The notes under the pieces: model-generated | Database searches by the model: none | Told to the model about the DNA's origin: nothing | Seen by the model: only the letters and a program-made list of their open reading frames with translations | From: a bacterium | Lineage (GTDB): Bacteria > Patescibacteriota > Microgenomatia > UBA1406 > GWC2-37-13 | Assembly: GCA_030647255.1 (NCBI GenBank) | Contig: JAUSJK010000073.1 | Span: 1 to 47,142, forward strand | Length of the DNA stretch: 47,142 bases | Direction: 5' to 3' | Made by a program: the position numbers and the translations under genes | In this document: in pieces, positions 1 through 47,142 of the stretch | How positions within the stretch are numbered: the first letter of the stretch is position 1 | How the letters are laid out: every line of letters begins with the position of its first letter

Positions 1-11
1 AGAATATCAGA

Positions 12-93
12 GTATCAAGAAAATCAAGATAAAGAATATCTGATGATCAGATTATCTGATATTCTTCATCTGTTATTCTGATAATCTTGATAC
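12..93. repeat. Nested inverted repeat upstream of ndk
   Basis: The stretch holds nested inverted repeats. GTATCAAGA at 12-20 is matched by TCTTGATAC at 85-93, and inside it AGAATATC at 33-40 is matched by GATATTCT at 58-65. The words GATNATCTGAT and ATTCTGATAAT recur, so the DNA is self-similar. No gene was seen in bases 1-209. It may act as a terminator or be one of the self-similar intergenic word families seen elsewhere in the window. Confidence 0.55.
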
Positions 94-209
94 CCTAGAT
101 CAATTAGAGTACTTAGAAATTTGTGAATGCTACCTTATTACAAGTTCCATGTTACACGTTCCGTGTTCTATGCTATACTATTTTCGTCAATTATTATTTT
201 ATTTACTAT

Positions 210-788
210 ATGGAACAATCATTGGTTATTGTGAAACCTGACGGAGTCGTGCGCGGTCTAAACGGTGAGATTTTAAGAAGATTTGAGCAGGTTGGCCTCA
301 AAATGGTCGCTGCCAAAATGACCCGTGCTCCAAAAGAACTCGCTGAAAAACATTATCCGGCTGATAGAAAAGAACTCTGGGTAGGCATAGGTAATAAAAC
401 TCTTGAAAACTATCAGAAATATGGTGTCGATGCGAAAAAGGAATTAGGCACTGCTGACGCATATGAAATAGGCAAAATGGTCCGTGTATGGCTTCTCGAC
501 TACCTCATGGAGGGACCCGTCTTTGCCTTTGTTCTTGAAGGGCCTCATGCGGTCGAACTTGTCCGTAAACTATGTGGACACACACTGCCTTTGCTGTCTG
601 CTCCCGGAACCATCAGAGGAGATTTTTCTTATGACTCATCTTATTTAGCTAACAGCGCGAAACGGCCTATCAAAAATCTAATGCATGCTTCAGGCACAGT
701 CGAGGAAGCAACTTACGAAGTCAATCTATGGTTCAAAAAAGAAGAAGTCCAAACATATGAGAGAGTAGAAGAGAAGGCGATGAGATAA
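210..788 (+). CDS. ndk: Nucleoside diphosphate kinase, long form
   Basis: The 192-residue product transfers the gamma phosphate of ATP to other nucleoside diphosphates in the cytoplasm. The N-terminus reads MEQSLVIVKPDGVVRG, matching the family start, which is why the ATG at 210 is preferred over an in-frame ATG 87 bases upstream. PGTIRGDF is present, and the phospho-accepting histidine is H159 in NLMHASGT, where the usual motif is NxxHGSDS. The protein is about 50 residues longer than common bacterial Ndk (about 140), with extra sequence after EKHY (residues 45-95) and before the active-site His (140-155). Long Ndk forms occur in archaea and candidate phyla. A TATACT box lies about 32 bases before the ATG. 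Confidence in the function is high. Confidence 0.93.
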   Translation: MEQSLVIVKPDGVVRGLNGEILRRFEQVGLKMVAAKMTRAPKELAEKHYPADRKELWVGIGNKTLENYQKYGVDAKKELGTADAYEIGKMVRVWLLDYLMEGPVFAFVLEGPHAVELVRKLCGHTLPLLSAPGTIRGDFSYDSSYLANSAKRPIKNLMHASGTVEEATYEVNLWFKKEEVQTYERVEEKAMR

Positions 789-790
789 AG

Positions 791-864
791 TGCCCTCGAC
801 CCGAATTGAACGGATAGTCTTGCCCTTAGGACGGGCCTGCTTTATCCATTTAAGCTACGAGGGC
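791..864 (-). tRNA. tRNA-Arg (anticodon CCU)
   Basis: On the minus strand GCCCUCG pairs with CGAGGGC to form the acceptor stem. The D arm, a GUCCUAA anticodon loop and a T arm with loop UUCAAUU follow. Position 33 is U and the anticodon is CCU, reading AGG. The outermost anticodon-stem pair is a G.A mismatch. The discriminator is A and CCA is not encoded. The gene lies in the 112-base gap between ndk and the sortase gene, opposite to both. Confidence 0.9.
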
Positions 865-900
865 TTTCTTTCATATTATATCACCTGGTACAATATCTTC

Positions 901-1638
901 ATGCGACAGAAGCTTCAGGAACATCTTGACCTTATGCGCGCTAATGAGTATCTGAAGGTACTTACATTACGTACGATCGGAAACTTTCTAGTAATCTCTT
1001 CATTATTTATGATCGGAAAAACATTTTATCAGCCTGTGAAAGAAGAGGTGAGATATGCCTTCGATAAGACGTTTGCCAAAAAATATGTTGTTGCGGGAGA
1101 GAATACTGCTGAGAAAATAACGCGAGATTTTTCATCTACTCAGCCTCTCAGCGGCTTGGCTAAACTTCTTAACGTAAAACAACTTGAGGTCTTGACGCCG
1201 GCTGATCCTAACTACAGTATTGTCATACCTAAAATTGGTGCGAATTCAAGGATTATCCCAAACGTGAATCCTGCTGATGAAAAAGAGTATCTAGAGGTAC
1301 TAAAAAGAGGAGTGGCTCAGGCTTTGGGGACGGCTTTTCCCGGTGAAGGAGGGCATATGTTTCTTTTTGCCCATTCCACAGATTATTTTTGGAATGTGGG
1401 TACGTATAACGCCATTTTTTATCTTTTATATAAACTTGAAACAGGTGATGAAATAAATTTATTTTATAAAGGACAGAGATATGTGTATAAAGTGACGGGA
1501 AAAATAGAAGTAGATCCATCAGAGGTCCAGTATCTGACACGCAAAACAGACAGTGAATTTTTGACCCTACAGACGTGCTGGCCGCCGGGAACAACGCTCA
1601 AACGAATGCTTGTATTCGCAGAGAGAAAAATTGAATAA
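901..1638 (+). CDS. Sortase (class uncertain)
   Basis: The 245-residue protein has an N-terminal membrane segment (about residues 24-42) followed by an extracellular sortase domain. Sortases are cysteine transpeptidases that join surface proteins to the envelope or to each other. The catalytic set is visible: H158 in FAHSTD, C226 in LQTCWPPGT and R235 in LKRMLVF. The ATG at 901 is chosen because reading further upstream would run through tRNA-Arg, and because a TACAAT box (889-894, extended by TGG) ends six bases before it. No LPxTG substrate was recognised in the window, although several exported proteins at 41-47 kb are complete. The Asp-to-Thr spacing resembles class D/E-like sortases, but I do not assign a class. 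Confidence 0.88.
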   Translation: MRQKLQEHLDLMRANEYLKVLTLRTIGNFLVISSLFMIGKTFYQPVKEEVRYAFDKTFAKKYVVAGENTAEKITRDFSSTQPLSGLAKLLNVKQLEVLTPADPNYSIVIPKIGANSRIIPNVNPADEKEYLEVLKRGVAQALGTAFPGEGGHMFLFAHSTDYFWNVGTYNAIFYLLYKLETGDEINLFYKGQRYVYKVTGKIEVDPSEVQYLTRKTDSEFLTLQTCWPPGTTLKRMLVFAERKIE

Positions 1639-1652
1639 AAAAAATATTTCCC

Positions 1653-1882
1653 AAGGAACAGGTGTCAGAGTGGAAGGGATCCCGACAGCGCGGACGTCAT
1701 GAAGAAGTGATAAGGCTCGATACCGAATTTGCTTAGCTCCGTGAGTGTGCTCGTTCCTGCGCACCCCTCAAGTCGCCGCAAATTGGTATCTTCGCCTCTT
1801 TACAGAAGACACCATTCATGTAAAGGATGATGGAAGGAGCACTGGCGGGAAGGAGAACTCTGACAGAATCTGGAAAAAAACT
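1653..1882 (+). ncRNA. Structured RNA-like element, copy 1
   Basis: This 230-base non-coding stretch is repeated at 21282-21522, with only about three substitutions over the central 86 bases. It folds into a closing helix (1663-1671 with 1857-1865, nine pairs), a second helix (CCCGACAGCGC 1681-1691 with GCACTGGCGGG 1839-1849, nine of eleven canonical pairs), a long internal stem (1719-1732 with 1778-1790, 13 pairs and one bulged G) and a shorter hairpin near 1813-1832. Unpaired purine-rich pieces (GAAGAAG, GGAAGGAG, TAAAGG) favour the plus strand. I see none of the hallmark motifs of RNase P, tmRNA, SRP or 6S RNA. It lies between the convergent sortase and PEGA genes. The strand is tentative and the family is unknown to me. 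Confidence 0.7.
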
Positions 1883-1901
1883 AGATAATGAGAATTTACT
1901 T

Positions 1902-3110
1902 TTATTTTATCCCCACTAGGTACAGGTCTGGCCATTTGTTGATCTCGGGGTTCAGGTTTGTCAGTACGGCTATTTTTCCTTCATTGGTGACGGAGAAAAA
2001 AGTGTCTACAAACGGACCTGAATAAAGTGTCTGTTTATTTGAGCTATCATAGTCCATGACTGAGATACGCTTATTTTCTCTGAAAACTAATCTTTTAGAG
2101 TCCGTGTACCACTGTAGATTGAGTTCGTAGGGAAGATCTGTGTTTGGCGTAGTTTTCACAGGAAAATTTTTGTCTTCCTTTCGATCGTAGATATAGAATT
2201 GATTTTTTTGAAGAAGGCGTTCTTCTGAGGTTTGGTTTGTAGCGATGAGGCGTGGCGTGATAAGTACCGGGAGTTCGAGGGGCGATTCTGCCTGATAAAG
2301 AATCTTTGTCTCATCGGGAGAAAACGAGACGATGTGTAAAGAATTACTGGCTATCTTGACGAGCTCTTTAGGAAATGTTTCCAGAATTTTTTGCATATTT
2401 TTTTCTCTTTGTTTTTGCCAGGCTTCCAAAAGTGTAGTTTTAGATGTGGTTGTATCGAATAGATTGATATTTTCTTCGTCGAGCGTAAGGAGATAGCTTG
2501 GCTTTGTAAGGCCATCATCTATGGAAGAAAACTCAATAATCGCCTGCTTATAATCGGGTGAAAAAAATATCTCGGTGTCTTTAAGAGAATAAGGGAAAGG
2601 GAGGTTTTTTTTAAAAAGAACCGGTTTAAGTGGAGGAAGGAAGGATAAGGGTCTTTGAGTGGCCTCAAATAAATATATGCCGTCCGTCTCCGTATTGTCA
2701 CTTTCGGAAAAGAGAAGGTATTTGTCTGTCTGATCGACAGGAATAGCTTTGACGATACCCAAATTAGTGAGAGGCGAGAGTGAAGGATTGATAGGATAGA
2801 GAAGTGCCTCTGTAGATATCACCAGTTCTCCCCGAAGATTTATCTGTCTGGACCAGTTTGTATAACCCTCTTTTTTGACCTCTACTTGGTATGTGCCGGG
2901 CGGAAGAGTCAGGTTGATATCCGTTGCTCCTTTAAGAACTCCGTTGACATAGACTTTAGCCGCTTTGGGTGAAGAGCTTACCGCAATGATACCTGTTGAA
3001 GAAAGGGAACCGGTCTGAAAATCAGGCCGATATCCTCGGGCATACAGGATGATTCCCACGAGGACCCCTACGAATACGAAAACAAAAATAAATCGAATAA
3101 ACATGTTCAT
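1902..3110 (-). CDS. Membrane-anchored PEGA-domain protein
   Basis: The 402-residue protein has an N-terminal membrane anchor (about residues 4-23) and then a PEGA domain at about 43-100, with SSPKAAKVYVNG, LPPGTYQVEVKKEGY and a following W. The remaining 300 residues contain repeated short beta-strand stretches (for example FSPDETKILY and LQWYTDSKRLVF) that resemble a TolB/WD40-type propeller. PEGA domains are found in surface proteins and are thought to bind other envelope components; the exact role here is unknown. The gene converges on RNA-like element copy 1, and its start is 108 bases from the divergent mreB. The domain call is firm and the function is not. Confidence 0.8.
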   Translation of the reverse strand: MNMFIRFIFVFVFVGVLVGIILYARGYRPDFQTGSLSSTGIIAVSSSPKAAKVYVNGVLKGATDINLTLPPGTYQVEVKKEGYTNWSRQINLRGELVISTEALLYPINPSLSPLTNLGIVKAIPVDQTDKYLLFSESDNTETDGIYLFEATQRPLSFLPPLKPVLFKKNLPFPYSLKDTEIFFSPDYKQAIIEFSSIDDGLTKPSYLLTLDEENINLFDTTTSKTTLLEAWQKQREKNMQKILETFPKELVKIASNSLHIVSFSPDETKILYQAESPLELPVLITPRLIATNQTSEERLLQKNQFYIYDRKEDKNFPVKTTPNTDLPYELNLQWYTDSKRLVFRENKRISVMDYDSSNKQTLYSGPFVDTFFSVTNEGKIAVLTNLNPEINKWPDLYLVGIK

Positions 3111-3205
3111 ATGTGTCCGATGTAAATAGAAGTACTTTAATAGGTTTTTAATAGTATATGATATAGTTATTTGTTCTATTAATATACATTCACCACCGTA
3201 GGTAG

Positions 3206-3211
3206 TATACT
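3206..3211 (+). promoter_or_regulatory. -10 box of mreB
   Basis: TATACT is followed by seven bases and then the mreB ATG. No ribosome binding site lies between them, so transcription probably begins at or next to the start codon. A weak ATATAC sits 18 bases upstream in the -35 position. Confidence 0.5.
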
Positions 3212-3218
3212 ATGTTGT

Positions 3219-4229
3219 ATGTTTTTTCGCAAGAAAGTCGGTATTGATTTAGGTACTGCGAACACTCTGGTCTACGTTGCAAAAGAAGGCATTGTGCTCA
3301 ATGAGCCTACAGTCGTCGCATATTCGCTCGAAGACAAAAAAATACTCGCCGTCGGTGACGATGCGAAGGAAATGCTAGGGAGAACTCCCGGCACGATCGT
3401 CGCTTCCCGGCCAATGAAAGAAGGAGTTATTGCCGATTATACTACCACATCGGCCATGATTACTTATTTTCTGAAAAAAGCACTCAAAAAAAGAGTCCTA
3501 TGGCCTGAGGTGATGATCTCTATTCCCGGAGGTGCGTCACAGGTGGAAAAAAGAGCAGTGGTAGCGGCATGTAAACAAGCCGGAGCATCGGACGTATATC
3601 TTATTGAAGAACCGTTGGCCGCCGCTATAGGGGCGAAGATTCCTATCTCTCAACCATCGGGACATATGATTGTCAATCTGGGAGGAGGAACAGCGGAAAT
3701 TGGTGTTATTTCCTTAGGACAACTAGTCGTCTATAAAACAGTCCGGGTAGCGGGCACCCGTCTCGATGAAGCGATCATTCAACAGTTGAGAAAAAAACAC
3801 AACGTCATCGTTGGCGAACGGACGGCAGAAGATATAAAAATGAAGATAGGTAATGCGTTGGTTCAGGAAAAAGAAGGCTATGTCGAAAAAACTATGGAAG
3901 TAAAAGGAAGGGATTTTCAAACAGGTTTACCGAAAATTACCCTGATTGGTGAAAAAACGATCTCTGAAGCATTACAAAAACCACTCAAGCTTATTCTCGA
4001 AGGTATAAAAGAAGTTCTTTCACGTTGTCCGCCGGAACTGGCCGCTGATATTGTAGACAAGGGTATAGTCTTATCAGGTGGTACGGCACTTCTTTTTAAC
4101 ATAGACAGATTTATTACCTATTATACGGGTGTGCCTTCGTTTGTAGTCGAAGAGCCGCTTTTTTGTGTCATTCGCGGGGTTGGAGTAGCGATCGACAACC
4201 TGGATAGCTATAAGGAGGCTATAAAATAA
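3219..4229 (+). CDS. mreB: Rod shape-determining protein MreB
   Basis: MreB is a bacterial actin that polymerises under the membrane and guides cell wall synthesis. The 336-residue product has the actin-fold nucleotide motifs: GIDLGTANTLVY (phosphate 1, residues 8-19), VNLGGGTAEIGVIS (phosphate 2) and GIVLSGGTALL (adenosine site). ISIPGGASQVEKRAV and LIEEPLAAAIGA are also typical. Length matches the family (about 330-350). It stands alone, without mreC or mreD next to it, and is divergent from the PEGA gene. The start is supported by MFFRKKVGIDLGT and the -10 box just upstream. Confidence 0.95.
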   Translation: MFFRKKVGIDLGTANTLVYVAKEGIVLNEPTVVAYSLEDKKILAVGDDAKEMLGRTPGTIVASRPMKEGVIADYTTTSAMITYFLKKALKKRVLWPEVMISIPGGASQVEKRAVVAACKQAGASDVYLIEEPLAAAIGAKIPISQPSGHMIVNLGGGTAEIGVISLGQLVVYKTVRVAGTRLDEAIIQQLRKKHNVIVGERTAEDIKMKIGNALVQEKEGYVEKTMEVKGRDFQTGLPKITLIGEKTISEALQKPLKLILEGIKEVLSRCPPELAADIVDKGIVLSGGTALLFNIDRFITYYTGVPSFVVEEPLFCVIRGVGVAIDNLDSYKEAIK

Positions 4230-4535
4230 AGAGGAAAGATCGTCAGACCGTTCTAATGGCTTAAAAGGGTGTTGATTATGCCATTTAAAACCTATAGTTT
4301 TTTATTAAAATATAAACAAAGTTAAGTAAAAAAGCTTTTAAGAAAGACAACAAAAATATTAGATCCTGTAATAATATTACAGATTATATACAATTTTAAT
4401 TTATAATATTGATGTTTATATTGAAATAATAATCTATTATCTGTTCAATAAAAATATACAAAATAACAATTTAATATAAGAATAATAAAATATATAATAA
4501 CATTATAGTATAAGCCTATAAAATTTAACTCAACT
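4230..4535. other. AT-rich spacer after mreB
   Basis: About 300 bases with long A/T runs and no plausible gene. An AATGGC/GCCATT inverted repeat (about 4253-4290), followed by a T-rich stretch, could be the mreB terminator, although its loop is long. A TATAGT box about 30 bases before the next gene is the only promoter-like sequence noticed. Confidence 0.5.
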
Positions 4536-5291
4536 ATGCTCGGAATATCATTGAGATCAGAGAGAAAAAAAGATATCCTAGATAAAATTATAAAGAACAT
4601 CAAAGGACAGGGGGAATTTATACATATTGTATCTGTAAATCCGGAAAATCTGGTTGTCGCCGATAAGAATGAGAAGTTTAAAAAGGTTATCCAGACAGCC
4701 CAAATCCATATTATTGACGGCATAGGGATTGTCATAGCAGGCCGATTGCTTGGTGAACAGGCAGGAGAGAGGGTAGGGGGTGTGGACTTAATGAGAGACA
4801 TCGTTAAATTGGCCGACAGACTGCCCTTAAGAATAGTGCTAATCGGAGGTAGCTCAAATTTAGCAAATAAGCTTGCCGAGTGCTACTCTCACAAATATCC
4901 AGCTTCACAATTTAAAGGTATAGAAGGCATACGAAATATTCTATCGGTCAAAAAAGAAGAAGAGGAGGGGATTTTCTCCATAGTCGCCCGTCTGATGCCC
5001 CACATAGTATTTGTCGCTTTTGGTTCGCCGGAGCAAGAGATGTGGATAGACCGTCACAAGGAGAAGTTCCAAGGGATGGTCTGTATGGGAGTGGGCGGAG
5101 CGTTTGATTATCTTTCCGGTTCGGTACCGCGTGCACCTCAGATTATCCGACGTGTCGGACTTGAGTGGTTATTTCGACTCATCGTTCAACCCTGGAGATG
5201 GAAACGTCAGCTGAGGTTGATTGAGTTTATGTGGCTCGTGATGAGGGAGAAGATCTATCAAAGTAGCAAGGCAATAGGTAACATGAAGTAG
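4536..5291 (+). CDS. WecG/TagA/CpsF family glycosyltransferase (GT26)
   Basis: The family moves N-acetylmannosamine or a related sugar to an undecaprenyl-linked acceptor during teichoic acid or polysaccharide assembly at the inner face of the membrane. The 251-residue protein shows the family blocks: VSVNPENLVVA, IIDGIGIVIAGR, RVGGVDLM, IVLIGGSS, IVFVAFGSPEQEMWI, MGVGGAFDYLSGSVPRAP and a C-terminal LEWLFRLIVQPWRWKR. Length is normal. A palindromic repeat follows 14 bases after its stop. The acceptor and donor sugars cannot be read from the sequence. Confidence 0.9.
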   Translation: MLGISLRSERKKDILDKIIKNIKGQGEFIHIVSVNPENLVVADKNEKFKKVIQTAQIHIIDGIGIVIAGRLLGEQAGERVGGVDLMRDIVKLADRLPLRIVLIGGSSNLANKLAECYSHKYPASQFKGIEGIRNILSVKKEEEEGIFSIVARLMPHIVFVAFGSPEQEMWIDRHKEKFQGMVCMGVGGAFDYLSGSVPRAPQIIRRVGLEWLFRLIVQPWRWKRQLRLIEFMWLVMREKIYQSSKAIGNMK

Positions 5292-5305
5292 AACTTCCTT
5301 ATTAT

Positions 5306-5409
5306 GTCATCCTGGCTTGTCCAGGATCGTAGTTAATTCTTTTCACAACGATTCTGGAGTCGTCGCAATTCACAGTGAGCTTGCCGAACTGCTCCTCCCC
5401 AGAATGACG
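5306..5409. repeat. Palindromic intergenic element, copy 1
   Basis: The element begins GTCATCCTGG and ends CCAGAATGAC, so its tips are near-perfect inverted repeats. Inside are an ATCCTGG/CCAGGAT hairpin, a linker with CGTAGTTAATT and ACAACG, and an ATTCTGG/CCAGAAT hairpin with a variable middle. The same architecture recurs five more times in the window. It fills the gap between the GT26 and nucleotidyltransferase genes and has no coding potential. Confidence 0.85.
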
Positions 5410-5447
5410 GTATGTTGGCTTCTAACTTCCATGTTACAATAAGAGCC

Positions 5448-6353
5448 ATGGAAAAAGATATTCTCCACGTTATACACTATTTCTCTCTTTTTTCCTACCC
5501 GCCTACATTTGAAGATATTCACATGTTCTTGTCTCGACGTACTACTACGCACGCTCTCATACTGAAGCTAGATCAACTTGTGAAGAAAAGAAAGATTATA
5601 AGGAAAAGGCTAAAGATCGGTCAACTTTTCACTTTTAACTCTCAATTTTCAACTGATATATATACTCTCCCCCAGTATAGTATTTTTTTGAAAAGTGTAC
5701 ATAAAAAAATGCTGTTATCACAGTCTAAACTGCATAAAGTTCGTCTGTATTTGCGACTCCTTTCTTTTGTTCCCCAAATAAAACTTGTAGGAATATCAGG
5801 GAGTTTGGCCATGATGAATGCTCAAAAGGATGATGATATTGACCTTTTTATCATATCATCTATTGGAAAAATGTGGACCGCCCGGTTTATTGCAACATGT
5901 TTAGCTCTAGGAATGGGGATGAAAAGAAAAAGGGGAGTGCTATACGCTCGGGATAAAGTCTGTTTGAATCTTGTTTTCGACGTAAGCGATCTTACTATAC
6001 CGAAAAGTAAGCGTTCGGAATATACCGCGCACGAAGTTCTGCAGATGAAACCTATAATAAATAAGTCATCTGTATATGATAAATTTATATGGGATAACCG
6101 ATGGGTAGTGAGGTTCTTTCCCAACCAAAAGGGGAGAATAGAGACGTACGCGAGGAGCGTCAAGAAAAAGTATCCTTTCAAAGAATCGGTCATGACTCAC
6201 AGATCAAAACTGATCATGATGGATGTTATAGAAAAAGTTCTTCGTAAGGCGCAACTGTATTTTATACACAGACATACTACTACAGAAAGGATCAGTGAGA
6301 CTCAACTTTGGTTTCATCCGGATGACTTTCAGAAAAAATTGAGTGTAAAATAA
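5448..6353 (+). CDS. Nucleotidyltransferase-fold protein
   Basis: The 301-residue protein carries a pol-beta type nucleotidyltransferase signature, GISGSLAMMNAQKDDDIDLF (about residues 119-138), with the GS pair and the DxD metal ligands. Its substrate is unknown. The N-terminal 60 residues look like a winged-helix segment (FSYPPTFEDIHMFL...). The ATG at 5448 is chosen because a TACAAT box (5435-5440) ends seven bases before it. The next gene starts four bases after the stop, so the two are probably one operon. Codons around 5628-5665 (LFTFNSQFSTD) are made of a CTTTTAACTCTCAATTTTCA-like word also seen in intergenic DNA. Confidence 0.65.
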   Translation: MEKDILHVIHYFSLFSYPPTFEDIHMFLSRRTTTHALILKLDQLVKKRKIIRKRLKIGQLFTFNSQFSTDIYTLPQYSIFLKSVHKKMLLSQSKLHKVRLYLRLLSFVPQIKLVGISGSLAMMNAQKDDDIDLFIISSIGKMWTARFIATCLALGMGMKRKRGVLYARDKVCLNLVFDVSDLTIPKSKRSEYTAHEVLQMKPIINKSSVYDKFIWDNRWVVRFFPNQKGRIETYARSVKKKYPFKESVMTHRSKLIMMDVIEKVLRKAQLYFIHRHTTTERISETQLWFHPDDFQKKLSVK

Positions 6354-6357
6354 TAAA

Positions 6358-7974
6358 ATGAGGAAAAAACTGCTTCCCTATAGAACTCACGTTCTCATAT
6401 TATTTCTTCTTGTCTCTGTAGCCTATTTCGGAGTAGCCGATAATGGCTTCCTAGCTGATGATGTTGGAGGAGTCATAGGTAATCCTCATATAGGTGACTT
6501 GAGATTCGTATTTACTCATCCTTTTACATTTGTCCAGCCGCTTATCTACTTTATTTTGTATTCGGTGGGCGGCCGAAACCCTGTTGTATTTCATCTTTTC
6601 AATGTGTGTGTCCATATGGTAAATACTTTGCTCATTTACTTCATCATTTTTCGGATGGACAAAAGAAAAAAAATTGCTTTTTTTACCGCGGCACTTTTTG
6701 CAGTCCATCCTATATTGACAGAGTCCGTCACTTGGATCTCGGGCGGCCCGTATACAGTCTATACCATGTTTCTTCTCGCGGCATTTCTTGCGTATCTTCA
6801 CTCATTTAAAAATAAATTACTCTATCTGTTTTCTATATTGTTTTTTTTATTGGGACTTGAAGTATCGGAGAAAGCGGTTGCTTTTCCTTTTATACTGACA
6901 CTTTATTATCTACTATTTGAAAGAACACATAAATCTTGGCGATACATACTACCTTATTGGGTGATAACTTTCATTGGAGTAGGAATTTACCTTACTCAAA
7001 TAGGCGATCGATTTGCGGCGTTTAAAAGGCAATTTGCAAGTGGTACTTCATGGAGAAATCCTACTTTTTATCTTCCTATGGCGATAACTTCATATATTCA
7101 ACTCATTTTAGTACCTCGGGTTCTCACGTTGTATCATTCGGAACGGGTGGGAGATATAGAATACTGGGTGCGAGTTATGGCGTTTATAGGGTTTGTAGGG
7201 ATGATAGTATGGACTTTAATAAAAAAACAGAGACTCCTTTTTTTCTGGCTGATGTTTTTTGTGCTGTCTCTTTTACCGACAATCACTCCGTTGAGAATTG
7301 CGTCAATTACAGCTGAACGCTACGTCTATTTGGGATCCGTAGGAATTATCTACACTTTGGTCTGGGGAATAGAGTGGCTATCAAGAAAAATAAAAGTAAA
7401 ATGGCTGGATTATATCGTGATCTCGGTTATAGTTGTCTTATTTATCATGCGGACAATTTCCCGGAATGCCGATTGGAAAGACGAAGTGTCATTTTGGACA
7501 AGTACGAGCGTATCGTCTCCTTATAGTTTTCAGGCGCATGCGAATTTAGGTCGTCTCTATCTTGACAAAGGAGAGATGACAAAAGCGGCGGATGAATTCG
7601 AAAAAACAGTCGCGTTAAAACCCGATTTTGCCGAGGTACATTACAACTTGGGATATATTTATAGACAGTTGGGTATGGCGGATAAGTCTCTCGAACACTA
7701 TGGACTCGCCGTCAAGTACCAGCCGGCTATGGGAAAAGCGTATCAGAATATGAGCGCTATATACTTTATGATAAAAGATTATGCCATGGCGGAAAAAAGC
7801 GCTCTATTTGCGATAAAGTACGCCGAAAAAGAAAACCCCATTCTCTACTTAAACCTTGGGTATATCTACATGGGTGAAAATAAAAAGGACGAGGCGATAA
7901 GTACCTTCAAAAAACTTCTACGGATAGACCCTACAAACGAAGGTGTGAAACAAACTCTGAAGACGTTGGAGTGA
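6358..7974 (+). CDS. Polytopic membrane protein with C-terminal TPRs (TMTC-like)
   Basis: The 538-residue protein has about ten membrane segments in residues 1-365 and about four tetratricopeptide repeats in 385-538 (for example AHANLGRLYLDKGEMTKAADE and ILYLNLGYIYMGENKKDEA). The membrane part has an early acidic loop, FLADDVGG, and an AVHPILTESVTWISG segment typical of TMTC/PMT-type lipid-sugar-dependent glycosyltransferases. I infer transfer of a sugar to exported proteins, but no substrate can be named. It follows the nucleotidyltransferase gene by four bases. Confidence 0.75.
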   Translation: MRKKLLPYRTHVLILFLLVSVAYFGVADNGFLADDVGGVIGNPHIGDLRFVFTHPFTFVQPLIYFILYSVGGRNPVVFHLFNVCVHMVNTLLIYFIIFRMDKRKKIAFFTAALFAVHPILTESVTWISGGPYTVYTMFLLAAFLAYLHSFKNKLLYLFSILFFLLGLEVSEKAVAFPFILTLYYLLFERTHKSWRYILPYWVITFIGVGIYLTQIGDRFAAFKRQFASGTSWRNPTFYLPMAITSYIQLILVPRVLTLYHSERVGDIEYWVRVMAFIGFVGMIVWTLIKKQRLLFFWLMFFVLSLLPTITPLRIASITAERYVYLGSVGIIYTLVWGIEWLSRKIKVKWLDYIVISVIVVLFIMRTISRNADWKDEVSFWTSTSVSSPYSFQAHANLGRLYLDKGEMTKAADEFEKTVALKPDFAEVHYNLGYIYRQLGMADKSLEHYGLAVKYQPAMGKAYQNMSAIYFMIKDYAMAEKSALFAIKYAEKENPILYLNLGYIYMGENKKDEAISTFKKLLRIDPTNEGVKQTLKTLE

Positions 7975-8049
7975 TATATTACTAAAGTCCACCTCAGAGG
8001 TAAGTTTGAGGTTGGTATGAAGGGATAATCAAGCAGGGGGTGTTTGAGT

Positions 8050-8286
8050 TTAGAAAAAATGTTTGTTCATGAAGGCTCTGCCTGATCCAGATTTGAGATA
8101 CTTCTCAAATTTAAAAGCAGTATGCTCTTCTTGGAAAGCAAAATAGGCATATAGTTTTATAGGTAAACGTTTTTTGGTTGCTTGAATATAGCCTAAAGAA
8201 TGTCTTTTGATTCTATCTTTTAAATCATTAGTCCCACCAACGTAAGTTCCTTTATCGTTACAAAGTAAGACATAAACGTAGAACAT
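8050..8286 (-). CDS. GIY-YIG domain protein (UvrC-like small endonuclease)
   Basis: The 78-residue protein is essentially a single GIY-YIG nuclease domain: FYVYVLLCNDKGTYVGGTNDL, R25 in DRIKRH and E in FKFEKYLKSG. The second half of the signature is YVG where many homologues have YIG. Small solitary GIY-YIG proteins are common in candidate phyla and are often linked to DNA repair or mobile DNA; the target is unknown. A TATAAT box lies nine bases before the ATG. It sits beside a 31-bp tandem repeat and tRNA-Ser. Confidence 0.8.
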   Translation of the reverse strand: MFYVYVLLCNDKGTYVGGTNDLKDRIKRHSLGYIQATKKRLPIKLYAYFAFQEEHTAFKFEKYLKSGSGRAFMNKHFF

Positions 8287-8319
8287 ACCAATCTAATTAT
8301 ATCCAATCTCTCTGAAATT

Positions 8320-8500
8320 TTATCGAATTAAAATCGCCTTCGCTTAAGCTTCGTCGAATTAAAGACCACTACGCCAACGCTTGGTCGATCTAAACCCGAC
8401 TTCATCAAGATTACGTCGAGGTAAAGGCGGATTTATCTCGCCGTAGCCGAGCCTAATCCCGCCTTCATCTCGCTTGAGCGAGATTTTGGCGAGGTAAAGG
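8320..8500. repeat. Degenerate 31-bp tandem repeat next to tRNA-Ser
   Basis: The words TCGAATTAAA, TCGAATTAAA, TCGATCTAAA and TCGAGGTAAA begin at 8323, 8354, 8385 and 8416, exactly 31 bases apart. A more diverged unit (CCGAGCCTAA) begins at 8447, again 31 bases on. A last GCGAGGTAAAGG near 8489 abuts the tRNA 3' end. The rest of each unit is poorly conserved but GC-rich and holds short CTTC or CGCC words. A period of 31 rules out a simple coding repeat. No CRISPR-like repeat/spacer pattern is present. Confidence 0.65.
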
Positions 8501-8585
8501 CGGAGGGTACAGGATTTGAACCTGTGGACGTCTATTCAACGTCACGGCTTAGCAAGCCGCTGCATTACCACTCTGCCAACCCTCC
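8501..8585 (-). tRNA. tRNA-Ser (anticodon GCU)
   Basis: On the minus strand GGAGGGU pairs with ACCCUCC in the acceptor. The anticodon stem CGGCU/AGCCG closes a loop with GCU. A long variable arm (UGACGU...ACGUC) and a T loop UUCAAAU complete a class II serine tRNA reading AGC/AGU. The discriminator is G and CCA is not encoded. Confidence 0.93.
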
Positions 8586-8939
8586 ATATTTATAATTATA
8601 TCATGTGAGATAGAATTACACTTTTAACGCTCAACATTCTAAGGGCTCGTCCGTCCCGCTAAGCGGGACGGATACGGCCCTTTGTGCCGCATCCTCGAAT
8701 ATATAAATGATCAAGTTATTATCGGATGTGGCCTAAGGAAAAGAGAATAATCACAATAGCTATCTTTAAAAAGCAAAAAACGTGCGTGGATTTGTTCAAT
8801 AATAAAAAATATGTAGACCTATAAAATAGGTTTATGGGTATAGCGTAAAAAGTATACAATTATGGAAGTATGGATTGTGATAATAGTACAATAGTGAGTG
8901 TTATTTGAAGAGGATATCTACGATATCTATCAATATGAG
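8586..8939. other. Gene-free spacer with a strong hairpin
   Basis: This 354-base AT-rich spacer between tRNA-Ser and tRNA-Leu has no gene that I can support. Its clear feature is the hairpin at 8641-8683. A doubled GATATC word (about 8922-8936) lies just past the tRNA-Leu 3' end. Confidence 0.5.
8641..8683. terminator. Strong hairpin, possible terminator
   Basis: CCGTCCCGC and GCGGGACGG form a perfect nine-pair stem around TAA, and outer AAGGGC/GCCCTT extends it. T runs on either side are short, so it may terminate tRNA-Leu transcription or be a stand-alone palindromic repeat. Confidence 0.5.
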
Positions 8940-9026
8940 TGGTGCCGGAGATGGGAGTTGAACCCACACTCTTTTACAAGAACACGGCCCTGAACCGTGC
9001 GCGTCTGCCAGTTCCGCCACTCCGGC
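8940..9026 (-). tRNA. tRNA-Leu (anticodon CAG), CCA encoded
   Basis: On the minus strand GCCGGAG pairs with CUCCGGC. The anticodon stem CACGG/CCGUG closes loop UUCAGGG, giving CAG (reads CUG). The long variable arm and GGUUCAACUCC T arm fit a class II leucine tRNA. After discriminator A the genome reads CCA, unlike the other four tRNA genes here. Confidence 0.93.
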
Positions 9027-9118
9027 TAATGTTCTCCAATTATATAGTATTTCTTATCTGAGTGGATATTTAACTTCGTAGTGTGTATAATAATACATAT
9101 TAAATATGCATAATAGAT

Positions 9119-9862
9119 ATGCGACTACTAGGCGGGATTGACATAAAACAAGGACGTCCTTCATCTACGGTTTTGTGTGATTACGAAAGAATGCGACCCT
9201 ACGAATTTTCTGCTGGAGAATGGGCGGAGAGGCTCATGAGTAAAGGAGTAAGCGGTTTGCACATAGTAGACACTGATGGAGCAAGACGTGGAGGCTTTAA
9301 GAATATAAATAATGTACGAGAAATAAAAAAAAGAGTACCTCACGTATACTTGGAAGTAGGTGGAGGAATTAGAACCACAGAGCAAGCAGAGAGGTTATTT
9401 GACGAGGGAGTAGATAGAATATTTGTTGGAAGTATTGTATTTAAAGAACCGAATCTTTTTAGGCAACTTATTTATCGGTACGGCGAAAAAGTAATTGTTA
9501 TGATAGATGCACGAGGTGAAGAAGTTCAAACAGGAGCTTGGCAACAGCACACAGAAATTGATGTCTATCAGTATGCGCAGCAATTAATAGAATCGGGAGT
9601 AACGAGATTAACATATACAGATGCCCAGTTAGATGGTACAGGCAACGGGCCTAATCTAGGTGTATTAGAAAAATTAGTAACGAAGTTTAAATTACAAAAT
9701 AGAGAACCTCCTATTTCAATATTCAATGTTGGTGGTATTTCAACCTATCAGCATCTTATCGATCTTCAACAAATAGGAGTTGATGGTGCAATTTTGAATA
9801 AGTCTCTTCGTGAAGGAAAGTTAGATCCAAACAAAGCGTATGAAATATTAGCTCATCTTTGA
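9119..9862 (+). CDS. hisA: HisA-like ProFAR isomerase
   Basis: The 247-residue protein is a (beta/alpha)8 barrel of the HisA/HisF family. HisA opens the ribose ring of ProFAR in histidine synthesis. Visible motifs are GGIDIKQG (catalytic Asp at the end of strand 1), IVDTDGARRG, VGGGIRT, MIDARGEEVQTGAW, YTDAQLDGTGNGPN (second catalytic Asp) and NVGGIST. The TD...DGT.xGPN block is closer to HisA than HisF. No other histidine gene is in the window, so the enzyme may be a lone survivor with another role, such as a TrpF-type or PriA-like activity; this is inference. A CATAAT box is four bases before the ATG. Confidence 0.82.
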   Translation: MRLLGGIDIKQGRPSSTVLCDYERMRPYEFSAGEWAERLMSKGVSGLHIVDTDGARRGGFKNINNVREIKKRVPHVYLEVGGGIRTTEQAERLFDEGVDRIFVGSIVFKEPNLFRQLIYRYGEKVIVMIDARGEEVQTGAWQQHTEIDVYQYAQQLIESGVTRLTYTDAQLDGTGNGPNLGVLEKLVTKFKLQNREPPISIFNVGGISTYQHLIDLQQIGVDGAILNKSLREGKLDPNKAYEILAHL

Positions 9863-9911
9863 TAGCTCTTCTTTATTTCCGAGACGCAGGGGATACGGAA
9901 AGTAGAGGAGT

Positions 9912-9990
9912 AGGACTCGTCCTGAGCGGTTCGGTTTTACTCACCGTAAACGGGAGCCGAAGGACTCGTCCTGAGCGAAGCCGAAGGAGT
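9912..9990. repeat. Doubled palindromic repeat in the LCP gene end
   Basis: The 17-base word AGGACTCGTCCTGAGCG occurs at 9912-9928 and again at 9961-9977, each continuing into GGTTCGG or AAGCCGAAGG. The block supplies the last codons and the stop of the LCP gene on the minus strand. The reverse complement of 9913-9946 matches 41550-41583 inside another gene at 29 of 34 bases. Related CTTCGCTCAGGAC words sit within the large palindromic elements at 35 and 41 kb. Confidence 0.75.
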
Positions 9991-11142
9991 GGGTGTAATT
10001 CCTTCGATCAAATTGTGAAGACCCGTATGTACCGATGTCCATTTGTCTTGCCCTTCTTTGGAAACAAGAATGAACTGACCGTTGTCGGAGATATCAGACA
10101 TAAGAAAGTTATCGTCAGACAAGACGAGCATCGAAAGTATGTATTCTTTTATCTTCGTTGTCTCGGGTAAAAATTTCGTCATTTCAACTGTCGCAATATC
10201 TGTTCGAATATGATTCTGCAGTTCATCCATGAGAGGTATGATTTTGGTCACAAAGTTGAGCTGGAGCACTTTGTCTTTGACTGCTTGTAAAAAAAGCTGC
10301 TGGCGGGAAGCACGGTTGAAATCACCACCATCCTCAAGAGAGTGACGGGAACGAACGAACTTCAGTGCTGTTTCGCCGTCCATATGCATAGTGCCTTTAT
10401 TAAATATGAGTGTTTCATACCGGCAGGGGAATGCCGTCTGAGGTGACTGAGTGGCAATTTTTTCAAGCTCGGGCAAATCCGACTCTTGTTTTCCGCATAA
10501 GTCTCTTTCCTTTCCATCGACCGGATACTCGGAGTCCGTAAAAGTTTTCTCTATCTTGACATCAATCCCTCCTAAGATATCTATCGCTTTTTTGAATCCT
10601 TGAAAATCGACCGCCAAGTAGTTGTCTATGGGAAAACCGACTACTTGGGAGACGAGCGACTTTGTTCCATTTCCCGGTACTTTATCTTTAAAAGAGTCGA
10701 CATCGACGTCGGGAAAGTCATTCGGAAAAAGCTCGATTTGGTAGATACTGTTTATTTTGCTGTGAAAATTGTCACCCGATTTGGTGGGGAATTTGACCCA
10801 GGTATCGCGGGGAATAGAGATAAGGGCTGCCTTTTTCTTTTCGAGATCTATGTGAAGTACCATCATGGTATCAGTGAGATATGTTCCCTCATGTGTACTT
10901 CCGCCATAGCCCATGAGAAGAATCGTATAGGTGTGTTTTTCGGGGGGAGTGGGGGAGACTTTTGTGCCCGGGAAAAATTTGGGAGTTTGAATATGGGATA
11001 AAAACTGGACTCCTTTGACGAGAAATAGACCTATGAAGATAAAAATGGCCAGAAAACATATTTTGGCTATGATTTTTACCTTTTTGGATCCTTGAGACGG
11101 CCTTCTTTTTCGATGAATACTATTGATAGTTAATCGGGACAT
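9937..11142 (-). CDS. LytR-CpsA-Psr (LCP) family protein
   Basis: LCP enzymes transfer undecaprenyl-linked glycopolymers such as teichoic acid onto peptidoglycan outside the membrane. The 401-residue protein has a membrane anchor (about 25-47), a P-rich linker and an LCP domain with LLMGYGG, GTYLTDTMMVLHID, KKAALISIPRDTWV, KINSIYQ, FPIDNYLAVDFQGF, DILGGIDV and ALKFVRSRHS. The Asp and Arg residues that bind pyrophosphate are retained. The last residues (SASLRTSPSAPVYGE) are encoded by a dispersed repeat, which also provides the TAA stop. The TagA-like gene at 4.5 kb could make the polymer it transfers. Confidence 0.9.
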   Translation of the reverse strand: MSRLTINSIHRKRRPSQGSKKVKIIAKICFLAIFIFIGLFLVKGVQFLSHIQTPKFFPGTKVSPTPPEKHTYTILLMGYGGSTHEGTYLTDTMMVLHIDLEKKKAALISIPRDTWVKFPTKSGDNFHSKINSIYQIELFPNDFPDVDVDSFKDKVPGNGTKSLVSQVVGFPIDNYLAVDFQGFKKAIDILGGIDVKIEKTFTDSEYPVDGKERDLCGKQESDLPELEKIATQSPQTAFPCRYETLIFNKGTMHMDGETALKFVRSRHSLEDGGDFNRASRQQLFLQAVKDKVLQLNFVTKIIPLMDELQNHIRTDIATVEMTKFLPETTKIKEYILSMLVLSDDNFLMSDISDNGQFILVSKEGQDKWTSVHTGLHNLIEGITPTPSASLRTSPSAPVYGE

Positions 11143-11219
11143 ACTGGAAATTTATTCTATCAGGTTTTCATTCAATTCAATAGCGATGAAAAAAATATAT
11201 TAGGTATAATCTGTCACAT

Positions 11220-11387
11220 ATGGGAGTTGTCTTTGACGAAGAGTTTTTCCAGAAACTCAGGCTCTTTTTGGAAGAGTTGCAGGTGAAACTTATTGCGACC
11301 GCTCCGTCACTGGCTATCGTCATCTCCGCCCTCTTTGCATTTGTCATCCTGGCCCTCATTTTTATCTCCTCATTTCCGTTTTTTAGG
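11220..11387 (+). CDS. Possible small hydrophobic protein
   Basis: A 55-codon reading frame (MGVVFDEEFFQKLRLF...) has an acidic amphipathic start, then a hydrophobic stretch (SLAIVISALFAF), and ends at TAG. A TATAAT box lies nine bases before the ATG, as seen for other genes here. The tail after ALFAF (CHPGPHFYLL) looks less like a membrane protein, whereas a +1 shift would continue as a cleaner hydrophobic helix, so a frameshift or sequencing error is possible. No family was recognised. Confidence 0.35.
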
Positions 11388-11414
11388 TGATTTATGTTAT
11401 AATCCCAAAAAGGT

Positions 11415-11969
11415 ATGAAAATTCAAATCTTAAATTTGGAAGATGATCCCGATGGACGATCCACCCAAAAGTTAATTATTGAAAAAATCTTTGTGCCTAA
11501 ACTTTCTCAAAAAGATGAAGTATCAATAATTAATGGAGGTTACCTTACAGAGACAGAAAAACTCTTATCAGGGTGGATTCCTGAAGCACAGAATATATCT
11601 TTTATCGTCGCCGATGCTACATTAGATTGGGCCAAAGATTCGAGAGGAGACGGAGGTAATGGATTTTTAATTGTATCTAGAAGACTTCAAAAAATAGGAG
11701 AGGATGCCCTTACAAACAACAACCTAGATTTACTAAAAAGGCTAAAAGGTATTACTGTTTTTACAAACACCTCACAAGAAACAAATATAAATTTGAATTT
11801 TGCTCCCTATAGAGAACTCACAGAAACGTGTCAAAAATTGGGCATAATTCTTGTTGATAATCCTAGAAAAAGTTCTTTTGATTTGGTAGAGCTTATGTCT
11901 CAAGATATTGAAAGAAGAACTCTTGGAAGAGGAGAATCTCCATATGCACACCCCCAGACGAAGAAATAA
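11415..11969 (+). CDS. Hypothetical protein, receiver-like
   Basis: The 184-residue protein is soluble and not clearly assignable. Several blocks sit where a CheY-type receiver domain would place them: an acidic pair after strand 1 (ILNLEDDPDG), an Asp at the end of strand 3 (FIVADATLDW), a hydroxyl residue after strand 4 (GITVFTNTSQ) and NPRK after strand 5. No output domain or histidine kinase is nearby. The start is supported by TATAAT 11 bases upstream and an AAAAAGG stretch between. The receiver idea is a guess from pattern only. Confidence 0.5.
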   Translation: MKIQILNLEDDPDGRSTQKLIIEKIFVPKLSQKDEVSIINGGYLTETEKLLSGWIPEAQNISFIVADATLDWAKDSRGDGGNGFLIVSRRLQKIGEDALTNNNLDLLKRLKGITVFTNTSQETNINLNFAPYRELTETCQKLGIILVDNPRKSSFDLVELMSQDIERRTLGRGESPYAHPQTKK

Positions 11970-12077
11970 TAGATCGATGATTATAATCAAATTCCAGATC
12001 CTGAAATATAAGGCCTATTTTTTAACGTATTTAATACGACTAGAACTCCAAAGGCTTATGGTGGGGAATAAACCGAA

Positions 12078-12143
12078 CTATTTCATACTTCTCAATATCT
12101 TCTCCACCTCCCGATCATTTATGCAGCGATAGCTGCGATTATT
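12078..12143 (-). pseudogene. Fragment of the 13.1-kb metallopeptidase gene
   Basis: Read on the minus strand this piece gives YRCINDREVEKILRSMK and a stop, close to the C-terminus YHNINDREVEKILRGMIG of the peptidase encoded at 13108-13479. The alignment can be stretched by a few residues upstream (LLKNNRS against LLSHHGR) before the frame decays. It looks like the tail of a duplicated and lost gene copy; the 276-codon gene at 12229-13059 now lies between fragment and intact gene. Nothing else was seen in 11970-12228. Confidence 0.7.
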
Positions 12144-12228
12144 TTTCAGCAAGTTATCCTCTCCATTTTTTCTTTCAGGATTTTGTAAAAAGATTCTTCG
12201 ATAAATCTATTTCTTGGAGTAATGAAGG

Positions 12229-13059
12229 TCACTTACATAATGCTAAAAAAGAACTTACCCGTTGAGAAATGAGTGGAATAGGATCTCGATCAAGTTGTTG
12301 ATAAAGAGGCATGACTAAATAGTGGGCTAAACTCGTTTTTGCCATAGTTTGTTTCATGGCTACTTCCTCTCGAGATGACTGTTGATGTGAAAGAAACCAA
12401 TTGGCTGTATCTAACATGGCGACTTCTTTGTATAAAGGTTCCTTTTGAAATACTGTCCATTGAGATGGAGTCATAGGAATAATTGAACGTTGTATACCTA
12501 TTTTATGAATGCTATTTACTTTATAATCGTCTACGGACCGCTTGCCATATAATTCCTCTGTTTGATCGGCTAAAAATCGTATAAAAGAAACACTTCGTCT
12601 TGTTTCCAAAGTAATATTTGACAGTAACATATCTTCAAATAATTTTAATCGTAGATAGTAAGTATCATGAGATTCGACTCCAGAACGAGTGTGAAGATTA
12701 TCTATAACTAATGCTTTAATCGATTGATTTGTCCATAATTGCGACCTTTCAAGCATCTCTCGAATAACGAGACCCACAGTTTCTTCGTTTAAACCACAAG
12801 TCAGAACAAAATCTTTGAGAGACTGTAGATAACCGTTGAAATCCCAAGCTTGTCCGAAATGATGAGCTGAAGTAAGTTTCGTTTTTTCCAAAGTGTCTAT
12901 TATGTTCTCCATTACTGCCTGAAATGGTTGAGTTCCTGGAAGTCCTTGTATGTCAAGTTGGCGAAGTTCTGTATAAGATTGATGAAGAACATTTTTCCAA
13001 TCTTCAGCATATTCATCAAAGTCACCCCATGGTGAAGGACCAAAAAGTTCGCCTGTCAT
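12229..13059 (-). CDS. Hypothetical protein (276 aa)
   Basis: The product is soluble, mostly helical and not recognised. It has no signal peptide, membrane segment, zinc cluster or nucleotide-binding motif that I can see. Notable pieces are an N-terminal FGPSPWGDFDEYAEDW acidic/aromatic segment and a Gln-rich C-terminal part. A TATAAT box lies nine bases before the ATG. It sits between a peptidase fragment and the intact peptidase gene on the same strand, so it may have been inserted between duplicate copies. Confidence 0.6.
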   Translation of the reverse strand: MTGELFGPSPWGDFDEYAEDWKNVLHQSYTELRQLDIQGLPGTQPFQAVMENIIDTLEKTKLTSAHHFGQAWDFNGYLQSLKDFVLTCGLNEETVGLVIREMLERSQLWTNQSIKALVIDNLHTRSGVESHDTYYLRLKLFEDMLLSNITLETRRSVSFIRFLADQTEELYGKRSVDDYKVNSIHKIGIQRSIIPMTPSQWTVFQKEPLYKEVAMLDTANWFLSHQQSSREEVAMKQTMAKTSLAHYLVMPLYQQLDRDPIPLISQRVSSFLALCK

Positions 13060-13107
13060 ATTGGCTAAATTATACCTTAAACCATAAATCCGTCAGTTCC
13101 TTTCCAA

Positions 13108-13479
13108 TTATCCAATCATGCCTCTTAAAATCTTTTCCACCTCCCTGTCGTTGATATTATGGTAGCGGCCGTGGTGGGAGAGGAGAGCACCGGAGAATGT
13201 TTTGGGAATATGCATCAGTTCATGGATCAGCGTCTTTATTTTTTCACGGTCGTTTAGTTTATCAAACCTTTTCGCATTGACTTCGATGATGTAATTAGGT
13301 TTGATGCCGGCGACTTCATGGAAAAGCCGCGACATACCCCAGATACGGGCAATGGCCCGGGTTTTGGCGTCAAAACTGCGAATACAGTGTATACGGGCGG
13401 CGTCAATATGCGTAAACTCCAGTTTTCCAATGAGGATATCGATCTGTCTTTTTATTTCAGGAGCTAAAGCGTATTTCAT
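13108..13479 (-). CDS. Putative zinc metallopeptidase (HExxH)
   Basis: The 123-residue protein has an HELMHIP zinc-protease motif at about residues 88-94, preceded by a helix with KIKTLI, and an H-rich loop LLSHHGRYHN that could supply a third metal ligand. Size and layout resemble the small putative phage-type metallopeptidase family (SprT-like minimal gluzincins). Substrate is unknown. A second, decayed copy of its C-terminus is present at 12078-12143. TATAAT is 17 bases before the ATG. Confidence 0.75.
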   Translation of the reverse strand: MKYALAPEIKRQIDILIGKLEFTHIDAARIHCIRSFDAKTRAIARIWGMSRLFHEVAGIKPNYIIEVNAKRFDKLNDREKIKTLIHELMHIPKTFSGALLSHHGRYHNINDREVEKILRGMIG

Positions 13480-13602
13480 AGAGTAAAAATGAGCGTATTA
13501 TATGATAGCACAGATGTATCATGGGGAAAACAGGATGATGGATACGTTTTGCGATCGGAAAATAAGGCTGACCTGGTAAAATATAGAAAGCGTGACTTAT
13601 AT

Positions 13603-13674
13603 GCTCCTGTAGTTTAACGGATAGAATAAGGGCTTGCGGAGCCTTTGATGGCAGTTCAATTCTGCCCGGGAGCA
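13603..13674 (+). tRNA. tRNA-Arg (anticodon GCG)
   Basis: GCUCCUG pairs with CGGGAGC, the anticodon stem AGGGC/GCCUU closes loop UUGCGGA, and GGCAG/CUGCC forms the T stem around UUCAAUU. The anticodon GCG reads CGC and, by wobble, CGU. Most bacteria use ACG here, so GCG is somewhat unusual. The discriminator is A and CCA is not encoded. Confidence 0.85.
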
Positions 13675-13679
13675 CAAGG

Positions 13680-13718
13680 CACAATTCTGCGCCTTGCTTC
13701 GCCTAACCCAGAATTGTG
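13680..13718 (+). terminator. Hairpin after tRNA-Arg
   Basis: CACAATTCTG (13680-13689) and CAGAATTGTG (13709-13718) form a perfect ten-pair stem. AAGGC/GCCTT lies at the stem base and inside the loop. There is no T run, so it may be a processing or palindromic element rather than a classical terminator. Confidence 0.45.
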
Positions 13719-13754
13719 ACGAAGACAGGTATAGTCTTGTACCTGTCAAAGTTT

Positions 13755-14018
13755 ATGAAATTCTATTACGTCTACGTACTTAAAAGTCTTTCTTCCGAAT
13801 TTATATATATTGGTTTTACCGAAAACTTGAAACAGCGATTTAATGAACACAACTCCGGGAAATCAAAATCTACAAAACCATACGTACCTTATGACCTAAT
13901 CCATTATGAAGCGTATAGAAATATAAAAGATGCAAAAAGAAGGGAAGAATATTTGAAGAGCAATCGTGGAAAAACAACTTTAATAACTATGTTGAAAGAG
14001 TATTTTGGAGAAAATTGA
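13755..14018 (+). CDS. GIY-YIG domain protein
   Basis: The 87-residue protein is a single GIY-YIG nuclease domain: FYYVYVLKSLSSEFIYIGFTENL, R in LKQRFNEHNSG and E in RREEYLKSNRG. The ATG at 13755 is chosen because the motif starts right after it; an upstream in-frame ATG lies in the tRNA-linked hairpin. Its stop codon is followed directly, in the same frame, by the remnant of an HTH gene (14019-14102), so this gene seems to have replaced the front of that one. It is the second such gene in the window. Confidence 0.8.
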   Translation: MKFYYVYVLKSLSSEFIYIGFTENLKQRFNEHNSGKSKSTKPYVPYDLIHYEAYRNIKDAKRREEYLKSNRGKTTLITMLKEYFGEN

Positions 14019-14107
14019 ATTTATGACTTTAAAATTGCTCTGGAACTGAAGATGATCTATAATACATATGCCAAAGATATAAGGGGTATAGTTCAACGGT
14101 AGAACAT
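14019..14107 (+). pseudogene. Tail of a lost HTH gene plus tRNA 5' half
   Basis: Bases 14019-14102 read IYDFKIALELKMIYNTYAKD and on to a stop, clearly related to YYDYKIALELRFLYNIFART at the end of the intact HTH gene 14159-14848. As in the intact copy, the reading frame runs into a tRNA-like 5' half: AGGGGTATAGTTCAACGGTA from 14082, against AGGGGCGTAGTTCAACGGTA in tRNA-Trp. The tRNA-like part ends near 14107 with no matching anticodon arm. This is a decayed earlier copy of the gene-plus-tRNA unit. Confidence 0.75.
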
Positions 14108-14158
14108 AAAACTGCTTGAAATACATTTGTCCGAACGGTATTATAAGGTTATAGTACT

Positions 14159-14848
14159 ATGACATCTTCGTTTGGTTCTATCAAAATTGCGAGAGAGTTG
14201 AGAAGTAAAGGATACTCATATGTAGAAATTGCTAGGGAATGTCACATAGCTAAAAGCACTGCACATTCTTGGACTAAAAAGATTAAGCTTTCACTCATTA
14301 TTCAGAACCAACTGAAAGATAAGCTAAGAAAAGCAAGAGAAAAAGCTTTATTGGCAAATACTACTAAGCGCTTACACGTAAAAGAAGAACTTGTTCGTAA
14401 TTCGGAGAGTACTATTGATAAAATCACGCTCACAAAAGAAATAAAAAAGCTAGTATGTGCTATTTTTCTATGGACAGAAGGTGGAAAGCTTGTAGGAAGC
14501 CATGTTTCATTTATGAACTCAGATAGTTTAATGATCATGCTCTTCTTAAAGCTTTTTCGAGAAAGTTTTGATTTAGATGAAAAAAAGCTGAGAGCATTGG
14601 TTCATATCCATAGTTATCATAATGATATTGAAGTAAAGAAATATTGGTCTGAAGCAACCGCTATTCCACTAACCCAATTTACAAAAAGCTACAAAAAACC
14701 CAATACCCGCAAAAGAATAAGAGACAACTATCAAGGATGTATACGGATAAATTATTACGACTATAAAATTGCTTTAGAGCTTCGGTTCCTTTATAATATC
14801 TTTGCTCGAACTTTACTAAATAAGGGGCGTAGTTCAACGGTAGAATAG
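14159..14848 (+). CDS. HTH protein with homing-endonuclease-like region
   Basis: The 229-residue protein begins with a helix-turn-helix (about residues 8-44, LRSKGYSYVEIARECHIAKS then TAHSWTKKI). The C-terminal 120 residues (FLWTEGGKL, VSFMNSDSLMIMLFL, LVHIHSYHND, IPLTQFTKSYKK, GCIRINYYDYKIALEL) resemble a family of HTH proteins common in candidate phyla whose second half looks like a LAGLIDADG-type fold; that fold is my inference. The last nine codons and stop lie inside tRNA-Trp, a 26-base overlap on the same strand. A remnant of a relative with the same tRNA linkage lies just upstream. The association suggests a tRNA-linked mobile gene. Confidence 0.7.
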   Translation: MTSSFGSIKIARELRSKGYSYVEIARECHIAKSTAHSWTKKIKLSLIIQNQLKDKLRKAREKALLANTTKRLHVKEELVRNSESTIDKITLTKEIKKLVCAIFLWTEGGKLVGSHVSFMNSDSLMIMLFLKLFRESFDLDEKKLRALVHIHSYHNDIEVKKYWSEATAIPLTQFTKSYKKPNTRKRIRDNYQGCIRINYYDYKIALELRFLYNIFARTLLNKGRSSTVE

Positions 14849-14893
14849 AGCTCTCCAAAAGCTTTGATGGGGGTTCGATTCCCTCCGCCCTTG
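14823..14893 (+). tRNA. tRNA-Trp (anticodon CCA)
   Basis: AGGGGCG pairs with CGCCCUU (one G.U), GUUC/GAAU forms the D stem, GAGCU/AGCUU closes anticodon loop CUCCAAA, and GGGGG/CCCUC forms the T stem around UUCGAUU. The anticodon CCA reads UGG. The 3' CCA is not encoded. The upstream HTH gene ends inside the tRNA's D arm, so the tRNA may be processed from a shared transcript. Confidence 0.9.
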
Positions 14894-14988
14894 CACTAGA
14901 ATCCGTTTTCGAAGAATGAGGAATTACGGATTCTTGTGCCCTGCCGAAGTGAATATTTCGACTGCGTGGACGTAGACCACGAGTCGAA
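14893..14988. other. Two hairpins after tRNA-Trp
   Basis: GCACTAGAATCCG (14893-14905) pairs with CGGATTCTTGTGC (14927-14939) with one mismatch, starting at the tRNA's last base. A second hairpin follows: TTCGACT, a bulged G and CGTGG (14957-14969) pair with CCACGAGTCGAA (14977-14988). The remaining bases to 15139 contain no gene. The first hairpin is the counterpart of the one after tRNA-Arg and may end or process the transcript. Confidence 0.5.
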
Positions 14989-15139
14989 CATGAACGAAGG
15001 AGGGCTCGATAAGATCTAATGAAGAGTTAAGTCTTGAGGTAAGATATGGCGGGCTCTATAATATAGATCTCCATGACAATCTCTTTCACCTTAAAGGTGC
15101 AAGTACGGACTCTACTTCAACTTTTGTTATAATTTTGTA

Positions 15140-15562
15140 ATGAAACTTCCTTGGTATGTTATTTCAAAAGGTTCGATATTACACCACTTTCCCTTAATTG
15201 GGAAATCTACTGCGCAAAGTCTAGGGCCTATTATTCTTGTACCTGACCCGATCTATAAAGACTTACAAACAGATAGTCCTCATCCAAAACATATCGCCTT
15301 GCTTATTCATGAAGAAACCCATCGTAAGAGACAAAAGGAAATGGGTATCCTAAAGTTTGCGTATCATTACATATTTGATTCAAAGTTCCGTTTTCAAGAG
15401 GAATTACTAGCCGTCAAGGAGGCCATGAAATACCTAAAGAAGAATAAAATATCTTTTGATTTTGATAGAAATGCAAAGTTTCTTTCAAGCTATGTATATC
15501 TTTGGCCAGTATCGAAAGAATATGCAGAAAAGGAGCTCAAAAAAGTTTGGGATGAAGTATAA
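15140..15562 (+). CDS. HExxH peptidase-like protein
   Basis: The 140-residue protein contains LLIHEETHRKRQ (about residues 55-66), an HExxH zinc-binding motif, followed 30 residues later by FQEELLAVKEA, whose Glu could be the third ligand as in gluzincins. There is no signal peptide or membrane segment. Substrate is unknown. The start is supported by TATAAT (15128-15133) six bases before the ATG. The gene is flanked by two copies of a short motif, CACCTNAAAGGT then CAAGTA, at about 15088 and 15571. Confidence 0.65.
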   Translation: MKLPWYVISKGSILHHFPLIGKSTAQSLGPIILVPDPIYKDLQTDSPHPKHIALLIHEETHRKRQKEMGILKFAYHYIFDSKFRFQEELLAVKEAMKYLKKNKISFDFDRNAKFLSSYVYLWPVSKEYAEKELKKVWDEV

Positions 15563-15591
15563 ATAATGACCACCTGAAAGGTACAAGTATA

Positions 15592-16611
15592 CTACGCAAT
15601 TGCAGATTGTCTTAAAGGGGAGCTGGCTTCATATAGACACTGGAAAAGTTCTTTGTATGACTGAATAGCACTTGTCTCATAGTATCCGATTTTATTTTCT
15701 TTACAAAAATCCCTCACAATAACTTGTGCTTCGGCGAGTTTATTGCGGGGCATATTGGGGAAAAGATGGTGTTCTATCTGATAATTGAGTCCAAGATACA
15801 GAAAATCGGTTACCATACCGCCCTCTACATCTCGACTTGTCATCACCTGATGTCGGAGAAACCCGAGATCATCATTTTTCTTCACGATAGGCATGCCTTT
15901 GTGATTGGGAGCGAAAATGGACGACATATAGAGACCGATAAAAAGATTATAGATCAGAATAAAAAGTATTCCCCAGACCCAACCTAAAGATGCAAATAGG
16001 ATGGTGAAGAAAGGCATATAGTGTGCAAGCATAAGCACGGTTTCCGTCAGTCGGTAATGGGCTTTATTTTGGGCCAAAATGCGCGCGCTGTGAAACCGCA
16101 TATTAAAGGGAACTAAAAGAACCAAGAAAGGATAGAAATAGGTCTGATATTTCACCATAAACCGTTGAAACCCTTTTTTTCTCACTGCTTGCTCGGGTGC
16201 AAAAACGACGACGGGGAAATCTATGTCCGGGTCAGAGTCAAGTTCGTTGGGACTCCGGTGGTGAGCATTGTGTTTATCTACCCACCAGCTGAAACTTACG
16301 CCCTCGAAAATACCCATGTGTATCAGGGCGATAAAGTCGTTTACGAATGTACTTTTGGCGATTTGATTGTGTCCTGCATCATGGGAGATACCTGCAATCT
16401 GCGTGAATATAAAACCTAAAAATAACGCATTGACAATCTGCCAAGGGGACTTACCAATGAGAGGAATAAGATAAAGACTGAGACCCAAAAGGCCGAGGTT
16501 GAAGATAATTTTTATCACGTAATAGAGATATTGTCTGTCCAATAGCCCTTTTTTAATAATTTGACTCCGCAATTCGGCATATGCTTTTGATTTTTTTTCC
16601 ACAGAAACCAT
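15592..16611 (-). CDS. Membrane fatty acid desaturase
   Basis: The 339-residue protein has several membrane segments and the three His boxes of acyl-lipid desaturases: HDAGH (77-81), HNAHH (114-118) and QIEHH near residue 290, all expected to bind the di-iron centre. QIEHHLFPNMPR is typical of front-end (delta-5/delta-6) type desaturases, although no cytochrome b5 domain is fused. The ATG at 16611 begins MVSVEKKSKAYAEL; upstream in-frame codons would overlap the divergent EEP gene. A desaturase is notable in a genome type thought to lack full fatty acid synthesis, and it may act on scavenged lipids. Confidence 0.88.
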   Translation of the reverse strand: MVSVEKKSKAYAELRSQIIKKGLLDRQYLYYVIKIIFNLGLLGLSLYLIPLIGKSPWQIVNALFLGFIFTQIAGISHDAGHNQIAKSTFVNDFIALIHMGIFEGVSFSWWVDKHNAHHRSPNELDSDPDIDFPVVVFAPEQAVRKKGFQRFMVKYQTYFYPFLVLLVPFNMRFHSARILAQNKAHYRLTETVLMLAHYMPFFTILFASLGWVWGILFILIYNLFIGLYMSSIFAPNHKGMPIVKKNDDLGFLRHQVMTSRDVEGGMVTDFLYLGLNYQIEHHLFPNMPRNKLAEAQVIVRDFCKENKIGYYETSAIQSYKELFQCLYEASSPLRQSAIA

Positions 16612-16677
16612 TCTAGACGATTTGATTATGAATGTACAGAGAGCGTATGTTATTGACAAATTGGTATAATAAGGCAT

Positions 16678-17442
16678 ATGAAAATTGTGAGTTTGAACTT
16701 GTGGAATGGGGGAAGGCTTTTTGAACAAGCGAAACAATTTCTTGTGGAGCAAAATGCGGATATCTATTTTCTCCAAGAAACATATGATGGAAGAAGGACT
16801 GATATAGAGCCCCGATTCCGCATGGTAGAAGAACTTAAAGAAGTGTTTCCGACACATGACGCCTACTTTGCTCCTCTCTACCTAGATACAAGAAAAGGAG
16901 AGGGAGATATTGAAGATGGTAATCTTCTTCTTTCCCGTTGGCCTCTTGTGGAGAGAAAAAATATATTCATCGATATACCATATGGCAGATACGACCAGGA
17001 TGCTATGACAGACTGGAGTAAGTCTCCCTCAACTATCCAAAAAGCTCGGATTACAGTTGGAAATAGCGATATAACGTTACTCAACGTACATGGTCCTTGG
17101 AATCTCAACGGGACCATAGATGATGAAAGACGCGGAAGAATGAAAGAGATTATTTTAAGAGAAATAAGTGAACATACTATTGTTGCCGGTGACTTTAATG
17201 TACGTCCGGAGACGAATACAATACGAGCTATCGAGGAAAAATTGACGAATGTATTTAAAAGAACACTTTCGACGACATTTAATCTGCAGAGGAAGAACCT
17301 TGACGTTCGTCCGGGCTATGCGATAGCCGTAGTAGATATGGTTTTTGTGACATCCAATTTTCAGATACAAAGCAAACACTGTCTTCAGGTCGATGTTTCG
17401 GACCATTTACCTTTGGTCGCCGAGATAGAACTCTTGCCATAA
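16678..17442 (+). CDS. Endonuclease/exonuclease/phosphatase (EEP) family protein
   Basis: The 254-residue protein has the metal-dependent EEP fold: MKIVSLNLWNGG (Asn), DIYFLQETYDG (metal-binding Glu), NLLLSRWPL, LLNVHGPW (His), IVAGDFNVRPETN (Asp and Asn), VVDMVF and VDVSDHLPLVAEIEL (terminal SDH). The family includes DNA repair nucleases, sphingomyelinases and inositol phosphatases, and nothing here narrows the substrate. There is no signal peptide, so it is probably cytosolic. TATAAT (16665-16670, extended by TGG) ends seven bases before the ATG. Confidence 0.85.
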   Translation: MKIVSLNLWNGGRLFEQAKQFLVEQNADIYFLQETYDGRRTDIEPRFRMVEELKEVFPTHDAYFAPLYLDTRKGEGDIEDGNLLLSRWPLVERKNIFIDIPYGRYDQDAMTDWSKSPSTIQKARITVGNSDITLLNVHGPWNLNGTIDDERRGRMKEIILREISEHTIVAGDFNVRPETNTIRAIEEKLTNVFKRTLSTTFNLQRKNLDVRPGYAIAVVDMVFVTSNFQIQSKHCLQVDVSDHLPLVAEIELLP

Positions 17443-17472
17443 TTGAAAAACTGGAATTGGTCTTGCTATACT
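17443..17472 (+). promoter_or_regulatory. Promoter of the exchanger gene, leaderless type
   Basis: TTGAAA (17443-17448) and TATACT (17467-17472) are separated by 18 bases, and six bases follow before the ATG at 17479. Transcription should start at or beside the start codon. Confidence 0.65.
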
Positions 17473-17478
17473 TTTTAT

Positions 17479-18420
17479 ATGTTTATTGATGACGCTCTCA
17501 TATATTTCGCATCGTTCTTTGCCATATGGTGGGGATCGGGACTCATCATGAGTGCTGTCGACCATTTCTCCCGTAGACTCAAGATTTCTTCGTTTGCCAT
17601 ATCATTTTTTGTTCTTGGGTTGCTCACATCTGTCCCTGAGTTTGCCATCGGTATGACATCTGTCGTTCGCAAAGACCCCGAAATATTTGTAGGCAACCTG
17701 CTTGGAGGAATAGCCATAATGTTCCTTTTTGTTATCCCGTTGTTGGCTATTTTAGGAAAAGGGATCAAATTCAGCCATGAATTTAAAGGCTCGAGCATTG
17801 TTTTTTCACTGGCTATTGCTGTTATGCCCGCCTTTTTTGTACTTGATAGAAAAGTATCCACCCTCGAAGGATGGATTCTCATCGGTGCATACGGAATATT
17901 GTTTTATCTTATTCAAAAAGATAAAGGGATTTTTGATCAGTCTCATAATCACGTCATGGAACTGAAATCCTACTCTTTGATTGATATACTCAAGGTCATT
18001 TTGGGAATAGGCATAGTTTTTATTTCAAGCCAGGTGATAGTTGAAAAAACGATTCTATTCTCGGGAATGTTGCATATTTCGGAATTTCTTATAAGTCTTA
18101 CCTTATTATCTATCGGAACCAATCTTCCCGAAATCTCTCTGGCGGTGAGATCAGCGATTAGCGGAAAGAAAGATATCGCGTTTGGCGATTATATCGGCTC
18201 AGCGGCGGCCAATACGTTTCTTTTTGGTATATTCACGCTTCTCAATAGAGGAGAAGTACTCACTGTAAATAACTTTTTAACTACGTTCCTTTGCCTGGTC
18301 ATTGGACTCGGGATATTTTATGAGTTTTCCCGTTCAAAACACGCACTTTCCCGTAAAGAAGGTATGGTTCTAATTCTTCTCTACGGAGTTTTTTTTATAG
18401 TTGAGTGGCTGAGAATTTAA
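17479..18420 (+). CDS. CaCA-family cation/Ca2+ exchanger
   Basis: The 313-residue integral membrane protein has about ten hydrophobic segments and the two inverted alpha repeats of the sodium/calcium exchanger family: GLLTSVPEFAIGMTS (first half) and LLSIGTNLPEISLAVRS (second half), each followed by a G-N or G-S helix (VGNLLGG, GDYIGSAAAN). It probably exports Ca2+ or another divalent cation against Na+ or H+. The ATG at 17479 is supported by the promoter just upstream. The stop overlaps the convergent L,D-transpeptidase stop by four bases. Confidence 0.9.
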   Translation: MFIDDALIYFASFFAIWWGSGLIMSAVDHFSRRLKISSFAISFFVLGLLTSVPEFAIGMTSVVRKDPEIFVGNLLGGIAIMFLFVIPLLAILGKGIKFSHEFKGSSIVFSLAIAVMPAFFVLDRKVSTLEGWILIGAYGILFYLIQKDKGIFDQSHNHVMELKSYSLIDILKVILGIGIVFISSQVIVEKTILFSGMLHISEFLISLTLLSIGTNLPEISLAVRSAISGKKDIAFGDYIGSAAANTFLFGIFTLLNRGEVLTVNNFLTTFLCLVIGLGIFYEFSRSKHALSRKEGMVLILLYGVFFIVEWLRI

Positions 18421-19739
18421 TTGAATACATAGACGGACATACCGACTTCTGCAAACGTATACACTTCTTTGGCCATGCCTAAATCCAAAGCAACGCAACC
18501 GCCCGTGTGGGGGGAGCCGATAAACTCACGCGGTCTTTGGATCTTCGTTCCATTCGACGTTACCCAATAAGGAAGTTCGTGGATGCCAAAATAGGCATTA
18601 AGCTTGGAATCGTAATAAAAAGCCATCCAGAAAGGCATCCAGACGTGATAGATATCCGAGTAGGCATTATTCGCTTTGTTGATGATTTTAAATTGTCCGA
18701 CGGGCGTCGGATAATAGAGTCCGGAAGAAATACGGTACGTGGCAACTTGAGTATTGTTTTCGAAAAGATACATGCGTTGTTGTGAGATATCGATCTCGAT
18801 ATACTTTTCTCGAGTCCTTTTTCCTTCTGTATTGGAATGTTCCGTCGCTTCAGAAACAATCGTGTCGGGACTCGCCCCCTGAATTCTTGAACTCAATAAA
18901 GAACTCAATTTATCTTTCATTTCTCCGCTCGATATTTTTTTATCCTGGTTGGAAATGGCAGAATTGAGAGGATCGACGACCAACTTTGATAAAGCCGGTT
19001 CGTCTATGGTAAACGAAAGTGATTCTTCCCTATTTGTGGTGAGGGTAGTAATCGTCTTTATTTGTTCGGGGTCAAGGCGTATGGTATAAGGTACATCTCC
19101 TTGGAGGATTATTTGGACAGGAGAGGTATACATGCGGGCAATCTTTTCGTTTAATACGGAAATCTTGTCTTTTTTTTCATTCGAAATCTTGATAAGTTTG
19201 GGAGTAAGTACGAGATTATCCTCTCCGAAGTGAAATACGAGAAGCGTTCTTAGGTTTTCAGGATCGATGCGGTAGACTTCTTCATTTTCGATATATTTAA
19301 ATTCTTTGGCGTTGTTGTCGATGTATGTCTCGTCTTTTTTTGAGCTGAAATCAAATAAGGAGTTTTGGGTAAACTGGTAATAATTTTGAGAAAAGATCAT
19401 CGTCGGCAGGAGCATACGTTGGGAAAACAATGAAGAGAAAAAGGAAAGATATTTTTGGGGGAAAGATGCGTTGTTGTATTCGTATATCGAGTTGTATGTT
19501 TTTTGGTTATCGAGTAAGACGCCAATGCTCATATATGACATCGGATAGCTTCTATCTTTTACCTGGATAGTGATGGGAGATTTTCTATATTTTTCGAATA
19601 GTATCGTTAAGTCGGACTTTTTTTTCCCTGATATATTGATCCGAGCGAGATAGGTATTGGGAAAAATAAAATAGGTTGCCAGAAGATGAATAATAAGAAG
19701 AAGAAACGCACACGAAACCAGTACTAAAATTTTATGCAT
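18417..19739 (-). CDS. L,D-transpeptidase (YkuD domain)
   Basis: The 440-residue protein has an N-terminal membrane anchor (about 5-25), a long beta-rich middle with two PG_binding_4-like segments, and a C-terminal YkuD domain (about 315-440). The catalytic motif is HTGGCVALD with Cys415, preceded by FGIHELPYW. Such enzymes make 3-3 crosslinks in peptidoglycan or attach proteins to it, outside the membrane. It follows the glutaredoxin-like gene by 14 bases on the same strand. Size and layout match large Gram-positive Ldts. Confidence 0.92.
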   Translation of the reverse strand: MHKILVLVSCAFLLLIIHLLATYFIFPNTYLARINISGKKKSDLTILFEKYRKSPITIQVKDRSYPMSYMSIGVLLDNQKTYNSIYEYNNASFPQKYLSFFSSLFSQRMLLPTMIFSQNYYQFTQNSLFDFSSKKDETYIDNNAKEFKYIENEEVYRIDPENLRTLLVFHFGEDNLVLTPKLIKISNEKKDKISVLNEKIARMYTSPVQIILQGDVPYTIRLDPEQIKTITTLTTNREESLSFTIDEPALSKLVVDPLNSAISNQDKKISSGEMKDKLSSLLSSRIQGASPDTIVSEATEHSNTEGKRTREKYIEIDISQQRMYLFENNTQVATYRISSGLYYPTPVGQFKIINKANNAYSDIYHVWMPFWMAFYYDSKLNAYFGIHELPYWVTSNGTKIQRPREFIGSPHTGGCVALDLGMAKEVYTFAEVGMSVYVFN

Positions 19740-19753
19740 GATTCATCTTCCAT

Positions 19754-20308
19754 TTAGCTCGTTTTAAAATCGGGCTCGGGAATAGTAGGAAGACCTCCAG
19801 GTGCCGGAGGAGGAGATACGGGTGAAGGGGGAACGACCTGAGGAGGTGGGGCTGCTTTGGCCTGCAAATCATTCAAAATAGCATCTAGTTGTGTGTCGAC
19901 CGCCGGTGTTGTCGGTGGAGTCTGAGGAGGCGTTGTTACGGGAGGAGTGGGATTCATTGGTGTCGTTGGTTGAACGGCGGGTGGAGCCGGTGGCATAGGC
20001 ATAGTCGGAGTTGTCGATTCCACAGGGGGTTTTGGTTCGAGTTTTTTTTCTTCCGGAGCTGCAAAACCAAGCGCTTTATCAAACTCCTCTTTTGTAAAAC
20101 CTTTGAGGACGATAATCTGTCCGTCGTCTTTATCTATCTTTGTAACAGGTGTACCTGCAAAATTGTTTGAAACGGCCAACATCTCTGTCAAAAACTCTTT
20201 ATTTGTTTCCAGATTCTTTTCATCAAAGGTCAGCTTATGAGAGGTAAGGTATTCTTTTTCCTGTTTGGAAAACTGACAGTCATTAATAGTATATACGGTG
20301 ATTTTCAT
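19754..20308 (-). CDS. Glutaredoxin-like protein with Pro-rich tail
   Basis: Residues 1-80 are a glutaredoxin-like thioredoxin fold: MKITVYTINDCQFSKQ with a CxxS active site (Cys11), and a cis-Pro motif GTPVTKI. Residues 90-184 are very rich in Pro and Thr (TTPTMPMPPAPPAVQPTT and similar) with a short predicted helix, AVDTQLDAILNDLQAK. A single-cysteine site suggests glutathione- or bacilli-thiol-type monothiol chemistry or a protein-binding role. The Pro-rich tail is unusual and may reach a membrane or wall partner, as the gene is probably co-transcribed with the L,D-transpeptidase. Confidence 0.8.
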   Translation of the reverse strand: MKITVYTINDCQFSKQEKEYLTSHKLTFDEKNLETNKEFLTEMLAVSNNFAGTPVTKIDKDDGQIIVLKGFTKEEFDKALGFAAPEEKKLEPKPPVESTTPTMPMPPAPPAVQPTTPMNPTPPVTTPPQTPPTTPAVDTQLDAILNDLQAKAAPPPQVVPPSPVSPPPAPGGLPTIPEPDFKTS

Positions 20309-20344
20309 CTCTATTTTTCATTATGGAGAATAATTATTTCTTTG

Positions 20345-21229
20345 TCAAGAGATAATGAGGCTTTTCCAGTCTTTGACGAATTTTTTGAGTCCTTCATCCA
20401 ACAGATCTCCGTCTGTTTTTTCAACTGTATAGTCAAGATAATTGGATTTGAAGGGAATCTCTTCGTATCTCAGTGGTTTTAGACCCGTTGGCTCGGCTCG
20501 ATAGTGTTCGTCGGGCACCCAATTTTCTTCGTGAACCCACTCTTTGATAACAGTCAAAGGAACGGTGAGTATATCGGCTCCAATAAAAATGCACGAGTAA
20601 AAATGAGCCAGATTACGAATGGAGGCGGCGAGGACTTTCACATGACAATCCTTACGTTTCATCTGTTTATCAAACCTTCTATATGTCTTGAGAATATTTT
20701 TAACAAGGTCAAGTCCGTCATACCCGCGGTCATCCCATCTGCCGATGAAGGGGGAGACAAAAGCCGGAAATTTGGTGGTATATGTCGCACTGTAGGTGGC
20801 GGCAGCCTGTATTTGAGAAAATACCAACGTCATATTTACCCGGCCGCCTTTTTTGACAAATTCATGTGCGGCGGTGATGCCCTCAGGAATGGTGGGAAAT
20901 TTGACATAGATATTTTTCCCCCACGTACTCATCTCTTCTGCCTGGGTAAGCATGGCAGTGGCTTTCGTATTCCAATCGGCATAGACTTCGACGGAAAGGG
21001 GACCGGAAAGTTCTTTTTGAATTTCCGTCACTATCTGTTTATAAAAATCATACAGTTCTTTCTCGGTGAGTTTTTTTCCCTGAGAAAGAAATGTGACCAC
21101 TTCGGGATTTTTAGCCACGAGTGAGGGATTAGTAGTTTGTCCGTCGATAAAGCCCAAGATACCTTTGGCTCTTTTGGTGTCTTCAGGATTACCCGAGTCG
21201 AGATATATCTTTGGAAGCTTAATTGACAT
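20345..21229 (-). CDS. tal: Transaldolase family protein
   Basis: The 294-residue barrel protein matches transaldolase: IYLDSGNPEDTKRA, GFIDGQTTNPSLVAKN, VEVYADWNTKA, NIYVKFPTIPEGI (Schiff-base Lys) and VNMTLVFSQIQA, with SPFIGRWDDRG downstream. Transaldolase moves a dihydroxyacetone unit between sugar phosphates in the non-oxidative pentose phosphate pathway. The family also includes fructose-6-phosphate aldolase, but the length favours transaldolase. TATAAT (21236-21241 on the minus strand) ends six bases before the ATG. It sits immediately beside RNA-like element copy 2. Confidence 0.88.
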   Translation of the reverse strand: MSIKLPKIYLDSGNPEDTKRAKGILGFIDGQTTNPSLVAKNPEVVTFLSQGKKLTEKELYDFYKQIVTEIQKELSGPLSVEVYADWNTKATAMLTQAEEMSTWGKNIYVKFPTIPEGITAAHEFVKKGGRVNMTLVFSQIQAAATYSATYTTKFPAFVSPFIGRWDDRGYDGLDLVKNILKTYRRFDKQMKRKDCHVKVLAASIRNLAHFYSCIFIGADILTVPLTVIKEWVHEENWVPDEHYRAEPTGLKPLRYEEIPFKSNYLDYTVEKTDGDLLDEGLKKFVKDWKSLIIS

Positions 21230-21281
21230 GAGTCAATTATATCAAAAATAAATTCCAAGAATAAAATATAAGAAGTAAATT

Positions 21282-21522
21282 AAGGAACAGGTGGCGAGAA
21301 GAAAGGGTTCCCGACAGCGCGGACGTCCAAGAAGAAGAGATAAGGCTTGATACCGAATTTGCTTAGCTCCGTGAGCGTGCTCGTTCCTGCGCACCTCTCA
21401 AGTCGCCGCAAATTGGTATCTTCGCCTTGAAGAGTATTCTTTAAGAAGTAGATTTATCCATAAAGGATCAATGGAAGGAGCACTGGCGGGAATGAATTCG
21501 AGGCAGAATCTGGAAACAAACT
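21282..21522 (+). ncRNA. Structured RNA-like element, copy 2
   Basis: The second copy of the element at 1653-1882 is 241 bases long. The 13-pair bulged stem is present (21349-21362 with 21408-21420), as are AAGGC/GCCTT beneath it and CCCGACAGCGC/GCACTGGCGGG (21310-21320 with 21480-21490). The closing helix (21292-21300 with 21497-21505) differs in sequence from copy 1 yet keeps pairing by three compensatory changes, with a G.G and tandem G.A/A.G at the others. Between the transaldolase start and the GH18-like stop, it could also be a minus-strand leader, although purine-rich unpaired pieces favour the plus strand. Confidence 0.7.
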
Positions 21523-21523
21523 A

Positions 21524-22642
21524 TTAGAAGTACCCATATGTCCAATAGGCGATCTGCTCTATCCTGTGCTCTTTCAAATACTCAGTTTTTATTCGGACAG
21601 ATTCTTCATCTTCAAACCAGACTACATGGTAGTATATGGTCGCAAAATTATCTTTTATCTCTGAGGTCACATAGTTGACTTCGGTCTCCCGTGATAAGGA
21701 GTCTCTCGTCAAGATACAGTCCTGCCACTTGCATTCATTGACAAATTCCTTCTTAATATCGGAGAGACTAAGGCTTTTGGCCGTGCGGATGGGACGTTTT
21801 TTCTCGTCAACACTCCAGTCATACCCATACATGCCGAAAATGACAACGAGTTTATCCGACGGAACAACTTGGGAAAAGTCCGTCACCATGGTTTTAAAGT
21901 CATATGGATATCTATCTCCTTTATCATATTGGAAGTTAGGACCTGGCTCACCGAGACTTTTATGAAAATCATAGGCCATGATATACATTTTGTCAGAATA
22001 AGAAGCGAGTGTCCGCACGTCGTATGGTCTTTTTCTGTAAAATACGTCTCCATACATAGTCATGGAGAAAGTGAGCTTGCGCCCTTTGACTGTGGTAGAC
22101 ATATTTTGCACAAATTGATTGATATCTCCCGAGACATCAATAAGAGTTATGCCCGACATTTCCAGATCGAGAACGACTCCCTGAAAACCTTTTTCTGAGG
22201 CAAGGCGGACAACGTCATTCGCAATCGTTTCCCAACTTTGCTTGTTATGAAGAATTTGGTTATTCGTATTCGTGTCTATCATTCGGACGACAAGAAGTTT
22301 GGTTGCAGAAGGAAGAGTAAGATCAGAAAATGCCGAAAGATTCTTGTATCCCGTCTCGTTTTGTAGTACTCCCTGAGGTGAAACTTCTATACCGAAATAG
22401 AGAAGTTCATCATATGGGTTCAGATCTTCTTCTTTCATAGGTGTCGCCCAGTAAGGAATAAAGATGCTTTTTGTAAGCGTAGACGTTTTTTCCACTGGTA
22501 CAGTGGGGGAAAGGGAGAAAGAAGTTGGAGTAGGTGAGAGAGATAGCGACTGTGGTCGTTGTGCGGGAGTTTTAATTAAGAGGAGTGTAGCTATAGCAAT
22601 ACAAATGAGTAATACAATAATGACGGATATTTTTTTGAGCAT
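21524..22642 (-). CDS. GH18-like exported protein
   Basis: The 372-residue protein has an N-terminal membrane segment, a Ser/Thr/Pro linker (SLSLSPTPTSFSLSPTV) and a barrel domain of the GH18/YaaH type from about residue 60. FIPYWATP, YFGIEVSPQG, GFQGVVLDLEMSG (the DxxDxE region, with the terminal Glu kept) and MYIMAYDFHKSLGEPGPN are visible. GH18 proteins cut chitin-like or peptidoglycan sugars. Only part of the DGxDxDxE motif is intact (VVLDLE), so activity is uncertain. Start 22642 is preferred over an in-frame ATG 15 bases upstream because TACAAT ends five bases before it. Confidence 0.75.
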   Translation of the reverse strand: MLKKISVIIVLLICIAIATLLLIKTPAQRPQSLSLSPTPTSFSLSPTVPVEKTSTLTKSIFIPYWATPMKEEDLNPYDELLYFGIEVSPQGVLQNETGYKNLSAFSDLTLPSATKLLVVRMIDTNTNNQILHNKQSWETIANDVVRLASEKGFQGVVLDLEMSGITLIDVSGDINQFVQNMSTTVKGRKLTFSMTMYGDVFYRKRPYDVRTLASYSDKMYIMAYDFHKSLGEPGPNFQYDKGDRYPYDFKTMVTDFSQVVPSDKLVVIFGMYGYDWSVDEKKRPIRTAKSLSLSDIKKEFVNECKWQDCILTRDSLSRETEVNYVTSEIKDNFATIYYHVVWFEDEESVRIKTEYLKEHRIEQIAYWTYGYF

Positions 22643-22695
22643 CTTATATTGTATCAACTCAATCGAGAGGGCGATAGAGGAAGATAAGGGAAATA

Positions 22696-22739
22696 AAAAT
22701 TGGACTCATTGGACCTATAAGACTAATTGGTCCAATTTT
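22696..22739. terminator. Bidirectional hairpin terminator
   Basis: AAAATTGGAC (22696-22705) and GTCCAATTTT (22730-22739) form a ten-pair stem, with A/T tracts on both sides. It starts at the stop codon of the 93-residue gene and would end transcription of that minus-strand unit before the GH18-like gene. Confidence 0.6.
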
Positions 22740-23019
22740 ATTCTTTTTTCTTTTTTTCTTTTTTCGGAAAGGCTCCGAGTTCCTTTAACTTCCACATGAA
22801 AAGAGCACCTTTGCTCTTGGCATTCGAGTCGACGACAAATCGGAGAGCTTCTTCAAGAACTGCCCGATGGATAGTTTTGGCAAACTTGATATATAAACTT
22901 TTGTGAGTGGTATCGTCGAGTTTTTCAGCCAGGTGAACTCCATACGCTTGATATTCACGGGAAATATATTTATCTTCTGCGGGGTTAAACGTTTTTAAGA
23001 TGTCAGCGATTGTTTTCAT
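22738..23019 (-). CDS. Hypothetical protein (93 aa)
   Basis: A small soluble protein with an acidic helical body and a lysine-rich tail (FPKKEKKKKE). No family was recognised. The N-terminus MKTIADILKTFNPAEDKYIS is followed by helices with many conserved-looking hydrophobic positions. It begins 20 bases after the YdcF-like gene stops, so both are probably in one unit. Confidence 0.6.
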   Translation of the reverse strand: MKTIADILKTFNPAEDKYISREYQAYGVHLAEKLDDTTHKSLYIKFAKTIHRAVLEEALRFVVDSNAKSKGALFMWKLKELGAFPKKEKKKKE

Positions 23020-23039
23020 AGAGTGTAACTGTATCTATT

Positions 23040-23633
23040 TTACGGTAGATGTTCCTTAATCTTCTTTAAATATGAGTGGTCTCCTGGTTTCATTTCATAG
23101 AGTAATTTCTTTTGACTTTCAAGTGTGAGAGATTCCGCTTCATTCATTTTTGTTTGTGTTGAAGGAGATGTTGGAGTAGGCAGGATATCAAAGACAAAGT
23201 TCTCTCCAAGTACTTTAGTAAAAATATATTCAACTCGTTCTGCATGATAGTCTGCGCAGAGTATTAGAATACGAGTATAGTGTAAAGGGTCAAAGCAGCG
23301 TATTTTAAGGTAGTATGCGTTTTCTAATGTATCTGTCGACTCTTCTTCCTTGAGAAGATCATGATGGGGAGCGTTGTAGTAGAGAAGTATTTTTCTCATT
23401 TCCTCTGATTCGGTTGTGGTAGGTTTAATTGGGGTAGAATGGAATATGGCATTCCATTTGCCTGATAGGAGTATTTTAGGCGCAACTTTATTCCGATAGA
23501 GAATGAGAGCGGTTTTAAGACGTTCATGTACATGTATGGGCAGTTTGATTCCTTCTTCAAACTTATACCCGAGAATCACGATGCAGTCGTATTTTTTTGT
23601 AGGAGGGGATGGTAGTATCATCGCGTTACGCAC
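23040..23633 (-). CDS. YdcF-like (DUF218) protein
   Basis: The 197-residue protein matches the DUF218 family: DCIVILGYKFEEG, ERLKTALILYRNKVAPKILLSG, TTESEEMRKIL, ESTDTLENAYYLK and ILILCADYHAERVEYIF. Members are linked to envelope or vitamin/sugar metabolism (SanA and YdcF) but the reaction is not settled. Most relatives have a membrane anchor; this one starts close to the domain. The start overlaps the preceding GT4 stop by eight bases; an ATG 12 bases further on would remove the overlap. Confidence 0.8.
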   Translation of the reverse strand: MRNAMILPSPPTKKYDCIVILGYKFEEGIKLPIHVHERLKTALILYRNKVAPKILLSGKWNAIFHSTPIKPTTTESEEMRKILLYYNAPHHDLLKEEESTDTLENAYYLKIRCFDPLHYTRILILCADYHAERVEYIFTKVLGENFVFDILPTPTSPSTQTKMNEAESLTLESQKKLLYEMKPGDHSYLKKIKEHLP

Positions 23634-24783
23634 TATCTTGAGGCATCTTTTGTCCCGTAATCTGATAATAAAGCTCTATGTATTCTTTTACCATGCGGTC
23701 GACTGAGAAACGATTTTCAGCGTCTGTGCGACAGGCTTTTCTCATATTCATATATTCTTCAGGACTCATGGCATATATTTTTTCTACCGCTTCACATAAA
23801 CCTTCGACCCCCGTTTTTTTAATAATAAAATCTCCTCGTACATCTGTTGGTGATGAGTTTACAAGAAATCCTGTTATTCCATCCTTGACGATCTCGGGCG
23901 CTGACCCTCGCGCATAGGCGACGACAGGTGTACCGCAGGCAAGTGATTCAGCCATAACAAAACCAAAAGGCTCTTCCCATTTGATAGGAAATAAAAAGAG
24001 CCTTGATGTCTGATAATGTTCTCGAAGCTGAAATCGGTTCAAGTTAAAAATAATCTCCATTTTTATCTGGTGTTTAATAAGACCTCTTTTTTTTGTTAAA
24101 GCATTATTTAACCACTCTAAAAATTCATCCTTGACAATGGGGAAAATTTTAGCTTGTTTTGCTGTTTTTTGAGAAATATCAAGCACAATATCTAGTCCCT
24201 TTTCCGGTGCCGCTCTACCTGCCCACATAATTTCTTCCCCCCCAATAGAGTTAAATTTGAAATCATTTTTTATATCTATACCATGGTAAATAGTTTTAAC
24301 GTAATTTAACGAGGGAATAGGTTTACGTTGATAGTTACTGATAGATATAAAGTACACGTTAGGAATATTTTTATACAAAGAAAAATATTTTTTATCACTC
24401 TGACCTAAATCCCCATGCATGGTTATGAGAATAGGTTTTTTTACAAAACCGGCAAAAGGAAGCGTAGATTCACCATTGCCGATATTAACATGATATAAAT
24501 CGAAATTATCATGCTGAGAAAAGGCTTTAGCTATTAAGGCGATTTCAAGTAATTTTTTTTGTTCTAACGATAAATATTTATTGTTGACCGCGTTTTGGAA
24601 AGAAATAGACTCAATCTTTACCGGAAGTTTTGAGTTACCTGAAGCATATGCTGTAAGGTCAAGGTGATACCTGTTTGCATATCTTTTTAGCTCTTTGATG
24701 AGAATATAGCTAAGGATTTCTGTACCTTTTTTGGTATGCTTGCTTATTTTTACGTAATTTGAATTAAGAAGAGCGACTCTCAT
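23626..24783 (-). CDS. GT4-family glycosyltransferase
   Basis: The product has a GT-B fold with the retaining C-terminal half: MWAGRAAPEKGLDIVL, SRLFLFPIKWEEPFGFVMAE (Ex7E) and ACGTPVVAYARGSAPEIVKD. Start 24783 (MRVALLNSNYVKIS) is preferred to an ATG 15 bases upstream, since TATGAT then falls ten bases before it. It is a close paralogue of the genes at 26402 and 28578, with the same ending (GDFIIKKTGVEGLCEAVE). It presumably adds a sugar from a nucleotide donor to a lipid, sugar or solute acceptor in the cytoplasm; donor and acceptor are unknown. Confidence 0.87.
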   Translation of the reverse strand: MRVALLNSNYVKISKHTKKGTEILSYILIKELKRYANRYHLDLTAYASGNSKLPVKIESISFQNAVNNKYLSLEQKKLLEIALIAKAFSQHDNFDLYHVNIGNGESTLPFAGFVKKPILITMHGDLGQSDKKYFSLYKNIPNVYFISISNYQRKPIPSLNYVKTIYHGIDIKNDFKFNSIGGEEIMWAGRAAPEKGLDIVLDISQKTAKQAKIFPIVKDEFLEWLNNALTKKRGLIKHQIKMEIIFNLNRFQLREHYQTSRLFLFPIKWEEPFGFVMAESLACGTPVVAYARGSAPEIVKDGITGFLVNSSPTDVRGDFIIKKTGVEGLCEAVEKIYAMSPEEYMNMRKACRTDAENRFSVDRMVKEYIELYYQITGQKMPQDSA

Positions 24784-24826
24784 ACATTGTGCTATCATAC
24801 CAGGTATGAAGGATTAAACCAAATGG

Positions 24827-26386
24827 TTATTTGAGCAATATCCCTTCATAAGGATATAGTTCAAGATTTGTAGTGCTTATTCCTTTTTCCCTTGCATGAG
24901 AAGAAAAAAGTATCTTATAAGCGCGATCGAGTATGATTTTTTGTGGCTGGTTGGAAAAGTTAAGTTTAATCGAAAGAGTCTCCACATCTGTCTTTCTTTG
25001 AAATGAGAGTACTGTGTGTGATTGGACTTCAATCGAACTGAGATTTCCATGGAGTAGTGCAGGCCCAGATTTTCTTAAGGAAATGAGATTTTTATATAAC
25101 TGGAGGATGGAGTCTTCTTTTTTGAGAAAAATGTCGACATTTCTTTGCTTATAATCAGCCTCTACTGGAAGCCAAGGCTGAGTAGAGGAAAAACCGGCAA
25201 AAGAGGCAGTGTTCCATTGCATAGGGCTTCGTTCAGAATCTCTTCCAAAGCGGCGATCTACGAGTTTTCCTAGAGGATCTTTGATTTGATCCGCAGGAAG
25301 AGGAATATTTTTCATACCGATCTCATCGCCATAGTAGATTACAGCTATACCAGGAAGAGTAAGCTGTAAAAATGCCAATAGACGAGCCTTTTCTTGTCCG
25401 ACCCGAGTGGCAACACGAGGCTGGTCATGGTTGCTCAAGACAAAATTTGGAATATTATCTCCGACTACTTTCAAATAGCTCTCGAGATAGTTTTTAAACA
25501 CGTCTGCGTTCCATTCTAATGTCATCAGATCAAAATTGAAAGGAATATGTGTGGTATCATTTTTTCTGAAATACAGCTTGCCTAAGGTCTCCAATGAATC
25601 GTAGATCTCGCTGATAAGAAGCTTATTTCCGAAGCGTGAGGCAACTTCTGTTAATTCATGTAGAAGAGGGAGCACTTCGGGTTGATTAAAATCATATTTT
25701 CTTTTTAATGTATACCAAGGTATTTCTTTTTGAGAGTTATAGTGTGCATTTTTTGGATCATCTGGATAGGTTTCGTCCTCAAAGAGAAATGCCATAGCGT
25801 CCATTCGATATCCGTCAACACCCTTATCCAGATAAAATGTAAATATATCAATCATCGCTTTTTTTACTTCAGGATTGCGCCAGTTGAGGTCGGGTTGTTC
25901 TTTCAAGAAATCATGAAGGTACCATTCGTCAGTTGCCGGGTCATACTCCCATGAAGATCCTCCAAATGCGCTTATCCAGTTATTGGGTGGTATCCCTGGT
26001 CCTTTCCCATTGCGCCACACGTACCAGTTTCTTTTAGTATTGTCGGGAGATTTTTTTGATTCTTGAAACCATGGATGTTCGGATGAGGTATGGTTTGCCA
26101 CATAATCAAGTAATACTTTTATGTTTCGATCATGAGCTTCTTTGATGAGCTTCTCAAAATCTTCCATAGTTCCAAATAGAGGGTCGATGGCATAGTAATC
26201 GGAGATATCATAGCCAAAATCCTTCATGGGAGATTTGAAGACAGGCGAGAGCCAGATAGCATCGACTCCAAGATCTTTTAAATAGTCAAGTTTCTCAATA
26301 ATGCCTAGTATATCTCCATGTCCATCGCCATTTGAGTCTTTAAAGCTAAGAGGATACACCTGATACATTATCGAAGAGTCTATCAT
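24827..26386 (-). CDS. GH13 oligo-1,6-glucosidase/alpha-glucosidase type enzyme
   Basis: The 519-residue protein is a complete GH13 enzyme. DSNGDGHGDILGI (calcium loop), DYVANHTS (region I), GVDGYRMDAMAF with nucleophile D196, LLISEIYDS with acid/base E260, and LSNHDQPR with D321 are all present, and QPDLNW is typical of the oligo-1,6-glucosidase/trehalose synthase branch. It should hydrolyse or transfer alpha-glucosyl units of small oligosaccharides in the cytosol, as no signal peptide is visible. TATAAT (26393-26398 on the minus strand) ends six bases before the ATG. It lies within the glycosyltransferase block. Confidence 0.93.
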   Translation of the reverse strand: MIDSSIMYQVYPLSFKDSNGDGHGDILGIIEKLDYLKDLGVDAIWLSPVFKSPMKDFGYDISDYYAIDPLFGTMEDFEKLIKEAHDRNIKVLLDYVANHTSSEHPWFQESKKSPDNTKRNWYVWRNGKGPGIPPNNWISAFGGSSWEYDPATDEWYLHDFLKEQPDLNWRNPEVKKAMIDIFTFYLDKGVDGYRMDAMAFLFEDETYPDDPKNAHYNSQKEIPWYTLKRKYDFNQPEVLPLLHELTEVASRFGNKLLISEIYDSLETLGKLYFRKNDTTHIPFNFDLMTLEWNADVFKNYLESYLKVVGDNIPNFVLSNHDQPRVATRVGQEKARLLAFLQLTLPGIAVIYYGDEIGMKNIPLPADQIKDPLGKLVDRRFGRDSERSPMQWNTASFAGFSSTQPWLPVEADYKQRNVDIFLKKEDSILQLYKNLISLRKSGPALLHGNLSSIEVQSHTVLSFQRKTDVETLSIKLNFSNQPQKIILDRAYKILFSSHAREKGISTTNLELYPYEGILLK

Positions 26387-26401
26387 GAGTAGATTATAGT
26401 A

Positions 26402-27535
26402 TTATTTTGAGTCAAGGACTTGAAGATATGCTTTTTCGTAGGCATCTACCATAACATCCAAAGTGAAGTTATTTTCTACGTGTGCTCTACAAGCTTTTCT
26501 CATCTCCATATATTTATCTTCAGGCATAGAATAGACTCTCTCTACGGCTTCACAAAGTCCTTCAAAACCTGTTTTTTTAATAATCCAATCTCCTCTGATA
26601 TCTTGATCTGATGGATTAACTAAAAATCCTGTTTCTCCGTCTTTGACAATTTCAGGTACAGACCCTCGTGCCATAGCGACTACCGGTGTACCCGTGACCA
26701 TAGCTTCAATCATCACTATTCCAAACGGTTCATCCCATTGAATTGGAAAGAGGAACAATCGAGAGTTGCCTAAAAATTTGGACTTATCTACAGGAGATTT
26801 TATTTCGGGAACTTCTGCTACAAAGCCTAAATTTTTTGAGGGTTTGATTTGAGTTTCATAATATTGCGCATCTCCTTTGTCAAGGAAACCTGATAAATTA
26901 ATATTTTTTTGTACTGTCTGTGCTATTTTTATGGCAATATGCACTCCTTTGGCCGGCGTCATTCTACCGAGCCAAATCATTTCTGTTCCTCCAGTAGGAT
27001 TAAAATCAAATTCCGAAAGGATAACACTGTTATATATGGTTTTTATATAGTTCAGTTCGGGTAATCCTTTTCTTTGATAGTTTGAGATAGATATAAAAGG
27101 AAGATGTTTAAACTGTTTAAAACTATCAACTACAGTTTGTTGATAATTATATTCTGAAAGCACGTCTTTGGGATCAATATATAAAGATCCATGGATAGTA
27201 TAGAGGCATGGTGTTTTAGTGAAGTCACTATAGTAGACAGATAGTTCTGCAGCATTGTCATGAATAATATCGTAACCGTCAGCATTTTTATAAAATTCAT
27301 GAAGATGAGCCGTAATATAGAAAGGATTAAGCTTCATATTCATATGATTTCCTAATGATCCTTTATAAAAGTATTTGAGATGAGCAGATGTTTGAGAGTC
27401 ACCTGTCGCAAATAAAGTCACATCATGACCTTTTTTAACCAATCCTTCGACGACATTATAAACTACTCGTTCTATACCTCCATACCCCACAGGAGGAATT
27501 GGTACCCAAGGAGGAGAAGTTACTGCGATTTTCAT
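26402..27535 (-). CDS. GT4-family glycosyltransferase
   Basis: The 377-residue GT-B enzyme starts with VTSPPWVPIPPVGYGGIERV (donor/acceptor loop) and has IWLGRMTPAKGVHIAI, SRLFLFPIQWDEPFGIVMIE (Ex7E) and VTGTPVVAMARGSVPEIVKD. It is a retaining glycosyltransferase related to the genes at 23626 and 28578. Its start overlaps the kinase-like gene stop by four bases (27532-27535), implying coupled translation. The acceptor is not identifiable from sequence. Confidence 0.88.
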   Translation of the reverse strand: MKIAVTSPPWVPIPPVGYGGIERVVYNVVEGLVKKGHDVTLFATGDSQTSAHLKYFYKGSLGNHMNMKLNPFYITAHLHEFYKNADGYDIIHDNAAELSVYYSDFTKTPCLYTIHGSLYIDPKDVLSEYNYQQTVVDSFKQFKHLPFISISNYQRKGLPELNYIKTIYNSVILSEFDFNPTGGTEMIWLGRMTPAKGVHIAIKIAQTVQKNINLSGFLDKGDAQYYETQIKPSKNLGFVAEVPEIKSPVDKSKFLGNSRLFLFPIQWDEPFGIVMIEAMVTGTPVVAMARGSVPEIVKDGETGFLVNPSDQDIRGDWIIKKTGFEGLCEAVERVYSMPEDKYMEMRKACRAHVENNFTLDVMVDAYEKAYLQVLDSK

Positions 27536-28581
27536 ATTAGTTCAAAAAGATCTTTTTTCCTTAACGTTGATTCTACCATAAGCCTTGCTAGATATTTTTT
27601 GTGAACGAATTCCTCTTGTTTTGAATGATTAAATCTAGGATAGATCATTCTTGGTAGACCTGTCATTAAAATATCTACATAAAGAAGCTTCATGTAGTTT
27701 TCTTTTTCTTCCTCAGAAAGTAACTTAAGATATTCACGTAATAGTTCTTTCTTAAGTTTTGACTGATTGAGGACTTCGACTATAAAGAAGCTCATATCAT
27801 AGGCATAATTATTAAGATGGTAAGACTCCCAATCGAGTATTTTAATGATTTTTTTATTACTTATTATATTGGCTAGATGCATGTCTCCATGGTTTAAAGA
27901 CTTTGTATGATTAAGGATATAATCTTTATATCTGGTCAAATATTCTTGTAATTTAAATAGATCTTCACTGACTATAAATTCACCTATATCCTTATTTATA
28001 ATAACTTTTTGTGAGATTTCCATAAATTTTTTATCTAAATCGAATTTTTCTAAAACTATATTGTCTTTGAATAATTCAATTGGATAAAAATTAATTGTAT
28101 GAATTATTTTGGCTAAGTCGGTAATGTTAACGTGATCATGAACATTCTTTACTTTCTCTAAAGGCTCAAACGGAAAGTACTCTGTTATGAGCCAAAGATT
28201 TTCTGAAGTGTTTGAATAGGCTATCATTCGTGGAACATAATCCCGCAATGTATTTGATTTTTTATTTATATATTTTTCGAATAAGAGTTCCTTTTTAAAA
28301 CTATTTATAGATAGGTCATTGTACCTTGTGAGTGCATGGAAAAAAACTTTTTGGTTATTTTTATTCAGACATACACTATAGTAGCGATGTTTCCAACCCT
28401 TAGTAAGTCTGAAATAGGTTTCTATTGTAGTAAAAGGTGTCAATTCGAGCTCATTGAGTGTTGATTTTACAAGATGTATGATACGGTCTTTCTCTGCAGC
28501 ATGTATTTCCCAAGAAATATTTTTTCTTTTGAATGGAATTAGTGGACTTCTTAAATTTTTATTCAATTGAGGCTTATTCAT
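27532..28581 (-). CDS. APH/choline-kinase-fold phosphotransferase
   Basis: The 349-residue protein has the small-molecule kinase catalytic loop HGDMHLANI (231-239) and the metal-binding DWE (ILDWES, Asp250). The N-lobe has TKGWKHRYYSV as a glycine-poor phosphate loop and LITEYFPFE as the hinge. Members phosphorylate aminoglycosides, choline, sugars such as maltose, or lipids. Set inside a run of glycosyltransferases and a GH13 enzyme, a sugar or sugar alcohol is the likely substrate, but this is inference. It overlaps both neighbours by four bases. Confidence 0.8.
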   Translation of the reverse strand: MNKPQLNKNLRSPLIPFKRKNISWEIHAAEKDRIIHLVKSTLNELELTPFTTIETYFRLTKGWKHRYYSVCLNKNNQKVFFHALTRYNDLSINSFKKELLFEKYINKKSNTLRDYVPRMIAYSNTSENLWLITEYFPFEPLEKVKNVHDHVNITDLAKIIHTINFYPIELFKDNIVLEKFDLDKKFMEISQKVIINKDIGEFIVSEDLFKLQEYLTRYKDYILNHTKSLNHGDMHLANIISNKKIIKILDWESYHLNNYAYDMSFFIVEVLNQSKLKKELLREYLKLLSEEEKENYMKLLYVDILMTGLPRMIYPRFNHSKQEEFVHKKYLARLMVESTLRKKDLFELI

Positions 28582-29684
28582 TTATAGATTTTATTATATA
28601 TACCAACATATTCATCGACCATCTTTTTAATACTAAATCTTTTTTCTGCTTCACTACGGCAGACCTTTTTCATATTTACATATTCATCTTTAGGCATGGA
28701 GTAGATTTTGGTTACCGCTTCTTTGAGACCATCAAGATAGGTTGATTTAGTAATCCAATTGCCTCGATTCAATTCTTCTGATTGATTTACAATGTAGCCT
28801 GTTTTTCCGTCTTCGATAAGCTCAGGTATAGAACCGCGTGCAAAAGGGACAACGGGTATGCCAGACGCGATAGCTTCGACAAAATTTAAACCAAATGGTT
28901 CCTCCCATTTGATTGGAGCAAGAAGTAGTCGAGCGTGGCTCAGATAGTTTATTTTCTCTTCAAGACTCACCTCGCCAATAAACTCCACATACTTAGTGTC
29001 AATATAGGGTTTAAATTGTTCATAGTAAGCTTTATCTACGTCGTCAACTTTGGCGCAGACTTTTAGTTTTAATTTGAGCTCATGGGCGACTTTGGCCGCC
29101 TCAATACCACCTTTGTCGTCACACATTCGGGCAAGATAGAGCATGTATCCATCGTCATTTTCTACAGGCTTGAAAGCGTCTATATCTATACCATGATAGA
29201 TAGTTGCAGCCCAGGGAATATTGGGTAGAGCTTTTCGTTGATTGTTGGATATTGACACGTGGGTCAAACTTGGGTGCATTCTTGTCGCATAGTTCATAAA
29301 AAAATCGGAAAGGGGATAATGATGCGTCTTCACTATAGGCGCTTTTACAAAAGGAGAAAGGGATAAAAGCCTCCAGTAACCTTGATCATGTACAATATCA
29401 TACTTTTGTTCGTTGATCATAGTGATGGCTTTGACGAGGGAGTCAAACTTGGGTAGTTCACGATGATACATTTTCTCAAACTCGGGGATAGTACGTATGG
29501 ATTTTTCAACGATGGGGATAAGATTGTAACAAGGGCTTTTTTGTGAATCGCCAGTCGCATAGACGTCTACCTGATGCCCGGCTTTTCCAAGACCTGTTGC
29601 AAGATTGTATACAACCCATTCACTGCCGCCATATTTTCTTGGCGGGACGGGTTCTTCAATATCGCAGATCATCGCGATTTTCAT
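28578..29684 (-). CDS. GT4-family glycosyltransferase
   Basis: The 368-residue GT-B protein opens with MKIAMICDIEEPVPPRKYGG and shows MLYLARMCDDKGGIEAAKVA, HARLLLAPIKWEEPFGLNFV (Ex7E) and SGIPVVPFARGSIPELIEDG. The C-terminal GNWITKSTYLDGLKEAVT pattern makes it the third paralogue of the block. It overlaps the SPS-like gene and the kinase gene by four bases each, so the set probably acts in sequence on one product. Confidence 0.88.
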   Translation of the reverse strand: MKIAMICDIEEPVPPRKYGGSEWVVYNLATGLGKAGHQVDVYATGDSQKSPCYNLIPIVEKSIRTIPEFEKMYHRELPKFDSLVKAITMINEQKYDIVHDQGYWRLLSLSPFVKAPIVKTHHYPLSDFFMNYATRMHPSLTHVSISNNQRKALPNIPWAATIYHGIDIDAFKPVENDDGYMLYLARMCDDKGGIEAAKVAHELKLKLKVCAKVDDVDKAYYEQFKPYIDTKYVEFIGEVSLEEKINYLSHARLLLAPIKWEEPFGLNFVEAIASGIPVVPFARGSIPELIEDGKTGYIVNQSEELNRGNWITKSTYLDGLKEAVTKIYSMPKDEYVNMKKVCRSEAEKRFSIKKMVDEYVGIYNKIYK

Positions 29685-30958
29685 AGAAGCTTTTTGTAGA
29701 GGGTAATAAATTTTTCGACAACTTTATCCCATGAATAATGCTCCTTGATAGTAAACGCTGCATTTTCAGAAACCTTTTTGCGTAATTTAGAATCGTTCAG
29801 TATTTTGAGAATAACTTCGGATAGTCCTTTAGTGTCAGCTGTATTGGTGACAAATCCATTGAGTCCATCGACAATGATCTCTTTACTTCCGGCAACAGAG
29901 GAGACAATGGGCACTGTTCCACAGGCCATGGTTTCCAAAGTAGTGAGACCAAATGGTTCATACCGTCCTCCCAAAATAAATATGTCTGCCTTTCTATAGC
30001 AGGCGGCAAGTTCATTCGTATGGGGGATCCGTCCCAAAAAGGTCACTTTATCTTTGAGTTTATGTCTGGCGATAAGCTCTTGGAGCTGGTTGTATGTATC
30101 CATTTCTTCTTTCGATTGTTGGCCTTCAATACTTCCGCCTCCGATGTACAGGTGAAATTCTGCCTGATTTTTGATATGCGATATAGCTTCAATGACCCGG
30201 TCTATCCCTTTGGCTGGGACAAGCCGGCTCATCGTGAGAATGGAGTTGTTAGCAAATTTAAATTTATTGTCGTGTGAATTGGATTTAGGCTGGAAAATAT
30301 CCGTATCTACGCCTGGGAAGATGACGTGGAGTTTTTCGAAATCGGCCATATAGTGTTGAAGTATCTGGATTCGGGATGTTTCACATAGTACAACAATCGC
30401 TTTGGCGGTGCTTATGATCTTTTGCTCTATGGCGATACGTACGTGATAGCGGTAAAACGGTTTCAGTTTTTGTACAGGGGCCTCTTCGAGAGCCATCTCC
30501 ATCTTCTTTGCTTTTCCGAGAGTGTGGGGAGTATGGATGTGGGGAATGTCGAGCATTTTGGCAAGAAGAATGCCTGCGTATCCGGCATCCCAGTAGTGAG
30601 AATGTATAAGATCATACACTTTTTTTGACTTCTCTATATAGTGCATGAAGTTTTCCATCATCTCAGGCATGAGTTCGTAGAGTTTTTCTTTGGATATAAA
30701 CTCTTTTTTCCCACAGGGAATACGGATGATTTTGACATTGGGAAATATCTCCTCCTCAGGAAGTGAGTCGTCAAAAAGACGAGTGACGATGTCGACTTTT
30801 ATATTTCTTTTTCCAAGAGCCCGGGCAAGTTCAAATTCATAAAGAGTTTGACCGCCGGTATCTGTTTTACCTAACTGGGGAGGATAGAAAACGTATCCGT
30901 GAGGATTGAGGAAGCAGATTCGATTTAGTTTCTTTGGCTCCTTCTGAGGCGATTTCAT
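29681..30958 (-). CDS. Sucrose-phosphate synthase-like glycosyltransferase
   Basis: SPS joins UDP-glucose to fructose-6-phosphate. The 425-residue GT4 protein has GKTDTGGQTLYEFELARAL (residues 30-48, the substrate loop of SPS and sucrose synthase), LIHSHYWDAGYAG, HTPHTLGKAKK, FPGVDTDIF, TMSRLVPAKGIDRVI and GRYEPFGLTTLETMACGT (Ex7E). The length fits single-domain bacterial SPS without the phosphatase fusion; a separate SPP-like gene lies 220 bases upstream. TATAAT is 11 bases before the ATG. It heads a four-gene overlapping cluster. Other GT4 glucosyltransferases share these motifs, so sucrose is likely but not proved. Confidence 0.8.
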   Translation of the reverse strand: MKSPQKEPKKLNRICFLNPHGYVFYPPQLGKTDTGGQTLYEFELARALGKRNIKVDIVTRLFDDSLPEEEIFPNVKIIRIPCGKKEFISKEKLYELMPEMMENFMHYIEKSKKVYDLIHSHYWDAGYAGILLAKMLDIPHIHTPHTLGKAKKMEMALEEAPVQKLKPFYRYHVRIAIEQKIISTAKAIVVLCETSRIQILQHYMADFEKLHVIFPGVDTDIFQPKSNSHDNKFKFANNSILTMSRLVPAKGIDRVIEAISHIKNQAEFHLYIGGGSIEGQQSKEEMDTYNQLQELIARHKLKDKVTFLGRIPHTNELAACYRKADIFILGGRYEPFGLTTLETMACGTVPIVSSVAGSKEIIVDGLNGFVTNTADTKGLSEVILKILNDSKLRKKVSENAAFTIKEHYSWDKVVEKFITLYKKLL

Positions 30959-31043
30959 AAAGTAAGTCTATTATATTGTATAGATATCAAAAACACAACA
31001 ATTATTAGATAACCGATATTAAATCAGAACTCACGCATTAGGT

Positions 31044-31161
31044 GTCATTCTGGGGAGGAACAGTTCGACAAGCTCACTGTGACGACTCCAGAATCGTAGT
31101 TACAACATTCACAACGATCCTGGATGCGTCCCGAAGTAACATCGGGACTTACCAGGATGAC
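31044..31161. repeat. Palindromic intergenic element, copy 2 (inverted)
   Basis: The element starts GTCATTCTGG and ends CCAGGATGAC, which is the reverse orientation of copy 1. Linker words CGACTCCAGAATCGTAGTTA and CACAACGATCCTGG are shared. It lies between the SPS-like and SPP-like genes; no other gene-like sequence is in 30959-31179. Confidence 0.85.
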
Positions 31162-31179
31162 ACGTATGCAATGTTCATT

Positions 31180-32214
31180 TTATTTTTTTAACTTCGTATT
31201 TCTATAAAGTTTCATGCCCTGAAGCACAGCTGCGGGGCCAATTTCTTCTGGTGGGGCAAAGTAGAAGAGTTTAGTGTGCGAAGTATCTAGCTGAAGTTGT
31301 ATAAAATGCGAATAAACTTTTTTGGATGAATAATGTGAAAGCTCCTCGAGAAGTTCTTTTTTGGCATTGCCAACGACGATGCTCAAACCTTCAGGGATAA
31401 GAAGCATATCCAGGTCATTGCCTGAATCTCCGGCAATGATGGGATTCATCGGATATTTTTTTGAAAGATATTCCACCGCTTCCTTTTTTCCGCAGGGAAG
31501 AATGTCGAGATTATATCTTTCCAAAGATTCATCAATTGTTGTTTGATAGGAAAGAACAATCTTCACATTAGGATAGCCTTGTTCATTGAAGAATTTTTTT
31601 CCCGCTTGTTGAATAATTTTGGCCTGAGGAAGTTGAGCTTCAAACTCCATGGAAATTTTAAACTCCTGTTTTTTATGTTCCTCTGTCGAGGTGATTTCCA
31701 TATCCCGTTGTTGAAATCTGACATGAGCTGAAGAATGTTCATTTTTCATCTGTTCTATAAATTGTGTACATAAGGGGTAGATTTTTTCTCTCTTAAATCC
31801 ATATGTATCTCTGAGAATATGGCGATATTCTTCATCGAGTTCATATGCCCCATCATCTTTTTTGAGCCATATTTCTGTGCCGACGGCACCAATAAGCGCA
31901 TCAAACATGAGTAAAGAAAAAAACTCGGGGAACTGTGAAGTAAATGCCTTTTGCAACTCAATAACTTGATCCAGATCTCTTCCCGAAACGCCTACAATAG
32001 GGATATTCTCTTTCTCGGCGTAAGCTCGGAGTGATTCGGTGGGCGCATAGAGATCTTTTTGAGAATAGATTACTGTATCGGCTTTTTTTTGCCCCACTTT
32101 GTATTGCAGATTTTTTTCCGGTTGATACTTCATGAGATACGTGTCGTCTATATCGGTGAAGAGACAGAGATGTCCACTAGATTGGGCTGTAAGTTTTTGA
32201 AATAGGGTATACAT
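31180..32214 (-). CDS. Sucrose-6-phosphate phosphatase-like HAD hydrolase
   Basis: The 344-residue protein is a HAD class IIB hydrolase: LCLFTDIDDTYL (D21, D23, T25), IVGVSGRD (motif II Ser), CGKKEAVEYL (motif III Lys) and IIAGDSGNDLDMLL (motif IV). The SPP family removes phosphate from sucrose-6-phosphate, and the SPS-like gene next door supports this. Mannosyl-3-phosphoglycerate phosphatases are close relatives and an alternative. The start overlaps a TATAAT at the ATG; it is a little uncertain. An AT-rich word repeat lies upstream. Confidence 0.8.
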   Translation of the reverse strand: MYTLFQKLTAQSSGHLCLFTDIDDTYLMKYQPEKNLQYKVGQKKADTVIYSQKDLYAPTESLRAYAEKENIPIVGVSGRDLDQVIELQKAFTSQFPEFFSLLMFDALIGAVGTEIWLKKDDGAYELDEEYRHILRDTYGFKREKIYPLCTQFIEQMKNEHSSAHVRFQQRDMEITSTEEHKKQEFKISMEFEAQLPQAKIIQQAGKKFFNEQGYPNVKIVLSYQTTIDESLERYNLDILPCGKKEAVEYLSKKYPMNPIIAGDSGNDLDMLLIPEGLSIVVGNAKKELLEELSHYSSKKVYSHFIQLQLDTSHTKLFYFAPPEEIGPAAVLQGMKLYRNTKLKK

Positions 32215-32216
32215 TA

Positions 32217-32334
32217 TAAATTTTCAATTTCCAATTCTCAATTTTCAAATAAAAAATCCCAATGAATCAATTTTTAAATATTAAATCATTGTGAATTGAA
32301 ATTTCATTGTAAATTGTAAATTTAAAATTGAAAA
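32217..32334. repeat. Self-similar AT-rich intergenic words
   Basis: The spacer is built from variants of AATTTTCAATT and AATTGAAAATT (for example TTTTCAATTTCCAATTCTCA), giving many imperfect inverted and direct repeats. No gene is visible. Other spacers use different words but the same style. Confidence 0.6.
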
Positions 32335-33465
32335 TTATTTCGGTATTAGTAATCTCACCGCTCCTTCTATACTTCTATGACTAAAGGGCTCAAATACGAC
32401 GTCCTGTTCCATGCCAATTTCTTTCAGATAATTCTCTACGTGTTTTTTATACTCCCATCCTTTCCAAAACAAACTGCCTTCTATGATGAAATGAAGTGGC
32501 TCCTTCAGACCGAGATTTTTTTTGAATTGGACAATTCCGCCTATTTGAGAAGCAGCGAGTGAGGCAGAACGAATAAGAAGGGATTGGGCGATGGACGAGG
32601 CTTGAGAGTTTTCGTCTTCCGCCAACTCAGAGAGCTCTCCTGTGGACTCGATAAGGAGCAGGGTTAAGTTATATTTTTGTATAGTTGCATTGTAGTGTTT
32701 CCATAAGTAGGCACCCGCGATCTCTTTTTCAATGAGTTGTGTCCCGGGATTATTTGACTCGGCATCGATTATTTTTCCCGTATCTGTTTGGCGGAACTTA
32801 TTAAAGGCCCCGCACTCCAGATTGACAGCTTTTTCCGCGTTAAGTGTGAGGGCGTAGTTCGTGCCTGTGCCGATGACCCCCGTGACCGTCTTAAGCCACG
32901 TATCAGGTTGAGAGGCGGAGAGAAGGAGGCAGATGGTGTCGTTTGCCAATGTACAGACGATTCGTCTTTGGTTATATGTACATATATAATCGCTTAAAGC
33001 ATTACCCACGGGCAGACCGACCAACCCTTCAAACAGGTGTTCTTTTGTACCATGAAGAAGAATGCCGTCGAGCACCTCCTCTTTGATGACGGGGGAAACG
33101 GGAAAGGCAAAGTTTATAGCGACATGGCTTACATCAGGATACAGGTGGGAGAGAAGGAAGGAGAAAAATATGTCCGCAGTTGAAAAAACAGGAATAGGAC
33201 TCTCTTGTTCTTTTAAAAGATGGGGTCCGTTAGGGGTATTTTGGAAGAGAGCCGTTTTAAATACAGAACCGCCTATGGTGATAGTCTGGAATAGTTCATC
33301 AGGATTGAGGATAGACGAATGGGGGAGGGTGTGGATAAGAAAAGGAATACTCGTTGTTTTACCCGAGTTGGCATCGACGAGTTCTTTATAAAAGGTATCT
33401 TTTATAGTGCGTAATTCCTCAATAGAGTATTCTTCAACAAAATTATCTTTCATATATTCAACCAT
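32335..33465 (-). CDS. Hexokinase-like sugar kinase (eukaryote-type fold)
   Basis: The product is about 376 residues and shows hexokinase blocks in order: TITIGGSVFKTALF (phosphate 1), AINFAFPVSPVI, GLVGLPVGNALSDY, GVIGTGTNYALTL (phosphate 2), NLECGAFNKF, EKEIAGAYLW and FIIEGSLFWKG (adenosine). It should phosphorylate glucose or a related hexose with ATP, feeding the hexose phosphate used by the SPS-like enzyme. The ATG at 33465 is chosen; a TTG at 33486 and an ATG at 33453 are alternatives. It is convergent in direction with the SPP-like gene and follows pth on the same strand. Confidence 0.8.
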   Translation of the reverse strand: MVEYMKDNFVEEYSIEELRTIKDTFYKELVDANSGKTTSIPFLIHTLPHSSILNPDELFQTITIGGSVFKTALFQNTPNGPHLLKEQESPIPVFSTADIFFSFLLSHLYPDVSHVAINFAFPVSPVIKEEVLDGILLHGTKEHLFEGLVGLPVGNALSDYICTYNQRRIVCTLANDTICLLLSASQPDTWLKTVTGVIGTGTNYALTLNAEKAVNLECGAFNKFRQTDTGKIIDAESNNPGTQLIEKEIAGAYLWKHYNATIQKYNLTLLLIESTGELSELAEDENSQASSIAQSLLIRSASLAASQIGGIVQFKKNLGLKEPLHFIIEGSLFWKGWEYKKHVENYLKEIGMEQDVVFEPFSHRSIEGAVRLLIPK

Positions 33466-33496
33466 CTTTATGCTATCGCTTAACAATGGTATTGAT

Positions 33497-34063
33497 CTAG
33501 ATTGTAAAATATTCGGTGCGTAATCGATCTAATATTCGTTGAAATACGTCTGCAATAATTTTTTTCTCTTCGGGGAGAAAATTTTCGAGTACATACGTTT
33601 CTCCAGAAACTGGTCTATCCGGAGTTCTCGCATCGACTCCGATACGAACCCTTACAAAGTCTTGTGTGCGAAGATGTTGTTCGATAGAGGAGATGCCATT
33701 ATGTAGTTTGGGACCGACACCTTTTTGGATTTTAAATTTACCCAAAGAGATGTCAAGATCATCATGAATGACAATTAAATCACTCGTAACTCGTAACTTA
33801 TAATTTGTAACTAATTTTTTGACTGCTTGCCCGGATTTGTTCATAAAGGTCTGGGGTTTGGCGAAAAAGAGATCTTCATTGTCGAATTTAGTTTTATAGA
33901 TTTCGGAGAGAAGGTATTTATCAGATTTCCACTCACTATTTGCTGTCTTAACGTCTGAAAGTCCAAATGTCTCAACGAGATGATCAAGGAACATAAATCC
34001 CACATTATGGCGGGTGTCTTTATATTTTTTACCTGGATTGCCCAGACCGACAATAACTTTCAT
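33497..34063 (-). CDS. pth: Peptidyl-tRNA hydrolase
   Basis: Pth frees tRNAs from prematurely released peptides and is essential in bacteria. The 188-residue protein shows VGLGNPGKKYKDTRHNVGF (catalytic His20), KPQTFMNKSG, VIHDDLDI (Asp93 region) and LHNGISSIEQHL, with HNG conserved although the common GGGxxGHNG reads GVGPKLHNG. Length is normal. The segment KLVTNYKLRVTSD is encoded by a repeat-like AGTTACGAGTTACGAG word that also appears in intergenic spacers. TATAAT (34071-34076 on the minus strand) ends seven bases before the ATG. Confidence 0.95.
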   Translation of the reverse strand: MKVIVGLGNPGKKYKDTRHNVGFMFLDHLVETFGLSDVKTANSEWKSDKYLLSEIYKTKFDNEDLFFAKPQTFMNKSGQAVKKLVTNYKLRVTSDLIVIHDDLDISLGKFKIQKGVGPKLHNGISSIEQHLRTQDFVRVRIGVDARTPDRPVSGETYVLENFLPEEKKIIADVFQRILDRLRTEYFTI

Positions 34064-34070
34064 GAAACAA

Positions 34071-34107
34071 ATTATAATTGATTTTTCTCTTTTAAAGTCT
34101 ATATACT
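34071..34107. promoter_or_regulatory. Divergent promoter pair of pth and galT
   Basis: On the minus strand TATAAT (34071-34076) is seven bases from the pth ATG. On the plus strand TTGATT (34078-34083) and TATACT (34102-34107) are 18 bases apart, and ten bases separate the -10 box from the galT ATG at 34118. The whole regulatory space is only 54 bases. Confidence 0.6.
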
Positions 34108-34117
34108 GTAAATAATT

Positions 34118-34996
34118 ATGTCTAAGTACGTTCCTGACATCTCTTCCAACCGTTGGGTGATCATCTCACAAAGTCGCATTGCCCGTCCGGACAATAACCA
34201 TACAAAACATTTGGGTAAAAAGGAGTGTCCTTTTTGTGAAGGGAATGAACATATGTCACCCAATGAACTCTATCGCGTAGGAGAAGGTGAAGAAGACAAG
34301 CGGGGTTGGAAAGTGCGGGTCATTTCTAATAAATATCCTATTACCGATTTTCACGAAGTTATCATTCACTCTCCTCACGAAGATGATGATATCGAATCTC
34401 TGCCCTTAAAACAGGTTGAGCTCATTTTCCAGACATATAGACAAAGATTCAATTTTCACAAAAAAAAAGGACAGGTTCTTATATTTTGTAATCACGGAGA
34501 ACATGCTGGAGCCTCAATTCGACATCCTCACTCTCAGCTTGTCGTGATTCCTTTCCAGATCAATATGGACGCGCTTTCCCGTGAACCTTTGAGCAACGTA
34601 GTCGATGAGAATAAATTTTTTCATGTCTATTGTCCAGATTTTTCTCAGTGGCCGTATGAAGTATGGATTACCCCTAAGAAAGAAGGGGGCCTTTTTGGAG
34701 ATTTAATAGACGAAGAGGTAGCTGATTTATCAGAGATTGTCCAGAGGATGCTAGCCCGACTGAAAAAAATGTATAACGAGGGCGAATGGTCAACTCTTCC
34801 TTTCGGGTATAACTACTATTTCTATCCAAAAGAGAACTGGTATTTGCGTATCATCCCTCGCTTTGTCCACCGTGCCGGGTTTGAGCTCGGGACGGGCCTT
34901 TCTGTCAACGTAGTCGATCCACTGGACGCCTCACTTGAGTTAAGGGGAGTGGAGAGGAAGGTAATAGGTGTACTCAAGAAGCTGAAGAAGTACTAG
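34118..34996 (+). CDS. galT: Galactose-1-phosphate uridylyltransferase family (GalT)
   Basis: The 292-residue HIT-superfamily protein has the zinc-binding CPFCEGNE (residues 37-44), NKYPITDFHEVIIHSPHED, and the active-site HPHSQL with the HxHxQ triad that forms the uridylyl-His intermediate. It exchanges UMP between UDP-glucose and a sugar-1-phosphate, or acts as a related UDP/ADP-glucose phosphorylase. The length is shorter than classical GalT (about 350) and the C-terminal half diverges. Near the sucrose and glycosyl genes it could supply UDP-sugars. Confidence 0.85.
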   Translation: MSKYVPDISSNRWVIISQSRIARPDNNHTKHLGKKECPFCEGNEHMSPNELYRVGEGEEDKRGWKVRVISNKYPITDFHEVIIHSPHEDDDIESLPLKQVELIFQTYRQRFNFHKKKGQVLIFCNHGEHAGASIRHPHSQLVVIPFQINMDALSREPLSNVVDENKFFHVYCPDFSQWPYEVWITPKKEGGLFGDLIDEEVADLSEIVQRMLARLKKMYNEGEWSTLPFGYNYYFYPKENWYLRIIPRFVHRAGFELGTGLSVNVVDPLDASLELRGVERKVIGVLKKLKKY

Positions 34997-35058
34997 ACGT
35001 AGAACATGTAACACGCAACATGTAACATAAAACGTTGAACGTAGAACACATTTCTTCC
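34997..35058. repeat. Self-similar GAACATGTAAC words
   Basis: Variants of GTAGAACATGTAACACG repeat three to four times just after galT. Similar words (TTACACGTTCCGTGTTCTA) occur at 150-173 before ndk. No coding potential. Function is unknown; they resemble the other word families. Confidence 0.5.
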
Positions 35059-35065
35059 TTGTTGC

Positions 35066-35229
35066 GTCATCCTGGCCTGCCTGCCGGCAGGCAGGTAAGT
35101 CCTTCGGCGTTGCTCAGGACGCATCCCGCCGGGCAGAGCCCTCTGGGCGGCGCCAGGATCGTTGTCAACGAAAGTTAACTACGATTCTGGAGTCTCCCGA
35201 CTTCAAACCTCGGGATCCCCAGAATGACG
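35066..35229. repeat. Palindromic intergenic element, copy 3
   Basis: GTCATCCTGG...CCAGAATGAC with the shared linker CGTTGTCAACGAAAGTTAAC. The first hairpin carries an insert with the palindrome CCTGCCTGCCGGCAGGCAGG, and CGTTGCTCAGGACGC relates it to the repeat inside the LCP gene. It is the longest copy. Confidence 0.85.
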
Positions 35230-35235
35230 ATGTGT

Positions 35236-35295
35236 TTTTAACTTCTAACCCCTAACTTTCCTAACACCTAACTCGTAACTCTCTAACTTTTTAAC
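35236..35295. repeat. Self-similar CTAACTTC words
   Basis: Runs such as TTCTAACCCCTAACTTTCC and CTAACTCGTAACTCTC repeat between two palindromic elements. No gene. The same word type is found in the coding sequence of pth. Confidence 0.5.
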
Positions 35296-35407
35296 GTCAT
35301 CCTGGTAAGCGATGAGTGTTGAAGCGCATCCAGGATCGTTGTCAACGAAAGTTAACTACGATTCTGGACAAGTTCTTCGGCTTCGCTCAGAACTAGCCAG
35401 AATGACG
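35296..35407. repeat. Palindromic intergenic element, copy 4
   Basis: GTCATCCTGG...CCAGAATGAC with linker CGTTGTCAACGAAAGTTAAC, identical to copy 3 in the linker. The second hairpin contains CTTCGGCTTCGCTCAGAAC. It ends 22 bases before the zinc-ribbon gene stop. Confidence 0.85.
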
Positions 35408-35428
35408 AAGGGCTTTTTAACTTTTCAC

Positions 35429-36190
35429 TTACTTGCTACTTACACTGAGTTCTTTTGGAGGTGGTAGAGGCACGTCTTCGCCTGTTGGTTTGCTGAGACG
35501 AATCTGATAGTAGATTTTATGAGAGAGATTGACGTCTGTCGAGACCAAGTAGTGAAGCTTAGCCGGTTTTTCCTGGATTGTTTTGCGGATTGTAAGAGGG
35601 GGATCAACGGATGTATCTGTCAAAATAATTTCGGATGAGTAGTCTTGGGAAGTTCTGAAAGAGATAAAAAGATACCGTTGGTCTTTGCTTAAATTGAGGC
35701 TTTGGATGGCTCCTTCTGCCTGGGTTGGTGCCAGACTTTGTCTTTGAAACAAAAGGTATCCGGCAAACAAAGATACGGACACAATGGCAGTGAGACTGAG
35801 AACAAGAACTGATGCTAAAGAGGGGAGAGGTTTGCTCCATAGTTTGAAGTAATCTATTTTTACTGTTTGAGCTCTTTTTAATCTCACCAAATCATCAGGA
35901 TAGATAAAGATTCCTTTACATGAGGAACATTTAAGCAGAGTGACATCCTGAGGGATGGATTCTTCGGGCTCGATGGATGTAAGGAGCGTGTGATCTTTGG
36001 GACAATGTTTGTCTTTACCCGATATTTCATCAGTATGTTTATCTTCTGCCAGTTTGTCTGCGGTCGATATACTTATGCGGTTGATGGTATTTTCTTCAAA
36101 AAAACTGCCGCCGCAGTTGGCACAGTGGAGGATACTATTGTTGTTACGGGTTACGAGTTGCATTGGTTGTCCACAATTAGGGCAGAGCAT
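35429..36190 (-). CDS. Zinc-ribbon membrane protein
   Basis: The 253-residue protein has two CxxC...CxxC zinc ribbons, MLCPNCGQPM...HCANCGGSFF (residues 1-31) and HCPKDHTLL...LKCSSCKGIF (about 62-96), then a membrane segment (about 125-147) and an extracellular beta-rich domain. Such zf-TFIIB-type ribbon proteins are common and of unclear function. The cytoplasmic ribbons and outside domain suggest a signalling or assembly role. It follows the 481-residue gene by 39 bases on the same strand, so they may be one unit. Confidence 0.7.
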   Translation of the reverse strand: MLCPNCGQPMQLVTRNNNSILHCANCGGSFFEENTINRISISTADKLAEDKHTDEISGKDKHCPKDHTLLTSIEPEESIPQDVTLLKCSSCKGIFIYPDDLVRLKRAQTVKIDYFKLWSKPLPSLASVLVLSLTAIVSVSLFAGYLLFQRQSLAPTQAEGAIQSLNLSKDQRYLFISFRTSQDYSSEIILTDTSVDPPLTIRKTIQEKPAKLHYLVSTDVNLSHKIYYQIRLSKPTGEDVPLPPPKELSVSSK

Positions 36191-36229
36191 ACAGAGTCAG
36201 TATAGCACAGGAAAGAAATTCAGGGAGAA

Positions 36230-37675
36230 TTATCCTGGTTGTTGTCCACCGGGCCCGGCGGTTTTAAATCCTTTTATCATGGCGAGAAATAGCATGGCCG
36301 CTCCAATCCCGCCTCCTACTTTGCCAATCTGAGCAATTGTTTCTTTGATACGGCCAAAGATAAGTCTTCTCTCCTCCTCGGATGTGATGATATCTTGTTT
36401 GTCTCCTATTTCTTCCCGTGCCATAGCTTTAAATCCATCATCGACTGCAGTTTGTAAACCTACCATATCGGCTGACACAAATGCCTGTCTTACTCTTTGT
36501 GCGAGATCGACAGGTATTTCCCCATTTTGAACAGAGTTGGTAAACATGGTGAGAGGATCTCCATGTTTCATTATATCTTCCCGGACTGTATATAGGGCTT
36601 TGAGCTGAACATCAATAAGGCTTCTCTCATAATTCCATCTAGCCTGATCTTGTTCAGTGATAAAGACGGGCTGTTCATTTCTCCTTTCATCAACAGGATG
36701 CTCGGGATTATTCGTGCCAATCATAGCGGGATTTGTCAACTCTCCTAATCGTTTAAGTTCTGCCTCGCCTCTCGCAACTAGAGTATCGATTGCACTGAAA
36801 GTATTGACGCCAGACTCCTGAAAAAATTGCTTCATTTTTGCAGGAGTGGTAAGAATGTCATTTATAGTGTCGTTTTCATCTTTGAATGTATTGTCCAAAG
36901 CCGTTTTGGCTTTTTCCCTGACTGTTTTGATCTCCTCGGCTCTTTTCGTGTCTCTGGCGTCTTTTATAGCTTTTGCCTTTTCCGGATCTGTTTCTACCGG
37001 TAGGGGTTCTTCCGGTTTTTCTTCTGGCTTATAGTTCTCTACAAAAGTATATAAATCATCTACGGTGATAATGCCCATTTTTTGAGCTGCCTCTTTGATT
37101 ATGGAATCTTCTATTTCCACTGGCTTTATAGGATTTTTGAGGAGATTAATATGTTCTTGGACTACTCGTTGCACTTGAGGGTCTGAGTTGAATGCACCCA
37201 CAATATTTGCTTCTTCTGCAATAAGTTGGGAATCTAACAGCACGGAGAGTGGAACTTTTCCGACATTTGTTTCGACGAAGATACCCTCAGCGGATGGAAC
37301 CGTTCCCGCGCATTCTGAGATCTCAATGGCTCCTGAGTTGTCTTTGTCTGTAGCTATCCATTTATCACCTACTTTTACCACTCTCATTCGTGTCTCTGTC
37401 TTGCTATCAGGAGTAAATTTGAGAGCTTTTTTGAATGCGCCTGGATCTTGATCTTCCAAAGAGGCGAGTTGTCCGTAGAAATGAATACTTCTTTCTCCAG
37501 GTGTATCAAGTCTTCCTTTTTCTTTTTCGTGACCTCTACCGGGGTGAGCTTTTTTTTCGAGTTCTCTTGCTTTACTGATGAGAGTTGCTCTGGTAATTGT
37601 TTTTATTTCTCCCCTTCGTACCTCGTGGACAGGAGGAGGTCTTGTTTCAACCCGTGCAACTGTCTGTTCGGTCAT
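36230..37675 (-). CDS. Unrecognised protein with EF-hand loop and C-terminal membrane segment
   Basis: The 481-residue protein is mostly charged and soluble, ending in a hydrophobic segment (about 452-470, GGGIGAAMLFLAMI), so it looks tail-anchored. DKDNSGAIEISE at residues 110-121 is a perfect EF-hand calcium loop (D1, D3, S5, G6, I8, E12). A Pro/Glu-rich stretch (KPEEKPEEPLPVE) separates a front part from a helical part (260-450). No family was recognised. TATAAG is six bases before the ATG. The gene is divergent from the 834-residue gene and shares a 51-base promoter space. Confidence 0.65.
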   Translation of the reverse strand: MTEQTVARVETRPPPVHEVRRGEIKTITRATLISKARELEKKAHPGRGHEKEKGRLDTPGERSIHFYGQLASLEDQDPGAFKKALKFTPDSKTETRMRVVKVGDKWIATDKDNSGAIEISECAGTVPSAEGIFVETNVGKVPLSVLLDSQLIAEEANIVGAFNSDPQVQRVVQEHINLLKNPIKPVEIEDSIIKEAAQKMGIITVDDLYTFVENYKPEEKPEEPLPVETDPEKAKAIKDARDTKRAEEIKTVREKAKTALDNTFKDENDTINDILTTPAKMKQFFQESGVNTFSAIDTLVARGEAELKRLGELTNPAMIGTNNPEHPVDERRNEQPVFITEQDQARWNYERSLIDVQLKALYTVREDIMKHGDPLTMFTNSVQNGEIPVDLAQRVRQAFVSADMVGLQTAVDDGFKAMAREEIGDKQDIITSEEERRLIFGRIKETIAQIGKVGGGIGAAMLFLAMIKGFKTAGPGGQQPG

Positions 37676-37691
37676 ATGTCACTTATAGTAC

Positions 37692-37720
37692 TTGAAATGA
37701 AAATATGATTCAACTACTAT
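37692..37720 (+). promoter_or_regulatory. Promoter of the 834-aa gene, leaderless type
   Basis: TTGAAA (37692-37697), a 17-base spacer and TACTAT (37715-37720) are followed by six bases and the ATG at 37727. No ribosome binding site can fit. Confidence 0.65.
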
Positions 37721-37726
37721 GTTCAT

Positions 37727-40231
37727 ATGTCTCAGTCTACTGAAGCAGGCGATGTTATTGGATCAACAACACATTCTACCCCTCTTCCTCTTCAGAGGCT
37801 TGAACAAATGATAAAAGGAAAGAATCAGGGTAAAGATAATGAAGGTAAGAAAGTGGAGCGTCCGCGCATATCTGGTTATATACTTGGTGAAGTAGTAACG
37901 GCGAGTACTCCGGAGAGAGAGATACAATCGTTCGATATAAATCGGGAGACGAAACAAGTATTAGCAGCAACGGTCGAATCTCAATATAAAGCTTTCAAAA
38001 ACATTCAAAAAAAGTCTCCGGGTAGTCTAAGCGACTGGCAAAAGAATTTTTTAAGGGACTTTGATAACTTTCCTGATACCAATCCTCAAGATCCTACCAA
38101 AAAACTAGAACTTTCACAGAAGATAGAAAAATATCTAGAGGACACGAGCCGGGCCGTTACCGTCATGAAGATGGGAGAATGGGAAGTTATGACGAGACAG
38201 GTTGTATCGGGTGCTGCGATATTGCCTAAGAAATATTCCTCTGATAAAACGACGAACACATATCTTGCAGAAGTGGATAGACAAGGGGATAGTGGACTTT
38301 CTGCAAAAAATAGATTGTCAGGATTATTTAATCGGAATCGCGGGAATTACGAGTTTGAAATAAAGTTTGTCACGCAAAAGTCAGATAAAGATGTGGACGT
38401 TGTTCTTGATAGGAAAGATCCAGGCGGAGCCGACTTATTGGATACGAGTCAAAAAGCCTTCATCGAAGAAATTGTTGGTAACAGTAAAACGTTATCACCT
38501 GCTCTGCAAGCAAGTTGGGCGCGGAGGCTTACTATGCTGACTGCCGCCAGTATTGATCTTTACAACGCACCCGATAACTCTTCAAATAGAGTAATAATAA
38601 ACTTTGTCAACATGAAGGGATTCCCCGGAACACGTTTCTCATATGATTCTCCCATGATTCCTCACTTTAAGATAGAGAAAGAAGCGCCAACGGGCCCAAA
38701 TGTAAAAGTACAGATTGAGGAACAGCTCAAATATTCATTTAAACAAATGGAAGTAAAGAATGGAGAGAAACTGCAAGAGGCGCGGGAAAAACAGAAGAAA
38801 GATAGAACAAAAGAAGTGATCAATCAGAAAAAAGCAGAACTGGCGAAGCCACATGTTTTAACGCAGACGGACCAAGACGACATAAAAACACTTCAACAAG
38901 ACAATGCGCTGCTCGCTACAGAACAAACAAAAACTCAGGAAGGAATTACTACAGCGAAAGAAATTGAAGATCTCACCAACGAAAAAAGTTATCTTGATGG
39001 TATTATTCCTGCTGCAGTAAAAACAATAGGAGCATCTCGTGATCCTAGTTCGGGAAAGATTATGTCAGGAAGTTTACTAGAAAAAAAAGATCAGGAATCA
39101 GCGGCAAAAAATGAAGTAGATAAAATTGATGAAATGATTAAGCAATACCAAGGCTTTGCGGCAAATAATGTAGAAGCTTTAAAAGGGCAAAATCCTCTTC
39201 AAGGATCAGTAGACCAAAACAAAGAGTGGGGAGACAAAATAATCGCAGAACTAGGTAATAGATATGTGGCACAAGATACATATAATAAACTAGTAGCTGA
39301 AAGACAAGAGTTTGAAGAACGATTGGAGCCGTACAAAGATGAAGTAGATAAACTTAATAAAGCTGATAGAGAAATAGCAAAACGAAAACAAACATTAACT
39401 CGTTTGAAAACTCAGTACTCAGGTATTGTTTCTGCAGGAGCTCAACCAACGGAGGCGGAACTTACTACTCATTTGTTGGATCTTCAATCAAATATAAAAA
39501 CTAAAGAAGCAGAAATATATACAAAGTCAACTCCCGATGAAGGATGGAGGGAATATAAGAAAGAAGCCTATGAGAGAGCGGGGGAGATGATTGACGACTA
39601 TGGAAATATTCAAAAAAGGGCAGTGCGAGCAGAGCTCGGAGACATAAAGGCGCCGGCAGCCGCGGCAGGATATGAAAACTATCCACCCGCATATATACGA
39701 GCGATGCAGATATTGTTTGGAGATGATATCGTCGAGCTTAATAAACGTAATATATTTGCTCAAAAAGCCAAATTTTTTACACCCGAGCTATTTCTAAAGT
39801 ATGTCGGAGGAGTTTCGAGACCTCCACCACAGCCTCCCACATTTGATCCTTATTATCCGTCTCTTTTTGGCCCAGATGGACTGGCCATGGTTTCTGAAGT
39901 TAATCAGGAATTAACGACTCGTATTCTAGAACAAATCGAAGATGAAGCCAGAGCAGGAACTCTTGGTGACGTGAGTAATGCGGATAAAACAGCAATGAAA
40001 GCTGCTAAGGCGGCTTCATCTTCCGGAGCCCCTGCTTACATACCAACTTCAACAGAAATACAAACAATCATGGAGAAAATTTACTTTTATGAAAACGTAG
40101 ACGATTTAGCACGAAGAATATGGGATACTATTCCAACATGGGGCACGACGTGGGGTATTTTACCTACTAACGTAGATGAGGCAAAAAAATTAGCTATAGA
40201 AGTTGATAATGAACGAAAAAAGAAATTTTAA
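37727..40231 (+). CDS. Large coiled-coil protein, unrecognised
   Basis: The 834-residue protein has no signal peptide or membrane segment that I can see. Residues about 1-290 are a mixed domain (with RISGYILGEVVTA and TYLAEVDRQGDSGLSAKNR); about 330-600 are long, charged, Glu/Lys/Gln-rich stretches typical of coiled coils; and the last 200 residues contain a Pro-rich loop (SRPPPQPPTFDPYYPSLFGP) and a helical end. It is divergent from the EF-hand gene and followed after 14 bases by a 118-residue gene. A structural or scaffold role is possible. No family was recognised. Confidence 0.65.
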   Translation: MSQSTEAGDVIGSTTHSTPLPLQRLEQMIKGKNQGKDNEGKKVERPRISGYILGEVVTASTPEREIQSFDINRETKQVLAATVESQYKAFKNIQKKSPGSLSDWQKNFLRDFDNFPDTNPQDPTKKLELSQKIEKYLEDTSRAVTVMKMGEWEVMTRQVVSGAAILPKKYSSDKTTNTYLAEVDRQGDSGLSAKNRLSGLFNRNRGNYEFEIKFVTQKSDKDVDVVLDRKDPGGADLLDTSQKAFIEEIVGNSKTLSPALQASWARRLTMLTAASIDLYNAPDNSSNRVIINFVNMKGFPGTRFSYDSPMIPHFKIEKEAPTGPNVKVQIEEQLKYSFKQMEVKNGEKLQEAREKQKKDRTKEVINQKKAELAKPHVLTQTDQDDIKTLQQDNALLATEQTKTQEGITTAKEIEDLTNEKSYLDGIIPAAVKTIGASRDPSSGKIMSGSLLEKKDQESAAKNEVDKIDEMIKQYQGFAANNVEALKGQNPLQGSVDQNKEWGDKIIAELGNRYVAQDTYNKLVAERQEFEERLEPYKDEVDKLNKADREIAKRKQTLTRLKTQYSGIVSAGAQPTEAELTTHLLDLQSNIKTKEAEIYTKSTPDEGWREYKKEAYERAGEMIDDYGNIQKRAVRAELGDIKAPAAAAGYENYPPAYIRAMQILFGDDIVELNKRNIFAQKAKFFTPELFLKYVGGVSRPPPQPPTFDPYYPSLFGPDGLAMVSEVNQELTTRILEQIEDEARAGTLGDVSNADKTAMKAAKAASSSGAPAYIPTSTEIQTIMEKIYFYENVDDLARRIWDTIPTWGTTWGILPTNVDEAKKLAIEVDNERKKKF

Positions 40232-40245
40232 TTTAATACACACAT

Positions 40246-40602
40246 ATGCAAGACTTATCAATTCACGATGTTATAAAAATAATTCCGCTGGAAGAAGCCG
40301 AGAAAGAAAAACTCTTGAATGAGTTCGATTTGTATGAAGACTCACTCAAATTTGAGGTCGAGAAGGTCATCTGGAAGGCATTTATTGAGATGAAAAATGT
40401 AATGATCGACGCAAAATATGAACAGTTTTTAGCGGAGATTGAGCTGGGAGAAAGAAAGCTAACCACAGGATTGATGGACGACGTAAGAAAAGCAGTTTGG
40501 GCCGATATGCAAGATATACGCGGAGGCAAATGGAAGGAAAATTCAGAGATTCAAAATATCAGACAAAAACTTCAAAGATATGTGGCTACAGTAAAGCAGT
40601 AA
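40246..40602 (+). CDS. Small acidic helical protein (118 aa)
   Basis: The protein is soluble and all-helical by appearance, with EEAEKEKLLNEFDLYEDSL and a middle WKAFIEMKNVMI. No enzyme motif is visible. It starts 14 bases after the 834-residue gene, so both are likely co-transcribed and perhaps partners. Its pattern resembles small hypothetical proteins seen beside large coiled-coil genes in candidate phyla, but I cannot name the family. Confidence 0.6.
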   Translation: MQDLSIHDVIKIIPLEEAEKEKLLNEFDLYEDSLKFEVEKVIWKAFIEMKNVMIDAKYEQFLAEIELGERKLTTGLMDDVRKAVWADMQDIRGGKWKENSEIQNIRQKLQRYVATVKQ

Positions 40603-40608
40603 AGTGAT

Positions 40609-40830
40609 TTATGATTCTTCGGATACACCTAAGAGTCTTGTGACCACTTCTTTTTTATATCGTCTGTCTCCACGGGAATTTATTCTTATTGCAGGAAGCT
40701 TGCCTTTTTTACCCCAGCGTTTTATCGTAAGAGGGGAAACTCGTAAAAGGGAAGCGACTTCACGGATCGTCAAAAGATCTGGAAGGTCTGAAAGAGATAC
40801 TCTTGTAGAAGGTTTGTTTTTAATTGACAT
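40609..40830 (-). CDS. Excisionase/MerR-like HTH protein
   Basis: The 73-residue protein is a single DNA-binding domain: DLLTIREVASLLRVSPLTIK (helix-turn-helix), RWGKKGKLPAIRI (wing) and SRGDRRYKKEVV. It is typical of helix_turn_helix_17/excisionase regulators. The start at ATG 40830 (MSIKNKPSTR) is supported by a near-perfect promoter just upstream; a longer reading frame to 40911 would run into the palindromic element. No integrase or phage gene is nearby. It converges on the 118-residue gene and may regulate this cluster. Confidence 0.85.
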   Translation of the reverse strand: MSIKNKPSTRVSLSDLPDLLTIREVASLLRVSPLTIKRWGKKGKLPAIRINSRGDRRYKKEVVTRLLGVSEES

Positions 40831-40836
40831 AGTCTG

Positions 40837-40865
40837 ATTATAAGATCGAGTATTTGAATTGTCAA
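40837..40865 (-). promoter_or_regulatory. Consensus promoter of the HTH gene, leaderless type
   Basis: On the minus strand TTGACA (40865-40860), a 17-base spacer and TATAAT (40842-40837) precede the ATG at 40830 by six bases. Both boxes match the vegetative consensus exactly and leave no room for a leader. This is the best example of the pattern in the window. Confidence 0.8.
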
Positions 40866-40906
40866 ATGAAGATAAACCCAATGGGCACGGAACATTCTTT
40901 TTTCTA

Positions 40907-41046
40907 GTCATCCTGGCTAGTCCTGAGCGAAGTCGAAGGGCTTGTCCAGGATCGTAGTTAATTCATTGACAACGATTCTGGCGTCGTCATAGTGAGCTCG
41001 TCGAACTATTCCTCCCCTGCCTGCCGGCAGGCAGGCCAGAATGACG
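40907..41046. repeat. Palindromic intergenic element, copy 5
   Basis: GTCATCCTGG...CCAGAATGAC with an AGTCCTGAGCGAAGTCGAAG insert in the first hairpin and the palindrome CCTGCCTGCCGGCAGGCAGG in the second. The rest to 41110 is a self-similar ACTAAATAC word run. No gene is seen. Confidence 0.85.
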
Positions 41047-41110
41047 AGAGTTTTTATACTAAATACGAAATACTAGATACTAAATACTATTTTATGTATT
41101 ATTAAACTCA

Positions 41111-41911
41111 ATGACACATAAACCCGGGTTGTTGCCAAGTATCTTCACTGTTAGCGCGTTGCTTTTTTTAGCGATTTTTTCTTTATCCTCAACCGCTCTA
41201 CTCTCTCAAAAACAAACTACCTCTTCACAGGCGTCTTCCAATAATCTTTGTCGGGATAATCCGGCTGTACCACCTGACGGATACTTCTGGAAAGCAAACT
41301 GTGTGTTGAGTTGTACGAAAAATGAAGACTGTCCGAAAAATGATACTGATGCCCGTGTCAATCCGGATACAAGTAACTGGTGTTATCCTTTTGAAGAGTC
41401 GCGTTGTCTGAGATTAGAATATGTAGAAACAAATTCTCCAACAATATCAATGACGCCGACTCCCACAGAATCAGGTATCTTTCCCACAAGTACACGATCT
41501 CCAACACCGACAACTGTCGTATCTACTCCCACCCCTTCGCCTGAGTTAACGGTGAGCAAAGCCGAACCGCTCAGGGCAAGTCTGACCCCTACAACGAAAC
41601 CGGTTGTACCGACTCAAACAGAACAGTCGAAGGTAACCTTAGAACAAAACATGTTATATATTGAGAATGTAAGCAGTAATAAACTGATCCGGGTGACGGG
41701 ACTGGAACTTGGAAATAACGTCGTGCGTATTTCTGAAGTACTCATGCCAAAAAGAAGTTATGCATATTCTTTTAGCAATATCTGCGGATTATTTTCCAAT
41801 GGAGGAGAGGCAAGTGTCGCATATTATTCGTCCGATGATGCATTTCAAACATTAAAAATAAAACAGATACGGCTTGACTGCAATAAAACGGAAGTGATGG
41901 GGATAGAGTAA
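41111..41911 (+). CDS. Exported Cys-containing protein with Thr/Pro linker
   Basis: The 266-residue protein has a signal peptide or membrane anchor (about residues 10-35). Residues 45-105 form a small Cys-rich domain (six cysteines, including CVLSCTKNEDCPKN). A Thr/Pro/Ser linker follows (SPTISMTPTPTESG) and then a beta-rich C-terminal domain (about 175-266). The linker contains SKAEPLRASLTP, encoded by a dispersed DNA repeat (41550-41583) shared with the LCP gene end. TATTAT is eight bases before the ATG. It opens the exported-protein block; function is unknown. Confidence 0.65.
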   Translation: MTHKPGLLPSIFTVSALLFLAIFSLSSTALLSQKQTTSSQASSNNLCRDNPAVPPDGYFWKANCVLSCTKNEDCPKNDTDARVNPDTSNWCYPFEESRCLRLEYVETNSPTISMTPTPTESGIFPTSTRSPTPTTVVSTPTPSPELTVSKAEPLRASLTPTTKPVVPTQTEQSKVTLEQNMLYIENVSSNKLIRVTGLELGNNVVRISEVLMPKRSYAYSFSNICGLFSNGGEASVAYYSSDDAFQTLKIKQIRLDCNKTEVMGIE

Positions 41912-41947
41912 CTAAATTAAAAATTAAAGATTAAATGAGGTTTTTCT

Positions 41948-42036
41948 GTCATTCTGGGGATCCCGAGGTTTGACGTCGGGAGACTCCAGAATCGTTGTGA
42001 ATACATTAACTACGATCCTGGACAAGCCAGGATGAC
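41948..42036. repeat. Palindromic intergenic element, copy 6 (inverted)
   Basis: GTCATTCTGG...CCAGGATGAC in the same orientation as copy 2. The first hairpin contains GGATCCCGAGGTTTGACG and the linker GTTGTGAATACATTAACTAC. The AT-rich bases on either side (41912-42066) hold no gene. Confidence 0.85.
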
Positions 42037-42066
42037 AAATATATTAATTGAAAATAATCTATCTCT

Positions 42067-42504
42067 ATGCATAAATATTTACCTTACACCAAAATATTGC
42101 TTTGTCTTGTATTTGCATTTCTTATCGCAGATATCTCGACAAAAGAATTATTTGTCGCCGGGACGCCAAAACTAAGAGACGATACGGGGGAGAGACTGGC
42201 GATGGCTTTTCAAGGACTGACGACGGGCTCGTTTATTGCCAAAAAAAATGACGCAGCCAAAGTAGGCGTGGCAGGATCTGTTTCAGCTTCGGCTGAACAA
42301 GAACTGAAGGACACTCCGTTCACACAACTTGTCAAAGGGGTCTATGCTAAAGAAAACTCTCACCTCTCGTACACTGTGATCAAAGAAAACGAAATAGTAT
42401 GGAGAGAATATAGGATATTTATCAAAGGAAAGATGGTAAAGGTAAAAGTACCAGAGCAAGAAGAGGCTTTGTCTCAAAATGCTCTTGAAAAGCTCCATGA
42501 ATAG
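42067..42504 (+). CDS. Exported hypothetical protein (145 aa)
   Basis: The protein begins with a signal-type hydrophobic segment (KILLCLVFAFLIADI, residues 9-23). The rest is polar, with VSASAEQELKDTPFTQLVKG and a beta-rich YTVIKENEIVWREYRIFIKG. No family was recognised. It is followed after 17 bases by a small membrane protein and then by dockerin genes on the same strand, so it is probably part of one exported-protein operon. Confidence 0.6.
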   Translation: MHKYLPYTKILLCLVFAFLIADISTKELFVAGTPKLRDDTGERLAMAFQGLTTGSFIAKKNDAAKVGVAGSVSASAEQELKDTPFTQLVKGVYAKENSHLSYTVIKENEIVWREYRIFIKGKMVKVKVPEQEEALSQNALEKLHE

Positions 42505-42521
42505 TATTAATTTAATACAGT

Positions 42522-42818
42522 ATGTATCTAGGCCCTTTCTATTTTGACACGAAAGAAGTTTTTTTGATTCTCGCGTCCTTATTATTGGGGTTGGCGATGT
42601 TTTTCAACTGGCCATTGTGGTGGTTTGATAAACAAATTCTTCTGACACTTGCGATCCTTATTCTTATTACTAAAGGCCTCCTTCCCTCGATTCACAACGA
42701 AGCGTTTTTTATACTCGCGATCGCCACGATATTTTTGTCTTTATATCTGCCCATTTTTCAGGTAGTATTATTCTATTTCCTCAGTTTCGTATTTTTCAGA
42801 GTTCTCAAAGTTGTATGA
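42522..42818 (+). CDS. Small membrane protein (98 aa)
   Basis: The protein is almost wholly hydrophobic with three to four membrane segments (VFLILASLLLGLAMFF, ILLTLAILILITKGLL, FFILAIATIFLSLYL and the end). No motif was recognised. Its stop overlaps the next start (ATGA at 42815), so the two are translationally coupled, and it may assist export or anchoring of the dockerin protein. Confidence 0.6.
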   Translation: MYLGPFYFDTKEVFLILASLLLGLAMFFNWPLWWFDKQILLTLAILILITKGLLPSIHNEAFFILAIATIFLSLYLPIFQVVLFYFLSFVFFRVLKVV

Positions 42819-44023
42819 ATACATTTGCGGTTAAAAATCTGCTGAAAGTTTTTCTCGTAGTATTTGTCTTACTAGCTGCATTTTCATTACTGCGAAACAA
42901 TTCTTTTGCTGCTAATTGCCCGCCAGGCGAGGCTCCGAATGCAAACGGACAATGTATCAAAATTTACTGTCCACCAGGAGAGACACCAGATGAGAGCGGT
43001 AAGTGTGTGCCAATCCCTCCGAATTGTCCACAAGGTGAAAGTCTAAATGAAAATGATCAATGTGTTCCTGATCCAACATCGACACCTTTTCCCACAGAGA
43101 CTCCTTACGTAGTACAGTCATGTCCTGTTGGTGGAACTGTTTGTGATACTCAGGGAAAAAACTGTTATGCATTTGAATGCACAAGTAGTTGTACTGGAAG
43201 TTACGATTCGAATATGAGCAGTTCCTATTCATGCGGAGGGACAAGCACGTGCTGCAGAGTTTCTAAGGGTGATACTCCTGTAACAGGAGGAGGTACGACG
43301 GGAGGATTAAACAGTTGTTCCTCATCTCAATACGAAGATCCGTTAGTTCATACATGTAAGACACTTAAAAATAATGGAAGTTCTTGTGAAGCCTATTACG
43401 AGTGTTTAAGCGGTTACTGTGATAGCGGGAATACGTGTAAAACGCCAGCGGGTGCTGCATGTACATCTCCAACACAATGTGGCGCAGGTTATTTATGTAA
43501 AGGTGGAAGTTGTGTAAGAGATAATACTTCTAGTGGAGGTGGGGGAACAGGCAGTACTGGTGGTACTGGCGGTGGCCAAGGTGGGGGAGAAGTATCTGGA
43601 GGAACTCCACCCGTTGTTCCGACGGTTTGTACTCCTGGACAAATAACATGTAAGTGTCCATTAGCAGATCAGCAATGGATTTGTAGTCCTCTTACAGAAA
43701 TAATCCCGACGTATAAGCAAGCAAAAGAAAATGCTTTGAATGCCTATCCACAGCTTCGTACTCTCTGTTATCATCAGGCCGCATCAACGTGTACATTGCC
43801 CAGCAATGGACCGCCTTCTCCAACCGTGCCTAATTGTAAGAAAGATAAAGGAGATGTCGACTGTGCAAATGGCATAAATGTTTTGGATTTTAATTTCTGG
43901 AAAGATACAATGAGAGGAGTGGTTGTTTTGTTGCCCGGTATGAATGCCGACTTTAACGCAGATAAGAAAATAAATATACTTGATTTTGAAATTTGGAGAA
44001 GAAATACGAGTAGTTATAAATAA
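42815..44023 (+). CDS. Exported Cys-rich protein with dockerin-like end
   Basis: The 402-residue protein has an N-terminal hydrophobic segment (LLKVFLVVFVLLAAFSLL). Three tandem repeats of the form CPPGExxxxxxGxCV follow (about 33-85), then a Cys-rich part (100-240) resembling small disulfide modules, and a Gly-rich linker (GGGGTGSTGGTGGGQGGG). The C-terminus has two dockerin-like Ca2+ loops: DVDCANGINVLDFNFW and DFNADKKINILDFEIW. Dockerins bind cohesins to build extracellular assemblies. The neighbours carry cohesin-like domains, so a pairing is plausible. Confidence 0.75.
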   Translation: MNTFAVKNLLKVFLVVFVLLAAFSLLRNNSFAANCPPGEAPNANGQCIKIYCPPGETPDESGKCVPIPPNCPQGESLNENDQCVPDPTSTPFPTETPYVVQSCPVGGTVCDTQGKNCYAFECTSSCTGSYDSNMSSSYSCGGTSTCCRVSKGDTPVTGGGTTGGLNSCSSSQYEDPLVHTCKTLKNNGSSCEAYYECLSGYCDSGNTCKTPAGAACTSPTQCGAGYLCKGGSCVRDNTSSGGGGTGSTGGTGGGQGGGEVSGGTPPVVPTVCTPGQITCKCPLADQQWICSPLTEIIPTYKQAKENALNAYPQLRTLCYHQAASTCTLPSNGPPSPTVPNCKKDKGDVDCANGINVLDFNFWKDTMRGVVVLLPGMNADFNADKKINILDFEIWRRNTSSYK

Positions 44024-44031
44024 TTTTATAT

Positions 44032-44991
44032 ATGAAACATCTTGATCACATGGCTCATTTATTCAAACCGAAAACAATCATTATTGTCTCATTGGCTCTG
44101 GCCTCTTTGGCTATCTTCTGGCAGTTAGCCAACCGTTCTCTTTCTCCTTCCAAAGCTGCTTCTCTCGGTGAGGCGACGGTGACTTTGATTGGGGAAGATA
44201 ATAAAGATTTACAGATGTATGTGGTGTCTGCAGTTGTAAAAGCGCCGTTAACGATAATTCCATCTGGGATGATGAGACCTATGACGTGGGATAAAATATC
44301 GGGAATAGATGTGACGTTTGATATGACAGGAGATATCCAGATGGGGCCGCCAACTTTAGCCAAGGTGGAGGAATATGGTTCTTCTCCCGCGAACGAAGCT
44401 TTGGAAGAAGTGGTGAAAGATGTGACAAATGCTGGTAAACGAGTTCATTTTGTGTATGTTGACAGAAAATCAACTTCTGAACTTCCGCCCGCCGTCATAA
44501 TCAAATTCCCCCTTATTCGCACGAGCCCTGTGGGAGGGACCATCCGCATAATCAATAATCAATCAGACATTGCGTTTGATGTGACGGGTATGGATCCAAC
44601 TACGTCGACAAACGACCTGCCTTTGACGTACGATGTAGACAGACTCGATCCGAAAAAATATTCATATCTTGTTCCAATGGTTTTACCTTCTCCTGCTCCT
44701 CAATATACAGGTATTCCGGCAGAGCCCACAGTTGTAGTGAATCCTAGATCGACAGTGACCCCAACGGGTAGTACTACATGTGCAAGCAATGCTCAAGGGG
44801 ACGCCAACTGCGACGGAAAAATAGACATGATTGATTTTGAAATCTTCCGGAAAGAGATGGCGGGGGAGTTAAAAACATTCAAAGGTGATTTTAATAAAAA
44901 CAAAAGAATAGATATTGTTGACTTTGAAATCTGGAGAGCCAATTTCTTCAAGCCAAAGGGGAATGTCAACAGTTCGGTTGAAGTTCCTTAA
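44032..44991 (+). CDS. Exported protein with cohesin-like domain and dockerin
   Basis: The 319-residue protein has an N-terminal anchor (about 14-34), a cohesin-like beta domain (about 45-215, with KISGIDVTFDMTGDIQM and RVHFVYVDRKSTSELPPAV), a Pro/Thr linker, and a two-loop dockerin (GDANCDGKIDMIDFEIFR and GDFNKNKRIDIVDFEIWR). The first domain aligns with the first domain of the next protein (KISGLDLVFKTEGGIQM). It begins eight bases after the previous stop. Such dual-domain proteins can bridge other components. Confidence 0.72.
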   Translation: MKHLDHMAHLFKPKTIIIVSLALASLAIFWQLANRSLSPSKAASLGEATVTLIGEDNKDLQMYVVSAVVKAPLTIIPSGMMRPMTWDKISGIDVTFDMTGDIQMGPPTLAKVEEYGSSPANEALEEVVKDVTNAGKRVHFVYVDRKSTSELPPAVIIKFPLIRTSPVGGTIRIINNQSDIAFDVTGMDPTTSTNDLPLTYDVDRLDPKKYSYLVPMVLPSPAPQYTGIPAEPTVVVNPRSTVTPTGSTTCASNAQGDANCDGKIDMIDFEIFRKEMAGELKTFKGDFNKNKRIDIVDFEIWRANFFKPKGNVNSSVEVP

Positions 44992-45002
44992 TTTTCATCC
45001 AT

Positions 45003-47142
45003 ATGAATAAAGTCAGAATACTAGTAGTAGGAGTAGTTATGATATCCGCCTTGTGGATAGGCGTGTCTGTATTCAACCGTTATTTGGGAAAATCGAAAGC
45101 GGCAGGTATACCGGCTACATTTGTGATGAGTGCTGATCCTCAGGAACTTTCTGTCGGGACAAACGGAGTTGTAAACGTGGTTATAAAACCAGCCGACGAT
45201 GGTACTTTGTCTCGTAAGATATCGGGACTTGATCTGGTATTCAAAACAGAAGGCGGCATCCAGATGACAGAGATACAAGCTCCAAAACCATATCCTTCCA
45301 CGCCAGGAGTTGCGGTTCAATCGAATATGATCCAAAATGAAGTTGGTCCCAATATGGCCCATGTCAGTTATGTATTTATCAATCCGACGTTGTCACTTCC
45401 ATCGGCTGTGCAGTTTCAGATAGCCTTCAAAGGAGTTTCGGGCGGAAAAGCAAGAATCTATCTTGATCCGGCCGAGAGCCAGGTGGTAGGAAACGTTGAA
45501 GGGAGCGCGTACGATCTGGGGGCAGGTGCATCGGTATCGGCGGACGTTTTTTTAAAAGGTAGCACTTCCGAACTCACCGTCCCCGTCCAAATGGACCCTC
45601 TCCGCATTGTGGCAAGCCCTGGTGAAACGATTCCCATTTCTCTCAAAGTAGGTCCACCTGCCGGTGATAAACTCATCTCCGGTTTTACTCTGAGTATTTC
45701 CTACAATGACAATGATCTCGAGCTACTCGATGTTTCTGATCCCATGGAGCTCACCGCAAACGGGGTTGAGGCAGCAAGTAAATTCACCCAGCTCAAAAAA
45801 GAGACTACTCCAGGCCACTTGTTACTGAGTTATGTCGCCATTTTGCCCGAAGCTCAACTCCCTCAGACCGCTCTATTCCATCTGAAAATGCGGGCAAAAA
45901 GAGTAGCAAAAGGTGTGTTTGATATGAGCGGACAGATAACGGGAAATATTCCTGAAAACGAGTACTCTATTAATCCCTCTATGCCAATCTACACTATCGA
46001 TCAGTTGCCGCCGCCGACGCCCACTCCGGCTCCTCCAACACCAACAGGTGGTCCAGGTCCAACTCCCGCACCTGGAGAATTAACACCCACACCAGCTGTT
46101 CCCGGAATACCAATAATCAAGCTCGCTCTTTTACAAAATCAGCGAGACAATATGACGAGTAGTGCAGTTGTACAACTTGTGATTGATAAAAATGGATTCG
46201 ATCCGACTGATACGGGGAATACCTCTCAGATGCTTTTGAGCAAAAACAAAGATTATAGCGGATCTGTTTGGGAACAATTTTCAGCTCTTCGTCCATGGAC
46301 ATTTGACGCAGGAGACGGACAAAAATTAATTTATGCGCAATTTAAAAAATCAACAGGAGAGATAGTTGAAGGAGCATATATATTCATACTCGATACGACA
46401 CCTCCCACTGTAACGATGTTTCTTCAGCCAAAATTATCTAATACCACACCGCAGTACATTACTATAGCAACTAATGATATAGTTGATGTGACTGGAGTTA
46501 GTAGTATGAGAGTAAGCAGACAACCTGATTTTTCTGATAATCCGGCGTGGAATCCATTTAACTTTAGAATGGCGTATGTACGTCCGGTTTCTCCTCGAGA
46601 CTCGAGTAGTCCGCCAACTGCAAATAGTCCAACAACTGTAAATAATTCCTTGACTTTATATGTACAATACAGAGATAGAGTAGGAAATATATCTCAAATA
46701 TATAAAGACACTGCCACGTGGGGTATGGTACTTTCTCCACCTGTCTCAGGCATCGTTTTGCGCCCGCCCATCGGTTCTTGCATGGAGTATAATCCAGCCC
46801 AAGGAACAACGCCTATACGCTGGTCATGGTTTGGTTACGACACGGTACTTCTTCAGGTATATGATGAAACAAATAACTGGTGGACAAATAGATGGGTGAG
46901 CGGCAGTTCATATATAGTAGACTCGAAAGATGGTGCAATACAGATTCCAGCTATCCCTCCGGGCCGGGATGTCTTTGCCAAGTATAGCCTGGATGGAAAC
47001 ACTTTTTCTGCCCTTGGAAAAGTAAAATGCGCTGGGGGGACAGCTCAACCTACTGTTACTCCTCCTCTAGGAAATGATGCCTGTGCCTGTGGACAGGATA
47101 ATGTATGTGGCGAGTGTTATTTTGAAAAATATGATGGTGTCG
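45003..47142 (+). CDS. Large exported protein with cohesin-like domains (partial)
   Basis: The frame is open to the window edge (at least 713 residues), so the 3' end is missing. It has an N-terminal membrane segment (about 5-25), a cohesin-like domain (about 37-180, FVMSADPQELSVGTNGVVNV), a second one (about 195-325, MDPLRIVASPGETIPISLKV), a Pro/Thr linker (PPPTPTPAPPTPTGGPGP), Ig/Fn3-like modules and a Cys-containing end (DACACGQDNVCGECYFEKY). It starts 11 bases after the dockerin gene. The layout suits a surface scaffold that receives dockerin-bearing proteins. Confidence 0.72.
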   Translation, partial: MNKVRILVVGVVMISALWIGVSVFNRYLGKSKAAGIPATFVMSADPQELSVGTNGVVNVVIKPADDGTLSRKISGLDLVFKTEGGIQMTEIQAPKPYPSTPGVAVQSNMIQNEVGPNMAHVSYVFINPTLSLPSAVQFQIAFKGVSGGKARIYLDPAESQVVGNVEGSAYDLGAGASVSADVFLKGSTSELTVPVQMDPLRIVASPGETIPISLKVGPPAGDKLISGFTLSISYNDNDLELLDVSDPMELTANGVEAASKFTQLKKETTPGHLLLSYVAILPEAQLPQTALFHLKMRAKRVAKGVFDMSGQITGNIPENEYSINPSMPIYTIDQLPPPTPTPAPPTPTGGPGPTPAPGELTPTPAVPGIPIIKLALLQNQRDNMTSSAVVQLVIDKNGFDPTDTGNTSQMLLSKNKDYSGSVWEQFSALRPWTFDAGDGQKLIYAQFKKSTGEIVEGAYIFILDTTPPTVTMFLQPKLSNTTPQYITIATNDIVDVTGVSSMRVSRQPDFSDNPAWNPFNFRMAYVRPVSPRDSSSPPTANSPTTVNNSLTLYVQYRDRVGNISQIYKDTATWGMVLSPPVSGIVLRPPIGSCMEYNPAQGTTPIRWSWFGYDTVLLQVYDETNNWWTNRWVSGSSYIVDSKDGAIQIPAIPPGRDVFAKYSLDGNTFSALGKVKCAGGTAQPTVTPPLGNDACACGQDNVCGECYFEKYDGV

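Follow-up and report, generated by a model that had tools for sequence, protein, structure and literature searches.

The described system that most resembles the repeat reported here is that of the Rickettsia palindromic elements RPE-1 to RPE-8 (Ogata et al. 2000, 2002; reviewed in PMC10969869, PMC3767692). These are palindromes of about 100-150 bp, present in many copies per small genome and in many cases lying in frame within conserved genes; in R. japonica their sites include tRNA ribosyltransferase-isomerase, i.e. the QueA function, and palindromes of different types occupy the same orthologous sites (PMC10969869, PMC3767692). A second system consists of the GTAG/CGTC-tagged REP sequences (PMC3733652), with their RAYT transposases and REPtrons: dispersed palindromes, some of them in genes, which are thought to be moved as single-stranded DNA hairpins. 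Protein-coding mobile palindromes have hitherto been seen as an oddity of Rickettsia and Wolbachia, and several families of them are now found in a very distant phylum.

The window (the whole stretch of 47,142 nucleotides analysed here) contains two copies of a structured repeat. We consider it likely that the first of them, at 1653..1875, is a long form of a mobile palindromic DNA element that is non-autonomous and dispersed in the genomes of Roizmanbacteria and their relatives. Like the RPEs, the element is a palindromic repeat (85-170 bp, up to 26 copies) inserted in frame into unrelated open reading frames, QueA being a target in both, and other palindrome types occupy the same orthologous in-gene sites. 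Unlike the RPEs, its hosts belong to the phylum Patescibacteria: among 84,980 species genomes, the P3 core pattern was found in Patescibacteria only (Ca. Roizmanbacteria, Ca. Levybacteria and one contig labelled Saccharibacteria). In this core-pattern scan, no sequence homology with the RPE families of Rickettsia and Wolbachia was found. The element also has copy-specific complementary arms, a strand bias and reciprocal nesting, for which a partial literature search returned no report in RPEs; nor did it return any paper on palindromic elements in bacteria of the candidate phyla radiation. In its behaviour the element most resembles the RPEs, a resemblance that falls short of showing it to be a member of that group. 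Palindromes within the genes of reduced Patescibacteria genomes suggest a recurrent route by which small genomes acquire in-frame protein segments.

Organisation of the window copies

Copy A (223 bp, 1653..1875, + strand) and copy B (234 bp, 21282..21515, + strand) are 83% identical over the element (BLAST E 1.7e-61 in a genome-wide search), and the likeness ceases in the flanks, right at the element boundaries. The ends of copy A, AAGGAACAGGTG...CAGAATCTGGAA, are common to about 20 copies of the genome. Both window copies are intergenic: A lies between a sortase ORF ending at 1638 and a convergent PEGA ORF ending at 1902, and B between the start of a transaldolase ORF (21229) and the end of a GH18 ORF (21524). 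A tRNA-Arg (cct) gene at 790-864 (-) overlaps, in antisense, the beginning of the listed sortase ORF (790-1638); given this overlap, the true start of the sortase gene is probably further downstream.

The fold of copy A is closed by a basal stem, P1, of only 3 bp (1659..1661 with 1870..1872, +). It is followed by two covarying helices: P2, formed by GTCAGAGT (1664..1671, +) and ACTCTGAC (1857..1864, +), and P3, formed by CCCGACAGCGC (1681..1691, +) and GCACTGGCGGG (1839..1849, +), which has a conserved C.A mismatch and is replaced by CCCATAAGCGC/GCACTTATGGG in L014. In copy B, the 5' arm of P2 is the GGCGAGAA variant with a tandem G.A motif (21293..21300, +) facing TTCGAGGC (21497..21504, +), and P3 is formed by 21310..21320 and 21480..21490 (both +). 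The apical loop of each copy holds a second palindromic module, module 2 (AAGGC..GATACC..CTCCGTGAG..CTCAAGTCG..GGTATC..GCC in copy A), located at 1712..1798 (+) in copy A and at 21342..21428 (+) in copy B. The mobile core proper, of about 90 bp, consists of the helices P2 and P3, two internal loops rich in purines and an apical hairpin that varies between copies; it would fold as a DNA hairpin with conserved mismatches.

A sequence-only reading of the window had described a two-copy repeat whose central 86 or so bases differ at about three positions, with nested helices and no signature of RNase P, tmRNA, SRP or 6S RNA. The repeat is as described, and the central bases differ at 3 positions; this conserved 'core' turned out to be module 2, sitting inside the apical loop of the first module. 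The helices were also found: CCCGACAGCGC pairs with GCACTGGCGGG apart from A.G and C.A mismatches, and GATACCGAATTTGC with GCAAATTGGTATC in a bulged stem. A search of the window against Rfam returned only tRNAs at the gathering threshold and chance matches at a permissive one, with no match of the element to a structured RNA family above the gathering score. Folded singly as RNA, copies A and B were only moderately more stable than their shuffles (z -1.93 and -0.84). A covariance model and a search of related genomes yielded many homologues whose helices covary: over 50 copies, the covariation score was 0.353, compared with 0.152 for shuffled and at most 0.089 for slid alignments, and 15 of the 21 pairs had changed on both sides. 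The alignment was fitted to the model and thus favours the structure; nevertheless, the controls remained far lower. The proposal of a new RNA family stood in so far as the element is structured, conserved in structure, covarying and absent from Rfam; a new family of RNA genes or a discrete regulatory RNA was not supported. With 1-26 copies per genome, the element is a dispersed repeat; it lies in frame within unrelated genes in both orientations, shows no G-U excess, is oriented along the GC skew, and has an outer stem that is specific to the copy even where the cores are identical. Covariation alone is no proof of an RNA family, since DNA palindromes made by template switching or by insertion mimic it.

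Distribution and insertions in protein genes

With copy A as the query, BLAST returned 31 pieces in its own genome (1.22 Mb, 90 contigs), corresponding to about 20 elements, mostly of about 105 bp. A covariance model built on 11 of these copies matched 16-17 elements there, besides three long forms: both window copies and C40:4786, all with module 2 (GATACC...GGTATC) in the apical loop. A typical copy of this genome measures 100-106 bp and has the ends AGGAACAGGTG...CAGAATCTGGA, P2 as GTCAGAGT/ACTCTGAC or GGCGAGAA/TTCGAGGC (tandem G.A), P3 as CCCGACAGCGC/GCACTGGCGGG, and then a variable apical hairpin of 12 to about 150 nt. In L018/L033 (G000:C1:10604-10757) and L036, the 5' internal loop that separates P2 from P3 contains an additional GC-rich hairpin, making this loop a second position that accepts hairpins.

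The same model detected the element in 36 of 96 related genomes, with 1-26 copies each and a patchy distribution among genera; of 380 genomes from the whole phylum, 10 contained it. The genomes sampled are species-level representatives in fragmented assemblies. Across genomes the element measures 85-170 bp, or up to 230 bp counting the long forms. The Saccharibacteria-labelled match (L137, PFOA01000028.1) is a single core-pattern match at a contig end, and reflects either horizontal spread or mis-binning. In G001:C4 (L126 1949-2055 and 8099-8205), two copies separated by 6 kb are identical, as are their near flanks, which suggests that a gene was duplicated in tandem with the element included. 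Some elements are common to species of one genus and show compensatory changes (L112/L132, L106/L120), so that some copies could be under selection in place. A role as a cis-regulator was considered and rejected: the neighbouring genes have no common member, and copies occur in all contexts.

Among 108 distinct copies, 35 lie in ORFs whose frame stays open throughout the element, 23 in sense and 12 in antisense orientation, and at most 4 copies are candidates for broken genes. The assignment required an ORF with at least 50 open codons on either side, and is thus an open-frame test, supported by Pfam for 20 proteins. The host genes include queA, tgt, tsaD, tatD, asnB and transketolase. According to Pfam, the insert is spanned or flanked by domains in QueA, TGT (in three genomes), TsaD, TatD, Dus, DegT, transketolase and a HAD-domain metal ATPase, and inserts were also placed inside or between domains in asparagine synthase and glycosyltransferases. 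The transketolase insert sits at the N/Pyr linker in two different genomes. For QueA, solved homologues are about 65 residues shorter than the ORF of the genome studied, and the alignment breaks at the insert. The tgt gene of G051 harbours two copies with near-identical cores, 240 bp apart and both in frame (L127 1968-2071 and 2310-2413), which add about 70 residues to this tRNA-modifying enzyme.

Several of these sites are shared with other palindromes. In one glycosyltransferase, the DADE-PRKN spacing is mostly 33-40 aa in homologues without a large insert, and 61, 70 and 63 aa in G027, G000 and G011, respectively, where the same loop contains the element in frame; G019 retains a 3'-end remnant in this loop, and in G041 the same codons are taken up by a palindrome of the GTAG type. 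In tgt, the siblings G051 and G043 share an element copy; at this codon position, the sibling G054 carries a palindrome unrelated to the element. The asnB gene carries the present element in G043 and a AGAGACGTGATTAATCACGTCTCT palindrome in G006. GTAG-type REP palindromes were also seen in frame within conserved genes at L133 ~1480-1520 (G006 asnB) and in L274 (the G041 GT2 gene). In-gene palindromes of several unrelated families are thus common in the clade. Comparison within genus g7 showed neither a transposition event nor a clean pre-insertion site in a close strain; where orthologous sites were compared, they were occupied by other palindromes or had diverged too far.

Module 2 represents a second palindromic family. 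It occurs alone at G000:C46:11328 (L004 1501-1580) and C72:1240 (L300), with compensatory changes in the outer stem, and its outer stems are copy-specific (AAGGC/GCCTT, AAATC/GATTT, AAAGAAGC/GCTTCTTT). The C72 copy appears to lie in frame within a radical-SAM methylthiotransferase-like gene. In G027 the nesting is the other way round from that in the window, module 2 having the element at its apex, and a third module bears the element within another copy. Thus, the two families nest in each other's apical loops.

Complementary arms and strand orientation

The outer stem is specific to each copy. P1 is 8-17 bp long in most copies of other genomes and 3 bp in the window copies; outside the genome of the window it reached at least 10 bp in 51% of copies, compared with 1.5% when flanks were swapped between genomes. 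Within that genome, P1 is mostly weak (3 bp), which indicates that a long P1 is not required for persistence. For pairs of G027 copies with cores at least 93% identical and different arms, pairing was 94% with the copy's own arm and 50% when the arms were crossed. In L081, L083 and L091 the cores are 100% identical, and the arms are entirely different yet self-complementary. Identical cores with different matched arms are not a product of compensatory evolution; the arms were therefore gained at insertion or immediately after it.

As to how the arms were gained, insertion into pre-existing palindromes was considered. Outside the elements, G027 has 23 perfect palindromes with an arm of at least 7 in 181 kb, few for so many insertions, and this scarcity leans towards rewriting of the flank over a choice of palindromic sites, which is still a possible source of the arms. 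Inverted duplication of a whole flank was likewise considered and set aside: the GT2 gene shows a net gain of about 26-28 aa, and since this gain is no longer than the core, the arms were probably not simply added, although the argument is weak because loop lengths vary.

Exceptions to Watson-Crick pairing in P1 and P2 comprise 41 G-T and 37 A-C pairs, i.e. there is no G-T excess. RNA helices normally tolerate G-U well, and such a comparison of G-T with A-C helps to tell DNA palindromes from RNA families. Under DNA folding parameters, the top strand was the more stable one in 104 of 108 copies. The better-folding strand coincided with the C-rich strand in 78 of 114 copies (20-kb contexts; p 1e-4), in 58 of 65 copies within regions of |GC skew| of at least 0.05 (p 4e-11), and in 49 of 54 cases when each region was given one vote (p 4e-10). 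Neighbouring copies had the same orientation in 22 of 26 cases. The orientation of the element is therefore tied to GC skew and, through it, probably to the replication strand; GC skew serves here as a proxy for replication direction, and whether the C-rich strand is leading or lagging would follow from the usual bacterial rule. Copy-specific arms combined with a replication-strand bias offer new handles on how palindromes of the REP and RPE types move.

Mode of movement and alternative explanations

A dispersed repeat found in genes in both orientations, linked to GC skew and closed by a copy-specific stem has the properties of a mobile DNA hairpin. From these results, a hypothesis regarding its movement may be put forward: while single-stranded at the replication fork, the element would form a hairpin that a hypothetical host-encoded or IS-type enzyme would recognise and move. 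The arms would become complementary at insertion, either through targeting of hairpin or palindromic sites or through recopying of one flank from the other by template switching. Copies within genes would survive only with an open frame and an insert of about 30-37 residues in a tolerant loop. The best explanation is that the element behaves as selfish DNA tolerated by its host, like the Rickettsia palindromic elements. A bolder version, which we put forward only tentatively and hold to be doubtful, is a new class of hairpin transposon that enters via single-stranded DNA at the fork and rewrites one flank as the complement of the other, with several unrelated Patescibacteria families sharing the mechanism, nesting and diversifying essential proteins in frame.

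The strong covariation, long helices and conserved internal loops, together with intergenic copies that are orthologous between species and differ there by compensatory changes, are what would be expected of a trans- or cis-acting structured RNA family with several paralogous copies and a structure under RNA selection. We nevertheless regard such a family as improbable: an RNA gene is hard to reconcile with copies that lie in frame in both orientations, show no excess of G-T and follow replication in their orientation. Specifically, 12 of the 35 in-gene copies are antisense, no gene context is fixed, G-U does not exceed A-C, orientation goes with GC skew, and identical cores carry different complementary arms. 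The antisense third of the in-gene copies also speaks against a short self-splicing or translational-bypass element (intron- or byp-like) excised from the RNA or passed over by the ribosome, to which conserved coding positions, the strong hairpin and a basal stem closing the insert might otherwise point; neither process needs the frame that stays open through 35 copies (with at most 4 candidate exceptions), and no group I/II or other Rfam match was obtained, which leaves this explanation very improbable.

Nearer to a mobile DNA hairpin is the possibility that the copies are unusually large REP sequences or BIMEs moved by RAYT (Y1, IS200/IS605-type) transposases. The element is palindromic, occurs both between and within genes and has a strand bias resembling that of single-stranded DNA; Y1 genes of RAYT size (216-240 aa) are common in the clade, and at some of the same sites there are true REPs of the GTAG type. 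However, the flanks are copy-specific and conserve no GTAG/CGTC tag, the size is 85-230 bp rather than 20-40 bp, and the element has two internal loops and conserved mismatches that REPs lack. Moreover, Y1 transposases were not more common in genomes with the element (29/36) than in the others (42/60; Fisher p 0.34, RAYT subgroups pooled), and G047 has 10 element copies with no Y1 match. We consider this origin unlikely, although less so than an RNA family.

It is possible, if not our preferred reading, that template switching during replication at a strong hairpin alone makes and maintains the arms, which would then play no part in insertion; a mobile core would be consistent with this. Such switching is an established way for hairpin stems to arise and persist (PMC8794818, PMC7202029), and the arms are perfect and free of G-U bias. 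On the other hand, they are already perfect where the cores are 100% identical, and so formed at or very soon after insertion, and the conserved mismatches and loops of P3 have not been 'corrected'. The coding palindromes of Nematomorpha mitochondria (PMC6649704), for which conversion or template switching was proposed, are similar in being inverted repeats with perfect arms within protein genes; unlike in the present element, the arms there are native coding sequence with no shared mobile core.

Returning to the mobile palindromic element, we compared its ends with those of other small mobile DNAs. As in MITEs, it is small, non-autonomous, has inverted-repeat ends and sometimes gives in-frame fusions, but its ends are asymmetric rather than perfect terminal inverted repeats, and no parent transposon was found. 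There was no target-site duplication, the best 4-nt direct repeat being present in 12 of 108 copies compared with 3-5 with swapped flanks, and the integron attC R''/R' core sites (RYYYAAC, GTTRRRY) were absent from the element ends examined. In the search for an autonomous parent, the only unpaired 5' end belonged to a remnant at C77:4843, which is not a transposon end. This 23-nt in-frame remnant of the element's 5' end (L299 ~2344-2366, G000:C77:4843-4865) may be an excision or deletion scar, and occupies the equivalent EIKEL...AYGIPR loop of a second glycosyltransferase.
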